Assembly (NCBI GenBank): GCA_027064165.1
Contig: JAMOQE010000013.1
Span: 1 to 61,974, forward strand
Length of the DNA stretch: 61,974 nt
Source of the DNA: Thermodesulfatator sp.
Lineage (GTDB): Bacteria; Desulfobacterota; Thermodesulfobacteria; Thermodesulfobacteriales; Thermodesulfobacteriaceae
Reading direction: 5' to 3'
Each line of letters begins with the position of its first letter. Positions within the stretch are counted from its first letter, which is position 1. This document shows positions 1 through 61,974 of this stretch, piece by piece. The position numbers and the translations under genes were made by a program. Below the pieces are notes generated by a model. The model saw only the letters and a program-made list of their open reading frames with translations. It was not told the DNA's origin and did no database searches.

Positions 1-498
1 TTTATACTTTGCAATTATCTCTCTTTCCTGTCTTTTTAAACTTACTGTTGATTCGTTTAAAATTATTTCTAAATCGTTAAATATTTTTGTTAATTTATTT
101 ATAACTTCAGTATTTGAAATATTTCCTTCACAAACTGTCTCTGAAATCTTTTTTATTAGACGCATATCATTTTCTATTAATTTTTGACTTTCTTTTTCCG
201 AAATTATTTTCTTCAATCGGTTTAATGATTCTAATATAGAATCACTTTTTATAGTAGAACAATTTTTATTTAGAATTGCTTTAAATATTTCAACTTGCCA
301 TTTTAAATATCTGTTTTTTATATTTTCTACAAACGAGAGTTGTTTTTTTATTGAATCCGTTTCTCTTATCATTTCGTGCAAAAACCCCTCCTGAATATAG
401 TAAAAAATTGCTACAAAAAGCAATACAAAACATGTAACACTTAATAAAGAAAAAACAATTTTCTTGGAAAATGACAAATCATTCCACCACTTTAACAT
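1..498 (-). CDS. Truncated membrane sensor or chemoreceptor, N-terminal part
   Basis: An open frame of 166 codons runs from an ATG at 498 off the left edge of the window, so only the N-terminus is seen. It starts with a short basic stretch and one membrane helix (about residues 13-28, rich in V, F and L), followed by a long, mostly helical, Lys/Glu-rich region. This is the layout of the periplasmic ligand domain of a methyl-accepting chemotaxis protein or sensor kinase. The stretch RYLKWQVEIFKAIL is loosely like the first helix of chemoreceptor zinc-binding (CZB) domains, but the usual His residues are not evident. A good Shine-Dalgarno (aaggagg) lies just upstream of the ATG. The signalling domain lies outside the window, so the class is uncertain. 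Confidence 0.7.
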   Translation of the reverse strand, partial: MLKWWNDLSFSKKIVFSLLSVTCFVLLFVAIFYYIQEGFLHEMIRETDSIKKQLSFVENIKNRYLKWQVEIFKAILNKNCSTIKSDSILESLNRLKKIISEKESQKLIENDMRLIKKISETVCEGNISNTEVINKLTKIFNDLEIILNESTVSLKRQEREIIAKYK

Positions 499-535
499 AA
501 GCCTTCCTCCTTATTAACTTTTATATGGGTTTATT

Positions 536-562
536 TTTATATGATAAGCAAAATGAAGTCAA
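536..562 (-). promoter_or_regulatory. Possible promoter of the truncated sensor gene
   Basis: On the minus strand TTGACT (557-562) is followed after 15 bp by TATAAA (536-541). A second TTGACA sits at 567-572, spaced 20 bp from TATCAT (541-546). The spacings are not ideal, so this is a weak prediction. Confidence 0.3.
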
Positions 563-688
563 AATCTGTCAAATGCTTTATTAAAAAAAATTAAAAAGAA
601 TTTTTACAAAAAGGAGTTCTTAAAATAAATAATTAAAAAAATCAAACAATAATTTTTAAAAAACAGCTTTATAAAAGAACTTTTAATG

Positions 689-717
689 TTGACAAATCTA
701 TTATACTAACATAAATT
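689..717 (+). promoter_or_regulatory. Possible promoter of the GGDEF gene
   Basis: TTGACA at 689-694 is followed after 17 bp by TAAATT (712-717). A better -10 look-alike, TATACT (702-707), is too close to this -35. Either way transcription would start within about 10-20 bases of the ATG at 724, where no Shine-Dalgarno is visible, so the mRNA may be leaderless. Confidence 0.3.
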
Positions 718-723
718 TTTAGC

Positions 724-2517
724 ATGGAATCTCAAAAAAGAAGACAAAAGAACTCAAGAAAACAACCTCTCTGGAAAAAGCTCTATTTTGCATTCAATAA
801 TTTAAGTCTCTTTGTAAAAGTTGGTTTAGTAATGGCATTATGTGGAGTAATAATTTTTCTTATAATTTTTGTCCTTTTTTATCAACTAACACGAATAGAA
901 AATAAACTTCATGCCGGCTATAAAGACTATCTTCTGGCCTCTTTTTATGTCCAGGAAAAAATAATTAAAAGCTATTCTTCTTCAAGTATTCTTGAAAAAC
1001 AACTCAATCTTAAAGAAGCTAAAAAAATTCTAAATTCCATGCTAAAAGGAGGAGTAATTTCAATAGAAGAAGGAAATATTAAACTCCTTCTCCATTTTTC
1101 GCCTCTAAAAAATCCTGAAAAAATAAAAATTTTAAAAACAATCTTAGAAACATTAAACAAAAACCCTGAGAAAATAAAACAGGTTGAAATAAATAAACTT
1201 CTTGATAATCTACAAACTTTTACCTATTCCCTTTTTCAGGAAGAACTTTCTCAAAGAATTTATCTTCAAAAACTCTTTTATCAAACAAGACTAATGGAGC
1301 TCTTTTTAGGGATAGTTCTGGCAATAGTACTCTTATGTGGAGGGCTTGCCTTTTTTCTCATGGTGCTTTCTCCCCTAAAAAAAACCACTTCAAGAATCCA
1401 TGACATTACCTATGCCAAAAATTTAAGTCTTGTTCAAAAGGAACCCCTTTCTGTTCCTTTTAAATTTAATGATGAAATTGGAAAACTTGTGGAAGAAGTA
1501 AACAATCTCATAAAATATTTTAGTGAACTGGGACAGTTTAAAAGAGTGCTTGAAGAAGACGAATCCTTAGAAGATGTATATGAAAGATTAGGTCAACTTT
1601 TAAAACAAAGGTTTGGTTTTTCCCACTTTGCCATATATGCAGTATCCAATTCCCAAAATACCATGGAAGTGGTTTATCGGTCTCCAGAAGATCTGATGGT
1701 AAATCAAGAAATTCTGGTTATGGCAGATTTGTGCAGGGCAAAAAGAACCGGGAAAATAGTGTCCTCCTTTGAAACAAAAGGTATATGTAAAATGTTTATT
1801 CATAAAAATGCAGAACATATCTGTATCCCTCTCATTACGGGAGGAAAAGTAGAAGGAGTAATTCAACTTATTATTCCTCAAGAAAATAAAGAAAAGATTA
1901 AAGAAATAGAAAAAAACATGCCCCAGCTTCAAGCATTTTTGGAGGAAAGCATACCTGTTATTGAAGCCAAAAGATATGCTAACTCCTTAAAACAAATGGC
2001 GGTTAAAGATCCGCTAACAGGGCTTTATAACAGGCGTTTTGTGGAACAAATTCTGGATAATCTGACTGCAGGTATTTTGAGAAGAGATACTGTACTTGGG
2101 GTTTTAATGTGTGATGTAGATTACTTTAAAAAGGTTAATGATAAGTATGGCCATGATGTAGGAGATGAAATTCTGGCAGGTGTAGCAAAAGTTTTGAAAG
2201 ATAATGTAAGAAAAGCAGATATAGTTGCCCGGTTTGGTGGAGAAGAGTTCCTTATTTTACTGGTAGATATCAGGAAAGGCGAAGCAGAAAAAGTCGCAGA
2301 AAAACTCAGGAAAAAAGTAGAAGAAACAAATTTTGAAACAAAGGCAGGGGTCATTAAAAAAACTATATCCATTGGAGTGAGTGAATTTCCAGTAGATACT
2401 AAAGCTATCTGGCAGGCAATTAAATTTGCTGATGTGGCACTTTATAAGGCTAAAGAAATGGGAAGAAATAGAGTAATTAGATTTAAGCCTGAAATGTGGC
2501 AAGAGACAAAATATTAA
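724..2517 (+). CDS. Membrane diguanylate cyclase, HAMP-GAF-GGDEF
   Basis: A 597-residue protein predicted to make cyclic di-GMP from two GTP at the inner membrane. Two membrane helices (about 31-54 and 191-215) flank a roughly 135-residue extracytoplasmic domain. They are followed by a HAMP-like linker (215-270), a GAF-like domain (280-415) and a GGDEF domain (425-590). The active-site signature is GGEEF (505-509), an active variant in this family. RKAD at 496-499 fits the RxxD inhibitory I-site, which suggests product feedback. The GAF part carries three Cys (337, 355, 367), including LCRAKRTGK, so redox, metal or heme sensing is possible. The 3' end overlaps convergent holB by 35 bp. Confidence 0.93.
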   Translation: MESQKRRQKNSRKQPLWKKLYFAFNNLSLFVKVGLVMALCGVIIFLIIFVLFYQLTRIENKLHAGYKDYLLASFYVQEKIIKSYSSSSILEKQLNLKEAKKILNSMLKGGVISIEEGNIKLLLHFSPLKNPEKIKILKTILETLNKNPEKIKQVEINKLLDNLQTFTYSLFQEELSQRIYLQKLFYQTRLMELFLGIVLAIVLLCGGLAFFLMVLSPLKKTTSRIHDITYAKNLSLVQKEPLSVPFKFNDEIGKLVEEVNNLIKYFSELGQFKRVLEEDESLEDVYERLGQLLKQRFGFSHFAIYAVSNSQNTMEVVYRSPEDLMVNQEILVMADLCRAKRTGKIVSSFETKGICKMFIHKNAEHICIPLITGGKVEGVIQLIIPQENKEKIKEIEKNMPQLQAFLEESIPVIEAKRYANSLKQMAVKDPLTGLYNRRFVEQILDNLTAGILRRDTVLGVLMCDVDYFKKVNDKYGHDVGDEILAGVAKVLKDNVRKADIVARFGGEEFLILLVDIRKGEAEKVAEKLRKKVEETNFETKAGVIKKTISIGVSEFPVDTKAIWQAIKFADVALYKAKEMGRNRVIRFKPEMWQETKY

Positions 2518-3439
2518 GGAAAGTGAGTTCAGAAGAAATATAAAACTGCATGTTTCTTTTAAATTGAAAAATTTGTGTAATTGTTTTATAGGGATCCCCA
2601 GAAAAGAGCTCTTCTGGAAATGCCGGGGGATAAGGCTTTCCCAAGATTTTTGTTTGATAGGACCTCCATATCCATAACATCAAAAGATAAAAAAATAGCT
2701 CCTGCTCCTGAGGACTGAGCCTGCCAAGCCTTTCTGCTACTCTAAACTTCAGGCTCCAGTGTTTTTCATAACCTGCCTTCACAAACGCATTCAGCTCTTC
2801 AAGAAGGCCCTTTTCTGCTATATCCAGGGCAATCCCTATGCTACCCTGAGAAATATCTGCCAGAGTCTCTGCTACTTTTTCCTCAAAACCACAATTCTTT
2901 TTTAAATACTCTTTTATAAGCTCCGAAGCTATGGGATTAAACCTTACTGGCTGACACCTTGAAACTATAGTGGGTAAAAGCTGAGACGGATTCTGAGTAA
3001 GGAGAATAAAGATTGTATAAGAAGGAGGTTCCTCAAGAGATTTTAAGAGAGCATTGGCTGCTTCCTGGTTCATTTTTTCAGCTTCTTTAATAAAGATTAT
3101 TTGATAAGCTCCCTCTATTGGACGATATTTTATAAATTCAGAAATGCGTCTTATTTGCGAAATAGTAATTTCTTTTTTTTCAGGATAAACAAGCAAAAAA
3201 TCTGGATGAATGTTTTTTGAAAGTTTCTTGCAGGCTACACATACCTTACAGGGCTTCTCTTCTTTAGAGCTTTTACACAAAAGCGCACCAGCTAAAGTAT
3301 AAGCCATGGTTTGTTTCCCTATGCCTCTCATCCCATAAAAAAGATAAGCATGGGATAGTCTGCCCCTTTTAATGGCCCTTTTAAGAAGAGTTACTGCCTG
3401 TTTCTGACCTATAATTTCTGAAAATTTTTTAAGATTCAT
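2483..3439 (-). CDS. holB: DNA polymerase III delta' subunit
   Basis: A 318-residue clamp-loader subunit that helps load the sliding clamp in the replisome. The N-terminal AAA+ domain has a P-loop-like GMRGIGKQ (36-43) in which the usual Ser/Thr after Lys is Gln, as expected for a delta' that need not hydrolyse ATP. Four Cys (55, 64, 67, 70) form the zinc module, and SRC (in IVSRCQPVRF) is the arginine-finger motif. It overlaps the end of murA by 11 bp and is the last gene of the long minus-strand run. Its 3' end runs 35 bp into the opposing GGDEF gene, with no intrinsic terminator visible. Confidence 0.92.
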   Translation of the reverse strand: MNLKKFSEIIGQKQAVTLLKRAIKRGRLSHAYLFYGMRGIGKQTMAYTLAGALLCKSSKEEKPCKVCVACKKLSKNIHPDFLLVYPEKKEITISQIRRISEFIKYRPIEGAYQIIFIKEAEKMNQEAANALLKSLEEPPSYTIFILLTQNPSQLLPTIVSRCQPVRFNPIASELIKEYLKKNCGFEEKVAETLADISQGSIGIALDIAEKGLLEELNAFVKAGYEKHWSLKFRVAERLGRLSPQEQELFFYLLMLWIWRSYQTKILGKPYPPAFPEELFSGDPYKTITQIFQFKRNMQFYISSELTFLNILSLATFQA

Positions 3440-4700
3440 CCGGATTTAAAGTTTTTACTGAAATGTCAGCTCCAAGGGTTTGAAGCTTTTCCACAAGGTT
3501 TTCATATCCCCTTTCAATAAGATGAATTTCGTATATCTGCGTGGTATTTTCTGCAGAAAGTCCTGCCAGGACCAGAGCAGCCCCGGCCCTCAAGTCAGTG
3601 GCTTTAACAGGAGAACCAACCAGTTTTACAGGACCTTTTATAAGAATACTCCTCTCCTCAAGCTCAATCCCTGCCCCCATTCTATTAAGCTCGTAAACAT
3701 AAAGAAATCTATTTTCAAATAAAGTCTCGGTAATCTTTGAAATACCCTTTGCCTGAAGAAGTAGCACTGCAAAAATAGGCTGAAGATCTGTAGGAAATCC
3801 AGGATAGGGTTGAGTAATAATTCGTACAGGGCTTAACTCCTTCTTTCTTTTTACAAGAAAAGCCTCTCCCTGTTTTTTTAATTTTACACCTATCTCTTTT
3901 AATTTTAATAAGGGGGTCTCAAGATATTCAATAGGTAAGTTTCTCAAAAAAATCCTGTTGTTTTTGTGAAGAGCTCCCAATACAAGAAATGTACCCGCCT
4001 CTATGCGGTCAGGAATTATTTCTATTTCACAGGGATTAAGATTTTTCTTTCCTTTAATACAAATTGTATCTTCAGAAATCCATTTAACCTCTGCTCCCAT
4101 GCGTTTTAGCATTTCTCCAAGAAAAACTACTTCAGGCTCTCTTGCAGCTCCTTTTATAAGGGTCTCCCCTTCTGCAAGGGCTGCTGCCATCATTAAATTC
4201 TCTGTAGCAGTAACAGAAGGAAAATCCAAAACAAGCTCTCTGCCCTTTAATCTTCTGGCTTTTAACACAAGGTTACCATGATCAAGGCATATTTCTGCTC
4301 CCAGTTTAGTCAAACCACTTATATGAAAATTGACAGGCCTTTTCCCTATCTTACAACCACCAGGAAGAGGCACTGTACCTTCTTTAAAAGCCCCTACCAA
4401 TGCCCCCATAAAGAGAATAGAGGCCCTTATCTTACTTGCAAGCTTATAGGGAACAACTGTATCCCTGATAGAAGTGGTATCCACAAGAAGGGTATGGTCT
4501 TCAAATTTATACTTCCCTCCAAGATGTTTAAGAATTTCCAGCATACAAAAGACATCCCTTACTCTGGGGACACTTTCCAGTTTAAAAACACCTCTTGCAA
4601 GCAAAGTTGCTGCAATAGCAGGAAGAGCTGCATTTTTAGCGCCACTTATTTTTACTTCTCCCTTTAAAGGCTTGCCACCTTTAATTTCGTAAATCCTCAT
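3429..4700 (-). CDS. murA: UDP-N-acetylglucosamine 1-carboxyvinyltransferase
   Basis: A 423-residue, full-length enzyme that transfers enolpyruvate from PEP to UDP-GlcNAc, the first committed step of peptidoglycan synthesis in the cytoplasm. KISGAKNAALP holds the conserved Lys22-Asn23 pair, and PGGCKIGKRPV places the PEP-binding Cys at residue 116. That Cys is the target of fosfomycin, so the enzyme should be of the sensitive Cys type. The start overlaps the end of prmC by 20 bp and the stop overlaps holB, so translation is probably coupled. Confidence 0.97.
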   Translation of the reverse strand: MRIYEIKGGKPLKGEVKISGAKNAALPAIAATLLARGVFKLESVPRVRDVFCMLEILKHLGGKYKFEDHTLLVDTTSIRDTVVPYKLASKIRASILFMGALVGAFKEGTVPLPGGCKIGKRPVNFHISGLTKLGAEICLDHGNLVLKARRLKGRELVLDFPSVTATENLMMAAALAEGETLIKGAAREPEVVFLGEMLKRMGAEVKWISEDTICIKGKKNLNPCEIEIIPDRIEAGTFLVLGALHKNNRIFLRNLPIEYLETPLLKLKEIGVKLKKQGEAFLVKRKKELSPVRIITQPYPGFPTDLQPIFAVLLLQAKGISKITETLFENRFLYVYELNRMGAGIELEERSILIKGPVKLVGSPVKATDLRAGAALVLAGLSAENTTQIYEIHLIERGYENLVEKLQTLGADISVKTLNPDES

Positions 4701-5526
4701 CTCTCCATGCCTTTACCACTCTATAATAACCAGAAAGGTCTTTGTAAAATTGATAACTCCAGCCAAATTCTTTTAAAAGCTTTTCTACCTGATGTTTTTG
4801 ATTATATCCTATCTCAAAAAATAGAAAACCCTCTGGCTTAAGAAATTGCGAAGCTTCTTTAACAAGTTTCTCGTGATATTCCAGCCCGGTTTCCCCGGCT
4901 ACAAGGGCTTGATAAGGTTCTTTTTTAACTTCTTCTGCTAAACCATTCCATTCTGCCTGAGAAATGTAAGGTGGATTGGAAATAATTGCTGAAAACAAAG
5001 GCGCCCTGCGGAAAGCCCCCAGCCAATCGGCTTTTAAAAGAAAAAGTTTGTTATTTACTCCATGATAACCGCTATTTTTCTGACAAATTCTCAGGGCATC
5101 TGAAGAGATATCCACCCCAAAGGCACTTAAATCAGGTTTTTCTAAAAGAAGAGTTATAGCTATTGCACCAGAACCCACACCAAGCTCAAGAAAAACACCT
5201 TTCTGAATTTTGCTCCCAAGAAAAGCCTCAACAAGAATCTCTGTATCCTGCCTGGGAATAAGCACCCCTTCCTCTACAAAAAACTTTCTTCCCCAAAACC
5301 AGGCTTCTTTTAAAACGTAAGCAAGGGGATAGCCTGCAAGCCTTTTTTTAAGAATCTGTAAAACTTCCTTTTCTGCAATGTCTTTATCAAAATAAAGATA
5401 TATATTTAAAGGAGAAGTATTGAGAAAATGGGCAAGAATTAAAAGCGCCTCTTTTTTGGCAAAATAACTATCCTCTACTTTTAAAAGCTCTGATTTGAGA
5501 AGCTCAAAGGCTTCTTTTATTTTCAT
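4681..5526 (-). CDS. prmC: Peptide chain release factor N5-glutamine methyltransferase
   Basis: A 281-residue SAM-dependent methyltransferase predicted to methylate the Gln of the GGQ motif in release factors RF1 and RF2. It has the N-terminal helical substrate domain, LIPRQDTE (89-96), the SAM loop ELGVGSGA (114-121) and the catalytic NPPY (184-187). The ATG at 5526 has no obvious Shine-Dalgarno and lies 8 bp after the upstream methyltransferase gene, so it may depend on coupling. In many bacteria prmC follows prfA; no release factor gene is in this window. Confidence 0.93.
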   Translation of the reverse strand: MKIKEAFELLKSELLKVEDSYFAKKEALLILAHFLNTSPLNIYLYFDKDIAEKEVLQILKKRLAGYPLAYVLKEAWFWGRKFFVEEGVLIPRQDTEILVEAFLGSKIQKGVFLELGVGSGAIAITLLLEKPDLSAFGVDISSDALRICQKNSGYHGVNNKLFLLKADWLGAFRRAPLFSAIISNPPYISQAEWNGLAEEVKKEPYQALVAGETGLEYHEKLVKEASQFLKPEGFLFFEIGYNQKHQVEKLLKEFGWSYQFYKDLSGYYRVVKAWRDEDLRN

Positions 5527-5534
5527 TTAATTTA

Positions 5535-6176
5535 TTAGTTTTGTCTTGGAATAAGGCGGTTAAGCACAATTTCTTCAGTTCCTTCCTCTCCCCTGAATTT
5601 TCTTATGCTGGTTAATACCTTAAATCTCTTTTCTGCCTCGTAAAGAAAAGGCACAAGCACCCTTTTTCTTTCAATGGAATGAGCAAGTACAACCTCTCCC
5701 CCTGGAGCCAAGCCCTTTTTAAATAGCTCAAAAAGTGGAGAAAAAAGGCTTTTTTTGAAAACAATCTCTGCTCCCACTATTAAATCAAATTCTTCTTTAA
5801 TGTCCGGAGCTGTCCAGTCAAGAAACTGGGTCTTTAAAGATACTCCACTTGCCTCTGCAGATTTTTGAATGAGTTTAAGAGGTAGCTCCTCGTAATCAGT
5901 AGCTACTACTTCATGGCCAGCTGCTGCAGCCACTAAACTCACCAATCCCAACCCTGCTCCTAATTCAAGAATTTTCTTTTTCTCTTCTAATGATGCCAGA
6001 TAATCTGCCAGTACAAAGCCTGCCTCCCAGAGCTTAAACCAGAAGGGAAACTTCTCTACCTGCAGGAAGGGATCTCCCTGAAAAATATCTTCCAATTTAG
6101 CAGGACGAAAAAGGGTCACCTTTTTTCCCCTTATAACAACTTCTTCTTTTTCAAGAGATGCTTTTCCTAAATCCAC
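5535..6176 (-). CDS. Class I SAM methyltransferase, NNMT/METTL-like
   Basis: A 213-residue methyltransferase of the Methyltransf_16 or nicotinamide-methyltransferase-like type. The SAM-binding loop is LELGAGLGL (70-78), with an acidic end to strand 2 in ATDYEELP. There is no NPPY motif, so it is not an N5-Gln or N6-adenine enzyme. Relatives include protein-lysine methyltransferases of the METTL21/ETFB-KMT group; the substrate here cannot be read from the sequence. It probably starts at a GTG (6176) 6 bp or so after a GGAGG. It sits between uppP and prmC with gaps of about 10 bp. Confidence 0.75.
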   Translation of the reverse strand: MDLGKASLEKEEVVIRGKKVTLFRPAKLEDIFQGDPFLQVEKFPFWFKLWEAGFVLADYLASLEEKKKILELGAGLGLVSLVAAAAGHEVVATDYEELPLKLIQKSAEASGVSLKTQFLDWTAPDIKEEFDLIVGAEIVFKKSLFSPLFELFKKGLAPGGEVVLAHSIERKRVLVPFLYEAEKRFKVLTSIRKFRGEEGTEEIVLNRLIPRQN

Positions 6177-6188
6177 TGTCTTCCTCCT

Positions 6189-6932
6189 TTAATGAAACTT
6201 TATCCAAACAAGAGCTGCTAAGAGAATTCTATAAAATACAAATGGATAAAGAGTATGCCGTTTTAAAAAAGGGATTAAAAAACTTATAGCAAGAAAACTA
6301 AAAATTGCAGAGGATAAAAAGCCTATACCTGCCACATTTAAGGCTATAACGCCGTGGTTTAACATTTTTAGGCCCTCATAGCATCCAGCGCCTAAAATAA
6401 GTGGAGCACCCACTATAAAAGAAAATCTTGCAGCCTCTTCCCTTTTCAAACCCACAAAGAGACCTGCAGAAATGGTTATTCCACTCCTTGAAGTACCGGG
6501 AATAATAGCAAAGCTCTGAAAAATGCCAATAACAAGTGCTCTTAGCGGACCAAGCTCCTGTGAAAAAAATCTTTTTTTGCCCAGCTTTTCTCCTAAAATC
6601 ATGGGGAAACTCATCAAGAATAACATAAGAGCTACTATTTTAGGAGTTCTAAAGTAAGCAGAAACCACGTCTTCCAGAAAAAAACCAGCCAGAGCACCTG
6701 GTAAAAAGGCAATAAGTACCAGCCATTTCAAGTGCCATATTTCTTTGAGCTCTTTTCTAAAGTAAACCAATATCGCCAAAAAAGAACCGAGATGAATAAA
6801 AGCATCAAAAGACAAACAGGAAGGAATATGGAAAAAACTGGAAGCCAGAATAAGATGACCTGAACTTGATATAGGAAGAAATTCTGTTAGTCCCTGAATG
6901 GCTCCCAGAATAAAGGCCTGAAAAACATGCAT
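6189..6932 (-). CDS. uppP: Undecaprenyl-diphosphatase
   Basis: A 247-residue polytopic membrane enzyme of the BacA/UppP family that dephosphorylates undecaprenyl diphosphate, recycling the lipid carrier for cell-wall synthesis. Signatures are QGLTEFLPISSSGHL near the N-terminus and PGTSRSGIT in the middle, the two conserved active-site segments. Seven or eight hydrophobic helices fill the rest. It lies in the same run as murA, so two cell-wall steps are probably co-transcribed. Confidence 0.95.
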   Translation of the reverse strand: MHVFQAFILGAIQGLTEFLPISSSGHLILASSFFHIPSCLSFDAFIHLGSFLAILVYFRKELKEIWHLKWLVLIAFLPGALAGFFLEDVVSAYFRTPKIVALMLFLMSFPMILGEKLGKKRFFSQELGPLRALVIGIFQSFAIIPGTSRSGITISAGLFVGLKREEAARFSFIVGAPLILGAGCYEGLKMLNHGVIALNVAGIGFLSSAIFSFLAISFLIPFLKRHTLYPFVFYRILLAALVWIKFH

Positions 6933-6942
6933 TTTTATTTTC

Positions 6943-7899
6943 CTATAAATATTTCTTTTTCCGAAAAATAATAAACAGTAAAATACAAATTACGAGAACT
7001 ATTATATTGACTATATAAAAAGCATGAGGGGTATGCTTAAAAGGAGGTAGGTCCTGAAGTGGAAGAGGGATATTCATTCCATACAGACTATAAACAATGG
7101 TAGGAATGGAAATAATAATAGCCATACTTGCCAAAAATTTCATTATCACATTGACATTGTTATTAATAATAGAAGCATAAGCATCCATAGTATTGGTTAA
7201 GATGTCAGTAAATATCCTTGCCATTTCTATAGCCTGCTTATTTTCAATCTGCACATCTTCAAGCAGCTCCTCTTCTTCTTCTGTAAGACGAAGATATCTA
7301 CCACTTTGAAGCTTTATAAGGACCATATCATTGCCCTGAAGTGATGTATTAAAATAAGTTAAACTCTTTTCCAGACTAAGCATTTTTAAAAATTCTTCGT
7401 TCTCAAGTGCCTTGAAGAGTCTCTCTTCATATTCTTCAATTACCCGGTCCATGTGCCTCAAAAATTTTATGTAAAGGGTGGTAATACTTAGAAAAAAATT
7501 GAGAATAAAACTTACTGGCTGACTGAGATCAAAATTTCTATACTTATTCATATAAGAAATAAATTCTTCAAAAATAGGATGCTCTTTAAGACACACTGTA
7601 ACTATATTTTCTTCAGTCAAAATAATTCCTACAGGTAGGGTTTCATATCTTACATAAAAACCGCTTGAAATGGGGTCTGGTACTCTAAGAATAATCAAGA
7701 TTTGCTGTTCTTCTTTTTCAATACGAGGTCTCTCTTCCTCATCAAGGGGATATCTCAGAAATTCTGGAAAAATTTTTAATTTGTTTTCTACATACTGAAG
7801 TTCCTTATCCGTGGGATTAAATAGACATACCCAGGTATGTTCTTTTAAATCTTCTACAGGCACAAGAAGGCCTTTTTCTGAACCATAGATCCTGAGCAT
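6943..7899 (-). CDS. corA: CorA-type magnesium/divalent metal channel
   Basis: A 318-residue inner-membrane transporter. A long soluble, largely helical N-terminal region is followed by two C-terminal membrane helices joined by YGMNIPLP, the GMN selectivity signature of CorA channels. A Lys/Arg-rich C-terminal tail (FRKKKYL) is typical of the family. It starts two bases after the stop of the upstream pilC-like gene, so it is part of the same transcript. Confidence 0.93.
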   Translation of the reverse strand: MLRIYGSEKGLLVPVEDLKEHTWVCLFNPTDKELQYVENKLKIFPEFLRYPLDEEERPRIEKEEQQILIILRVPDPISSGFYVRYETLPVGIILTEENIVTVCLKEHPIFEEFISYMNKYRNFDLSQPVSFILNFFLSITTLYIKFLRHMDRVIEEYEERLFKALENEEFLKMLSLEKSLTYFNTSLQGNDMVLIKLQSGRYLRLTEEEEELLEDVQIENKQAIEMARIFTDILTNTMDAYASIINNNVNVIMKFLASMAIIISIPTIVYSLYGMNIPLPLQDLPPFKHTPHAFYIVNIIVLVICILLFIIFRKKKYL

Positions 7900-7901
7900 T
7901 T

Positions 7902-9107
7902 TTATCCGCCGCCTACTACTCCACCAAGTTGGAAAATCGGGAGATAAAGAGCTATAAGAATTCCACCTATTATAACACCTAAAACAATAAGCAAAATAGG
8001 CTCAATCAAAGTGGAAAGTGTATTAACCATTCTATCTACTTCTTCTTCATAAAAATCTGCCACCTTATCAAGCATTTCCTCCAGATTTCCAGCAGTCTCC
8101 CCCACTCTTACCATTTCAATAAGAAAATAGGGGAAAACACCGGTATAAAACATAGGATCTGCCAGATTATGGCCTGCAGACACATTTATTCTTACCTCTT
8201 CAATAGCCTTTTCAATAACTTTATTTCCAGCAGTATTTGCAGCGATATTTAAAGCCTGAAGTAAAGGCACACCAGCATTTAAAAGACTTGAAAAAGTTCG
8301 TGCAAACCTTGCTATAGCAGCCTTATGAAAAAGCTCCCCAATAAGCGGAAGTTTCAAAAGAGCTTTGTCTGTATTATATCTACCTTTTTCATCTCTTCTG
8401 TAAAGTTTAATAAAAATTATAAAAAGAATAACTGCAAGCAAAGCTAAGCCGGCAATTTGTTTAAAATTTTTGCTTATATTAAGAAGAATCAGTGTGGGAG
8501 TAGGTAAAGTTTGACCTGCTTCAGTAAAAAGCCTGGCAAACTTGGGAATAACAAAAATCATAATAATTGAAATCACTCCTATAGTAACAAGCACAATAAG
8601 AGAAGGATAAATCATAGCATGTTTCACTTTTGACTTTAAAGCTACAATCTTTTCAAGGTATTCAGCAAGCCTTTTAAGCACTGCATCCAGATTTCCTGCT
8701 GATTCTCCAGATCTTACCATTTGAACATAAAGCGTGGGGAAAATCTTGGGATATTCAGCAAGTGCCTCGCTGAGAGTACTACCTCCCTCAACTCTGTTTT
8801 TTATATCAAGAATGACCTTCTTAAAATACTTATTCCTCTGTTGCATAGCAAGAGTATCAAGGCTTTTTACAATAGGAAGGCCTGCCTCAAGAACTGTAGC
8901 AAACTGTCTGGTAAATAAGGCTACCTCCCTTTCAGAAACAGATTTTCTTCCAAAAGTAAAACCGCCTTCTTTTTTTAAACGAATCCGGAGAGGAACAATA
9001 TTCAGCTTTCGTAAATAAACTTCCACTAACTGAGCATTAGGAGCCTCTAAAACCCCCTGTCTTATTTCTCCAGTAGCAGATTTTCCCCTCCATTCATAGA
9101 ATGGCAT
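7902..9107 (-). CDS. pilC: Type IV pilus or type II secretion platform protein, PilC/GspF
   Basis: A 401-residue inner-membrane platform protein. It begins with the characteristic MPFYEWRGKSATGEI and has two homologous T2SSF domains (about residues 65-190 and 270-392). Each is followed by membrane helices, with repeated GExAGNL motifs (VRSGESAGNLD and VRVGETAGNLE). The protein anchors the assembly ATPase to the pilus or pseudopilus base. No PilB, PilT, PilM or pilin gene is nearby, so here it is separated from its usual partners. PilC versus GspF cannot be settled from sequence alone. Confidence 0.92.
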   Translation of the reverse strand: MPFYEWRGKSATGEIRQGVLEAPNAQLVEVYLRKLNIVPLRIRLKKEGGFTFGRKSVSEREVALFTRQFATVLEAGLPIVKSLDTLAMQQRNKYFKKVILDIKNRVEGGSTLSEALAEYPKIFPTLYVQMVRSGESAGNLDAVLKRLAEYLEKIVALKSKVKHAMIYPSLIVLVTIGVISIIMIFVIPKFARLFTEAGQTLPTPTLILLNISKNFKQIAGLALLAVILFIIFIKLYRRDEKGRYNTDKALLKLPLIGELFHKAAIARFARTFSSLLNAGVPLLQALNIAANTAGNKVIEKAIEEVRINVSAGHNLADPMFYTGVFPYFLIEMVRVGETAGNLEEMLDKVADFYEEEVDRMVNTLSTLIEPILLIVLGVIIGGILIALYLPIFQLGGVVGGG

Positions 9108-9109
9108 AA

Positions 9110-10609
<1,500 letters not shown>

Positions 10610-11815
10610 TTAATTATATTCTCTTAATAAAGAAAGTAAAGTAGCTTCTAAAATTCCGTACTCACTGATAAGTAATTCTTCTTTTTTAAACAGATTTAAA
10701 AGTTCCAGATAAATTGTAAGCCCCGGAAGCACTATATCTTCCCTGCCCCGCTCCATACCCCTCATCCTGGCAATTCTTTCTACAGGATAACTGCTGAGTT
10801 TTTCTATAATTTTTTTTAGGCGATCCTTTGTAACCCTGTGGCCGTGCAATCTTTCAAAAATATAACAGGAAAGTTTTAAGTCAAGACTTCCTAAAATACT
10901 CGCTGTACCTCCTGTAATAACAAGCAAATCAGGCTCAATCTCGGGGAGTGCTTTTAAATGGTCCTGAATATAATCTTTTAGAGAACGAAAAGCCTTGGAA
11001 GAAAGGGGATAGCGCAAATTAAAAAGCTCTTTAAGCACTACAGCACCAATTTCTATGCTCTTAGTCCAAAGAGGATTTCCATTTTCCAGGTAAGTAATCT
11101 CTGTGGAACCTCCCCCTACATCAATCACAATAAATTTTTGAGGAAGTTCATTAAGTACTTCTCTAAGCCCGAACTTTACTCCTTCCAGAGTTAAAGAAGC
11201 CTCTTCTTCAGGGCTAAGAACATCTATTTTTATCCCTGTTTCTTCTTGAGCTTTTTTAATAAAATCTTCTGCATTCTTAGCCTTTCTGAAAACAGCTGTG
11301 CCCACAGCCCTAAAATCCTTTACCCCGTGTTTATCCAAAATTTTTTTCATTTTTTTTAAAGCCTGAATACCTCGGTCAAAAGCCTGCTCTGTAATAATTC
11401 CATGATTGACAAGACCCTCTCCAAGCCTCACATTCTCTCTCCAAGAAGCCAAAAAATAAACTTTTCCATTATACCTTTTTCCAAGGATTGTTCTAAAAGA
11501 CTGAGTGCCCAGATCAAAGGCTGCATAAAGAGGTGTGTTAAGCCTTTCTTTCAGCTCTTTACCTGGTTTAAAAACAATTCTTATCTTCTCTCTAATGTAA
11601 TAACGTTGATTATTACGAGGATTCGTAAAGAATACCCCTTTTCCACGCCTTAAATACATCACTCCAAAATCACGAATCTCAATACGATTCCCTTTTATAA
11701 GTTCCTCTTTAATAAATTGGAAAAAAAGCTCTACAATAGCCTCCAGGTCATCCTCTTCCAATTCTGGAAACTTATAACTCAATTTCCTGGCAAGGTCTCC
11801 TTTCTTTATAGACAA
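10610..11815 (-). CDS. IHF/HU DNA-bending domain fused to Ppx/GppA phosphatase
   Basis: A 401-residue two-domain protein. Residues 1-93 are a complete IHF/HU-family fold: helical dimerisation part, GNRIEIRDFG (42-51), a basic beta-arm with the intercalating Pro at 66 (TNPRNNQR) and FKPGKELKERL (82-92). The match is best to IHF-beta. After two or three residues a full Ppx/GppA domain begins: FDLGTQSF (100-107), RLGEGL, LSPEEEA, IDVGGGSTEI, ITGGTASIL and SEYGILEA. That family hydrolyses polyphosphate or converts pppGpp to ppGpp. There is no C-terminal HD domain. The TTG start is supported by aaaggagg 6 bp upstream. rpsA and sppA precede it and guaB follows. Which substrate it uses, and whether it binds DNA, are unknown. 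Confidence 0.9.
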   Translation of the reverse strand: MSIKKGDLARKLSYKFPELEEDDLEAIVELFFQFIKEELIKGNRIEIRDFGVMYLRRGKGVFFTNPRNNQRYYIREKIRIVFKPGKELKERLNTPLYAAFDLGTQSFRTILGKRYNGKVYFLASWRENVRLGEGLVNHGIITEQAFDRGIQALKKMKKILDKHGVKDFRAVGTAVFRKAKNAEDFIKKAQEETGIKIDVLSPEEEASLTLEGVKFGLREVLNELPQKFIVIDVGGGSTEITYLENGNPLWTKSIEIGAVVLKELFNLRYPLSSKAFRSLKDYIQDHLKALPEIEPDLLVITGGTASILGSLDLKLSCYIFERLHGHRVTKDRLKKIIEKLSSYPVERIARMRGMERGREDIVLPGLTIYLELLNLFKKEELLISEYGILEATLLSLLREYN

Positions 11816-11831
11816 AGCCCCCCTCCTTTCG

Positions 11832-12698
11832 TCAATTCAACACATACCAGGGAGAAAAATAAAAAAAATTCAAAAAAGACTTTGCTTTACCCTGAAAAAG
11901 TTTCTCTATGAAACTTTTTTCTTTCGGGAAAAATACTATACTGGCCTTTGTTAAATGTGCCTGCCTTTTAGCTTCTTCTACTGCATCCCAGAAATTCCCA
12001 AGTTTGTCAACAAGTCCTATTTTAACAGCTTCTTCTCCTGTAAAAATCCTTCCGTCTGCAATGCTTTTTACCTTTTCAAGTGGCAGACCCCTTGCCCTGG
12101 AAATGGCATTTATAAATTGATTGTGAATATTTTCCACTTTCTTCTCAAGATATTTCCTTTCTTCAGAAGAAAGATTGCGATAAAAAGCCCCTGCATCTTT
12201 AAATTTCCCACTCTTTATTACCTCTGCTTTTACACCCAGCTTTTTCATTAATTCTTCAAAATTGGGAATCTCCAAAATAACCCCTATGCTTCCGGTAATG
12301 GTGCCTGGCAGGGCATAAATGGGCTTACCAGCAAGAGATACATAATAACCTCCAGAAGCTGCCACACTTCCCATAGAAACCACCACAGGTTTTACCCGGG
12401 CTATTTTTTTTAACTCATAATAAATCTCCTGAGAAGCCCCCACAGATCCACCCGGGGACTCCACCCTCACCACTACCGCCTTAATATCACTTCTTCTCAA
12501 CATCTCTCTTAAAGACAGGAGATAATCCCTGGAATCTGCAATTAAGCCCTTTATCTGTAAAACGCCTATCTTCGGTTCACCCAAGCCTTTTTCCTGATAA
12601 AAAAATAAAATAAAACTCAAAACAAAACTCAAAAAAAGAAAAAAAAGCACAATAGCCCCTAAAAAAGAAAGCCCATAAAGCAACCATGTTCTTTTCAC
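11832..12698 (-). CDS. sppA: Signal peptide peptidase SppA, S49 family
   Basis: A 288-residue membrane-anchored serine protease that degrades cleaved signal peptides. One N-terminal membrane helix (about 6-34) is followed by the protease domain. MGSVAASGG puts the nucleophile Ser at 115, and FKD puts the general-base Lys at 167; this 52-residue spacing equals that of Ser147 and Lys199 in the short Bacillus enzyme. It starts at a GTG overlapping the rpsA stop by 4 bp. The order rpsA-sppA-IHF is common in delta-proteobacterial lineages. Confidence 0.95.
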   Translation of the reverse strand: MKRTWLLYGLSFLGAIVLFFLFLSFVLSFILFFYQEKGLGEPKIGVLQIKGLIADSRDYLLSLREMLRRSDIKAVVVRVESPGGSVGASQEIYYELKKIARVKPVVVSMGSVAASGGYYVSLAGKPIYALPGTITGSIGVILEIPNFEELMKKLGVKAEVIKSGKFKDAGAFYRNLSSEERKYLEKKVENIHNQFINAISRARGLPLEKVKSIADGRIFTGEEAVKIGLVDKLGNFWDAVEEAKRQAHLTKASIVFFPKEKSFIEKLFQGKAKSFLNFFYFSPWYVLN

Positions 12699-14371
12699 TT
12701 ATTCTCCCCCTTTAAGGCCTGAAGAAGCACTTCTCCCAAGGTAAAACCGGAACGACTGAATGCCTGTCTTTTATATTCCTCTAACTGCCTTTTTTCCTGA
12801 TTCTTTTTGTAACGCAGATGAGAAAGAGTAATTGTTCTCTTTTCTGGATCAACTTTTTCCAGAACCACCTTTATCTTCTGGCCGGGTTTAAGTTCAAATT
12901 CTGGCTTTCTGGGATTTTCCCAGACTTCTGAAAAAGGAAGAAAGCCTTCCAGATCTTCTGTAATTTCCACTATAAAGCCTTTTTCTACCTCCTTTTTTAC
13001 TTTCACCTCCAGCTCATCTCCCTCTTTGTGAGAAGAGGCAAACTCTTTAAAAGGATCAGGCACCAGATGTTTTATGCTAAGAGAAAGCTTCTTTTTCTGA
13101 GGATCTATTTCAAGGACAGCAGCCTTTACAGGATCTCCCACCTTAAAAAGTTCTTTCAGGTTCCCTATCCTTTTCCACGAAACATTGGAAACATGGACAA
13201 AGCCCTCAACCCCTTCCTCAACTTCCACAAAAACACCAAAATCCTTGATAGCAGTAACTTTCCCTTCTACCACATCTCCTGGCTTTAAGGCTTCGGCTAT
13301 TTTTTCCCATGGACTGGGTTCAAGCCTTTTAAGGCTCAAAGTAAGCCTCCTCTTCTCAGGGTCAAGGGCTATAATTACTGCCTCAACAAGATCCCCTTCT
13401 TCAAATACATCAGAAGGCCTGACCTTTCTCCTCCAGGATACTTCACTTGCCGGAATAAGGCCCTCTACTCCCGGTTCAAGCTCCACAAAAGCACCAAAAT
13501 TAAAAATACCTACCACTTTTCCTTTAACCCTATCTCCCTCTTTGTATTTTTCAGGCACTTTTTCCCAGGGATCAGGCTCCAAGGCCTTTATACTGATCCT
13601 GGCTTTTGCCTTTACCTCATCAAAAGAAAGTACTTTTGCTTTTACCCTATCCCCAGGTTTTAAAGCCTCTTCAGGATGTTTAATTCTCTGCCAGGAAAGT
13701 TCCCTAAAAGGCAGAAAAGCCAGCAGCACCCCATCTAAATCTACAAGGAAGCCTCCTTCTACCCTGCTTTTTACTATTCCCTCAATTACTCCACCCTCTT
13801 TAAGCACTTTATAAAGGGCCTCTTTCTTTTCCTTAAACTCTTCTTCCAGCACTATTTTTCTACTTACAACAAAGTTTTTACCCTTTTCCAGTGAAAGAAT
13901 CTTTACCTCAAAAATCTGACCTACTATTCTGTCCGGAGAAGGGGATTTTTTCTTAAAATAGGATTGGGAAAAAGGGAGAAATCCTTCAAGCATATCTTCG
14001 TAAACTACTCTATAACCACCCTTAACACGGGACTTAACTTTTACTAAAATGGACTTTCCTTCTTCAAAAGCCTTTTCAAGCTCTTTCCAGAGGCGCTTTT
14101 CAAGGAGTCTTTTTACTGAAAGAAGATAAGACCCAGAAGGTAATTTTTTTACAACAAGGGCCTCCAGTGTGTCACCTGGATTGAGATAGTAGCTCCCGTC
14201 TTCCTTTTTTATTTCAGAAATGGGAAGTAGGGCTTCCTGCTTTCCTCCAATGTCCACAAAGGCATAGTCCTGACTTATCTGCACAAGGACTCCTTCAATC
14301 ACCTCTCCAGTTTTAAAAGTTCTTCCTGCTTTTTCTAAATACTCTTCAAGCTCTTTCTTCCAATCCTCCAT
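12695..14371 (-). CDS. rpsA: Ribosomal protein S1
   Basis: A 558-residue protein with six S1 (OB-fold) repeats, at about 18-85, 103-170, 189-259, 275-346, 362-433 and 448-517. Repeats 4 and 5 are the most canonical, with VKGKVVGIFNFGAFVELE and VEGKVTAIKDFGVFVEVE. S1 binds mRNA on the small subunit and helps initiation on structured or weakly ribosome-bound messages. Six repeats is the usual proteobacterial-type length. It is followed with a 4-bp overlap by sppA. Confidence 0.95.
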   Translation of the reverse strand: MEDWKKELEEYLEKAGRTFKTGEVIEGVLVQISQDYAFVDIGGKQEALLPISEIKKEDGSYYLNPGDTLEALVVKKLPSGSYLLSVKRLLEKRLWKELEKAFEEGKSILVKVKSRVKGGYRVVYEDMLEGFLPFSQSYFKKKSPSPDRIVGQIFEVKILSLEKGKNFVVSRKIVLEEEFKEKKEALYKVLKEGGVIEGIVKSRVEGGFLVDLDGVLLAFLPFRELSWQRIKHPEEALKPGDRVKAKVLSFDEVKAKARISIKALEPDPWEKVPEKYKEGDRVKGKVVGIFNFGAFVELEPGVEGLIPASEVSWRRKVRPSDVFEEGDLVEAVIIALDPEKRRLTLSLKRLEPSPWEKIAEALKPGDVVEGKVTAIKDFGVFVEVEEGVEGFVHVSNVSWKRIGNLKELFKVGDPVKAAVLEIDPQKKKLSLSIKHLVPDPFKEFASSHKEGDELEVKVKKEVEKGFIVEITEDLEGFLPFSEVWENPRKPEFELKPGQKIKVVLEKVDPEKRTITLSHLRYKKNQEKRQLEEYKRQAFSRSGFTLGEVLLQALKGENK

Positions 14372-14398
14372 TCAGCCTCTCCTTAAAATTACTTTCTT

Positions 14399-15715
14399 TC
14401 ATATCTTAATTGAAAAAGCTCCATTCTTCAAGAGCTTTTTCACAAACTGCACCTCATCTTCTTTGCTTTTTATTCTCCCTGCAAAGATTTCTTTTTTAAT
14501 AAGCTTTAAACACTCCCCAATTGCTTTTCCTTCCGGTATGCCAAGAGCTTTAAGCTCTTTTCCCGTAAGAGAAGGCTTAATTTTTGAGTATCTTTTTAAA
14601 AATAGTTCTACTTCTTTCCAGAATCCTTTTTTTACTGCCAGAAAAGGAAGCACCTCTATTGTAACTCTTTCAAGAAAAGATACTCTTTCGTATGGCTCTT
14701 TGATTTTATTAAACTTCAAAATTACTCCTTTTATAGAACTCCCAAGCCGCTCTACCTCCTCCTTACTAAATCCAAGTCTTGGCGCATCCCTTAGGTCATC
14801 TCCTGCAAAACAGAGAAGATAAGCCTTTTTTCTTTCTCTTTCTTTAAATTCATGGGAAAATTCTCCAAAAAACCTGGCAATTCCCTCTATAAGTTCTTTT
14901 TTAACTTCCAAATTACAGGCTTCAAAGATTCCCAGATCTAACACATCCTTTAAAAGGACAGGCAAATTCTCAAGAGGTTCTTTCTTAAGAAAATTATAAA
15001 GTTCGGCACCGAGCCTGCTTCCTGAAAGTTTCAAAAAGGCCTTTTTCGCAAAAGCCTCTTCAAGGGCTTTAATAAACTTTTTATCATACTCAAAACCAAA
15101 TCTCACCCTGTATCTAACTCCTCTAAAAGCCCGCGTGGGATCCTCCACAAAAGAATCCTCTTTTAAAGGCTTCACGAGCCTTTTTCTTAAGTCTTCTTTT
15201 CCTTTGTAAAGGTCTATCACGACTTCTTCAAAAGGTGGAGTAAGGCCATAGATCATGGAGTTTATGGTGAAGTCCCTTCTTTTTATATCATCCAGAAAGT
15301 TTGAGGGATAAACAATGGGTAATGCTGCAACTTCTGGATATTTTTCCTTGCGTGCGGTTATAAAATCTACCAAAACTTTTTCTCCCTGAGCTCCAAATTC
15401 TACCTTGGCTGTAAGAAACTGAGACTTAAAAAGGAGCCTTCCTGGCACTTTTTTAAAAAGCTCATCAAGAAAAGAAAAAAGATCACCCTGCAATACCATG
15501 TCAAGATCCTGAGTAATGGCTTTGAGATAATAGTCTCTAACCACTCCCCCTGCAAAATAGAGAAATAGCCCTTTTCCCTTGGCAAGTTTTCTTGCCTCTT
15601 CAATTATCTGAAAAAAAAGTGGAGAAGCGTTAAACACCCGGAAAAAATCTTCAAAAGGAATTTTCTCTATTTCTGCTTTTTCAGGGAGCTTAGCTTCTTG
15701 GATGGTATTTATCAT
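14399..15715 (-). CDS. CCA-type tRNA nucleotidyltransferase, copy 1 (no HD domain)
   Basis: A 438-residue class II nucleotidyltransferase of the CCA-adding and poly(A) polymerase superfamily. It has FAGGVVRDYYL (54-64), the metal-binding DLD (70-72), RRDFTINS (about 145-152) and VEDPTRAFRGVRYRVRFGF. The C-terminal helical region ends with the LTGKELKALGIPEGKAIGE segment seen in bacterial A-adding and CCA-adding enzymes, but no HD phosphohydrolase motif is present. A paralog with an HD domain lies at 44909-46372. The pair may divide CC and A addition, as known from Aquifex and Deinococcus; which does which is not decided here. The start is ATG with aaggaggt. Confidence 0.88.
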   Translation of the reverse strand: MINTIQEAKLPEKAEIEKIPFEDFFRVFNASPLFFQIIEEARKLAKGKGLFLYFAGGVVRDYYLKAITQDLDMVLQGDLFSFLDELFKKVPGRLLFKSQFLTAKVEFGAQGEKVLVDFITARKEKYPEVAALPIVYPSNFLDDIKRRDFTINSMIYGLTPPFEEVVIDLYKGKEDLRKRLVKPLKEDSFVEDPTRAFRGVRYRVRFGFEYDKKFIKALEEAFAKKAFLKLSGSRLGAELYNFLKKEPLENLPVLLKDVLDLGIFEACNLEVKKELIEGIARFFGEFSHEFKERERKKAYLLCFAGDDLRDAPRLGFSKEEVERLGSSIKGVILKFNKIKEPYERVSFLERVTIEVLPFLAVKKGFWKEVELFLKRYSKIKPSLTGKELKALGIPEGKAIGECLKLIKKEIFAGRIKSKEDEVQFVKKLLKNGAFSIKI

Positions 15716-16574
15716 ATACCTCCTTCAATCTGGAAATGTCAAGGTGGGTATAAATTTGCGTGGTATTTAAGCTGCTGTGCCCAAGCATAAGCTGAAGTGC
15801 TCTCAGATCAGCCCCTCCCTGAAGCAAATGGGTGGCAAAAGAGTGCCTCAAGACATGGGGGCTCACCTTGGACTCAAGGCCTACCTTTCTGGCATACTCT
15901 TTTATTATCTGCCAGAACCTCTGTCGGGTAAGGGGCTTTCCCCTCTTATTCAGGAATACATAATCTTTGCTAACCGGCTTTATAAATTGAGGACGGATTC
16001 TTTCCAGATACTCCTTCATATAAGTTAAAGCATAGTCTCCCATGGGAACAAGCCTTTCCTTTGAACCCTTACCCAAAACCCTTACCAAACCAAGCTCCAG
16101 ATTAAGATTGGAGAGCTTAAGACTAACAAGCTCGGAAACTCTCAAACCAGTAGCATAAAGAAGCTCAAGCATGGCCCGATCTCTAAAACCAAGAGGCGTT
16201 GAAGTATCAGGAGCAGAAAGGAGCTTTTCCACCTCTTCAAGACTGAGCACTTTGGGAAGCCTGAAAGGAAGCTTGGGAGACTCAAGCACCTCAATAAACT
16301 CTAAATGAAACCCCTTTTCTTTAATAAGAAATCTAAAAAAACTTTTCAAACTGGAAAGCCGTCTTGCCACACTAAAAGGAGTATATCCTTTCTCCTTAAG
16401 CTCCTTTAAATAGGCATTAACTACTTCTGGAGTTACCTCCTCAAGGGAAGAACCCCTTTCTTTAAGAAACTTCTCAAATTCTTTTAAGTCGTGTTCATAG
16501 GCAAGCAAAGTATTGGGAGAATAATTTTTAACAAGACTGAGATGAAGAAGGAATTCTTTTAGATATTCGTCCAC
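15690..16574 (-). CDS. xerD: Xer-type tyrosine recombinase
   Basis: A 294-residue recombinase of XerC/XerD length. It has an N-terminal SAM-like core-binding domain (to about 85) and a catalytic domain with the full RKHRHY set: Arg in ATGLRVSELV, Lys in GKGSKERLVP, HVLRHSFATHLL, LGHSSLNTTQ and the nucleophile Tyr in IYTHL. The likely role is chromosome-dimer resolution at dif with FtsK. Only one Xer gene is visible; whether it acts alone (XerH/XerS style) or with a partner elsewhere is unknown. The start is GTG, and the end overlaps the next gene by 26 bp. Confidence 0.92.
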   Translation of the reverse strand: MDEYLKEFLLHLSLVKNYSPNTLLAYEHDLKEFEKFLKERGSSLEEVTPEVVNAYLKELKEKGYTPFSVARRLSSLKSFFRFLIKEKGFHLEFIEVLESPKLPFRLPKVLSLEEVEKLLSAPDTSTPLGFRDRAMLELLYATGLRVSELVSLKLSNLNLELGLVRVLGKGSKERLVPMGDYALTYMKEYLERIRPQFIKPVSKDYVFLNKRGKPLTRQRFWQIIKEYARKVGLESKVSPHVLRHSFATHLLQGGADLRALQLMLGHSSLNTTQIYTHLDISRLKEVYDKYHPRS

Positions 16575-16580
16575 AGCTCT

Positions 16581-17069
16581 TTACTCAAGCTCTTTTAAAA
16601 GTTTTTCTGCCCTGTATCCTACCATCTCATCTATAGCTGATAAAGATAGGGCTTTAAGACGAGAAATAAGCTGTTTCTTTGCCCCGTCTTCAAAAATTTC
16701 TATTTTGTCTTTTACTGCTGAAAGAAGCTCTAAAAGTAGCTTTTTGTCCTCCACATCAAGCATTAAAAGAAGCACCCATGGATCATCAGGAATTCCATAT
16801 TCAGCAAGATATTTCTTGACAGCCTTTTTAAAATTTTTTGTGCCATAAGCTTTTTTCAATTCCTCCAGGGCTTTTTCTTTTTCTTGCTCTTTCCCTTTAA
16901 ATAGTTTATTAAGTTCTTTAAGATAACGTTCTTTGGCTCTTGGATCCGAGTACACAGAAGATGTTTTCTCCCTTTCCATTTTCCTTCTTATCCGACTGAA
17001 ACCACTTTGATCTTTGAGTTTATCAATCTCTCGCCAGGAAAGCCTTCGCCCTCTGTAATCATCTGCCAT
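16581..17069 (-). CDS. Uncharacterised small, highly charged helical protein
   Basis: A 162-residue soluble protein of unknown function. The N-terminal third is very basic and polar (RGRRLSWREIDKLKDQ, then many Lys/Arg/Glu), with no signal peptide or membrane helix. A Lys/Glu-rich helix (about 50-75) leads to a compact C-terminal domain containing YGIPDDPWVLLLMLDV and a run of Leu-rich amphipathic helices. I do not recognise a catalytic motif. It lies between the phosphatase gene and xerD with gaps of 3 and 6 bp, and so is expressed with them. An RNA- or protein-binding adaptor would fit the composition, but this is only a guess. Confidence 0.75.
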   Translation of the reverse strand: MADDYRGRRLSWREIDKLKDQSGFSRIRRKMEREKTSSVYSDPRAKERYLKELNKLFKGKEQEKEKALEELKKAYGTKNFKKAVKKYLAEYGIPDDPWVLLLMLDVEDKKLLLELLSAVKDKIEIFEDGAKKQLISRLKALSLSAIDEMVGYRAEKLLKELE

Positions 17070-17072
17070 GTC

Positions 17073-17762
17073 TTACCCCCTCCATGCTTTTTCACACTTT
17101 ACATGGAAAAATTTTCTTTCAGGAAGCTCAAGTGCTGTAAGCATGCCTCCATACACACAGCCTGTATCTATTCCAATTCTGTCTTCCTTTACAAAAGGCT
17201 CACTAAAAGGGTTATGACCAAAAACTATCAGCTTTTCAAACCTTCTGGCAGCATAGTGAAATTCTCCTCTTATCCAAAGCACATCCTCTTCTTCCTGAGC
17301 AGACAAGGGCTTTTCAGGATTTACCCCTGCATGGACAAAGTAATACTCAGGAGTTTCGCAGAAATGATAGAGATTTTCAAAAAATTTCCTGTGTTCTTCG
17401 GGCATTTCAAAAATACCATCCCTGGTATAATCCCTGATAGTAATGTCTCCTCCGTTTAAAAGAAAAGTCTCTCTATCTATGCCTGCCAGATAATCCTCAA
17501 ACATTTTTTCATGATTACCCTTCAGGGTAATAATCTTCCCCGGATATGCCTTCTGCAATTCTAAAATTATTTCAACTACCCTGGCCGGAGAAGGCCCCCT
17601 GTCTATGTAATCTCCCAGAAAAATTAGATAATCCCTACCCCATGAAATGGGCAAAAGCCCAAGAAGTTTTTCAAGGGCTGTATAACATCCGTGAATATCT
17701 CCAACCGCAAAAAACTTAGTCCCAGAATCTTGCTCTTCTATCGTCAAGCCTCTTAAGCCCAT
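17073..17762 (-). CDS. Metallophosphoesterase, PPP-type Ser/Thr phosphatase or Ap4A-ase-like
   Basis: The two-metal phosphoesterase motifs appear in order: GDIHG, GDYIDRG, GNHE, FVHAG and FGHNPF. This is the arrangement of bacterial PrpA/PrpB phosphatases and symmetric Ap4A hydrolases. The substrate (phosphoprotein or dinucleotide) cannot be read from sequence. The frame is open back to 17906, but that part overlaps the radical SAM gene and is not conserved-looking. The ATG at 17762 or the TTG at 17747 is the likely start; neither has a strong Shine-Dalgarno, and translation is probably coupled to the overlapping upstream gene. Confidence 0.88.
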   Translation of the reverse strand: MGLRGLTIEEQDSGTKFFAVGDIHGCYTALEKLLGLLPISWGRDYLIFLGDYIDRGPSPARVVEIILELQKAYPGKIITLKGNHEKMFEDYLAGIDRETFLLNGGDITIRDYTRDGIFEMPEEHRKFFENLYHFCETPEYYFVHAGVNPEKPLSAQEEEDVLWIRGEFHYAARRFEKLIVFGHNPFSEPFVKEDRIGIDTGCVYGGMLTALELPERKFFHVKCEKAWRG

Positions 17763-18645
17763 AGTATTTAGCCCACCTGAGTGCTTCTCTCCATTCTTCT
17801 TCGGTAATCTTCCGATCAAGAGGGGGATACTTCCAGGCATCACCACAGGGCCTGTATTGATCCATAAGATTAAAATAGGTATTCTTTGATATTTCCTCAG
17901 CCACAAATTTTATAACTTCTTCTGTTTGAGAAAGGCCTCCGGGAAGCACAAGATGCCTTACTAAAAGACCTCTTCTGGCAATACCTCCTTCTATCACCAG
18001 GTCTCCTACCTGCCTGTGCATCTCCTTTACTGCTTCTCTTACCACTTTAGAATAATCCTTTACCTTTGAAAGCTTAAGTGCCACTTCGTCGTCCATATAC
18101 TTTATGTCTGGCATATAAATATCCACAATGCCTGAAAGAAGCTTTAAAACTTCTACACTCTCATACCCCCCACAGTTGTAAACTATTGGAAGATTCAAAC
18201 CCTGTTTTGCTGCTATGTAGATGGCCTTCACTATAAAAGGCACCTGATGAGTTGGGGTAACCAGATTTATATTATGACAGCCCCACATTTGTAAAATAAG
18301 CATAATCTTGGCAAGGTCTTCAACTGTAATAACATCACCCTCACCCAGATGGCTTATTTCCCAATTCTGGCAAAACACGCAGCGCAAATTACACCATGTA
18401 AAGAAAATTGCTCCTGAACCTCCTTCTCCCACAAGAGGCCTTTCCTCACCAAAATGAGGGCCATAGCTTGAAACAACAGGCCTGTCAAGCACCTGACAGA
18501 TGCCTTTTTCCCCTTTTAATCTATTCACCCTGCACTGATTGGGACAAAGACGACATTCCTCAAGAAAACTCCATAATGCCTCCACCCTTTTCTCAAGCTC
18601 TCCAGTTTTCAATAATTCAAGATATCCAGGATAATTTTTTAACAT
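17716..18645 (-). CDS. Radical SAM protein, PflX-like (COG1313)
   Basis: A 309-residue radical SAM enzyme. CNLRCVFC (Cys 85, 89, 92) is the 4Fe-4S and SAM signature. Upstream there is an extra Cys cluster (31, 34, 38, 50: CRLCPNQC and GIC) typical of the pyruvate-formate-lyase-activase-like family often named PflX. The substrate is not known for most members, and no glycyl-radical enzyme is encoded nearby. It overlaps the Fe-S oxidoreductase gene upstream by 7 bp, which could supply electrons (inference). Confidence 0.88.
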   Translation of the reverse strand: MLKNYPGYLELLKTGELEKRVEALWSFLEECRLCPNQCRVNRLKGEKGICQVLDRPVVSSYGPHFGEERPLVGEGGSGAIFFTWCNLRCVFCQNWEISHLGEGDVITVEDLAKIMLILQMWGCHNINLVTPTHQVPFIVKAIYIAAKQGLNLPIVYNCGGYESVEVLKLLSGIVDIYMPDIKYMDDEVALKLSKVKDYSKVVREAVKEMHRQVGDLVIEGGIARRGLLVRHLVLPGGLSQTEEVIKFVAEEISKNTYFNLMDQYRPCGDAWKYPPLDRKITEEEWREALRWAKYYGLKRLDDRRARFWD

Positions 18646-19613
18646 AAAAGCTCTAACCAGTGAACCACCTTAGGAGGTTCTTTAAGATGAAACTTAAAAT
18701 TAAGATAACACCCTATACAAAAAGTAGCAAGGTAATCCTTTCCTTCAAGTTTCTTTTTCCAGAATTTTTGATACTTTTCAGGAAAACCCATTTTTAAAAG
18801 GGGAAACCTGGGAGACCCACAACAAAATTCCTCTACTTTAAGATTATATTTAAAAGCCTTTCTTTCGTCTGTCAAGTGGCAGGGCAAATGAAAAAGCACC
18901 TTTTCTGAAAAAACTTTGAGTTCCTCTGGGCATTCTCTAAAAAGATAGGCATAAGCTGAGATAATCTTCTCTGAAAATTGCCCTACTTCTTCGGAATTTT
19001 CAAGAATAAGAGGATAAATTTTTTTAAACATCCACCAGCAGGTAGCACAGAAAACTACAATTTCTTTTCCGGCCTTTAAAACCAACTCCACAATCTTCAA
19101 AGCCTGTTTTTTTAAACCTTCAAAGTTTCTTGTTATCAGATAACCTATGCCGCAGCACCCTTCTTCTATAAGAGAGGCTTTTTTACCCTGTTTCTGTAAA
19201 AAAAGAAGAAACTTTTTAAGTGCCCGGGGATAAAAGTTTTTTACATCGCAGGAAAAGAAAATCAAAATATCTGCTTGCTCAGGTGTAACCGTAAGGGAAG
19301 AAAAGTCATCCTTTGTTTTAAAGGTCTCATAAAGAAAAAAAGGATTCCTTTCAAAAGGAAAGGGCAAAGATAGAAACTTTTTAAAATTGTTTTTCAAAAG
19401 ATATTCAAAATAAAGAAGGGGGAAAGAAATACCATGGGGGCAGGTCCTACTGCAAGCCTCGCACCAGGTGCACTGTTCAAAGGAGGGGTGGTGTAGCCCT
19501 GCCTCCAGAAAAGCAAGTCTTCCTCTGGGAGAATAAGCCTCAGACAAAAACACCTGATAAGTAGGACAGGTGGACAAACACTTTCCGCATCTGGTGCATA
19601 ATTCAAGAGTCAT
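18639..19613 (-). CDS. CCG-domain iron-sulfur oxidoreductase subunit, GlcF/HdrD-like
   Basis: A 324-residue soluble protein. Two 4Fe-4S ferredoxin motifs lie at the N-terminus (Cys 6, 9, 12, 16 and 48, 51, 54, 58). Two CCG-type cysteine-rich segments follow (EEGCCGIGY with CATCWWMF and FHLPCHL, then EEFCCGSPRF with CIGCYLN), as in glycolate oxidase GlcF, LutA and heterodisulfide reductase HdrB/HdrD. Proteins of this build pass electrons or act on disulfide or hydroxyacid substrates. No flavin partner subunit (GlcD-like) is adjacent, so its redox partner is unknown. Confidence 0.88.
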   Translation of the reverse strand: MTLELCTRCGKCLSTCPTYQVFLSEAYSPRGRLAFLEAGLHHPSFEQCTWCEACSRTCPHGISFPLLYFEYLLKNNFKKFLSLPFPFERNPFFLYETFKTKDDFSSLTVTPEQADILIFFSCDVKNFYPRALKKFLLFLQKQGKKASLIEEGCCGIGYLITRNFEGLKKQALKIVELVLKAGKEIVVFCATCWWMFKKIYPLILENSEEVGQFSEKIISAYAYLFRECPEELKVFSEKVLFHLPCHLTDERKAFKYNLKVEEFCCGSPRFPLLKMGFPEKYQKFWKKKLEGKDYLATFCIGCYLNFKFHLKEPPKVVHWLELLC

Positions 19614-20193
19614 TGCCTTCTACCAGGTCTTCAAACCACCAGGAGCACCACTCGGTTTCAAGCACTTTTGTGGCAAGTTCTTTTCCATAGGAAGTCAAAA
19701 GCCTTTTTCTGGCAAAGTCAATCCAGCGGGGGGCATAAGGGTTCCCAAGATCCGCATGTTCTTTAAGCTGAAGCAAAAGATCTATTACATCCGCATCATG
19801 CACAAGTTTTGCTTCAAGGCTTTCACCCTTTCTGTATTCCTGCCACAAAGTTACTACTTCCTCCTCAAGGAGAGTTCCCGAAACCGCCTCTTTAAGAGCT
19901 CTTTCCTCATCTGCTTGATCGTAAAGCTTATTTACAGCATTGAAGTCTCCTATCCTTGCCTCTGGGAGATCGTGAAGAAGGGCCATTTTTAAGACTTTCT
20001 CTCTATCAAGCACACCTTTACCCTGCTCTTTTTCGCACATTGTGCAAAGCATCCATGCCACAAAGGCAACTCCAAATGAGTGAGCAGCAACGCTCTCCTT
20101 ACCCCTTCCTAAATAAGGATAACCGGTACGATAAATCTTTTTTAAAAAAGAGGCCTCAAAAAGGAGTTCTGCATCCCTAATTCGCTTTTTCAA
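19603..20193 (-). CDS. HD-domain phosphohydrolase, YfbR/HDDC2-like
   Basis: A protein of about 196 residues with the HD metal-binding set: an N-terminal His in VAAHSFG, the HD pair in LLHDLPEARIGDF and a distal Asp in HDADVIDLLLQLKE. This order and length match 5'-deoxynucleotidases of the YfbR/HDDC2 type, which dephosphorylate dNMPs. The frame is open to a TTG at 20220, but the TTG at 20193 is preceded by aaaggagg at proper distance and is the better start. It overlaps the end of speB by about 17 bp. Confidence 0.85.
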   Translation of the reverse strand: MKKRIRDAELLFEASFLKKIYRTGYPYLGRGKESVAAHSFGVAFVAWMLCTMCEKEQGKGVLDREKVLKMALLHDLPEARIGDFNAVNKLYDQADEERALKEAVSGTLLEEEVVTLWQEYRKGESLEAKLVHDADVIDLLLQLKEHADLGNPYAPRWIDFARKRLLTSYGKELATKVLETEWCSWWFEDLVEGNDS

Positions 20194-21067
20194 GACTTCC
20201 TCCTTTATTTTTCCAGGCAAGAAGTGCTGACACTTTAAAAATAAGCCTTGCTGCTATATATTCAGTAATATGATGAGAAGGTAAGGGCATCGTCTCCACG
20301 ATGTCCATACCCACAGGGGTTCCACAAAGAAAGGCAGTTTTTAAAATTTCCCAGACTTCTTCCCAGAAAAGACCTCCTGGTTCAGGCGTCCCCACCCCGG
20401 GACACAAAGAGGGATCAAAAACATCCATGTCAAGAGATAAATAAAAACAGTCTCCTTCAACAAAGGACTTTATTTCTGCTAAAAGCTCCTCCAAATCCTT
20501 TTTAACTTCTCTTGCCGGTATAAGCCTCACTTTAGAAGATTCCCGGGCAAAGAGATACTCTTCTTTACTCATGGTACGGATACCAATGCTTAAAATATTA
20601 CCTCCTTCTTCAATAATCCTTTTCATTACAGTGGCATGATTGACTTTGGTACCCAGATATTCGTCTCTCAAATCGGGATGAGCGTCTAAGTGAATTACTT
20701 TTAAAGGCCTGCCATAAGTTTTAACTAAAGGTTTTACACAGGCGAGGCTAACAGTATGTTCTCCCCCAAGTGTAATGGGAAACATTCCCTTTTTAAGGGC
20801 ATCCTCTACTCTGGAAGAAATTAATTTAAGGGCATCCTGAATATCATAAGGGAGTTCTTCCACAGGGTAGGTAAAAAAACCTATTTCTTTATAAGGCTCC
20901 AGCAAAAATTCTTCATCAAAAAATTCCAGATGAGGGCTTACTTTAAGGATTTCAAAAGGGCCTTCCCAGGTACCTTTTTTCCAGCAGGTAGTAAGCTCAA
21001 GAGGAGCAGGTATAAGGGCTACCCCTGCCTCCTCGGCATCAGGTAGCCCAAGAAAAGTTAACTTCAT
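20177..21067 (-). CDS. speB: Agmatinase/ureohydrolase
   Basis: A 296-residue member of the arginase/agmatinase family with all binuclear-Mn motifs: GGEHTVSL, HLDAHPDLRDEY and SLDMDVFDPS. It should release urea from agmatine to give putrescine, or from N1-aminopropylagmatine to give spermidine, the route found in some thermophiles. It begins 9 bp after speD, so the two polyamine genes are co-transcribed. The exact guanidino substrate cannot be settled from the motifs. Confidence 0.93.
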   Translation of the reverse strand: MKLTFLGLPDAEEAGVALIPAPLELTTCWKKGTWEGPFEILKVSPHLEFFDEEFLLEPYKEIGFFTYPVEELPYDIQDALKLISSRVEDALKKGMFPITLGGEHTVSLACVKPLVKTYGRPLKVIHLDAHPDLRDEYLGTKVNHATVMKRIIEEGGNILSIGIRTMSKEEYLFARESSKVRLIPAREVKKDLEELLAEIKSFVEGDCFYLSLDMDVFDPSLCPGVGTPEPGGLFWEEVWEILKTAFLCGTPVGMDIVETMPLPSHHITEYIAARLIFKVSALLAWKNKGGSLEKAN

Positions 21068-21076
21068 TTGTTCTCA

Positions 21077-21523
21077 CTATATAATGAGATCTTTTCTCTC
21101 AAGTTTAATATAGTTCTCAACTGCTCTAATGGAACGGGGGAACTCAAGGCCCCTATCAAGGAATCTAATTTCACTCTTTTTTATCTCAAAAATTCTGGTA
21201 ATATCCTCTATAGCCTTATCTGCATTAAAAGGCTTGCAGGAAAAAATATCCACACTGAGATAAAGCTTCTCAGGAAAGGTGTGAATGCTAATATGGCTCT
21301 CAGCAATGATTACAAATCCAGAAATACCCCAATCCTCAGGAACAGGTGCATAATACTTAAATACATAAGGGGGCATAATTTTTGTCATCTCAATCTCTTC
21401 AGGATACTTACTCAGAAAATTGTAGATATAATCAAGATCCATTAGCTTTTCCCTGTTGGCTCCATAGCCATCAATAATAAGATGCTGACCGAAGCCGTAC
21501 TCAAATTTTTCTGTATTTTTCAT
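21077..21523 (-). CDS. speD: SpeD-family pyruvoyl decarboxylase (AdoMet decarboxylase)
   Basis: A 148-residue proenzyme of the prokaryotic AdoMet decarboxylase family. The self-cleavage site is Glu75-Ser76 in AESHISIHTFPE, with His81 and Cys96 (FSCKP) at the spacings found in the Thermotoga enzyme (5 and 20 residues after the Ser). Cleavage would give a pyruvoyl group and two subunits. The usual product, decarboxylated SAM, donates aminopropyl for spermidine. Some SpeD homologs act instead on arginine or ornithine, and the adjoining agmatinase makes an arginine-decarboxylase role worth testing. It is the first gene of the 20-gene minus-strand run. Confidence 0.93.
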   Translation of the reverse strand: MKNTEKFEYGFGQHLIIDGYGANREKLMDLDYIYNFLSKYPEEIEMTKIMPPYVFKYYAPVPEDWGISGFVIIAESHISIHTFPEKLYLSVDIFSCKPFNADKAIEDITRIFEIKKSEIRFLDRGLEFPRSIRAVENYIKLERKDLII

Positions 21524-21577
21524 GGCTACCCCCCTTAAGAGAAATAGTTGATGTACCCTCTGGGAACGCTGGTTTAA

Positions 21578-21603
21578 ATTATATCAAAAATTTTTTTTGT
21601 CAA
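21578..21603 (-). promoter_or_regulatory. Promoter of speD and the following run
   Basis: On the minus strand a perfect TTGACA (21598-21603) is followed by TATAAT (21578-21583) with a short 14-bp spacer, or by TAATTT (21576-21581) with 16 bp. The leader to the speD ATG is about 45-50 bases. It is the only clear promoter seen for the gene run that ends at holB. Confidence 0.6.
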
Positions 21604-21672
21604 GTTTTTTTTAAAAAATTTTTGAACAATACCTAAAGCACTGGCAAAAATTTTTAAAAAGGTCTGAATATC

Positions 21673-21700
21673 TTGATTTTTTGGCCGTTTTTGTTATACT
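21673..21700 (+). promoter_or_regulatory. Promoter of the M48 protease gene
   Basis: TTGATT (21673-21678) and TATACT (21695-21700) are separated by 16 bp. The predicted start of transcription is about 7 bases before the ATG at 21714, where no Shine-Dalgarno exists, suggesting a nearly leaderless mRNA. Confidence 0.5.
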
Positions 21701-21713
21701 TTTCATACAAAAT

Positions 21714-22973
21714 ATGAGATACTTAAAATTAATACTCATTTTCAGTTGGCTCCTATTTATTTCCAGCTGTGCCTCTTCTTCAGGACCCCACCTTCAATTA
21801 ATAAATGAAAAAGACGAGATTCGCCTTGGCAAACTCTACACTTTTTATTATATAGATGAAGGAGAAGGGCTTTTCCCTGAAAAAGAGGTACAGGCTTATG
21901 TAAGGAAAATCGGAGAAAAATTGGCCTCTGTTACCCCAAGGAGGCTCCCTTATAAATTTTTTGTGCTTAATTCAGAAGAAATTAATGCGTTTGCCCTTCC
22001 CGGTGGTCCTGTAATGGTCACAAGGGCCCTGCTTTTACACCTTCATAGTGAAAGTGAGCTTGCTACAGTCCTCGGGCATGAGCTGGGCCACATTAATGCA
22101 AGACATCACGAAAAATTTCTGGAAAAAAGGTTTACTCTAAATTTACTTCTTACTATCAGCAACTTTTTTTTACCCGACACTACAAGTGGAGAAATTCTCT
22201 GGAGGCTTGAAAATATTGGAGCTTCTTTGCTTACCCTAAAATTCAGCAGAGATCAGGAAAGAGAAGCAGATCGGTATGGTATCATCTTTGCCTGCAAGGC
22301 AGGTTATACTCCTTATAGCATTATAGGAGTATTTAACACCTTCAAAAAGCTTGAAAAAAAAAGGCCTCCTGAGTGGCTCTCAACTCATCCCCTTCCAGAA
22401 ACAAGAATAAAAGAAGCTAAAGCTTTTCTGGCCTCTTTTTATTGCCCAAATGGACAAAAAAAAGACTCTCCAGAATTCCATCGGATAAAAAATATTATTT
22501 TAAAAACTTCTGCTTCCTATAACCTCGTAAAAAAAGCTGAAAAAGCCTACAAAAAGGGAGATACAAAAGGGGCTTACTCCTATCTAAACAAAGCACTAAA
22601 TTTATATCCCAAAAATACTCTGGCTGCCCTGCTCCTTTCCATCCTTTATATAAAAGACAAAAAATACGAAAAAGCCAAACACTATGCTCTTCTGTGTCTA
22701 AGATACGACCCTGAATGGTTTAGTGCAAATATCGTAGCAGGTATAGCTTCCTTTTATCAAAAAAATTACTTTCAGGCAGAAACTTATTTTAAAGAAGCCA
22801 GACACCTGATTCCCTTTAAAGGCATAAGTTATTATTATTTAGGAAGAATTGCAGAAACTCAGAGGAACTATCTAAGAGCAATAAATTATTATCAAAAAGC
22901 CCTGAAACTTGGCCCAAAAAATGAGTACTGGTATAAAGACTGCTATAGGAGGTATAAAAGGCTCGTATTTTAA
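21714..22973 (+). CDS. Lipoprotein M48 metalloprotease with TPR repeats, BepA-like
   Basis: A 419-residue envelope protease. A lipoprotein signal peptide ends at ISSC (Cys19), so the mature protein is lipid-anchored. The zinc site is HELGH (122-126), with a third ligand in DQEREADRYG. TPR repeats fill about residues 270-419 (e.g. AEKAYKKGDTKGAYSYLNKA). The build matches BepA/YfgC, which checks assembly of outer-membrane proteins such as LptD and BamA. The open frame begins at a TTG (21681), but the ATG at 21714 gives the proper signal peptide. Its stop overlaps the stop of the convergent ahbAB gene. Confidence 0.92.
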   Translation: MRYLKLILIFSWLLFISSCASSSGPHLQLINEKDEIRLGKLYTFYYIDEGEGLFPEKEVQAYVRKIGEKLASVTPRRLPYKFFVLNSEEINAFALPGGPVMVTRALLLHLHSESELATVLGHELGHINARHHEKFLEKRFTLNLLLTISNFFLPDTTSGEILWRLENIGASLLTLKFSRDQEREADRYGIIFACKAGYTPYSIIGVFNTFKKLEKKRPPEWLSTHPLPETRIKEAKAFLASFYCPNGQKKDSPEFHRIKNIILKTSASYNLVKKAEKAYKKGDTKGAYSYLNKALNLYPKNTLAALLLSILYIKDKKYEKAKHYALLCLRYDPEWFSANIVAGIASFYQKNYFQAETYFKEARHLIPFKGISYYYLGRIAETQRNYLRAINYYQKALKLGPKNEYWYKDCYRRYKRLVF

Positions 22974-23953
22974 TCATAAAATAGCTTGAGCCTGACTTTT
23001 TTGAGCTCTTTCAAAGTTTCAAGCACACGGTAATTTTTAACAGAAAACTTCTCTGCTATTTTGTGGATAACCTTAGCTTCTTCCCTGTTTGAAAAATGGC
23101 ACATGGAATAGACATTAAAAGGCCAGTGAGGATAGCATTTTCTTTCGTAGCAATGGCTTACAAACTTTTGCCTTGCAAGAAAATTTCCAAATTCTTCTTT
23201 TTGGAAAGGATCCGTCACCTCCCAGGCCACCATAAAATTGGTCTTTAATCCAAGTTTATTGCTTTTCATAAGAGCACCAAACCTTCTCAGTGCCCCTATC
23301 TGCTTTTTAGTCCTGATCCAGGAAAAAATTTGCTCTTCGGTGAGGTTTAATTGCTGAGCAATAAAAGAAAATGGTCTGGGAGAAAGTTCAAGCGGCTCCT
23401 GAAGGGCCTTTACTATACTTACATCCTCTAAGGAATAAGTGTGCTCAGTAAAATTTTCTTCCTTTTCATTTTCTTCTTGATCTGAAGAAGTTATTCCAAA
23501 AATTGTAGAAATTTTAAAAGTTTTTATAACTGGAAGATAAAGCATATCTTTAGCATCTGAAGCCCTGGCCAGAGAATTAGCCTCTTTCAGAAGCTCTTTC
23601 TCCGGCGGTACAACCAGAATAAACCAGAGCTGATATTCACTGTTTCTCAAGTAATTGTGACTAACTCCTGGATGAGCATTTATAATCTCTGCTGCCTTTT
23701 CAAGGTGTTGGGGAGGCACTTTCATAGCAAAAAGTGCCGAATGATGACCAAAGAAATTGGGTTCAAAAATAGCCGAAATCTGTCTTAAAATGCCCTTTTC
23801 TCTCCAATAAATAAGACGGGCAATAACTTCTTCTTCTGAAAGCCCCACCCTCTGCCCCAGCTCATAAAAAGGGCGTTCCGTGAGAGGAAAATCCTTTTGA
23901 ACAAGCTCAAAAAGCCTTTTATCCTGCAGAGAAAAAATATACTCAGGACCCAT
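22970..23953 (-). CDS. ahbAB: Siroheme decarboxylase, fused AhbA-AhbB
   Basis: A 327-residue protein made of two Lrp/AsnC-like halves (1-153 and 173-327) joined by an acidic linker. Half 1 has [11 protein letters not shown] and GVSHNYLRN; half 2 has [19 protein letters not shown] and [11 protein letters not shown]. These are the signatures of AhbA/NirD/H-like and AhbB/NirL/G-like proteins, which decarboxylate siroheme to didecarboxysiroheme in the alternative heme pathway of sulfate reducers and archaea (or in heme d1 synthesis). AhbA and AhbB are often separate; fused NirDL forms are known. It overlaps rpoD by 11 bp. No other ahb gene is in the window. Confidence 0.88.
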
Positions 23954-25424
23954 ATATCAAAAAGTTCTTGAGAAGTTTTACTCGGTTAGGATGCTTCAGC
24001 TTTCTTAAAGCTATGGTTTCTATTTGCCTTATTCTTTCTTTAGTCACACCAAACTTTTTCCCCACCTCTTCAAGAGTATAATAGTCTTTTTCGCCTATAC
24101 CAAATCTCATTCTGATAATCTTTTCCTCGCGTGGAGAAAGAGTCTTTAGAAGTTCCCTTATCTTTTCTGAAAGAGCAGAATTAAAGGTAACTTCTTCAGG
24201 TTTCAGGGTGTTCTGATCTTCTATAAAGTCTCCAAGAGTAGAGTCTTCTTCGTCTCCCACAGTTGTCTCAAGAGAAATGGGTTGTTTCATTACTTTAAAG
24301 ATATAATTAAGCTTTTCCACAGGTAAACCAATTTCTTTGGAAAGTTCCTCCAGAGTGGGTTCTCTTCCATAACCCTGATAAAATTTGGTGGAAATTATCT
24401 TGCTGATTTTGTAAATTGTTTCTATAATATGCACAGGAATCCTTATAGTACGGGTATTCTCTGCCAGATAACGGGTTATGGCCTGTCTTATCCACCAGGT
24501 AGCATAGGTACTGAACTTAAAGCCCTTTCTATAATCAAACTTTTCCACTGCTTTAAGCAGTCCTATATTACCCTCCTGAATGAGATCACTTAAAAAAAGA
24601 CCATTGGGAGAATATCTTCTCGCTATAGAAATAATGAGTCTCAAATTTGCCTTTACAAGTTCTTCCTTGGTTTTCTTAAGCTTAAAACAGGCCTGAGAAA
24701 TTACCTCTCCACTTTTCCATAGCTCATCAGGAGGCACTCCAAAATAATCTTCGCACTTTTTCAGAAACTTTTTATACCTCTCAAGTTCAGCCACTATCTT
24801 CTTCAACTCATTGTTTGGCCCAGACATCTTTTTATTGAGTAATTCTTCTTCATCAAAATTATATTTTTCTCTAAGACGTTTTATAAGCCTATCAAAAGCC
24901 TTTTTCCTTTCGTATGCCTCCAATACTTCACACATAATCTCGTCAAGGAGAAACTTGGTAGGCCTGCATTTATAAATGAGTTCTATAACTTTTTCTATAA
25001 AAGCCTCTTTATTAAAGCTTTCAAAATTCTCAAGAAGCTCGTTTATACACTCTTTAAGTTCTTCCACCCACTCCTCTGCCCTTCCTTCCTTTTCCAGTTC
25101 TTCAAAATCTTTAAACAAACAGTTAAATTTCTTTTGTCTTTCTGCCTGAATAATTAATTTATAAAACTTAGCTACCTGATGATAATATTTAAAAGATTCT
25201 TTAAGAATTATTTTTTCCTGCTCCTCTATAGTCTTGCCTATTCTTACCTCATCCTCTTTAGAAAGAAGTTTGGTAGCAAAAACTTCTTTAAAGTAAATTC
25301 TTATGGGATCCCGTGTTTTACCTTGGGCTTCTTCTTTAGATTCTTCCAAGAAGTCTTCTTCAAATTCTTCAAAAAGACCTTCCTCTTCAAAAAGACAAAC
25401 ATTCCTTTTTTTCTGAAATCCCAT
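23943..25424 (-). CDS. rpoD: RNA polymerase primary sigma factor
   Basis: A 493-residue group 1 sigma-70 factor. Region 1.2 is [21 protein letters not shown] long non-conserved insert (about 80-230) precedes region 2, with [31 protein letters not shown] and [15 protein letters not shown] (the -10 contacts). Region 3 starts near RIPVHI, and region 4 ends with [19 protein letters not shown] (the -35 helix-turn-helix). The acidic region 1.1 is short. The start has a strong gggagg. It follows dnaG by 18 bp, the classical rpsU-dnaG-rpoD order with mutS2 added. Confidence 0.96.
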
Positions 25425-25442
25425 AGCCCCTCCCTATTTTCT

Positions 25443-27179
25443 TTAAAAACTAAGGGAATCTTTAAGTAAAAAAAGACACCTTTCTACCTCTTCTTTTTTC
25501 CCAAGTTTCTCAAAAAATTGTAAATTTTCCAAAATTTTTTTTACCTGCAATTTCTTAAGATTGATCTTAATATAACGAATAAGATGAAGGAAAGTCTCCT
25601 CTGGGTTTTCAAAAGGAGGAGAAAAAATGATCTCACTCAAAAATTCCTGAAATTGAGGATCAGGGAAATAGTGCAAATCAACCTGTCCTTCTTTGATTTT
25701 CTGAATTAAAACCTGCACAAAATTACTATAACAGCTCTCTTTCAGTTTGAGAAGGTCTATAAGACCACTTTCTTCAAGTTTCTCAAGATATTCAGGATGA
25801 TTGTATATAAACTGCGCTATTATTTTAAGGCATTCATCTTCTTTCCCTTTCTTTTCTACTTCAAGAGAACCTTCCTCTATTTTCTGCCTTTCTCCTCTTT
25901 TTAATTGCAAAAATCCCCTTCTGATTTCATCTTCTGGAATATCAAGAGCAAAGCTTAGTTCCTTTACAATTTCCTGTTTTAAAAAAGGATCTTCCACTAC
26001 TGAGAAAACATCAAGCACCTCTCTGTAAGCTTTAAGTGGACTTTCGCTAAAAACCGGTTCATAAAAAGCAATAACAAATTCCACAGCACTCTTTTCTCTT
26101 CTGGTAAGCTCTTCTTTCAGACTTTCTGGAGAAGCAAATTTTCTTGCAAAAGAATCCGGATCATCTTCGGAAGGTAGTTCTATACATCTGGGTAAAAGGC
26201 CTTCTTTAAGGAACAGAGAAATTGCTCTTACAGCAGCTTTTTTACCAGCCTGATCTCCATCATAAAGAATAACCCAATTTTCAGAAAACTTTTTAAGTAT
26301 CTTTACATGCCTTTCAGTAAGAGCAGTTCCGCAGGTGGCAGCAATATTTTTTATTTCCTTTTCCCAGAGACTGAGGAAATCAAAGTATCCCTCAACAAGA
26401 TATCCTCTATTTTCTTTTTTAATAAAATCTTTGGAGTGAAATAGCCCATATAAAATTTCGCTTTTTTTATAAACCGGACTATCAGGAGTATTGAGATATT
26501 TAGGCTCTGCCTCAGGAGAAAGAGCCCTTCCTCCAAAACCCACGCACTCCCCTTTTAAGTTAAAAATAGGGAAAATTATTCTATTTCTAAAAAGATCAAG
26601 ATAAGAGCCATCACTGCTTTTTTTGACTATACCAAGAACATCCACTTTCTTAAGGTCCTCAAGAGAAGCCCTCAAGTATCCAGCCACTACCCTACCCTCT
26701 GAAGGAGCAAAGCCTATCATAAACTTTTTAATGGTGGCCTCACTTAACCCCCTATTTTGAAGATACTCTCTTGCCCTGCCTGCTTCTGAATGAGAAAAAA
26801 GGAGATGATGATAATATCTTGCCACTCTGTAGTTTATTTCAACCAGGCTTTTATCAACTTTTTTCTTTTTAAATTCCTTTGGATCAACCTCTATCCCTGC
26901 TTTTTCAGCAAGTTCAAACAGGGCTTCTTTAAAGGTAAGACCTTTGATTTTCATATAAAAAGTGACAACATCTCCCCCGGCTCCACACCCAAAGCACTTA
27001 AAAATCTGTTTCTCCGGACTTACAGTAAAAGAAGGAGTTTTTTCTGAGTGAAAAGGACAGAGACCTACATAATTTCTCCCAACTTTTTTAAGCTTTACAT
27101 AAGAAGATACCAGGTCCACAATGTCATAATACTCTTTTACCTGTTCAAAAAGCTCTTCTAAAGATTTAGAAGAAGGCAT
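25443..27179 (-). CDS. dnaG: DNA primase
   Basis: A 578-residue primase that makes RNA primers at the fork. The N-terminal CHC2 zinc-binding domain has CPFHSEKTPSF and FKCFGCG (about residues 41-66). It is followed by the catalytic core with TOPRIM motifs (EGYFDFLSL and the metal-binding DGDQAGKKA), and a helical C-terminal domain for helicase contact. A 67-bp gap separates it from mutS2 upstream; that gap could hold a weak internal promoter, but no convincing one is seen. No strong Shine-Dalgarno precedes the ATG. Confidence 0.96.
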   Translation of the reverse strand: MPSSKSLEELFEQVKEYYDIVDLVSSYVKLKKVGRNYVGLCPFHSEKTPSFTVSPEKQIFKCFGCGAGGDVVTFYMKIKGLTFKEALFELAEKAGIEVDPKEFKKKKVDKSLVEINYRVARYYHHLLFSHSEAGRAREYLQNRGLSEATIKKFMIGFAPSEGRVVAGYLRASLEDLKKVDVLGIVKKSSDGSYLDLFRNRIIFPIFNLKGECVGFGGRALSPEAEPKYLNTPDSPVYKKSEILYGLFHSKDFIKKENRGYLVEGYFDFLSLWEKEIKNIAATCGTALTERHVKILKKFSENWVILYDGDQAGKKAAVRAISLFLKEGLLPRCIELPSEDDPDSFARKFASPESLKEELTRREKSAVEFVIAFYEPVFSESPLKAYREVLDVFSVVEDPFLKQEIVKELSFALDIPEDEIRRGFLQLKRGERQKIEEGSLEVEKKGKEDECLKIIAQFIYNHPEYLEKLEESGLIDLLKLKESCYSNFVQVLIQKIKEGQVDLHYFPDPQFQEFLSEIIFSPPFENPEETFLHLIRYIKINLKKLQVKKILENLQFFEKLGKKEEVERCLFLLKDSLSF

Positions 27180-27246
27180 ATTGAACTTACCTGAGGTTTA
27201 ATATATTCTTTAACACAGAGTTTAAAAACTTCAACCCCTTTAGATT

Positions 27247-29547
27247 TCAAATAAGGGTAGCCATGTAAACCACAGTAACCCCTGTCCCTCCCTCATGGGG
27301 CGGAGCATATTCAAATTTTTCTACAAGAGGATGTCCTGTAAGATGGCGTCTTATAGCCTCCCTTAATTTTCCGGTTCCATGTCCGTGCACAAGAAGGACC
27401 TTCTTTTTCCCTTCAAGAAAGGCCCTGTTAAGGGCCCTTTCCACCTCCGAAATGGCTTCCTCTACAGTAAGACCAAGAAGCTCAATCCTTGTACTTTCTT
27501 TTTCAAAAATTCTTTCTGAAGAAGAAATTTTAAAAGTATTCCGGCTTTTTTTCTTTGGTTTAGCCTCCTCCACCTTTTTTATTCTTTCTTTTTCCACTTC
27601 AAGCTTTAAATTCCCTGCTTTTATCTCGCAAATTTTGCCTTTTATTCTCACTATCTCCCCTTGTATCCCCAGACCCGGGATAAAAACCCGGTCTCCTTCT
27701 CTTAAGAAGTGCTCTTGAGACTGTTTCTCAAGTAGCATCCTTTCAGAAAATTCTTGGGAAAGCCGGGATAGCTTTTCCCTTAACTTTTTTTCACTTTTTG
27801 GCGAGGTTTGAACCTGTTTTAATAAGCTATTCATCTTTTCACGATATTCTTCAATTAATTCTCTCACTTTTTCTCTCTTTTCTTTTTCAAGCTCTTCTTT
27901 TTCAGAAAGGAGCTTTTCTTCCTTCTTTTTCAAGGCTTCTTCAAGTTCTTTTAAAGACTCTTCGTGCTTTTTTAACTTTTCTCTCTCTCTGGCAATTACC
28001 CTTGTTAGCTGCCAATACTCTTTATCTTTGAGAAACGCTTCTGCCCTTTTGAGAACTTCTTCTGAAATGCCTATCTTTCTGGCAAGTTCAAAGGCAAAGG
28101 ATTCTCCCCATCTGCCATAAGAAAGTTTATAAAGTGGTTCAAGCCTTTCTGTATCGTATTCCATGCTGGCAAGCTCAAGGCCTGAAAGTTTGACAGCAAA
28201 AAGCTTTAGCTGCTGGGAATGGGTGGTAATTACCACTTTAGAACCTCTTTCAAGTAAAACCGAAACAATTCCTGCCACAAGGGCACTCCCTTCCTCAGGA
28301 TTGGTGCCTTTTCCCGGTTCATCAAGAAGAACTAAGGAGTTTTCATCGGCATTTTCCACAATTTTTTTGAGGTTCTTTAAATGAGAAGAAAAGGAGGACT
28401 CTCCTTCCAGCAGATCCTGTTCATCACCAAGATCCACAAACACTTTGTTAAACACAGGAACTTCTGCTTTTCTGGCTGGAACAAGAAAACCTGATTGTGC
28501 CATAAGGCTGAGAAGTCCTATTGTTTTGAGGCTAACAGTCTTTCCTCCCAAATTAGGCCCTGAAATAAGGAGCCCTTTTTTTATCAAAAAATCATTGGCA
28601 ACTGGCCGTCTCCCTTTGTTTTCTTTATAAGCAAGATAAAGAAGAGGATGAATAGCTTCCTTAAAATATATTTCTCCATCCTTTAATACAGGCATTATTC
28701 CATTGTATTCTCTCCCAAGTTGTGCCCTTGCCAGAGCAAATTCAAACCGCATAAACTCTTTTTCCATTTCAAGAAAATAAGCTTCTTTTTCTTCAAATTC
28801 CCCGGTAAGCTCCTTTAAAATTTTTATTATTTCTCTTTCTTCTTGCCATTTTAATTCTTCCAGATCATTGGCAAGAGAGATTATTTCAGCAGGTTCAATA
28901 AAAGCCGTGGCTCCACTTGAGGAGACTTCGTGAAGGATTCCCCTTACTTTGTTTTTATATTCTATTTTTACCGGCAAAACATAACGCTCAGCCCTTTGAG
29001 TAATTATAGGCTCTCTTAAGTAACCTTTTTTAAATAATCTATCCTTTATTACTTCAAGCCTTTTCCACAAATTTTCCTGCAGTTCTCTAATTCTCCTTCT
29101 AATAGCATAAAGCTGAAAAGAAGCCCGATCTCTTACTTCACCTGCTTCACAGTTTATTACTTCTTCAAGCCTTTCTTCAAGAAAATCCACTTCAGAAAAT
29201 ACTTCTTTAAGCCTTAGAAAGGGAGAATTTTCTAAATAAGGGAGAATAATTCTTACTGAAATGAACCAGGGTTTAAACCTAGCAAGTTCGGCAGGAAGAA
29301 AAAAACCGCGTTTCTTTTGCTTAAAAAAGAGCTTTTCTATGGAATTGAGCTCTGGAAAGGAAAATTCAATTTTTTTCTTAAAAAGCTCTAAAACAAAGAG
29401 GGTCTCCCTCTGTAAAATACCTGCTTGAAACTTTTCATAAGGAGGAGCAAAGGACTTAAACTCCTCCTTTGCTTTCTCAGAAAACAAAAATTGGGAAGCG
29501 TAATTTAAAAATTTGTACCAATCTAATTTTTCAAGAGCAAGTTTCAA
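27247..29547 (-). CDS. mutS2: MutS2 ATPase/endonuclease
   Basis: A 766-residue MutS2. A clamp-like helical region is followed by the MutS ATPase with Walker A GPNLGGKT, Walker B LLDEPGKGTNPEEG, a long coiled coil (about 510-610), a KOW-like segment, and a C-terminal Smr domain (about 690-766) with VLLVHGHGTGKL. MutS2 lacks the mismatch-binding domain of MutS. It is tied to suppression of recombination and, in Bacillus, to rescue of collided ribosomes. Its position between rpsU and dnaG, 2 bp after rpsU, is unusual for this operon. Confidence 0.95.
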   Translation of the reverse strand: MKLALEKLDWYKFLNYASQFLFSEKAKEEFKSFAPPYEKFQAGILQRETLFVLELFKKKIEFSFPELNSIEKLFFKQKKRGFFLPAELARFKPWFISVRIILPYLENSPFLRLKEVFSEVDFLEERLEEVINCEAGEVRDRASFQLYAIRRRIRELQENLWKRLEVIKDRLFKKGYLREPIITQRAERYVLPVKIEYKNKVRGILHEVSSSGATAFIEPAEIISLANDLEELKWQEEREIIKILKELTGEFEEKEAYFLEMEKEFMRFEFALARAQLGREYNGIMPVLKDGEIYFKEAIHPLLYLAYKENKGRRPVANDFLIKKGLLISGPNLGGKTVSLKTIGLLSLMAQSGFLVPARKAEVPVFNKVFVDLGDEQDLLEGESSFSSHLKNLKKIVENADENSLVLLDEPGKGTNPEEGSALVAGIVSVLLERGSKVVITTHSQQLKLFAVKLSGLELASMEYDTERLEPLYKLSYGRWGESFAFELARKIGISEEVLKRAEAFLKDKEYWQLTRVIAREREKLKKHEESLKELEEALKKKEEKLLSEKEELEKEKREKVRELIEEYREKMNSLLKQVQTSPKSEKKLREKLSRLSQEFSERMLLEKQSQEHFLREGDRVFIPGLGIQGEIVRIKGKICEIKAGNLKLEVEKERIKKVEEAKPKKKSRNTFKISSSERIFEKESTRIELLGLTVEEAISEVERALNRAFLEGKKKVLLVHGHGTGKLREAIRRHLTGHPLVEKFEYAPPHEGGTGVTVVYMATLI

Positions 29548-29549
29548 GG

Positions 29550-29759
29550 TTAATCTTTCATGCGCTGCTGAAGTTTTTTCAGCTTTTTAAGAAGCTTCTT
29601 CCTTGCAGCCTGCCTTTTCTTCCTTCTCCTTACCCCGGGTTTTTCATAAAATTCCCTTTTTTTCACTTCAGAAAGAATTTTGGTTTTTTCAACAAGCCTT
29701 TTAAACCTCTTTAAAGCCTGCTCAAAAGATTCTCCTTCCCTTACAACTATTCCAGCCAA
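29550..29759 (-). CDS. rpsU: Ribosomal protein S21
   Basis: A 69-residue, very basic small-subunit protein that heads the macromolecular-synthesis operon. It has the family pattern [16 protein letters not shown] and [17 protein letters not shown]. The start is a TTG at 29759 preceded by aaaggaggg at suitable distance. It lies directly behind the predicted promoter at 29793-29821. Confidence 0.94.
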
Positions 29760-29792
29760 AAGGAACTCCCTCCTTTCAAAATTTTTTGCATA

Positions 29793-29821
29793 AGCCTACC
29801 ATCTTTTCTCCTTTTTGTCAA
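29793..29821 (-). promoter_or_regulatory. Promoter of rpsU-mutS2-dnaG-rpoD-ahbAB
   Basis: On the minus strand TTGACA (29816-29821) and TAGGCT (29793-29798) are 17 bp apart. The start would be near 29786, about 27 bases before the rpsU TTG. It is back to back with the polA promoter. Confidence 0.55.
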
Positions 29822-29831
29822 GTCAAAATAT

Positions 29832-29859
29832 TTGCTCACTTTTAGAGCTGGAGTAAAAT
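29832..29859 (+). promoter_or_regulatory. Possible promoter of polA
   Basis: TTGCTC (29832-29837) and TAAAAT (29854-29859) are separated by 16 bp, followed by a strong Shine-Dalgarno (aaaggagg, 29871-29878) and the polA ATG at 29883. Confidence 0.4.
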
Positions 29860-29882
29860 AAGGAGTTTAAAAAGGAGGACAC

Positions 29883-32426
29883 ATGAATAACTCTTTTGCC
29901 GTACTCATAGACGGAAGCTCTTTTATTTATAGGGCTTATTATGCCATTCCTGGCTATCTCTCCACAAGTAAGGGCTTCCCCACAAAAGCTATCTTTGGCA
30001 TCACCCAGATGCTTCTGAAAATACTCAAGGAAAAGGATCCTAAAATAATAGTCTGGTTTGCAGATGAGGCTGAGCCCACTTTTAGACACAAGGAGTTTAA
30101 AGATTACAAAGCAAATCGTCCACCCATGCCAGATGACCTGAAAGTCCAACTACCTTACATAAAAAAAATTGTCCAGCTCCTTGGCGTTCCGTGGATTTCC
30201 TACCCTGGATACGAAGCTGATGATCTTATTGCCACTTTTATCAAAACCTTTGCCATTCCTTCAATAATAGTGGCAGGAGACAGGGATCTCTATACCCTTA
30301 TAAACAGAGAGGTACTTATTTACGATCCCGTAAGAGAAAAGCTACTTGACCTCCGCGAGTTTGAAAAAAAATATGGATTTCCTCCTGCAAAATATCCAGA
30401 ATTCAGGGCTTTGACAGGAGACAAAAGTGACAATATTCCCGGGGTACCCGGCATTGGAGAAAAAACAGCCCAGAAGCTTCTTATCAAATTTGGCTCACTT
30501 GAAGGCATTTTTGAAAATCTTGAAAAAGTCTCCCCGGCAAGGATAAGAAAAGCCCTTAAAGACCATAAAGAGCAGGTTTTTCAAAACTTAAAATTAATTA
30601 CTTTAAATACCTCTGCCCCCCTTCCTTCAAAAGAGCTCTCTTTTTATTACAAAAAACCAGCTAACATAATAGAATTAAGAACAATCTTCAAAGAACTGGA
30701 ATTTAAAAAATTTTTAAAAGAACTGGAGGTTGAGAAAAAGCTTGAGTTTAAGGAAGTAAAAATTTTAGATCCAGCCAAACTAAAAAATCTTTCTGTAGCT
30801 ATTTATATTAAAGACTTGGACGGGAATTTAAAGCTTTTTGATGTAAAAGAGCCTCAGGTTTTTATAGGAATTTCAGAAAGAGAAGTCTTTAAAATTTCTC
30901 TTTCTAAACTAAGCCATTATTTAGATGAAAAAGAAAAAAATACACCCCTTTTCGTCCATGATTATAAGAGGCTAAAAAAACTCTATGGCTTTAGCAGCAA
31001 AAGGAAAATTCTTGACACAAAGCTTGCCGCCTATCTCCTTAATCCCGGAAAAAAAGACTACTCACTGGAAACCCTTCTTAATGAAGAGCTGGATATAAAG
31101 GCAGGTAAGGAAGAGGAAAAGGTTATAGGCCTTTATATCCTGGGGAAAACGCTCAAACAAAGGCTTGAAGAAGAGGGACTATGGGAATGGGAATGGAAAG
31201 TTGAGGCCCCTTTATCAGAAGTGCTTGCTGAAATGGAAAAATGGGGGATAAAGATTGATGTAGATTATGTAAGGATCCTATCAGAAGAATTTCAGCAAAG
31301 ACTAAAACAACTTGAAGAAAAGATGTATGCTATCTCGGGCACGAAGTTTAATCCCCGCTCCTCTCAGGAAATTGCCAGAATTTTGTTTTTTAAATTGAAT
31401 CTTCCTAAAATTAAGAAAACTCCCAGGAGTCAGCTTCCCTCCACAGATGCTGAAGTGCTACAAGAACTTTCAAAACTCCACCCTCTGCCAGCCATTCTCC
31501 TTGAATATCGTTCCATCTATAAGCTTAAAAGCACCTACCTTGATCCCTTTTTAAAACTTGCTTCAACCGGTGACCACAGAATTCACACAGAATTCAATCA
31601 AACCGGTACAGCCACAGGGAGGCTCAGCTCCCAGAATCCCAACCTGCAAAATATTCCTATAAAAGGCGAAGAAGGTCCAAAAATAAGAAGGGTATTTATA
31701 GCTGAAAAAGGCTGGGTCCTTGTAAGCGTGGATTATTCCCAAATTGAGCTTCGGCTATTAGCCCATTTTTCTCATGATGAAAACCTCCTTAGGGCCTTTG
31801 AAAGAGGAGAAGACATCCATGCCTTTACTGCCTCTGAAATTTTTGGTGTGCCCATAGACAAGGTTACGCGAGATATGAGAAGGCTCAGCAAGGCCATAAA
31901 CTTTGGCATAGCCTATGGTATGAGTGCTTATGGACTGAGCAAGGAGCTCAAAATAAGCAAAAAAGAAGCCGAAACTTTTATTGAAAAGTACTTTCATAGA
32001 TACCCCGGAATTAAAAATTACATTGAAGAAACAATTAACTTTGCCAGAGAGCACGGCTTTGTGAAAACCATTACCGGAAGAAAAAGATATATCCCCGAGC
32101 TGAAAAGTAACAACTATAGTATAAGAGAAATGGGGAAAAGGATTGCGGTAAATACTCCTATTCAGGGTTCAGCTGCGGATTTAATCAAGTCTGCCATGGT
32201 TGGCCTTTTCAGAAAAATCAAAGAAATGGGCTTAAAAACCAGAATTTTATTGCAGGTACACGACGAGCTTCTCCTTGAAGTGCCTGAGGAGGAAAAGGAA
32301 AAAGTACTTCCTCTGATAAAAGAAACAATGGAAAATCCCTTTGAATCTGCAGGAATAAACATAAAACTCAATGTGCCTATAAAAGTAAATCTCGCTGCGG
32401 GTAAAAACTGGGCAGAGTGCAAATAA
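29883..32426 (+). CDS. polA: DNA polymerase I
   Basis: An 847-residue family A polymerase for Okazaki fragment maturation and repair. The 5'-3' nuclease domain (1-290) has GDKSDNIPGVPGIGEKTA. The middle domain (about 300-440) keeps the fold (ILDTKLAAYLLNP) but lacks the DxE metal-binding motif of active 3'-5' exonucleases, so proofreading is probably lost, as in Taq. The polymerase domain has motif A DYSQIELRLLAHFS, motif B RRLSKAINFGIAYGMS and motif C VHDELLLEVP. It is followed after 3 bp by a pseudouridine synthase gene. Confidence 0.97.
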   Translation: MNNSFAVLIDGSSFIYRAYYAIPGYLSTSKGFPTKAIFGITQMLLKILKEKDPKIIVWFADEAEPTFRHKEFKDYKANRPPMPDDLKVQLPYIKKIVQLLGVPWISYPGYEADDLIATFIKTFAIPSIIVAGDRDLYTLINREVLIYDPVREKLLDLREFEKKYGFPPAKYPEFRALTGDKSDNIPGVPGIGEKTAQKLLIKFGSLEGIFENLEKVSPARIRKALKDHKEQVFQNLKLITLNTSAPLPSKELSFYYKKPANIIELRTIFKELEFKKFLKELEVEKKLEFKEVKILDPAKLKNLSVAIYIKDLDGNLKLFDVKEPQVFIGISEREVFKISLSKLSHYLDEKEKNTPLFVHDYKRLKKLYGFSSKRKILDTKLAAYLLNPGKKDYSLETLLNEELDIKAGKEEEKVIGLYILGKTLKQRLEEEGLWEWEWKVEAPLSEVLAEMEKWGIKIDVDYVRILSEEFQQRLKQLEEKMYAISGTKFNPRSSQEIARILFFKLNLPKIKKTPRSQLPSTDAEVLQELSKLHPLPAILLEYRSIYKLKSTYLDPFLKLASTGDHRIHTEFNQTGTATGRLSSQNPNLQNIPIKGEEGPKIRRVFIAEKGWVLVSVDYSQIELRLLAHFSHDENLLRAFERGEDIHAFTASEIFGVPIDKVTRDMRRLSKAINFGIAYGMSAYGLSKELKISKKEAETFIEKYFHRYPGIKNYIEETINFAREHGFVKTITGRKRYIPELKSNNYSIREMGKRIAVNTPIQGSAADLIKSAMVGLFRKIKEMGLKTRILLQVHDELLLEVPEEEKEKVLPLIKETMENPFESAGINIKLNVPIKVNLAAGKNWAECK

Positions 32427-32429
32427 ATC

Positions 32430-33146
32430 ATGGAAAGGCTTGATAAAATTCTTGCAAATTATGGTATTGGAAGCAGAAAAGAAGTCTCAAAACTTATAAG
32501 AAAAAAAGGAGTAAAAGTAAACGGAGTTTTAACAAAAGATCCAGGCCTAAAGGTGAATCCAGATGAGATAGTGATTGAACTGGAAGATGGGCAGATTATA
32601 AGGCCATCCAATCATTTCTACTATAAGTTTTACAAACCAAAAGGCTACCTAACTTCAACGAGAGACAGATTCCCCACCATAATGGAACTTCTTCCTGAAG
32701 ACTTGCCAGGCAAAAAAAGACTTTTTCCAGCAGGAAGGCTTGATAAAGATGCAGAAGGTCTTATTCTTCTCACCACAGATGGGGAGCTTGCCCATAGAAT
32801 AACTCATCCCAGATGGAAATTACCTAAATTATACCAAGTAAAAATTGAAACACCCCTCTCAGAGGGCTGGATTAAAACGCTGGAAAAGGGCATTGAATTA
32901 AAAGAGGGAAAAACTCTTCCCTGCAAAATTAAACCTCTTAATCAAGAAAGGACGGAACTCCTTGTAGAAGTCTATGAGGGAAGGTATCATCTGCTGAAAA
33001 GGATGTTTGCTAAAGCCGGAACCAGGGTTTTAAACATCAAAAGGCTTGCTATTGGAAAAATAGAGCTTGAAGATATGAAAGAAGGAGAAGTAAGAGCACT
33101 TAGCCCTGAAGAGCTTCACCTTCTCCGCAGGGAAGTTTCACTATAA
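32430..33146 (+). CDS. Ribosomal RNA pseudouridine synthase, RsuA/RluB family
   Basis: A 238-residue enzyme converting a uridine in rRNA to pseudouridine. An N-terminal S4 RNA-binding domain (1-60) is followed by the catalytic domain with GRLDKDAEGLILLTTDGEL, where the Asp of GRLD is the nucleophile. The family includes RsuA (16S U516) and RluB/E/F (23S); the target is not certain here. It starts 3 bp after polA. Its last 47 bp overlap the 3' end of the convergent kinase gene. Confidence 0.92.
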   Translation: MERLDKILANYGIGSRKEVSKLIRKKGVKVNGVLTKDPGLKVNPDEIVIELEDGQIIRPSNHFYYKFYKPKGYLTSTRDRFPTIMELLPEDLPGKKRLFPAGRLDKDAEGLILLTTDGELAHRITHPRWKLPKLYQVKIETPLSEGWIKTLEKGIELKEGKTLPCKIKPLNQERTELLVEVYEGRYHLLKRMFAKAGTRVLNIKRLAIGKIELEDMKEGEVRALSPEELHLLRREVSL

Positions 33147-35193
33147 ACTTTGTACCTTTTTCAGCCGGTTTTTCCACTTCTATCTCACCACCATGAAGTC
33201 TTACAATAGAATAGACCATAATAAGACCGGTGCCTGCTTCTTTGAGCTCCATAATATCACCTTTTTTTAATTTTTCCATTAGCTCATCTGGAAGCCCTTC
33301 TCCTTCGTCTTCCACCACTACAATGGCTCTATTGTTCTCTTTAAAAAGGCTGATTTTTACCCTCCCTTCTCCATTCATTGCCTTGACAGCGTTATCAATC
33401 AGATTTATCCACACCCTTTTTAATTGAAAGGGATCGGCAACACAAATTATATCTTCGCCTTCCATCAAAAACTTCACTTCTGGATAGGAAAGTTCGTAAA
33501 GAGAAACTGCTTCTTTTATGTTTTCTTTAAGAGAAATTTTTCTAAATTTTGGCTCACTTTTTCTTGAAAAATAGTAAAAATCCGAAGCAAGCCTGCGAAG
33601 CTCTTCTACATAGTTCTCAATCGTCCGGGTGGTTTTGTAGAGGATTTCTCTTTGAGACTCCTCAAGATAAGGCTCCAGTTTTCTTCTTAATCTTTGAATA
33701 GAAAGCTGAATAGGGGTTAATGGATTTTTTATCTCGTGAGCCACCCTTGTAGCCACATCTTTCCAGATGGACAGTTTTTTTAGATTTTCTTTCTCTTCAA
33801 GGTTTTCAAAAATAAGAAAATAGGCTTCTCCCTTAAAAATTTTTATCTTTGAAGCAAAAAGCCCTATATAAAAGGATGAACCATTGCGAGATAAACGATA
33901 ATTTTTATATACAGTTTCCTGCAGTTTGAGGGAACTGATTATCCTCTGCACTTCAAGCTCTTTGAGGAGTTCTTCTATTTCTGAAAACCCAAGAAGTTTG
34001 AGAAATTCTTCCATCATTTTATTGACATACTCCACTTTATTATCAAGCCCAAGGATCACTATCCCAACAGGAAGATGATTGAGAATTGAGCGTAAGTATT
34101 CATTGTATTGCTGCATTTCTTCTTCATACTGCTTTATCTTTTGAACCATTTCTTTAAAGGACTTTACAAGAATGCCTATTTCATCATTGGTAAGAGGTGT
34201 GGAGGATATACCTTCTATCTGATAATCTTTTCTGGAAATTTTTTGTGTGGCAAGAATAAGCCCCTGAAGGGGCTCTGTAAGGTTTCTTGCAATTTTACTT
34301 CCTACCCAGACTCCTATAAACACAATGAGAAGCAAAATAAGAGCAAGAGAGAGTATCAAAAATGCATTGAAAATTTTATAAAATCTCTTTTCTGCCCCCT
34401 TTTTGTAAGCATTTATCTCATCAAAGTCAAGCAGCTTCCCCACAGCAAGGATCCAGGGACGGCCATATCTATCCTTTGTTGGTATAAAAACTCTTACAAG
34501 GGTCTTATCACCCAGAATTGAAATCTGAGACTGGGGAGTACCTTCCTTTTTTATCTTTTCCAGAATTGAAGGAGGAATCCCCAGATTTCTGAGACTGTCA
34601 AGGGAATACGTCTTCTCTTCAGGATCTCCCTTATAACTATAAACTTCTATGGAATCAAGGTCAGAGAAATATCTGTAATGTTCCCTTAAATAACGACTTC
34701 TTATTCTTTTTGTTTTGGAAATATATTCGTCAATGATTTTATGGCCCTTTGCCATAAGTTCTCTTTCTATATCTCTGTAATAGTCTTCAATTGTCATAAA
34801 ATTAGCAACAATCTTATCTTCCAAAAACTCTCTGAACCAGTAGTCCACACTTTTTTTGAGAAAAAAGAAGCTTCCCATTGTTAATACTAATGAAGGAAAA
34901 AGAATGGAAAGAAGATATGTGGAAAAAAGTTTAAATTTCAGGCTTTTTGACACCTGTTTTATATTTAATTGCCAGAAAATTTTAAAAAGATATCTAAAAA
35001 TAAAGTAAAGTAAAAGCAAAATAAGAATAAAATCAATCTGAAGCGCCAGAAAAAGAAAAAAATTTCTCTGAAAAACGCTGAAAAATGGAATTTCAAAATA
35101 ATTAAACTCAATAAAAAGAAAAACAAATACCAGAAACAAAAAGAGTAAAAATGACTTCTTTTTAAACTCTTTAAAAAATTTTACTCTGGGCAT
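33100..35193 (-). CDS. ntrY: NtrY-type membrane sensor histidine kinase
   Basis: A 697-residue kinase. Three membrane helices in the first 115 residues and a fourth near 280-305 enclose an extracytoplasmic sensing domain. HAMP, PAS (about 365-470), HisKA with VAHEIKNPLTPIQ and an HATPase domain (NLIDNAVKAMNG, DEGEGLPDEL, GTGLIMVYSIVRLHGG) follow. This is the layout of NtrY, which senses nitrogen or redox conditions in proteobacteria. The usual response regulator NtrX is not next to it, so the partner lies elsewhere. The start overlaps the DUF4390 gene by 23 bp. Confidence 0.92.
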   Translation of the reverse strand: MPRVKFFKEFKKKSFLLFLFLVFVFLFIEFNYFEIPFFSVFQRNFFLFLALQIDFILILLLLYFIFRYLFKIFWQLNIKQVSKSLKFKLFSTYLLSILFPSLVLTMGSFFFLKKSVDYWFREFLEDKIVANFMTIEDYYRDIERELMAKGHKIIDEYISKTKRIRSRYLREHYRYFSDLDSIEVYSYKGDPEEKTYSLDSLRNLGIPPSILEKIKKEGTPQSQISILGDKTLVRVFIPTKDRYGRPWILAVGKLLDFDEINAYKKGAEKRFYKIFNAFLILSLALILLLIVFIGVWVGSKIARNLTEPLQGLILATQKISRKDYQIEGISSTPLTNDEIGILVKSFKEMVQKIKQYEEEMQQYNEYLRSILNHLPVGIVILGLDNKVEYVNKMMEEFLKLLGFSEIEELLKELEVQRIISSLKLQETVYKNYRLSRNGSSFYIGLFASKIKIFKGEAYFLIFENLEEKENLKKLSIWKDVATRVAHEIKNPLTPIQLSIQRLRRKLEPYLEESQREILYKTTRTIENYVEELRRLASDFYYFSRKSEPKFRKISLKENIKEAVSLYELSYPEVKFLMEGEDIICVADPFQLKRVWINLIDNAVKAMNGEGRVKISLFKENNRAIVVVEDEGEGLPDELMEKLKKGDIMELKEAGTGLIMVYSIVRLHGGEIEVEKPAEKGTKFIVKLPCGEGEALQG

Positions 35194-35704
35194 GAGCTGT
35201 TAGTAGAACTCTTTTAAAATTGGATTCTCTTCTCAGATCTTCTGAAAAGGCTGTGTTTAACTCAATTGTAATCGTTTCATCTATATAAAGCTGCTGTTGG
35301 TTATAGGAATTTACAACAAAAGGCACAAAAAAAGAGTTCATCTGTAATAAATATTTTAACAAATCCTCTGGATGGGCAAATTTAAAGGCTTGATTTGCTC
35401 TTTTGAGGATGTAAAAATTTTCTGCAGGTTCATAAAAAAGGGTTATTTTCGTACTTACTTCTTTTAATAACTTGTCCTTCCAGAAAAACTTTTTTTTGTA
35501 AATCCGAAATGTATATTTAATATACACGGGAAACTTTTGTTCTTTCAAGGCAAGGAGTAATCGTTGAAAAGGAAAAGTTTGATAATGAACATTAATTAAT
35601 ATCCCCTCTGGCTGTTTCCATGCTTTGGTAGTAATATCAAAACACAATCCTGCGAGAGGGAAGAGAATAAAGATTAATAGGGAGAAAAATAAAGCCTTTT
35701 TCAT
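35171..35704 (-). CDS. DUF4390 exported protein
   Basis: A 177-residue protein with a signal peptide (ALFFSLLIFILFPLAGLCF, about residues 4-22) and a beta-rich remainder. It matches the pattern of the DUF4390 family, whose genes often stand just before ntrY in proteobacteria. The molecular role is unknown. Its overlap with the kinase gene suggests a periplasmic accessory that affects the kinase's sensing domain (inference). Confidence 0.8.
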   Translation of the reverse strand: MKKALFFSLLIFILFPLAGLCFDITTKAWKQPEGILINVHYQTFPFQRLLLALKEQKFPVYIKYTFRIYKKKFFWKDKLLKEVSTKITLFYEPAENFYILKRANQAFKFAHPEDLLKYLLQMNSFFVPFVVNSYNQQQLYIDETITIELNTAFSEDLRRESNFKRVLLTAHAQSKIF

Positions 35705-35750
35705 GTTGAAATTATTTTATCATAATTCGGAAAAAAATGTAGATGAGCTC

Positions 35751-35778
35751 TTGACAAAAGAAAAAATGTATTTATTAT
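35751..35778 (+). promoter_or_regulatory. Promoter of tRNA-Asn
   Basis: TTGACA (35751-35756) and TATTAT (35773-35778) are 16 bp apart. Transcription would start about 10 bases before the tRNA. Confidence 0.65.
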
Positions 35779-35795
35779 TAAAAACTGGTTAAGGT

Positions 35796-35868
35796 TCCCC
35801 GGTAGCTCAATTGGCAGAGCATCGGGCTGTTAACCCGAGGGTTGCAGGTTCGAGCCCTGCCCGGGGAG
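35796..35868 (+). tRNA. tRNA-Asn (GTT)
   Basis: A complete cloverleaf can be drawn: acceptor TCCCCGG (35796-35802) pairs with CCGGGGA (35861-35867); D-stem GCTC with GAGC; anticodon stem TCGGG with CCCGA around loop CTGTTAA, with GTT at 35829-35831; T-arm GCAGG-TTCGAGC-CCTGC. The discriminator is G. The next bases are CTT, so the 3' CCA is not encoded and must be added by the nucleotidyltransferases. Confidence 0.96.
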
Positions 35869-36007
35869 CTTATTTTATTATCTAAAAAGGCGTCAAAGTC
35901 ATTAAAAAGAACTTGCCCATAAGGTTTCAAAATTTTTCCTGCCTGTTTTTTAATGGCTATGTAAAATAGGCTTAATTTGAAATTAAATCCCCTAAAGGAG
36001 TATTAAT

Positions 36008-37282
36008 ATGGAAAATCTTTCTTCTCCTATTTATCTCTCAGAATTAAGAAAAAAAAGCCTGCCAGAATTATACGAAATAGGTGAAAAGCTTGGCATAGAA
36101 AATATTTATAACTTCTACAAGAAGTCTGATGTAATATACCAAATAATTCAAAACCTCCTTATCAAGAATGCAGAAATTATTGTGGAAGGCGTATTAGAGG
36201 TTTTACCGGAAGGATTTGGTTTTCTTAGATTCAACGATTACAATTACTTACCCAGTTCTGAAGATATTTATGTCTCTCCTCCTCAAATAAGGAAGTTTGG
36301 TTTAAAAACAGGAGATACCATTCTTGGTCAGATAAGGCTTCCTAAAGAAGGAGAGAAGTACTTTGCCTTGGCAAAAATTGAAAAAATAAATTATCTCAGT
36401 CCTGAAATAGTAAGAACAAGAACTCCTTTTGATCACCTTACCCCTATTCATCCAAATGAGTGGTTACGGCTTGAAACAGATCCAGAAAATTATTCTACAA
36501 GAATTATAGACCTTTTTGTACCCATAGGCAAAGGGCAGAGAGGACTGATAGTTGCTCCCCCAAGAACAGGGAAAACTGTGCTTCTCCAGAATATTGCTAA
36601 TGGGATAGTGAAAAATTATCCTGACATTCACCTTATGATTCTTCTCATTGATGAAAGGCCAGAGGAAGTTACCGAAATGCAACGAATTGTACCCAAGGCA
36701 GAAATTATAAGTTCCACTTTTGATGAACCCCCGCAAAAGCACACTCAGGTGGCAGAGATCGCTATAGAAAGGGCTAAAAGGCTTGTAGAATGTAAATACG
36801 ATGTGGTAATTCTCCTTGATAGTTTAACCCGTCTTACCAGGGCATACAATACTGTTGTGCCTTCAAGTGGAAAGCTTCTTTCTGGTGGAATTGATGCCAA
36901 TGCCCTTCATAAACCAAAAAGATTTTTTGGAGCAGCAAGAAACATAGAAGAAGGTGGAAGCTTAACTATAATTGCCACCTGCCTTATAGACACTGGAAGC
37001 CGTATGGACGAAGTAATTTTTGAAGAATTTAAAGGCACAGGAAACATGGAAATAGTCTTAGACAGAAGACTTGCTGATAAAAGAATCTGGCCTGCTATTG
37101 ACATTCACTTAAGTGGAACAAGAAAGGAAGATTTGCTTCTTCCCCCGGAGATCCTTCACAAGGTCTGGCTCCTCAGAAAAGTCCTTGCTCCCCTTGGTCC
37201 GGTTGAATGCATGGAATTTCTCCTGGAAAAACTTAAAGATACAAAAAGTAATGAAGAGTTCTTAAGTATAATGAATCAGTAA
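36008..37282 (+). CDS. rho: Transcription termination factor Rho
   Basis: A 424-residue RNA helicase that ends transcription at Rho-dependent sites. It has the N-terminal Rho_N helical domain ([20 protein letters not shown]), the cold-shock-like RNA-binding domain ([13 protein letters not shown]) and a RecA-type ATPase with Walker [13 protein letters not shown] and Walker [13 protein letters not shown]. The length is standard. The Shine-Dalgarno is aaaggag before the ATG. There is no clear promoter of its own, so transcription may continue from the tRNA promoter. Confidence 0.97.
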
Positions 37283-37289
37283 AAAACAA

Positions 37290-38297
37290 ATGAATATGAA
37301 ACTTGTTTTCTCTGAATTAGAAGATAAAGAAAAGAAACTTATTACAGAAAAATTTGGAAAATATCAATTAGTATTCTTAAATGAGCCATTAAAGCAGGAC
37401 AATCTTGATAAGTACATTGATGCAGATATCCTTTCTATATTTGTTAATAGCAGAATTGATCGTTCAATAATTGAGCGAATGCCTAAGCTTAAAATGATTG
37501 CTACCCGTTCAACTGGATTTGATCACATAGATATAGAGGCATGTAAGGAACATGGAATAGTTGTTAGCAATGTACCCAGGTATGGAGATCACACTATTGC
37601 TGAACATGCCTTTGCATTACTTTTAGCTATAGTAAAAAACTTATTGCTTAGTGTTGAAAGAGTTAAAAAAGGGATATTCAGTTATAAAGGATTAAGAGGA
37701 CTTGAACTCAAAGGGAAAACTCTTGGAGTAATTGGTACTGGAAATATTGGTAAAAATATGATAAAAATTGCTAAAGGTTTTGATATGACAGTTATTGCTT
37801 ATGATGCTTATCCTGATTATGAAATAGCCAATCAGTTAGGATATAAATATGTTAGTTTTGAAGAATTGCTAACTAATAGTGACATTATAAGTATTCATGT
37901 ACCCTTACTACCATCTACCAGACATATGATAAACAAACAGAACTTACATCTTTTAAAAAAGGGAGTAATAATCATTAATACTGCTCGGGGACCTATAATT
38001 GAGACAGAGGCATTGCTTTTAGGTTTAGAAAAAGGAATAATTGGTGCTGCAGGCTTAGATGTATTAGAAGGTGAACACGACCTTGTCCAAGTGCCAGAGT
38101 TAATAAACCATAATTTTGAAAAACAAATAAATTATAAGTTATTAGCATTAAATTATATGCTTATCCACCATCCAAGAGTGATTATCACACCACACAATGC
38201 ATTTAATACTCAAGAAGCATCGGAAAGAATATTGTTTACCACCATTGAGAACATCAATTCTTTTCTTAACGGAAAACCTATCAATAGAGTTGTATAA
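37290..38297 (+). CDS. D-2-hydroxyacid dehydrogenase (D-lactate dehydrogenase-like)
   Basis: A 335-residue NAD-dependent dehydrogenase. It has GKTLGVIGTGNIGKNM (the nucleotide-binding loop), NTARGPIIETEALL (substrate-binding Arg), DVLEGEHD (Glu) and ITPHNAF (catalytic His), which complete the Arg-Glu-His set. The order and length suit D-lactate dehydrogenase and its relatives. Codon use is more A/T-rich, with many TTA codons and GTT/GCT/GAT choices unlike its neighbours. It has no Shine-Dalgarno (a second ATG lies two codons on) and its own terminator, all of which suggests later insertion. Confidence 0.9.
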   Translation: MNMKLVFSELEDKEKKLITEKFGKYQLVFLNEPLKQDNLDKYIDADILSIFVNSRIDRSIIERMPKLKMIATRSTGFDHIDIEACKEHGIVVSNVPRYGDHTIAEHAFALLLAIVKNLLLSVERVKKGIFSYKGLRGLELKGKTLGVIGTGNIGKNMIKIAKGFDMTVIAYDAYPDYEIANQLGYKYVSFEELLTNSDIISIHVPLLPSTRHMINKQNLHLLKKGVIIINTARGPIIETEALLLGLEKGIIGAAGLDVLEGEHDLVQVPELINHNFEKQINYKLLALNYMLIHHPRVIITPHNAFNTQEASERILFTTIENINSFLNGKPINRVV

Positions 38298-38306
38298 ATT
38301 TTTAAA

Positions 38307-38345
38307 CCAGGCCCCTTTATAAAGGGACCTGGGATAACTTTTTTA
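38307..38345 (+). terminator. Intrinsic terminator after the dehydrogenase gene
   Basis: CCAGG-C-CCCTTTATAAAGGG-A-CCTGG (38307-38332) forms a strong hairpin followed by GATAACTTTTTT. It overlaps the last bases of lon, so it may also stop lon transcripts on the other strand, although the T-rich tract there is poorer. Confidence 0.85.
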
Positions 38346-40778
38346 ATGCTCTAAGATTGCCTTTTCCTTCTTAACTTTCTCCTGAAGTTCAACAAGCTTC
38401 CAGACATCCAAAGACGGGGCCTCCTTGAAAAGTGCCTCCGGATTTTCCAGATCAAGGGCTATTTTCAACACTTCATCTACATTTTCTACCAGTTTGATAT
38501 CAAGTTTTTTAATTATCTTTGGATTTATTTCTTTAAGGTCCTTTTCATTTTCTTTGGGTATAATAACAGTCTTTATTCCACCTCTTACAGCAGCAAGAAG
38601 CTTCTCTTTAAGGCCTCCAATAGGAAGTACCCTTCCCCTGAGGGTTATCTCTCCTGTCATAGCCACAGTATTTTTTACTGGTACTTTAAGAAGGGCAGAC
38701 ACAATAGCTGTAGCAATGGTGATACCTGCACTTGGCCCATCCTTGGGAATAGCTCCCTCTGGTACATGTACATGAATGTCAATCTTGGTGTAAAAATCAA
38801 GGGGTAAACCCAATTGAAGTGCCCTTGATCTCACATAACTCATAGCTGCCTGCACAGACTCCTGCATTACTTCCCCAAGCTTTCCGGTAATCTGAAGATT
38901 TCCTTTACCAGGCATAATTACAGCCTCTATCTGAAGCAAACACCCACCTGTCTCTGTCCAGGCAAGGCCTGTGGCTATACCTACCTGCGGTTTTTCCTCT
39001 GCCACCCCATACCTATACCTGGGCACTCCCAGAAACTTCTCCAGTTTGGAAATCGTTACTTTTATTGGTTTATAACGCTCCGGATCCCGAGCCACCTCTC
39101 TTGCTACTTTTCTACAAATATTGGCAATTTCCCTTTCAAGATTTCTCACTCCCGCCTCTTTGGTATACTTCCTTATAATCTCAAGAATTGTTTTGTCAGG
39201 TAAAGTAAACATTTCTGGCTTAAGCCCATGAGCCTCAAGTTGCCTGGGAAGCAAATATTTTTTAGCAATCTCAAGCTTCTCCTCCTCTGTATAGCCAGGA
39301 ATTTCTATAATCTCCATTCTGTCAAGAAGAGGAGCAGGGATGGTAAAAAGGGTATTGGCCGTGGTAATAAAAAGCACCTTGGAAAGGTCATACTCCACTT
39401 CAAGGTAATGGTCCTGAAAAGAATAATTCTGTTCCGGATCCAGCACTTCTAAAAGGGCTGCTGCCGGATCTCCCCGAAAGTCTGCCCCTATTTTATCCAC
39501 TTCATCCAGACAAAATACAGGATTAATAGTTCCTGCCTTTTTCATTCCCTGGATGATCTTACCAGGAAGTGCCCCAACATAGGTCCTCCTGTGCCCCCTT
39601 ATCTCCGCCTCATCCCTTACTCCACCAAGAGAAATCCTCACAAACTTTCTTCCAATTGCCTCAGCTATGGACTTAGCAAGAGAAGTCTTTCCCACTCCAG
39701 GAGGCCCAACAAAACAAAGAATAGGACCTTTAATCTTTTTAGTAAGTTTTTGTACAGCAAGATGCTCTATAATCCTCTGTTTGGGTTTTTCAAGGCCATA
39801 GTGATGTTTGTTTAAAATTTCTTCCACTTTTTCTAAATCTATATTGTCTTTTGTTTTCTCATACCAAGGAAGACTGAGCAGCCAATCTATGTAATTTCTT
39901 ACCACTGTGGCCTCGGCAGACATGGGAGACATAAGAGAAAGCTTCTTAAACTCCTTTCTTACAACCGAAGCCACATACTTAGGAAGCTTTTTTTTCTTTA
40001 TTCTCTTTTCAAGCTCAGCCAGATCACTTCTGCCATCTTCCCTCTCTCCAAGCTCCTTCTGAATGGCTTTCATCTGCTCGTGGAGATAATAATCTCTTTG
40101 AGTCTTTTCCATCTGCTTTTTGACCCGCTCCCTTATACGGGCTTCTGTCTTTATAATTTCAATCTCTCCACGCAGAAAATTAAGTAAGTATTCAAGTCTT
40201 TTCCTCACACTGATGGTTTCAAGAAGTTTCTGCCTCTGTTCAAGTTTGAGGCTCAAAACAGCACCCAATCTATCAGAAAACTCTGCAGGATCATCTATGG
40301 AAAGTAAACTACTTACTACTTCTGGATTCAACTTCTTATTATAATGCGCATACTCATCCAGAGACTCTTTACACAACTTTAAAAGAGCCACCGTCTCCAG
40401 ATCGTTTTCTACCACCTCCGTTTTGGGTTCTACTTCAACCAGAAAATAATCTGGATTGGGCAAAAATCTTAAAATTCTACCCCTGTGTAATCCTTCTACC
40501 AAAATTTTAAGTGTGCCATCCGGAAGTTTAAGAAGCTGAATAATTTTACAAAAAGTCCCTACCCTATAAATGTCATCTTCACTGGGATGATCAAGCTTGG
40601 CATCCTTTTGAGCCGCCAGAAAAATTATCTTATCGTGCTCATAAGCTGTTTCTATGGCAAGAATACTCTTTGTCCTGCCAATAAATAAAGGCACAGCCGT
40701 ATTAGGAAATACTACAATTTCTCTCAATGGAAGAAGTGGTAAAACTTTTATATTGTTTTTTATTATCTCTTCCTTCAT
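38343..40778 (-). CDS. lon: ATP-dependent Lon protease
   Basis: An 811-residue hexameric AAA+ protease that degrades misfolded and regulatory proteins in the cytoplasm. It has an N-terminal LON substrate domain ([17 protein letters not shown]), a coiled coil, an ATPase with [10 protein letters not shown], and a C-terminal Ser-Lys protease domain with the catalytic Ser in [10 protein letters not shown] and Lys in [10 protein letters not shown]. Length and motifs fit LonA. It lies 8 bp downstream of clpX and is the last gene of this operon. Confidence 0.97.
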
Positions 40779-40786
40779 AACCTTCT

Positions 40787-42052
40787 CTAACCTCCTTCAA
40801 CTATTCTTTTTTCTCTAAAAATTAAGACTGGTCGCTCTTTTTTCAAGACGACTTCTTCAGTAACTATGCATTCTTTTACCCCTCTTAAAGACGGAAGTTC
40901 ATACATCACATCTATCATGATTTCTTCTATAATAGAACGAAGCCCCCTTGCTCCTGTCTTTCTTTTCAATGCCTCCTCTGCCACTGCCCTGAGTGCCCCC
41001 TCGGTGAACTTAAGCTCCACTCCTTCCATTTCAAAAAGTTTTTGATACTGCTTTATCACAGAATTTTTCGGTTCCACAAGAATTCTTATCAAATCTTCCA
41101 CTCCAAGTTCGTCAAGGGTAGCAATTACAGGAAGCCTTCCCACAAACTCGGGGATAAATCCATACTTTATCAAATCCTCTGGCTGCACCTTGGAAAGCAC
41201 TTCCCCAAGGGTCAGATCTTTTACGCTTTTTATCTCCGCTCCAAAACCAATAGAGCCTTTACCAAGTCGTTTTTTTATTATTGCATCAAGACCTACAAAA
41301 GCCCCCCCACAGATAAATAAAATATTCTTGGTATCCAGTCTTATGTATTCCTGCTGGGGATGCTTTCTTCCTCCTTTGGGAGGAATATTGGCAATGGTAC
41401 CCTCAAGAATCTTAAGAAGCGCCTGCTGTACCCCCTCTCCAGAAACATCCCTTGTAATTGAAGGGCTATCACTTTTTCTGGCAATCTTGTCTATCTCATC
41501 TATATAAACTATGCCCTTTTCTGCAAGCTCCACTTCGTAATTTGCCGCCTGAAGTAAATATAAGAGTATGTTTTCCACATCCTCCCCCACATACCCTGCC
41601 TCTGTAAGAGGAGTGGCATCAGCAATGGTAAAAGGCACCTTTAAAAACCTGGCAAGTGTCTGGGCAAGCAGAGTTTTCCCGCATCCAGTAGGTCCAATAA
41701 GTAAAATGTTTGTTTTCTGAACCTCTACATCTTTTAATTTGCCTTTATACCTCTTTTCGTATTCCACCCTTTTGTAATGGTTGTACACGGCAACGGAAAG
41801 AATTTTTTTGGCCCTCTCCTGCCCTATTACATACTGATCAAGATACTCCTTTATCTCTGGAGGTGTGGGAATTTTTGATCCCGAAGTCACACCACTTTCT
41901 TCCCATCTATCATATTCTTCTTTAAGAATCTCATTACAAAGTTCCACACACTCATCACAAATATACGCAGAAGAGCCTGCAATTAGTTTTCTTACTTCGC
42001 TCTGGCTTTTACCACAAAAAGAACACTTTGGTTCTTTATCTTTCTCATTCAT
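40787..42052 (-). CDS. clpX: ClpX ATPase subunit
   Basis: A 421-residue unfoldase that feeds ClpP. The N-terminal zinc-binding domain has CSFCGKSQ and CDECVELC. It is followed by Walker A GPTGCGKT, the pore loop GYVG in [10 protein letters not shown], and Walker [12 protein letters not shown]. The frame is open to a GTG at 42061, but that codon lies inside the Shine-Dalgarno (gaaggtgag), so the ATG at 42052 is preferred. It overlaps the clpP stop by 8 bp. Confidence 0.97.
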
Positions 42053-42647
42053 TTTTCTCACCTTCCCTCGTTGTTAAAACTTTATCAATAAGTCCGTAGG
42101 CTAAAGCCTCTTCAGCAGACATATAAAAATCCCTTTCAGTATCCACCCTTATTTTATCTTTTGGCTGACCTGTATGTTTGGCAAGTATCTCGTTAAGAAT
42201 CTCTCTAAGTCTCAAAATCTCCCTGGCCTGAATTTCCACATCTGTAGCCTGCCCCTGAAAGGCTCCCATGGGTTGGTGAACCATTATTCTGGAATGGCGA
42301 AGTGCATACCTCTTTCCTTTTGTCCCGGCAGCAAGAAGGACTGCAGCCATACTGGCTGCCTGCCCCACACAAATGGTGCAAACATCAGGTTTTATGTATT
42401 GCATGGTATCGTAAATAGCAAGGCCTGCAGTAACAAGGCCTCCTGGAGAGTTTATGTAAAGCATTATGTCTTTTTCCGGATCCTCAGCCTCAAGAAATAG
42501 AAGCTGAGCTATCACCAAATTTGCAAGATTTTCATCTATCTGCGTCCCAATAAAAATTATACGCTCTTTCAAAAGCCTGGAATAGATATCATAAGCCCTT
42601 TCCCCACGCCCTGTCTGTTCTATTACTATGGGAATGTAATAACTCAC
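42045..42647 (-). CDS. clpP: ClpP protease subunit
   Basis: A 200-residue serine peptidase that forms the double-ring chamber served by ClpX. The nucleophile Ser is in GQAASMAAV and the His in RIMVHQPMG. The start is a GTG with aaaggag about 7 bases upstream, directly after the tig stop. The tig-clpP-clpX-lon order is the classical one. Confidence 0.97.
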
Positions 42648-42648
42648 C

Positions 42649-43935
42649 TTAGCTCTCCTTTTCTACAGGTTTGGCATTCTCTTCCAAAAATTTAAGCGTC
42701 TTTTCGGCAAGTTTCTTGGGTAAAATATTAAAATACACTATTCCCCTTGCCCTTTCTACAGATATATTTAATCCTTTTGAAATGGCCTCTATATCCTTTT
42801 CTATTTCCTCCTGAGAAATCTCTATGTCTTCAAGCTCAGCAATTTTTTCCAGAATAAGCTCTTCTTTTGCCTGACGCTCTGCCACTGGCCTTAACCTTTT
42901 TTCAAGTTTCTCAGGAGAAATATTCAACTTTTCCAGGCTAAAACCGTCTCTTTCCAGTGACTGCTGTACCTGATCATAAAGTTGATTAAGTTTGAACTCT
43001 ATATACCTTTCCGGGACTTTAAAATCCACTTTTTCCAAAATTTTTTCAAGTAGCCTCTCCCTGAACCTACTTTGATTCCTCCTCTTTTTTTCCTCAAGTA
43101 ATCTTTTTCTCACTCCTTCTTTTAAAGCCTCCACAGTCTCAAATCCAAGATTAAGAGATTTTACAAATTCATCAGTAAGCTCCTTGAGCTTCCTTTTATA
43201 AACCTCTTTTACTTCTATCTCATACCTTACCTTTTTACCAGCAAGAAGTGGATTTAACCCCTCCTCTGGATACTCTACCTCCACTGTAAACTTATCTCCT
43301 GTCTTCTTCCCTACAAGAGCTTTTTCAATGGTTTCATTAAACTCTCCTGTTCCTACATCTACAAATAAAGCATCTGCCTGATGCCCTGGAATGGGCTTTT
43401 CTCCATCAAAGGCCTCAAATTTTATTACTACTACATCTCTTTCCTTTATCTCTTCATCAGGCTCTGCCTTCTTAAGCTCTGCAAAAGAATAACGCATTTC
43501 TTCAATAACCTTTTCCACCTCGTCCTCGCTCACTTCATCTCTGTCTCTTTCCACTTCAAGGCCTATATAATCTTCTCTTTTTAACTTTATCTCAGGACGA
43601 ATATCCACTCTAACAGAGTACGTAAACTCCTCTCCTTCTTTCAGAGCACTAAATTCCTCCACCCGTGGTTGAAATAATGGTTCAAGTTGCGTCTCTTTTA
43701 TAGCCCGGGGCAAAGTATTTTCAATAATCTGTTCAATACTCTTCTCCTCAATCTCTTCTTTAAATAACTTTTTTACCAGATAAGGAGGAACCTTCCCCTC
43801 TCTGAACCCCTTTACCTTGGCCTTTTTACCTACATCTCTGATTACTTTAGTAATTATCCTGGTTACCTCTTCCTCAGGCACTTTAACTTTTACAATCTTT
43901 TCCACTTCGCTAACATCCTGCACTTCCACTCTCAT
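42649..43935 (-). CDS. tig: Trigger factor
   Basis: A 428-residue ribosome-bound chaperone with prolyl isomerase activity. The N-terminal ribosome-binding domain includes [10 protein letters not shown], close to the GFRxGKxP signature. The FKBP-type domain follows (about 150-245), then a long helical C-terminal domain. The sequence is highly charged. It comes 51 bp after the YhcC-like gene and leads into clpP. Confidence 0.95.
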
Positions 43936-43986
43936 CTTCTACTTTTCCTCCTTTCTCTTAAAAATTTCCTTCTCTTAACCTTACCA

Positions 43987-44919
43987 TTAATTTTCAATTT
44001 TTACAAGCTTTCCCTGATAAAGCTCTCTTTCACGAAATCTTTTTCTTATCAAATTGATAACTTCCATCTTTTTGGCCACCCAAATAGGTGCTAAAATTTC
44101 TTCCTCTCTTGCCTCTGAACAAACCCTGTGAATCACTACATCCGAAGGCAGATATGCTATTGCTTCAACCACAAGATCTACATACTCCTCAAGTTCTATT
44201 GGCTTATACTCACCTTTCTGATAAAGCTCTGCCATTTTTGTGCCTTTGACTATGTAAAGGGCATGAAATTTTATTCCATCTATTCCCAGGCTGGCAAGTG
44301 TTTTTACTGTCTCAAGCATCATTTCCCTATTCTCTCCAGGAAGTCCAAAAATTATATGCACCACCACAGGAAAGCCCTCTTTCTTAAGAAGTGCGTGAGC
44401 CCTTAAGAAGTCTTCAAAAGTGTGCCCCCTATTAATCCGCTTCAGGGTTTCATCATGCACACTCTGCACCCCAAGCTCAAGCCAGACATACTTTCCTTTA
44501 TCCCTGTAACTCTTTAAAAGCTCAACCACATCTTTATTTATACAATCAGGCCTTGTGCCTATTGCCATCCCTGCAATGGAATCTTTTAAAAACACAAGAT
44601 CATAGGCTTTTTTTAATTTTTCAATAGGTCCATAGGTATTACAAAAAGACTGAAAGTAAAGAATAAACTTGCGGAAGCCCTTTTTCTCAAATCTTTCACT
44701 AAAAAGCCTTATTTGTTCTTCAAGACTATAGCCTTTTGCCCAAAGCCCTGTGCCAGAGCCTTTGGGGTCACAATAGATACAACCTCCATAACCTTTTGTA
44801 CCATCTCTATTGGGACAGCTAAACCCTGCGTCAAGAGGAATTTTTTTTACCTTCTCTCCGAACTTTTCTTTTAAAAATCTATTCAGAGTGTAATAAGGAT
44901 CCTTCGGGCTAAACCTCAT
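43987..44919 (-). CDS. Radical SAM protein, YhcC family (TIGR01212)
   Basis: A protein of about 310 residues with the atypical radical SAM signature of this family: FSCPNRDG followed by GGCIYC (Cys 35, 47, 50). It carries TIGR01212/COG1242 features such as LGVQS and GLPGENREMM. The biological substrate is not known. The frame is open to 44952 inside the upstream gene, but the ATG at 44919 has GGAG 6 bases before it and is chosen. It overlaps the stop of the upstream nucleotidyltransferase gene by 11 bp. Confidence 0.88.
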   Translation of the reverse strand: MRFSPKDPYYTLNRFLKEKFGEKVKKIPLDAGFSCPNRDGTKGYGGCIYCDPKGSGTGLWAKGYSLEEQIRLFSERFEKKGFRKFILYFQSFCNTYGPIEKLKKAYDLVFLKDSIAGMAIGTRPDCINKDVVELLKSYRDKGKYVWLELGVQSVHDETLKRINRGHTFEDFLRAHALLKKEGFPVVVHIIFGLPGENREMMLETVKTLASLGIDGIKFHALYIVKGTKMAELYQKGEYKPIELEEYVDLVVEAIAYLPSDVVIHRVCSEAREEEILAPIWVAKKMEVINLIRKRFRERELYQGKLVKIEN

Positions 44920-46372
44920 CCTTAGCTCCGTATTTTTCCAATACAAAGTCAATAGCTTCTTCCCTGGTTCTTATTCTACCGGCAAGGGCTTCAACTTCCA
45001 CATCCTCAAGTATTTTTTTAAAAATAGGCCCGGGTTTAAAACCAAGCTTTATAAGATCGTGTCCTGTAATCAGCCTGGGTTTCTTTTTCTTTTCCTCAAG
45101 TTCTTTTTTTAACTCAAACAACTCACAAAAAAATGCCTTTAATCTCTCCTCGTAATCAGGCTCTTTGTCAGGCCCCCTGCTGGCAAGAGAGTCTGCCATG
45201 GCAACCACAAAAAGCCCTTCAAGATGCGGCACATCTCTTAAAAGATTCCTTTTAGCCCTGAGAGTAAGCCTTCCAGCCTCTTTTTCGTTTAAAAGATGCA
45301 CCGGCCTCATGTGAGCTCTGACGAGAAGGCAAACCATATCAATTATATCTCCCTTAAACCTCCACCTCTCTCCCATCTCTCTGAAAAGCTCTGCAGAAAC
45401 CTTTTCATGGCCGTAAAAAGTAATCCTTTTTTCTCCGTTTTCCTCTTTTTCAGCAAAAGTATAACCCTTACCAAGATCATGAAAAAGACTTGCAAGTTTT
45501 ACGCTCACCACAAAGTCCTCGTCCTGAGGAAGGGTGTGAAGCACAGGAGAAAGAAATTCCTCTGGCTTTTTAAGAATTTCTTCTGCCCACCCCAGGGACT
45601 CCATCATGTGTCCCCACACATCAAGATGATGAAAACCAGGTTGAGGAACTCCCTTGCACTCTTTAATTTCGGGAAAAACTTCTTCAAGCACCCCATCCTC
45701 ATCCATCAATTTAAAGCACTCATAAGCCCTCTCTGAAACAAGAATTCTCATAAGTTCATAGTTTACCCTTTCAGGAGAGCAGAGCACAAGGAGCTTTTTG
45801 TTTCTGGCAAACATAGCCCTGGTCAGGGCTTCTATTTCTCCAAAGCCCTCTGCAAAAAAACGATAACCCCTTAAAATCCTTAAAGGATCCTGCTGTATAT
45901 TATCTTCAGAAATAGCCCGAATTATTTTTTCTTGAATATCCTTTAGCCCTCCCAGAGGATCAATAAAGGAAAAGGCTTCCTTTTTAAAAAGCTCTTTTAC
46001 CGGAAGAGCAAAGGCATTTATGGTAAAATCCCTTTGTCTAAGATCATCTTCAATAGAACCTCCTTTAAGCTCAGTGAAGTCCAGGGTAAAATCCTTCCCT
46101 GCCACCCTGAATATACCAAAAATTCGTGAAAGAGGTACAAATTTAAGACCAAGCTTTTCTGCAGCAAATTGGGCAAAGTTTTCTGCATTTTTTAAAGCAA
46201 AGTCAAGGTCAAAAATTTTGCGCTCAAAAAAAAGATCTCTCAGACATCCTCCAACAAGATAAAAGTCTTCTCTAAATCTAAACTTTCGCAAAAGTAAAAA
46301 AAGCCTATTTTTTACCTCAGAATTTATTCCAAGACTTTGCCAAAAACTCTTAGAATCCAACTTATTTCTCAA
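44909..46372 (-). CDS. CCA-type tRNA nucleotidyltransferase, copy 2, with HD domain
   Basis: A 487-residue class II nucleotidyltransferase. It has YLVGGCLRDLFF (38-49), the metal-binding DLD (55-57), RQRDFTINAFAL, QQDPLRILRGYRFF and SPERVNYELMRIL. An HD domain (LFHDLGKGY, about 297) follows, and the C-terminus ends with LITGHDLIKLGFKPGPIF. It differs from copy 1 (14399-15715) in having the HD domain and the ERxxxEL segment. It may be the CC-adding or full CCA-adding enzyme. The start is a TTG without a clear Shine-Dalgarno; another TTG at 46360 is possible. Confidence 0.87.
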   Translation of the reverse strand: MRNKLDSKSFWQSLGINSEVKNRLFLLLRKFRFREDFYLVGGCLRDLFFERKIFDLDFALKNAENFAQFAAEKLGLKFVPLSRIFGIFRVAGKDFTLDFTELKGGSIEDDLRQRDFTINAFALPVKELFKKEAFSFIDPLGGLKDIQEKIIRAISEDNIQQDPLRILRGYRFFAEGFGEIEALTRAMFARNKKLLVLCSPERVNYELMRILVSERAYECFKLMDEDGVLEEVFPEIKECKGVPQPGFHHLDVWGHMMESLGWAEEILKKPEEFLSPVLHTLPQDEDFVVSVKLASLFHDLGKGYTFAEKEENGEKRITFYGHEKVSAELFREMGERWRFKGDIIDMVCLLVRAHMRPVHLLNEKEAGRLTLRAKRNLLRDVPHLEGLFVVAMADSLASRGPDKEPDYEERLKAFFCELFELKKELEEKKKKPRLITGHDLIKLGFKPGPIFKKILEDVEVEALAGRIRTREEAIDFVLEKYGAKDEV

Positions 46373-46453
46373 GAAGTTACAAGGTTAGCATTTTTTATAA
46401 CTTTAATTTATTTTATCATAACCAATAACTCGTCGCAAACTGTAATAAAAAAC
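46373..46453. other. AT-rich spacer between rplQ terminator and copy 2 nucleotidyltransferase
   Basis: This about 80-bp spacer should hold the promoter of the lon-clp operon (minus strand). AT-rich -10-like boxes such as TATGAT occur, but no -35 at a standard distance could be fixed. Confidence 0.4.
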
Positions 46454-46491
46454 TTTTCCCCACACCTTAGGAAAAAGAAGTGTGGGGAAAA
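46443..46491 (-). terminator. Intrinsic terminator of the ribosomal superoperon
   Basis: On the minus strand TTTTCCCCACAC pairs with GTGTGGGGAAAA across 46454-46491, followed by GTTTTTTATTA. It lies 22 bp after the rplQ stop and is the strongest hairpin in the window. Confidence 0.9.
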
Positions 46492-46513
46492 ATTTTATAA
46501 AATTTTGTTAAAA

Positions 46514-47089
46514 TTATTCCTTAGATTCTTGAACTTCAGAAGACGCTTCTTGAGTACTTTCCTGAGTCTGAGCCTCTACAGTCTCTTCCTGAGATTTTTC
46601 TTCTTTTGTCTGCTCTTTTGCCTCTTCTTTTGGCTCCTCTTTTATCAAGCCATATTCTTTCTTCTTCCTTTTAATAAATTCATTTACTTTTTTAAGCCTT
46701 TCTTTCTTTATTTTAGAGGGCTTGGTAGAAATTTTTTCCTCCACAAGCTCAACTATTGCCATCATGGCAGCATCACCACGCCTTGGACCAAGCTTGATCA
46801 CCCTTGTATATCCACCAGGCCTGTCCAGATACTTCTCCCTGAGCTCGGTAAAAAGCTTCCTTACTACGGCTTTATCCCTTATAAACCCTAAAGCCCTTCT
46901 CCTTGAGGCAAGATCACCCCTTTTTGCCAAGGTAATCATTTTATCAGCTACCCTTCTAAGCTCCTTTGCCTTAGCAAGAGTGGTAGTGATTCTTCCATAT
47001 TTAAAGAGATCTGTAACCTGATTTCTTAAAATAGCCCGGTGATGCTCTGTATCTGTACCAAGTCTTCTACTAACTTTTCTGTGTCTCAT
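46514..47089 (-). CDS. rplQ: Ribosomal protein L17 with acidic C-terminal tail
   Basis: A 191-residue large-subunit protein. Residues 1-120 are the normal L17 domain (MRHRKVSRRLGTDTEHHRA, LGPRRGDAAMMAIVELV). About 60 extra residues follow: first basic, then a low-complexity stretch rich in Glu, Gln, Thr and Ser (about 150-191). The tail resembles a disordered linker. It is the last gene of the superoperon. Confidence 0.95.
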   Translation of the reverse strand: MRHRKVSRRLGTDTEHHRAILRNQVTDLFKYGRITTTLAKAKELRRVADKMITLAKRGDLASRRRALGFIRDKAVVRKLFTELREKYLDRPGGYTRVIKLGPRRGDAAMMAIVELVEEKISTKPSKIKKERLKKVNEFIKRKKKEYGLIKEEPKEEAKEQTKEEKSQEETVEAQTQESTQEASSEVQESKE

Positions 47090-47119
47090 CTCTCCCCTCT
47101 CCTTTAAGTTTTCTAATCT

Positions 47120-48085
47120 TTAGACCTTAGGAGACTTCCATTTTATATCCGTCATACCCAATTTAAGATTTAATTTACCCAACTTTTCTATTATCTCATC
47201 AAGGGACTTCTTTCCAAAACTCCTTAACTTCAAAAGTTCTGTTTCTGTCTTCTGTACCAGCTGTCCAATATAATTAATACCTGCTCCTTTAAGACAATTA
47301 TAAGCTCTTCCAGAAAGTTCAAGCTCCTCTATAGGAAGATTCAATATATTGTTCAAAGAATTAGCTTCTTTTTCCTGAGATTCTATTTCTATCTTTTCAT
47401 CTCCAAGAAATACTGCAAGCTGATCTATCAAAATACGGGCAGCCTGAGTTAAAGCTTCTTTGGGTTCAATAGTCCCATCAGTATATATTTCAAGCACTAA
47501 GCTGTCATAATCACTGCTCTTTGCCACCCTTGCAGGATTTACCACAAAATTTACCTTCACTATAGGAGAAAAAATAGCATCTACTAAAATTACTCCTATT
47601 TCATGATTTTTATCGTACTCCGCAGGCACATATCCTCTTCCACGCTCAACCTTAAGCTCCATGGAAAGGCGTCCATCCGCAGAAAGAGTAGCAATGTGAT
47701 GCTCAGGATTTACTATTTCTCCTGCATCTCCTACTTCAATGTCTCCTGCCTTTACTTCTCCCTCTCCACTTTTCTCAAGTTTAAAATAAAACGGACCCTC
47801 CCCTTCAAGCTTAAATCTTACCCCTTTCAAATTAAGTACAATCTCTGTGACATCTTCCTGTACCCCATCTAAACTGGTAAATTCATGGGGAGCACCCTCT
47901 ATTTTAACTTCTGTAATGGCATAACCAGGAATAGAAGAAAGTAAAACCCTTCTCAAAGCATTGCCTAAGGTAATACCATAACCTCTTTCTAAAGGCTCAA
48001 TAATAAACTTTCCATAATAAGGAAAATTGCTATCCTCATGAGTCTTTATTTCTTCTGGTTTTATAAGCTCCACTCCCCTATTCAT
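47120..48085 (-). CDS. rpoA: RNA polymerase alpha subunit
   Basis: A 321-residue subunit. The N-terminal domain for assembly has NALRRVLLSSIPGYAI, and the C-terminal domain (about 245-310) for UP-element and activator contact has LELSGRAYNCLKGAGINYIGQL and LRSFGKKSLDEI. The order rpsD-rpoA-rplQ is canonical. Confidence 0.97.
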   Translation of the reverse strand: MNRGVELIKPEEIKTHEDSNFPYYGKFIIEPLERGYGITLGNALRRVLLSSIPGYAITEVKIEGAPHEFTSLDGVQEDVTEIVLNLKGVRFKLEGEGPFYFKLEKSGEGEVKAGDIEVGDAGEIVNPEHHIATLSADGRLSMELKVERGRGYVPAEYDKNHEIGVILVDAIFSPIVKVNFVVNPARVAKSSDYDSLVLEIYTDGTIEPKEALTQAARILIDQLAVFLGDEKIEIESQEKEANSLNNILNLPIEELELSGRAYNCLKGAGINYIGQLVQKTETELLKLRSFGKKSLDEIIEKLGKLNLKLGMTDIKWKSPKV

Positions 48086-48142
48086 CGGTTTTTTACCTCT
48101 TTATTAATTTTTTGTTATGTTAAAAGCCCTGATAAAAGCCTT

Positions 48143-48775
48143 TTATCTGGAATAAAACTCAATAATATAACTCTCATGAATAGGCATAGTAATGTCTTCT
48201 CTGGTAGGTAGAGACCTTACCACACCTTTAAAATTCTGTGCATCCAGCTCCAACCAGGCAGGAATTCCTCTCCTTGCCACTGTTTCAAGACTCTCCTGAA
48301 TTTGAGGATTGTTCCTGTACTTCTCTTTTAACTCTATTACATCTCCAGGTTTAACCAGAAAAGAAGGAATATCCACATCCCTACCATTCACCTTGAAAAA
48401 GCCATGATTTACATATTGCCTTGCCTGAGCACGAGACACAGCAAAACCAAGCCTGTAAACTACATTGTCAAGCCTTCTCTCAAGGAGCTGAAGCAGATTA
48501 TGGCCTGCCTGCCCTTTCATCCTTGTGGCCATTTCATAATACTTTCTCATCTGTTTCTCAGAAACACCATAAATTCTCTTTACTTTCTGCTTCTCTCTCA
48601 AACGCACTCCGTAGTCAGAAAGCTTTATCCTTATCTGTTGAGGACCATGCTGCCCTGGCGGATAACTCCTCCTTTCAAAAGGACATTTATCTGTATAGCA
48701 TCTCTCACCTTTCAAAAAAAGCTTCATACCTTCTCTTCTACAAAGCCTGCATCTGGGACCAGTATATCTCGCCAC
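48143..48775 (-). CDS. rpsD: Ribosomal protein S4
   Basis: A 210-residue assembly protein of the small subunit. The N-terminus carries four Cys (CRLCRREG and CYTDKCPF), the zinc-binding form of S4. The S4 RNA-binding domain contains [16 protein letters not shown] 57-bp gap before rpoA contains a small inverted repeat but no terminator tract. Confidence 0.97.
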
Positions 48776-48796
48776 CTCTTCCCCCTCCTTTAAAAT

Positions 48797-49177
48797 TTAT
48801 ACTCTTCTCCTCTTAGGTGGACGACACCCATCATGAGGAATTGGAGTAACATCTTTAATCACTGTAATTTTCAGCCCGGACCCCTGAAGTGCTCTTAAAG
48901 CTGCCTCTCTTCCAGGACCAGGCCCTTTTACATATACCCACACTTCTTTCAAGCCATAAGCCTGAGCCTTTTTAAGGGCTGATTGCATGGCAAGCTGGGC
49001 TGCAAAAGGAGTCCCCTTCCGGGTACCTTTAAAACCTTCTGTTCCCCCACTGGCCCAGGCAATAGTATTGCCCTGCCTATCAGTAATAGTAACTATCGTA
49101 TTATTAAAAGTAGAATGAATGTGTATTATGCCCTGACTTACCGTCTTTTTTACTTTTTTTCTCCTGGGTCTTGCCAC
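48797..49177 (-). CDS. rpsK: Ribosomal protein S11
   Basis: A 126-residue small-subunit platform protein. It has the conserved [13 protein letters not shown], the [14 protein letters not shown] stretch and the C-terminal [18 protein letters not shown]. Length is standard, and it lies 20 bp after rpsM. Confidence 0.97.
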
Positions 49178-49197
49178 CTCAAAACCTCCCTAAGCTT

Positions 49198-49572
49198 TTA
49201 TTTTTTCTTCTTTCTTCTAAGAGAACCAAGCCTTGGTCCCTTCCTTGTTCTGGCATTGGAACGGGTCTTCTGTCCCCTCACAGGAAGGCCCATTCTATGC
49301 CTGAGTCCTCTATAACAGCCAATATCCATAAGACGCTTTATGTTCTGACGCACTTCTTTCCTCAAGTCACCCTCTACCTTGTACTCCTTCTCTATAATCT
49401 GACGCAGACGATTAAGTTCATCCTCAGTAAGATCCTTTACCTTTTTAAACCAGTCTATTCCAGCTTTCGTACATGCCTTCTGTGCAAGAGTTCTTCCTAC
49501 TCCATAAATATAAGTAAGTGCAATCTCCACAGGCTTTCTCTCAGGAATGTTCACACCTGCAATCTTGGGCAT
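49198..49572 (-). CDS. rpsM: Ribosomal protein S13
   Basis: A 124-residue small-subunit head protein that touches the P-site tRNA and 50S bridges. It has the N-terminal [20 protein letters not shown], the helix-two-turn-helix core and the basic tail with [20 protein letters not shown]. Confidence 0.97.
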
Positions 49573-49583
49573 AATCTACCTCC

Positions 49584-49697
49584 TTAACCCTGCCTTTGTT
49601 TGTGCTTGGGAATCTCACAAATAACCCTTACAACGCCTTTTCTTCTAATTATTTTGCATTTCCTGCATCTTTTTTTTACAGAAGGACTCACCTTCAT
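49584..49697 (-). CDS. rpmJ: Ribosomal protein L36
   Basis: A short gene of 37 residues found by direct translation between infA and rpsM. It has [20 protein letters not shown] and then [13 protein letters not shown]. The three Cys and one His form the usual zinc site. The ATG overlaps the infA stop by 1 bp (TAATG). Confidence 0.96.
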
Positions 49698-49945
49698 TAC
49701 TTACCCCTCCTTTTTTGATAGTCTTTTTTAGTCCCTCTATAAACTATTCGTCCCCGGGTAAGATCATAGGGAGAAACCTCCACCACTACAGAATCCCCCG
49801 GGAGTATCCTTATATAATACATCCTCATCTTTCCTGAAATATGGGCAAGTACAGTACCGCCTGTTTCAAGCTCTACTTTAAACATAGCATTTGGTAATGC
49901 CTCAAGCACCTTACCTTCAAGTAAAATTACATCTTCCTTAGCCAT
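49697..49945 (-). CDS. infA: Translation initiation factor IF-1
   Basis: An 82-residue S1/OB-fold protein that binds the A site of the small subunit during initiation. It has the typical [20 protein letters not shown] and LTRGRIVYR. The last ten residues ([10 protein letters not shown]) extend slightly beyond the common 72-residue form. It lies between map and rpmJ in the standard order. Confidence 0.96.
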
Positions 49946-49948
49946 AGC

Positions 49949-50707
49949 TCACACCCTTGAAAGAATTTCTGGCCCTTTTGGAGTAACCGCTATAGAATGC
50001 TCAAAATGAGCAGCAAGGCTTCCATCTCTGGTTACTGCCGTCCAGCCATCCTCCAGTATTTTTACCCTCCAGTCCCCGGCACTTACCATAGGCTCTATGG
50101 CAAGCGTCATTCCGATCTCTATCCTTGGCCCCCTGCCAGGTTTGCCAAAATTCGGCACCTCAGGTGGCTCGTGAAGATTCCTTCCAACCCCATGCCCTAC
50201 AAACTCCCTTATCACTCCAAAACCAGAAGATTCTACATAGCTCTGAATGGCATAAGAAATATCCCCTATTCTATTTCCAAACCTTGCTTTCTCAATTCCT
50301 CTATAAAGAGCCTCCTCTGTAACTTTCATCAAACGCTCAGCCTCTTCAGAAACCTTACCCACCGGCACAGTAATAGCTGCATCTCCATAATATCCTTCAT
50401 AAATAACACCAAAATCAAAGCTTACTATATCTCCCTCTTTAAGCACTCTATCTTCTCTTGGCATGCCATGAACTACTTCTTCGTTTATAGAAACACAAAG
50501 GGCATAGGGATACCCCCTATACCCTTTAAAAGCAGGCTTCACCTTTTTCTTCTCACAAATTTTAAGGGCAAGTTCCTCAAATTCAAGGGTTGTCTTGCCT
50601 GGTTCTACTTCCTCCTTTAGGCTAAGAAGAACTTCCATTACAATAGCATTTGCTTTTCTTAAAAGCTCTATCTCCCAAGAATTCTTGAGTATTGGCCTTC
50701 TAAGCAA
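49949..50707 (-). CDS. map: Methionine aminopeptidase, type I
   Basis: A 252-residue metalloenzyme that removes the N-terminal Met from nascent proteins. It has the five-ligand pattern of the pita-bread fold: Asp in SFDFGVIYEGYYGDAA, His in FVGHGVGRNLHEPP, Glu in AIEPMVSAG and Glu in HFEHSIAVT. Located after adk, as in many bacteria. Confidence 0.96.
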   Translation of the reverse strand: MLRRPILKNSWEIELLRKANAIVMEVLLSLKEEVEPGKTTLEFEELALKICEKKKVKPAFKGYRGYPYALCVSINEEVVHGMPREDRVLKEGDIVSFDFGVIYEGYYGDAAITVPVGKVSEEAERLMKVTEEALYRGIEKARFGNRIGDISYAIQSYVESSGFGVIREFVGHGVGRNLHEPPEVPNFGKPGRGPRIEIGMTLAIEPMVSAGDWRVKILEDGWTAVTRDGSLAAHFEHSIAVTPKGPEILSRV

Positions 50708-50710
50708 TCT

Positions 50711-51361
50711 TTACTTCTTTCCTTCTAAAATATTAATAATCTCCTGGGTAATCTCTTCTATACTCTTTGTTCCATCAATTTCAACCAGAATACCTTTCTT
50801 CTTATAATACTCAATCAAAGGTGCAGTAGACTCGTGATAAACCTTAAGCCTGTTTCTTACTGTTTCCTCATTATCATCAGGCCTCTGATAAAGTTCACCA
50901 CCACAAACATCGCACTTTCCTTCCACCTTGGGAGGCTTGAATTTTATATGATACATCATTCCGCAATTTTTACAAGTTCTCCTACCTGTAATTCTGAGAA
51001 CGAGTTCATCATCAGGAACAACAAGCGCCAAAGCAAACTCAAGCTTCTTGCCCATCTCCTCAAGCATCTTGTCAAGTGCCTCTGCCTGTGCCACTGTCCT
51101 GGGAAAACCGTCCAGGATAAAACCCTTCTGAGCATCCGGCTGACTGAGCCTCTCCTTCACCATTCCCAGAATAATTTCATCAGGCACAAGCTGGCCCTTA
51201 TCCATATACTCTTTGGCCTTCTTTCCAAGCTCAGTGCCTTTTTTTACATGTTCTCGGAGCATATCACCAGTAGAAATCTGAGGAATTCCATACTTTTCCA
51301 CCAAAATTTTGGCCTGAGTACCTTTTCCTGCCCCTGGTGGTCCTAAAAATACTATATTCAT
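50711..51361 (-). CDS. adk: Adenylate kinase
   Basis: A 216-residue enzyme catalysing ATP + AMP = 2 ADP. It has the P-loop GPPGAGKGTQ, the AMP-binding DGFPRTVAQAE and a long LID with a zinc-binding four-Cys site (CKNC and CDVC), the form common in Gram-positive and thermophilic bacteria. It follows secY by 12 bp. Confidence 0.97.
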   Translation of the reverse strand: MNIVFLGPPGAGKGTQAKILVEKYGIPQISTGDMLREHVKKGTELGKKAKEYMDKGQLVPDEIILGMVKERLSQPDAQKGFILDGFPRTVAQAEALDKMLEEMGKKLEFALALVVPDDELVLRITGRRTCKNCGMMYHIKFKPPKVEGKCDVCGGELYQRPDDNEETVRNRLKVYHESTAPLIEYYKKKGILVEIDGTKSIEEITQEIINILEGKK

Positions 51362-51373
51362 CTTTCCACCCCC

Positions 51374-52723
51374 TTATTTAACTTTAATCTTGCTATGCCT
51401 TATAAGTGTATCGTATTGTCTGCTTAAAAGATGTGCCTCAAGCTGTGCCATAAGATCCATAGCAACTCCCACTACAATGAGAAGGGAGGTACCTCCAAAA
51501 TAAAACGGTAATCCAAGGTTCTTTATAAGAAAACTGGGAAGTACACAAATAAAGGCTACATAAATTGCTCCAATAAGCGTAATTCTATTTAAAACTTTAT
51601 CTAAAAACTCTTCTGTAGCCTTTCCCGGACGAATTCCAGGGATAAAACCACCCCACTTCTTCAAGTTATCTGCCACTTCTTTTGGATTAAAAATCACAGC
51701 TGTATAAAAATAACAAAAAAAGATAATAAGAATCGCATAAATTACTTCATAAAGCACTGTACCAAACCTGAAAAAACTTGCAAAGTGTCTTACCGCAGGA
51801 ATAGGAAAAAACTGAGAAATGGTGGTAGGAAACATCAATATTGAAGAAGCAAAAATAGGAGGAATCACACCAGCTGTATTCACCTTAAGGGGAAGATAGG
51901 TAGTTTGCCCACCTACCACCTGCCTACCCACCTGGCGCCTGGCATAATGAATTGGCACCCTCCTATGGGCAAGCTCCATAAAACAGGTAAATACAAGAAT
52001 AGCAAAAAGCAATACCAAAATAAAAAGAAGCCCTACTAAAGAAAATTCACCTGTCTGGACAAATTTAAGGGTTCTTCCAATTGCCGGGAAAAGCCCTGCT
52101 ACAATTCCAGCAAAAATGATTACTGAAATCCCGTTTCCAATTCCATGCTCTGTCATCTGTTCTCCAAGCCAGACAAGAAACATAGTTCCTGCTGTAAGGC
52201 TGAGCATGGTAGTAACCCTGAAAGTCCAGCCTGGTTCAATTACTACAGGCACTCCATTAGGAGCCACCATCCTCTCAAGTCCGAGAGCAATACCCAAACC
52301 CTGCACCATACAGATAAAAAGCGTAAGATACCTTGTGTAATAGGCAAGTTTCTTTTTACCTTCAGGCCCTTCCTGATAAAGCTCTTTAATCTCCGGAAAA
52401 ACTACTGTCATAAGCTGCAAAATAATTGAAGCACTAATGTAAGGCATAACTCCAAGGGCACAGATGGAAAACCTCCTCAATGCTCCACCTGAAAAAATAT
52501 CTAAAAAACCAAAAATTGTACCCGCCGCCTTCTGAAAAAGGCTCAAAAAAGCCTCAACATTAATCCCCGGGGTGGGAATATGCACAGCAAATCTATAAAT
52601 AGCAAGCCCTAAAAATAAAAAAAATAAACGTCTCTTAAGCTCCGGGATGTTAGCCAAACTAAGAATATCTTCAGGCGATGTCTTAGGTCTCCTCAATGCT
52701 CGGTTCTCCAAATTGGCTCTCAA
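51374..52723 (-). CDS. secY: Protein translocase subunit SecY
   Basis: A 449-residue, ten-helix channel of the Sec pathway in the inner membrane. It has the family signatures near helix 2 (GGALRRFSICALGVMPYISA, the plug region) and NLKKWGGFIPGIRPG in the later cytoplasmic loop. It starts one base after the rplO stop. Confidence 0.97.
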   Translation of the reverse strand: MRANLENRALRRPKTSPEDILSLANIPELKRRLFFLFLGLAIYRFAVHIPTPGINVEAFLSLFQKAAGTIFGFLDIFSGGALRRFSICALGVMPYISASIILQLMTVVFPEIKELYQEGPEGKKKLAYYTRYLTLFICMVQGLGIALGLERMVAPNGVPVVIEPGWTFRVTTMLSLTAGTMFLVWLGEQMTEHGIGNGISVIIFAGIVAGLFPAIGRTLKFVQTGEFSLVGLLFILVLLFAILVFTCFMELAHRRVPIHYARRQVGRQVVGGQTTYLPLKVNTAGVIPPIFASSILMFPTTISQFFPIPAVRHFASFFRFGTVLYEVIYAILIIFFCYFYTAVIFNPKEVADNLKKWGGFIPGIRPGKATEEFLDKVLNRITLIGAIYVAFICVLPSFLIKNLGLPFYFGGTSLLIVVGVAMDLMAQLEAHLLSRQYDTLIRHSKIKVK

Positions 52724-53182
52724 TTAGCTTTCAAGCTCTACCTTTCCACCGGCCTTTTCAATTTTTTCCCTGGCACTTTTAGAAATGGCATGCACTTTTA
52801 CAGTAAGAGGAAAATCTATCTCTCCGTCTCCTAAGACTTTTACCTTTACATTTTTGCCCTTAACCAGGCCCCTGGCCTTAAGACTCTCCAAATCCACCAC
52901 CTCGTTTGCCTGAAACTTCCTTACCAGGTCTTTTATATTCACTACCTCATAATAGACCTTAAATGGATTGGTAAAACCTACCTTGGGAAGTTTTCTGTAA
53001 ATAGGTGTCTGCCCACCCTCAAACCAGGGCTTTATATCCGGGCTCTTTCTGGCTTTCTGCCCTTTATGTCCACGACAGGAAGTCTTTCCATGACCTGAAC
53101 CGTGCCCACGCCCTACCCTCTTTTCCCTATGCCTTGAACCAGGAAAAGGCTTTAAATCATCAAGTTTTATTACCTTATCCAT
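52724..53182 (-). CDS. rplO: Ribosomal protein L15
   Basis: A 152-residue large-subunit protein. It has the Gly-rich N-terminus [20 protein letters not shown] and the C-terminal [19 protein letters not shown]. It overlaps rpmD by 8 bp. Confidence 0.97.
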
Positions 53183-53360
53183 CTACCTCCTCCACCTTTA
53201 CCAAGTGTTCTACTTTTCTTATAAGACCACGGATGCAGGGATTATCCTCCCTTATAACACTTTGTCCTATTTTTTTTAACCCTAATCCCTTAAGGCACTC
53301 CCTCTGATTGGGAGTTCTATGATAACGGCTCCTGACAAGGGTTATTTTGAGTTTCTTCAT
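53175..53360 (-). CDS. rpmD: Ribosomal protein L30
   Basis: A 61-residue large-subunit protein with the family core [17 protein letters not shown] and [10 protein letters not shown]. It overlaps both rpsE (4 bp) and rplO (8 bp), so translation is coupled. Confidence 0.96.
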
Positions 53361-53860
53361 GACCTCACCCTCTCAAGGATTTCTTCTACAGTTTTACCAC
53401 GCTTTTTGGCAACATATTCAATTGATTGAAGCTCTGAAAGAGCTTTAAAAGTAGCCTTAACCAGGTTATGAGGATTACTGCTACCAATACACTTAGTAAC
53501 AATGTCCGTTATTCCTGCAGCATCCATAATAGCACGCACCGTTCCACCAGCAATAACTCCTGTTCCAGACTTAGCAGGCTTAAGAAGAACCTTCGTTGCC
53601 CCAAATTTGCTCATTATTGTGTGAGGGATTGTCCCTTTTACTATAGGCACAGTAATCATATTCTTTTTGGCCTTTTCAATGCCTTTTCTTATGGCATCAG
53701 GCACCTCTGGTGCCTTGCCAAGGCCATATCCCACCTTTCCCTTTCCATCTCCCACTATCACCAGGGCAGAAAACCTGAGCCTTTTTCCTCCTTTGGTAAC
53801 CTTGGTAACCCTGCTTATTTGTATAATTTTTTCAATAAATTCCTCTCCTACCTTAGCCAA
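53357..53860 (-). CDS. rpsE: Ribosomal protein S5
   Basis: A 167-residue small-subunit protein important for decoding accuracy. The N-terminal double-stranded RNA-binding domain has [19 protein letters not shown], and the C-terminal domain has [18 protein letters not shown]. Confidence 0.97.
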
Positions 53861-53884
53861 AGCCGCCTCCCTCCTCTTTTAGTG

Positions 53885-54262
53885 TTAAAATTCTAAACCT
53901 GCAGCCCTTGCTGCATCTGCCAAGGCCTTAATCCTGCCGTGGTACTTAAAACCACCACGATCAAAACATACTTTTTTAATACCCTTCTCAAGGGCCTTCT
54001 TAGCAATAAGCTCTCCTACCGCCTTTGCAACCTCTGTCTTTCCACCCTTTGCCTTAAGTTCTTCCCACTTCTCCCTTACTTCAGGAGAAAGCGAAGAAGC
54101 AGCTACAAGAGTATGCCCAATAGTATCATCTATAATCTGGGCATAAATATGCTTACAACTCTTATAAACAGACAACCTTGGCCTCTCTGGGGTACCAAAA
54201 ATCTTTTTTCTAACCCTTTTTTTTCTTCTAAGTCTTGCTGCTACCTTTTTTTCAGGCCTCAT
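53885..54262 (-). CDS. rplR: Ribosomal protein L18
   Basis: A 125-residue 5S rRNA-binding protein. It has [18 protein letters not shown] and the C-terminal [20 protein letters not shown]. Length and position are standard. Confidence 0.97.
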
Positions 54263-54283
54263 AAACAGACTCCCCTCTCCAAA

Positions 54284-54871
54284 TTATTTTCCAGCCTTTC
54301 CAGACTTACCAGCCTTTCTATAAATAACCTCACCAGTATAACGAATACCCTTGCCCTTGTAAGGCTCGGGTGGCCTAAGCCTTCTTATATTTGCTGCAAC
54401 CTGGCCTACAAGCTCCTTATCAATTCCTTCAATAATAACCCTTGCCTGAACTTCTCCAGCTCCCCTTTCCACCTTGGCCTTAATTCCTGGCGGAAGCTTA
54501 AAATTTATGGGATGAGAATATCCAAGACTAAAAACTATCTCATCAGCACCTTTAAGCTCTGCCTTATATCCAAGGCCTACTATATCAAGGGATTTTGTAA
54601 ATCCCTGAGTTACTCCAATAACCATGTTATTAATCAATGCTCTTGCAAGGCCCTGAAAGGCCTTGGCTCTATTTTTAAGCTTCTTTCTCACTTCTTCCTG
54701 AGTCACAGTAATCTTATCACCTTCTATGTTAATCTTCACAAGTGGAGGCATTTTTTTCTCAAGCTTCCCTTTGGGACCCTCTACTACTAAAATACCATCC
54801 TCTTTTAATTCAACTTTTACTCCCTTAGGGATAACAACAGGCTTTTTTCCTAAGCGTGCAACTTCTCCCAT
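54284..54871 (-). CDS. rplF: Ribosomal protein L6
   Basis: A 195-residue large-subunit protein near the factor-binding site, with two L6 domains and RPPEPYKGKGIRY near the C-terminus. About 15 residues longer than common forms because of a basic Lys/Gly-rich tail (KAGKSGKAGK). Confidence 0.97.
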   Translation of the reverse strand: MGEVARLGKKPVVIPKGVKVELKEDGILVVEGPKGKLEKKMPPLVKINIEGDKITVTQEEVRKKLKNRAKAFQGLARALINNMVIGVTQGFTKSLDIVGLGYKAELKGADEIVFSLGYSHPINFKLPPGIKAKVERGAGEVQARVIIEGIDKELVGQVAANIRRLRPPEPYKGKGIRYTGEVIYRKAGKSGKAGK

Positions 54872-54886
54872 CTCTTCTCACCCCTT

Positions 54887-55282
54887 TTACCAAATTTCAC
54901 AAAGGACTTCACCACCAACCTTCCGACGCCTTGCTTCATAATCAGTCATAATACCCTGAGAAGTAGAAATTATAGCAATACCAAGCCCATCCAGCACCTT
55001 GGGAAGATCTTTATACCCCTTATAAATTCTCCTTCCGGGTTTGCTCACCCTCTTTACACCTGCTATTACCGGCTTCTTGTTCTCATCGTATTTTAAAATT
55101 ATTTCTATTTTGCCCTGAGGCTTCTCATCTATAAAAACAAAATCTTCTATGTAGCCCTCCTCCTTTAAAATACGGGCAATCTCAAGTTTCATTTTGGAAG
55201 CAGGGATCTCCACTTTCTTATGCCTTGCCATTAACGCATTTTTTATTCTTATTAGCATATCTGCAATAGGATCAGTCATCAT
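54887..55282 (-). CDS. rpsH: Ribosomal protein S8
   Basis: A 131-residue 16S-binding protein that represses the spc operon in E. coli. It has [26 protein letters not shown] and the C-terminal [15 protein letters not shown]. Confidence 0.97.
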
Positions 55283-55297
55283 ATTTCCTTCCCCTCC

Positions 55298-55483
55298 TTA
55301 CCAGCTGGCTTTTCTAACTCCAGGTATTTTGCCCTCAGAAGCAAGCTTCCTGAAACAAATCCTGCAAAGCCCAAATCTTCTTATATAAGCCCTTGGACGC
55401 CCGCAGATAGAACACCTGTTCCTCTTCCTTACCTTGAACTTTGGTTCCCTTTTTGCCTTTTCTATCTGTGCTTTTCTTGGCAT
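55298..55483 (-). CDS. rpsN: Ribosomal protein S14, zinc-binding type
   Basis: A 61-residue short (type Z) S14 with [20 protein letters not shown], giving a four-Cys zinc site. This is the form found in many thermophiles and Gram-positives rather than the 100-residue zinc-free form. Confidence 0.97.
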
Positions 55484-55488
55484 AAAAC

Positions 55489-56028
55489 TTACCTCCTGAA
55501 AGGCATTCCTAATTCTTTTAAAAGCTCATAGGCCTCTTCATCTGTCTCAGCCGTGGTTACAATAGTAATGCTCATTCCTTTTATTCTCTCCACTTTGTTA
55601 GTATCCACTTCAGGAAAGATGGTATGGTCGGTAATTCCCAGGGTGTAATTTCCTCTCCCATCAAAACCTGAACGGGAAAGACCTCTAAAATCCCTCACCC
55701 TGGGTAGAGCTATGTGTATAAGCCTTGCCAGAAAGTCATACATCCTGCCCTTTCTCAGGGTAACCATAACTCCGATGGGCATGCCCTTCCTGAGCTTAAA
55801 CCCTGCAATAGACTTCCTTGCCCTGCACACCTTTGGCTTTTGTCCGGTAATAACAGCAAGCTCTTCCAGAGCCTGGTCTATAAGCTTTGGATTCTGCACT
55901 GCCTCGCCAAGCCCCATATTTATACAAATCTTTTCCAGCTTTGGAACTTCATAAATATTCTTATATCCAAATTTTTCTTTGAGCTTGGGTACCACTTCCT
56001 TTTCGTAATATTCCTTCAGCCAGCTCAT
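55489..56028 (-). CDS. rplE: Ribosomal protein L5
   Basis: A 179-residue 5S rRNA-binding protein. It has [16 protein letters not shown], the [16 protein letters not shown] segment and the [13 protein letters not shown] pattern. It lies 4 bp after rplX. Confidence 0.97.
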
Positions 56029-56032
56029 TCTC

Positions 56033-56401
56033 CTACTCCTTTGCCTCTATTATTTCTCCACACTTTTTGCAGTAGCGCACCTTGGTACCATCTTCTAAAA
56101 ACTTTCTTCCTATCCTCACCCCTCTTTTGCACTTGGGGCAATATATCATAAGATTGGAAACATGAATAGGCGCAGGCTTTTCTATAATTCCCCCACTACT
56201 ATAAGGAGTGGGTTTCATGTGCCTTTTTACGATATTTACCCCTTCCACAATGGCCCTTCCCTTCCTGGGAAAGACCTGAAGCACTTTGCCAATCTTACCC
56301 TTATCCTTCCCAGCAATTACTACCACCATGTCATTTTTTCTTATGTGAACCTTGGCCTCATGTGGCTTGGGCAATTTTTTATTTCTTCCTCTCTTAATCA
56401 T
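56033..56401 (-). CDS. rplX: Ribosomal protein L24 with C-terminal zinc ribbon
   Basis: A 122-residue assembly initiator of the large subunit. The KOW domain is [18 protein letters not shown]. The C-terminal part keeps two Cys pairs (YCPKC and YCKKC), which probably bind zinc; many bacterial L24 proteins have lost these. The start has aaaggagagg. Confidence 0.96.
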
Positions 56402-56416
56402 AAAACACCTCTCCTT

Positions 56417-56785
56417 TTATAGAACTTCTGGGGCCAGAGATATTATCTTCATAAATCCCTTTGCCCTGAGCTCCCTTGCTATAGGCCCAAAAATACGGGT
56501 CCCTATAGGCTCTTTATACTGATTGATAAGCACTGCAGCGTTTTCATCAAACCTTATGTGCGTACCATCAGGCCTTGCAACCTCTTTCTTTGTCCTTACA
56601 ATCACAGCCTTTACCACATCTCCCTCTTTTACCTTGGAATTAGGAAGAGCTTCTTTTACAGAAGCCACAATAATGTCTCCCACAGAACCATACTTCCTTC
56701 CAGAACCACCAAGCACCCTTATGCACATTATCTTTTTAGCACCTGAATTGTCAGCTACATTAAGATAGGTCTGCTGCTGAATCAT
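56417..56785 (-). CDS. rplN: Ribosomal protein L14
   Basis: A 122-residue, highly conserved large-subunit protein. It has [17 protein letters not shown] at the start and [20 protein letters not shown] near the end. Length is standard. Confidence 0.97.
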
Positions 56786-56788
56786 GGT

Positions 56789-57085
56789 TTACTCACCTCC
56801 CTCCACAGCCTCTACCGGCTCTTCGGGTTCCTCAAGCCTCTTTGCCCTTTCCAAAATCTGCTTCACCACCCACCTCTTTCTTCTGGAAAGAGGCCTCGTC
56901 TCCACTATCAAAACCCTATCCCCTATCCTGCATTCGTTTCTTTCATCATGGGCCATATACTTTTTTCTACGCCTTATATACTTTCCATAAAGCGGATGTT
57001 TTACAAGCCTTTCTACCATTACCACTACTGTTTTATCCATCTTGTCGCTTACTACTGTGCCGATAAATTCTTTTCTTCCCCCCAT
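56789..57085 (-). CDS. rpsQ: Ribosomal protein S17
   Basis: A 98-residue 16S-binding protein with the OB-fold core [20 protein letters not shown] and [13 protein letters not shown]. The last 15 or so residues form an acidic tail ([15 protein letters not shown]) absent from shorter S17 proteins. Confidence 0.96.
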
Positions 57086-57098
57086 TTCTCTTCCCCTA

Positions 57099-57302
57099 TT
57101 AGATCTCTTTATTTAAAAGCTCTTTTTCTCTCAAAACGGTAAGAATTCTTGCTATATCTCTCTTTACCTGCCTTATTCTCATAGGGTTTTCAAGTTGATG
57201 AATTGTCTTCTGGAATCTCAAATTCATAAGCTCCTCTCTAAGTTCAGCCAGCTTTTCCTTAAGCTCGGGTATGGAAAGCTCTCTCAGTTCTCTTGCCTTC
57301 AT
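57099..57302 (-). CDS. rpmC: Ribosomal protein L29
   Basis: A 67-residue helical hairpin at the tunnel exit. It has [20 protein letters not shown]. An upstream in-frame start (57335) exists, but the ATG at 57302 follows a good ggagg and overlaps the rplP stop by 1 bp, so it is the real start. Confidence 0.95.
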
Positions 57303-57721
57303 TAAAACTCCTCCTCTCTGCAAACAATTTTGCACTTAAATGGAAGCTTACTGGCAGCAAGCCTTAAAGCCTCCCTTGCAACCTCCTCAGGCACTCCAGC
57401 AATCTCATAAATTATTTTACCAGGTTTTACCACAGCAACCCAACCTTCAACTGATCCTTTCCCTTTACCCATACGAGTTTCTAACGGCTTTTTGGTAATG
57501 GGCTTATCAGGAAAGACCCTTATCCAGATTTTAGCTCCCTTTCTGGCTGTTCTCACTATAGCCACTCTACCAGCCTCTATCTGTCGGGCTGTAAGCCAAC
57601 CACCTTCAAGTACTTTAAGCCCGTATTCACCAAATTCAAGGGTATATCCCCTGCTGGCTTTTCCTCTCACCCTCCCTTTCTGTTGCTTTCTATATTTTGT
57701 CTTTCTTGGCTGAAGAAGCAT
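57302..57721 (-). CDS. rplP: Ribosomal protein L16
   Basis: A 139-residue protein near the A site. It begins [17 protein letters not shown] and contains [19 protein letters not shown]. Length is standard. Confidence 0.97.
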
Positions 57722-57742
57722 GGCCTCACCTCTTTATAGGTT

Positions 57743-58405
57743 TTATATTACAATTCTTTCCTTACCTTCTTTCTCAGGAAGCACCTCTCCTTTAAAAATC
57801 CACACTTTTACACCAATAGTTCCATATTTAGTTATAGCCTCAGCAAACCCATAATCTATATCAGCTCTCAGAGTAGAAAGAGGCACCCTCCCCACTCTAT
57901 ACCACTCAGTTCTTGCAATTTCAGCACCACCCAATCTTCCAGAACACTGCACCTTTACACCCTGGGCCCCAAAACGCATAACCAGATTCACTGCCCTTTT
58001 CATGGCACGCCTGAAAGAAACTCTCCTCTCTATCTGATTGGCAATATTTTCCGCAACAAGCTGGGCCTCAAGCTCAGGTCTTCTCACCTCCTCTACAAGC
58101 ACCTCTATTACATCTTCTTTTACAAACTTCTTGAGAGAATTTCTTATCTTCTCAATCTCTGCTCCTTTTTTTCCAATAACAATTCCTGGCCTTGCAGAAT
58201 GAATGATCACCCTCACCTTATTTGAAGCACGTTCTATCTCAATCCTGGCAATGCCCGCGTGGTAATAATTCTCCTTCAAAAACTTTCTGATCTGATAGTC
58301 CTCATAAACATACTTGGCAAACTCATGAGGTTTGGCAACCCAGCGCGAATCCCAGGTTCTGGTAATGCCTATTCTCAATCCTATGGGATTAACTTTCTGG
58401 CCCAA
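57743..58405 (-). CDS. rpsC: Ribosomal protein S3
   Basis: A 220-residue protein at the mRNA entry tunnel. It begins [16 protein letters not shown], holds a type II KH domain with [14 protein letters not shown], and ends with the S3 C-terminal domain ([18 protein letters not shown]). Confidence 0.97.
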
Positions 58406-58408
58406 GGC

Positions 58409-58762
58409 TTACCTCCCTTTCTTTTTTTCTTCTCTTTCTTCAACAACCACTGTAATGTGGCTCATTCTCCTCAAAATCCTGCTTGCCCTGCCCCATCCAC
58501 GGGGCCAGATTCTCTTGAGTCTCGGCCCCTCATTTACATAGGCTTCACATACATAAAGTCTATCCACATCCATTCCGTAGTTGTTTTCTGCATTGGCAAT
58601 AGCACTTTCAAGAACCTTCTTTATAATCCTTGCTGCCTTCTTGGGAGTAAATTGAAGGATCTTAAGTGCTTCTCCTACATCCTTTCCCCTTATAAGATCT
58701 ATAACCAGCCTTGCCTTGTAAGGTGAAATAAGAACATATTTTGCCGTAGCTCGCGCCTTCAT
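58409..58762 (-). CDS. rplV: Ribosomal protein L22
   Basis: A 117-residue tunnel-wall protein. It has [18 protein letters not shown] and the loop with [17 protein letters not shown], whose tip faces the exit tunnel. Confidence 0.97.
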
Positions 58763-58775
58763 CTCGTCCTCTCCT

Positions 58776-59066
58776 TTACTTCTTCTTAACTCCCTTTACT
58801 TTACCCTTATCTGCTGGATGTCCTTTATAAGTCCTGGTGGGTGCAAACTCTCCCAGTTTATGCCCCACCATGTTTTCAGTAACATAAACAGGAATAAATT
58901 TGTGGCCATTATGTACAGCAAAAGTAAGACCAACCATCTCAGGCACAATAGTGGAACGCCTGCTCCAAGTCTTTATTGGCTTTTTATCTCCTGTTTCTTT
59001 TGCCTTTAAAACCTTTTTCATCAAGTGTTCATCAACAAATGGGCCCTTTTTCTTAGACCTTGGCAT
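58776..59066 (-). CDS. rpsS: Ribosomal protein S19
   Basis: A 96-residue small-subunit head protein. It has [34 protein letters not shown] and [16 protein letters not shown]. Length is standard. Confidence 0.97.
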
Positions 59067-59083
59067 CTATCCTAACCTCCCTT

Positions 59084-59908
59084 TTAGCCTTTTCTTCTCC
59101 TTATAATAAACTTATCAGAGGGCTTCTTCTTCCTGGTCTTAAGCCCCTTACACAACCAGCCCCAGGGAGAACAGGGATGTCTTCCACCATGGGACTTTCC
59201 TTCTCCTCCACCCATGGGGTGATCCACAGGATTCATGGCAACTCCTCTTACATGAGGACGCCTTCCTCTCCACCTCATTCTACCTGCCTTACCCCAGGTG
59301 ATATTCTCCCACTCAAGGTTGCCCACCTGGCCAATTGTAGCCCTACAATTCCCGTGAACCAAACGAATTTCACCTGAAGGAAGTCTCAGCTGTACATAAT
59401 CTCCCTCTCTTCCAAGGATCTGGGCAAAAGCTCCCGCAGACCTTGCAAGCTGGCCTCCCTTGCCAGGTCTGAGCTCTACATTGTGAACCATAGTTCCCAC
59501 AGGGATATTTTTAAGGGGCATGCAATTTCCTACCTTTACCTCAACCTGTTCCCCACTCATCACCACATCGCCCACTTTTAACCCATGAGGAGCAATAATA
59601 TACCTCTTCTCCCCGTCAGCATACTGCAAAAGAGCAATGTTGGCTGTTCTATTAGGATCGTATTCCAGCGCTATCACTTTGGCAGGAATATTGTCCTTAT
59701 CTCTCTTAAAATCTATTATTCTGTAAAGCCTCTTATGCCCACCCCCTCTAAACCTTACTGTAATCCTTCCGTAATTGTTTCGTCCACCAGTTTTTTTAAG
59801 AGGCTCCACAAGACTTTTTTCAGGCTCTTTTTTAGCAAGTTCAGGATTTACAAGATAGGTCTGAAATCGCCTTCCAGGTGATGTGGGTTTACACTTCTTT
59901 ATAGGCAT
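59084..59908 (-). CDS. rplB: Ribosomal protein L2
   Basis: A 274-residue protein needed for peptidyl transfer and subunit joining. The conserved C-terminal part includes [20 protein letters not shown], with the His close to the catalytic centre. Length is standard. Confidence 0.97.
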
Positions 59909-59922
59909 GGCTTATCTCCCCT

Positions 59923-60213
59923 TTATATGGTCTCAAAAAATTCTATAGTCTGACCCTCTGCAAGCCTTACAATAGCCTTTTTCCTAAGGGAAGTCCTCCC
60001 AGGGTTTCTAAAACCACCCTTAGGCTTACCTTTAACTCTCATGGTCTGTACTTTCTCAACTTTTACATTAAACAACTTTTCCACAGCCTTTTTTATTTCA
60101 ATTTTATTTGCCTCTGGCGCTACCCAGAAAGAAACCTGATTATACTTCTCCTTAAGCCTCATTGACTTTTCAGTAATAATAGGAGCAAGTATTATAGTCC
60201 TTGGATCCTTCAT
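59923..60213 (-). CDS. rplW: Ribosomal protein L23
   Basis: A 96-residue exit-tunnel protein, the docking point for trigger factor and SRP. It has ILAPIITEKSMRLKEKY and the extended loop MRVKGKPKGGFRNPGRT. Confidence 0.97.
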   Translation of the reverse strand: MKDPRTIILAPIITEKSMRLKEKYNQVSFWVAPEANKIEIKKAVEKLFNVKVEKVQTMRVKGKPKGGFRNPGRTSLRKKAIVRLAEGQTIEFFETI

Positions 60214-60216
60214 CGC

Positions 60217-60849
60217 CTATCTCCTTAAGCGCTCTTCTATTTTGGAAAGGGCATCCTTTGCCACAATAAGATTTTCATGGTTCAAAATGTCATAAACATT
60301 AAGACCCTCAACTGCAAGTACCTTCACTTTTGGAAGGTTATCTGCACTTTTTTCAAGCACAAGATTCCTCTCGGGCACCACTATTAATGCCTCGTTCATG
60401 CCCAAGGTCTCAAGGAAATTTTTAAGTTCTTTTGTCCTGGGCTTTTCTTTTACAGGAAAATCCTCAGCTACAAAAAGCCTTTCTGCCAGAGCCCTGGAAG
60501 AGAGGGCCATCTTAAGACCAAGCCTTCTTACTTTTTTATTAAGCTTAAACTCATAGCTCCTTGGCTTGGGTCCATGTACCACTCCACCACCAACCCATTG
60601 AGGTGCCCTTATACTTCCCTGCCTTGCCCTTCCAGTGTGTTTTTGGGGCCAAGGCTTTCTTCCACCTCCACGGACTTCTCCACGGGTTTTAGTGCAGGCA
60701 GTTCCTGCCCTCCACCTTGCCCTCTGCCACCTCACCACCTCGTAAAGAATTCCCAGCTTGGGCTTTACGCCGTAAATATCTCCTGGAAGCTCTATTTCTC
60801 CTATGTTTTGTCCGCTTCCATCCACTAATTTAGCCTTTATAGCCTCCAT
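60217..60849 (-). CDS. rplD: Ribosomal protein L4
   Basis: A 210-residue tunnel protein. The long loop has [18 protein letters not shown] and [19 protein letters not shown]. In E. coli L4 represses this operon; whether that occurs here cannot be seen, as the operon leader is outside the window. Confidence 0.97.
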
Positions 60850-60863
60850 TTCCTCTTCTCCCC

Positions 60864-61499
60864 TTACTTAAAGTAAACCATCACATATCCATTGGGAGCA
60901 CCTGGCACAGCTCCCTTCACAAGAAGCAAATTCTTCTCTGGAATTATATCCACTACCTTAAGATTTTTTATTGTCACTGTTTCATTTCCATAATGTCCGG
61001 GCATCTTCTGGCCTTTAATTACTCGTCCAGGAAAAGTGGCTGCTCCACTTGATCCCCTTTTCCTGTGCACCTGCTTGGCACCGTGACTCATAGGCTGACG
61101 CTGAAAGTTCCATCTTTTTATACAACCCGTAAAACCACGCCCCTTAGTCTTCCCGGTAACATCTACCTTCATTCCCTTTTCAATAGGAAGGTCTTTAAGT
61201 GTTATATATTGACCTGGCTTAAACTCTGAAGGATCATCAACTTTAAATTCTCTTAATACATAAAAACCTGTTTCCAATCCAGCTTTTAAAAAGTGTCCTA
61301 TCATGGGAAAAGTGCACTTGGTAAGTTTTTTGGGCTTAAAGCCCAGCTGAACAGCATTGTAGCCATCAGTTTCCACAGTTTTCACCTGAACTACCGCACA
61401 GGGACCAACCTCAAGTACAGTCACAGGAATAGCATTTCCTTCCTCATCAAAAACCCTTGTCATCCCAAGCTTTCTTCCAATAAGCCCTTCCAGGTTCAT
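60864..61499 (-). CDS. rplC: Ribosomal protein L3
   Basis: A 211-residue early assembly protein. It begins MNLEGLIGRKLGMTRVFDEE and contains the loop GFTGCIKRWNFQRQPMSHGA, which reaches the peptidyl-transferase centre. A GTG at 61508 is in frame but abuts the Shine-Dalgarno (gggag), so the ATG at 61499 is preferred. Confidence 0.96.
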   Translation of the reverse strand: MNLEGLIGRKLGMTRVFDEEGNAIPVTVLEVGPCAVVQVKTVETDGYNAVQLGFKPKKLTKCTFPMIGHFLKAGLETGFYVLREFKVDDPSEFKPGQYITLKDLPIEKGMKVDVTGKTKGRGFTGCIKRWNFQRQPMSHGAKQVHRKRGSSGAATFPGRVIKGQKMPGHYGNETVTIKNLKVVDIIPEKNLLLVKGAVPGAPNGYVMVYFK

Positions 61500-61512
61500 C
61501 TCTATCACTCCC

Positions 61513-61824
61513 TTAGACCTTTATTTCTACTTCCACCCCAGCAGGAAGCTCAAGCTGCATAAGTGCATCAATTGTCTGCTGGGTGGGTTCTAAGATATCA
61601 AGAAGCCTCTTGTGCACCCTTATTTCAAACTGTTCCCTGGAATTCTTATCAATGTGTGGAGACCTAAGTACGGTCCAGCGGCTAATCTTGGTGGGAAGAG
61701 GAATAGGCCCCACCACTTTTGCCCCTGTCTCCTTAGCAGTGTTCACTATTTCCACCACCGATTTATCCAGTATCCTGTGGTCAAAACTTTTTAATTTTAT
61801 TCGTATTTTCTGTGCGGGTACCAT
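61513..61824 (-). CDS. rpsJ: Ribosomal protein S10
   Basis: A 103-residue small-subunit protein that also acts with NusB in antitermination. It has [37 protein letters not shown] and [12 protein letters not shown]. It follows tuf by 22 bp and heads the S10 cluster. Confidence 0.97.
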
Positions 61825-61846
61825 GGTCTAAACCTCACACTCCCTT

Positions 61847-61974
61847 TTATTCTATGATTTTGGTAACAACACCTGCTCCTACTGTCCTTCCTCCTTCCCT
61901 GATCGCAAACCTCAACCCCTCCTCCATAGCCACAGGCTTTATTAACTCCACCTCTAACTCCACATTGTCCCCAG
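61847..61974 (-). CDS. tuf: Elongation factor Tu, C-terminal end only
   Basis: About 41 codons plus a stop (61847-61849), cut by the right edge. The translated part has [19 protein letters not shown] and then [19 protein letters not shown], the conserved end of domain 3 of EF-Tu. tuf-rpsJ adjacency is the usual str-S10 junction. The 22-bp gap to rpsJ holds no terminator. Confidence 0.95.

Follow-up and report, generated by a model that had tools for sequence, protein, structure and literature searches.

The question raised by this locus is whether an IHF subunit and a Ppx/GppA phosphatase (the type of enzyme that trims pppGpp, a signal of starvation, or else polyphosphate, polyP) are encoded there as one protein and, if so, what such a protein might do; to our knowledge, there is no known physical link between IHF, which belongs to nucleoid architecture, and Ppx/GppA, which belongs to the stringent response. 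The window, by which we mean the whole stretch of DNA analysed, comprises 61,974 nucleotides of contig JAMOQE010000013.1 from Thermodesulfatator sp., in which a first-pass annotation had proposed such a fusion.

One reading frame and its two domains

The coordinates and the length of 401 codons that had been annotated for the frame were both correct, and the strand proved to be the minus one (Table 1). There, the reading runs uninterrupted over 401 amino acids from a TTG at 11815 to the stop at 10612, the plus strand of the same interval being crowded with stops. The TTG start has a strong Shine–Dalgarno, the sequence preceding it being AAAGGAGG, and the gene begins 16 nt past sppA and finishes 18 nt ahead of the guaB frame. 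Elsewhere in the window we observed a 597-aa GGDEF protein (diguanylate cyclase; 724–2517, +) and two tRNA-nucleotidyltransferase-type genes, possibly for separate CC- and A-adding enzymes, of which the one at 44909–46372 (−) matched phrog_2244 with an E of 6e-48 and the one at 14399–15715 (−) was judged on sequence only.

Table 1. Positions of the fused gene, its parts, and its neighbours in the window.
Feature	Positions	Strand	Basis
Fused gene ihfB::ppx/gppA	10610..11815	-	401 codons, TTG start; kept in 39/41 class genomes
IHF-beta domain, residues 1-93	11537..11815	-	PF00216 at 4-93; best NCBIfam model IHF-beta; AF2 fold
Junction, residues 94-96	11528..11536	-	AF2/DSSP; between IHF helix 3 (86-93) and first phosphatase strand (97-102)
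Short-form Ppx/GppA phosphatase domain, residues 97-401	10613..11527	-	PF02541; Aquifex Ppx/GppA match; fold matches
Pro66 codon, DNA-intercalating proline (E. coli IHF-beta P64)	11618..11620	-	Invariant 28/28
Glu46-x-Arg48 = IHF-beta E44/R46 specificity residues	11672..11680	-	Invariant 28/28; numbering from E. coli IHF-beta alignment
Catalytic Glu205 codon = E112 position of Aquifex Ppx/GppA and Mtb PPX1	11201..11203	-	Invariant 28/28; alignment and PMC3411833
sppA (S49 peptidase), directly upstream	11832..12698	-	Pfam PF01343; order conserved
rpsA (ribosomal protein S1, S1 repeats), upstream of sppA; usual ihfB neighbourhood	12695..14371	-	Pfam S1 E 9e-86
guaB (IMP dehydrogenase), directly downstream; frequent ppx neighbour in phylum	9110..10591	-	Pfam PF00478

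The N-terminal half matched PF00216 over residues 4–93 with an E of 2.7e-17 (63.2 bits against a Pfam gathering threshold of 22.4), and the best NCBIfam subfamily for residues 5–94 was IHF-beta (NF001222, 1.5e-17), with alpha at 3.3e-10 and HU giving no match; at 63.6 bits versus 115, this half lies under the NCBIfam equivalog cut-off. Its profile scored best against single-chain IHF and IHF-beta, and its AlphaFold2 (AF2) model, taken alone, resembled IHF/HU chains with a TM of 0.76–0.84, the arm strands being present. Among the 28 aligned proteins E46, R48, and P66 were invariant, which residues are equivalent to E44, R46, and P64 of E. coli IHF-beta, and in all the class loci examined the fused gene sat at the ihfB locus near rpsA. 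The first-pass annotation had described a complete IHF-beta-like domain with Pro66 and an FKPGKEL segment, and all of these were found.

The phosphatase half, for its part, matched PF02541 over residues 116–398 (E 1.2e-56; 192.7 bits against a gathering threshold of 27; profile positions 7–283 of 285), and TIGR03706 of NCBIfam carried its start out to residue 97, in agreement with the complete domain, all motifs retained, that had been annotated from that residue onward. The Aquifex Ppx/GppA matched it with an E of 2.6e-37 at 28% identity. The model had the two-domain ASKHA fold, aligning with 3mdq at a Z of 38.0 (2.3 Å, 301 residues) and with the Aquifex structure 1t6d at 34.2, the fold matches to solved Ppx/GppA structures giving overall a Z of 29–40. 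When the roles of residues were assigned after PMC3411833, R177, the catalytic E205, and the metal ligands D232 and E239 proved invariant in every one of the 28 proteins aligned, so that the loss of active-site residues, which the first-pass annotation had named, in combination with a lack of DNA binding, as evidence that would count against its reading, was seen in no relative. In the first phosphate loop the class has DLGTQ[ST]FR and Aquifex DIGSNSVR, Q105 being class-invariant. The C-terminal domains III–IV of the long form are absent: the phosphatase ends at about 305 residues and stays below the long-form equivalog cut-offs.

For the fused chain as a whole, the AF2 model obtained with 28 natural homologues had a pLDDT of 92.4 and a pTM of 0.84 and gave a linker of three residues, where two or three had been predicted; the junction, GKEFKERLNTPFLASLDLG, is conserved among the fused proteins. 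In close pairs the dN/dS was below 0.3 in each domain. Both domains are thus complete and under purifying selection, with their functional residues invariant. Separate translation of PPX from a start codon within the gene, at the junction, was rejected, inasmuch as the window has no such start with a ribosome site and the relatives have no conserved one. A few relatives (L026 of G030, at codon −9 from DLGTQ; L034; L036; L037) do contain, close to the junction, an in-frame TTG or GTG that may have a ribosome site, but these starts are not conserved.

Distribution, copy number, and origin of the fusion

The class Thermodesulfobacteria, represented here by one order and 41 genomes, contains the fusion with the same in-frame junction in 39 genomes of three families and 9 of 10 genera (among the latter Thermodesulfobacterium, Caldimicrobium, Thermosulfurimonas, and Thermodesulfatator), single-contig genomes included. 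Among the named isolates that carry it are T. hydrogeniphilum, T. thermophilum, T. hveragerdense, Thermosulfurimonas dismutans S95, and Thermodesulfatator autotrophicus. Thirty-six copies are unbroken over nearly the full query; the remaining three retain the junction, of which two stop short where their contig ends (G006, G021) and the third is frameshifted within the phosphatase (G034). The two class genomes in which the fusion was not found are both draft MAGs, one 93% complete (G009) and the other 64% (G032). The search for further fused copies that the first-pass annotation had advised was therefore fruitful, and an interruption of the frame between the domains, by a stop or by a frameshift, which would have spoken against the fusion, was looked for in the relatives without being encountered: the fusion is fixed across the class, beyond a single genome. 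The frameshift of G034, a Thermosulfurimonas MAG (L136:3550–4631), is likely an assembly error, because the gene of the isolate S95 is intact.

In 297 genomes drawn from across the phylum, the matches outside the class were confined to the phosphatase part. A scan of genome contigs returned fused copies solely in the Thermodesulfobacteria, with search patterns taken from this clade's phosphatase, so that independent HU–Ppx fusions could escape it. Apparent longer matches outside the class (L122; L107 and L108 of the Geobacteraceae) corresponded to separate genes. A mobile or phage origin was rejected, since the phage and plasmid matches were never full-length, as was a role in defence, for which PADLOC gave no match.

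In this genome the fusion accounts for the single PF02541 match, which result leaves no stand-alone ppx of the kind that had been proposed for a search, and for one of three PF00216 matches, the others being HU (L002) and an IHF-alpha identified by its best model and its canonical locus pheT-ihfA-merR, where the separate alpha gene to be sought was in fact found. In this IHF-alpha (G000:C53, L216:1736–2032, −) a Leu replaces the DNA-intercalating proline (GRNLKTGE). This genome has no Ppx/GppA but the fused one and, as judged from locus and sequence, no other IHF-beta, which latter statement is limited to this genome and its close relatives because other families of the class have additional HU/IHF-type genes, with up to 5–6 PF00216 matches. 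Other full-length Ppx/GppA proteins are absent from nearly every class genome, the exceptions being G031, where a contig is duplicated, one MAG (G026) that has the fused gene twice, and partial fragments that match weakly.

The gene order in the class is rpsA-sppA-[ihfB::ppx]-guaB-pilC. When 113 phosphatase domains were placed in a tree, those of the 28 fused proteins formed one clade (support 100/89; 100% of 200 bootstrap trees), which is most simply explained by a single fusion that was then inherited vertically. As an outgroup we took 62 ppx loci from many families of the phylum outside the class: guaB adjoins ppx in 33 (table count), and rpsA-sppA-ihfB lies ahead of a separate ppx in four (L129, L134, L139, L179). 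In L139 ihfB stops at a TAG and ppx begins 25 nt on, in a different frame; in L129 and L134 the order is rpsA-sppA-ihfB-(yrdC-like gene, opposite strand)-ppx-guaB. Geobacter-like genomes have another ihfB-type gene directly before a separate ppx in a trmA-like locus (L132, L144; with a wider gap in L107 and L108), and in L132 the IHF-beta-type gene (7477–7758) and ppx (6554–7474) are 2 nt apart. Since the pairing is seen at both the rpsA-sppA and the trmA-like loci, it occurs more than once as separate genes; and since the order rpsA-sppA-ihfB-ppx-guaB is found unfused elsewhere in the phylum, the locus itself explains the origin, the best explanation being that the fused gene is the class's ihfB, still in its native place by rpsA-sppA and joined there to the ppx/gppA next to it.

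Proposed mechanism, its substrate, and the rival readings

The first-pass annotation had imagined a DNA-bound dimer of fused chains; the existence of a separate ihfA, however, makes an alpha/beta heterodimer with one phosphatase the more probable DNA-bound form. In 9 of 9 genus members examined the free IHF-alpha is without the intercalating proline (GRN-L/F), whereas all 28 aligned fused proteins retain Pro66 in their beta domain, so that, if the two are paired, the fused chain alone could insert a proline. Sigma-54, a frequent IHF client, was present in 30 of 30 high-quality class genomes. From this result and from the working IHF alpha/beta pair of Desulfovibrio (PMC3897727) a conventional IHF role is to be expected of the DNA-binding half.

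The mechanism that we favour, and to which we would grant an even chance, places an alpha/fused-beta heterodimer on DNA and thereby tethers a pppGpp phosphohydrolase to the nucleoid. DNA would be bent by the IHF-beta domain in a pair with the separately encoded IHF-alpha (or with another copy of itself), and the rigid three-residue joint would carry a GppA-core-type phosphohydrolase, which enzyme would take the 5' phosphate off the pppGpp made by the single long Rel, alarmone turnover or sensing being thereby located at the nucleoid. We further hypothesize a coupling of ligand to DNA binding, in which the ligand-driven closure of the ASKHA-fold phosphatase could alter DNA binding or, alternatively, the dimerisation of the phosphatase could bridge two IHF-bound sites. 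That pppGpp or ppGpp binding or hydrolysis directly alters IHF binding or bending, or that DNA binding alters the hydrolysis, we consider somewhat unlikely; if true, nucleoid structure would read the stringent-response state without RNA polymerase or DksA, and the proline-less IHF-alpha of the genus would leave the fused subunit as the sole intercalator and hence the controller of the bend.

The main rival, which we find credible though short of an even chance, is that operon neighbours passively fused upon losing a stop and a short spacer, and that the domains do their ordinary jobs uncoupled, the linkage only fixing a 1:1 ratio. A small deletion would suffice for such a fusion because ihfB and ppx are adjacent in relatives, as the 25-nt gap of L139 and the order in L129 and L134 illustrate, and the conservation that we observed is separate for each domain; but no split has occurred in 39 genomes at the depth of a class, the junction is conserved, and internal starts with a ribosome site are not. 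Moreover, IHF is normally abundant and phosphatases are scarce, in which circumstance an obligatory 1:1 expression would be odd.

With respect to the substrate in the favoured heterodimer, RelA/SpoT was found in 39 of the 41 class genomes, the Rel of this genome being a full HD-synthetase-TGS-ACT protein, whereas PPK1 and above-cut-off PPK2 were each found in 0 of 41 by a search that did give matches in several control genomes. Because no polyphosphate kinase family was found and full-length Rel is near-universal, the substrate is more likely to be pppGpp or another nucleotide than polyP, which the first-pass annotation had also entertained and which now seems improbable. The downstream guaB belongs to the GTP/(p)ppGpp pathway, and the 293-residue core of the V. 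cholerae GppA is enough for the conversion of pppGpp to ppGpp in vivo (PMC7552824). Rel, the PPK absence, guaB, and the V. cholerae core would together favour a pppGpp-type phosphohydrolase over an exopolyphosphatase, the absence of the known polyP kinases still being compatible with other kinases or imported polyP. Family membership leaves the substrate unfixed, as the lack of pppGpp hydrolysis by the short M. tuberculosis Ppx-GppA proteins illustrates (PMC3411833); the H. pylori Ppx/GppA, for its part, prefers polyP about 27-fold over pppGpp (PMC7552824).

That the phosphatase is mainly a nucleotide sensor, or a hydrolase of ATP, GTP, or another nucleotide, and no pppGpp enzyme appears unlikely to us: the catalytic residues are all retained and the genomic context suggests GTP/(p)ppGpp metabolism, against which stand the ATPase/ADPase activity of the M. 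tuberculosis PPX-GppA homologues, inhibited by pppGpp (PMC3411833), and the class-wide change of the P-loop to GTQ[ST] from the GSNS of Aquifex. A nucleoid-bound exopolyphosphatase clearing polyP from DNA–protein assemblies is very improbable in a class where neither kinase was found, even if the best NCBIfam model for the phosphatase is an exopolyphosphatase-only family (below cut-off) and polyP with Hfq drives the formation of bacterial heterochromatin (PMC10954037). Finally, an artefact of assembly, sequencing, or contamination has a negligible likelihood, since many independent assemblies show the identical fusion and the recurrence of the in-frame junction throughout the class excludes chance or assembly error; the one observation in favour of an artefact, the G034 frameshift, lies within the phosphatase and not at the junction.

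Through the fusion, stress signalling may be tied directly to the chromosome in these heat-loving sulfur bacteria, and one purified protein could tell whether the alarmone or its hydrolysis controls DNA bending. Class genomes nearly always have a Ppx/GppA domain despite the lack of PPK1 and above-cut-off PPK2 in all 41, and would constitute a natural setting for the role of short Ppx/GppA proteins where polyP is not made.

Comparison with known systems

No published description of IHF–Ppx/GppA fusions, or of IHF in the Thermodesulfobacteria, was found in the open-licence literature, in accordance with the novelty that the first-pass annotation had supposed; the architecture, its class-wide fixation, and its sole-copy status in this genome seem to be undescribed in the literature searched, both families being known. 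With the IHF beta subunit (IhfB/HimD; E. coli IHF, PDB 1ihf_B; Desulfovibrio DVU1864) the fusion has in common the HU/IHF fold, the equivalents of the beta-type E44/R46 and of the intercalating proline, the FKPGKEL segment, and the rpsA-linked locus, with ihfA elsewhere in the genome; but the fusion alone bears a 305-residue phosphatase right behind helix 3. The HU-HIG and HU-CCDC81 fusions of Pfam likewise combine an HU/IHF fold with another domain, although the partners differ and the similarity is weak and below cut-off; we know of no other HU-domain fusion with an enzyme of the Ppx/GppA family.

The Aquifex aeolicus Ppx/GppA (PDB 1t6c, 1t6d, 2j4r) is also a short two-domain ASKHA protein with the same active-site layout, but is free-standing, whereas the N-terminus of the fusion's phosphatase is blocked by the IHF-beta, and GTQ[ST] replaces GSNS. 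The GppA/PPX proteins of E. coli, H. pylori, and V. cholerae have the catalytic core in common with the fusion—the core of V. cholerae GppA having 293 residues versus the approximately 305 of the fusion's phosphatase domain—but possess some 190 extra C-terminal residues (domains III–IV), which the fusion is without, and no DNA-binding domain. The separate adjacent ihfB and ppx genes (L139; L132 and L144; L107 and L108; L129 and L134) are the same pair, but encode two proteins, and in L139 and in L129 and L134 they also share with the fusion the rpsA-sppA neighbourhood.
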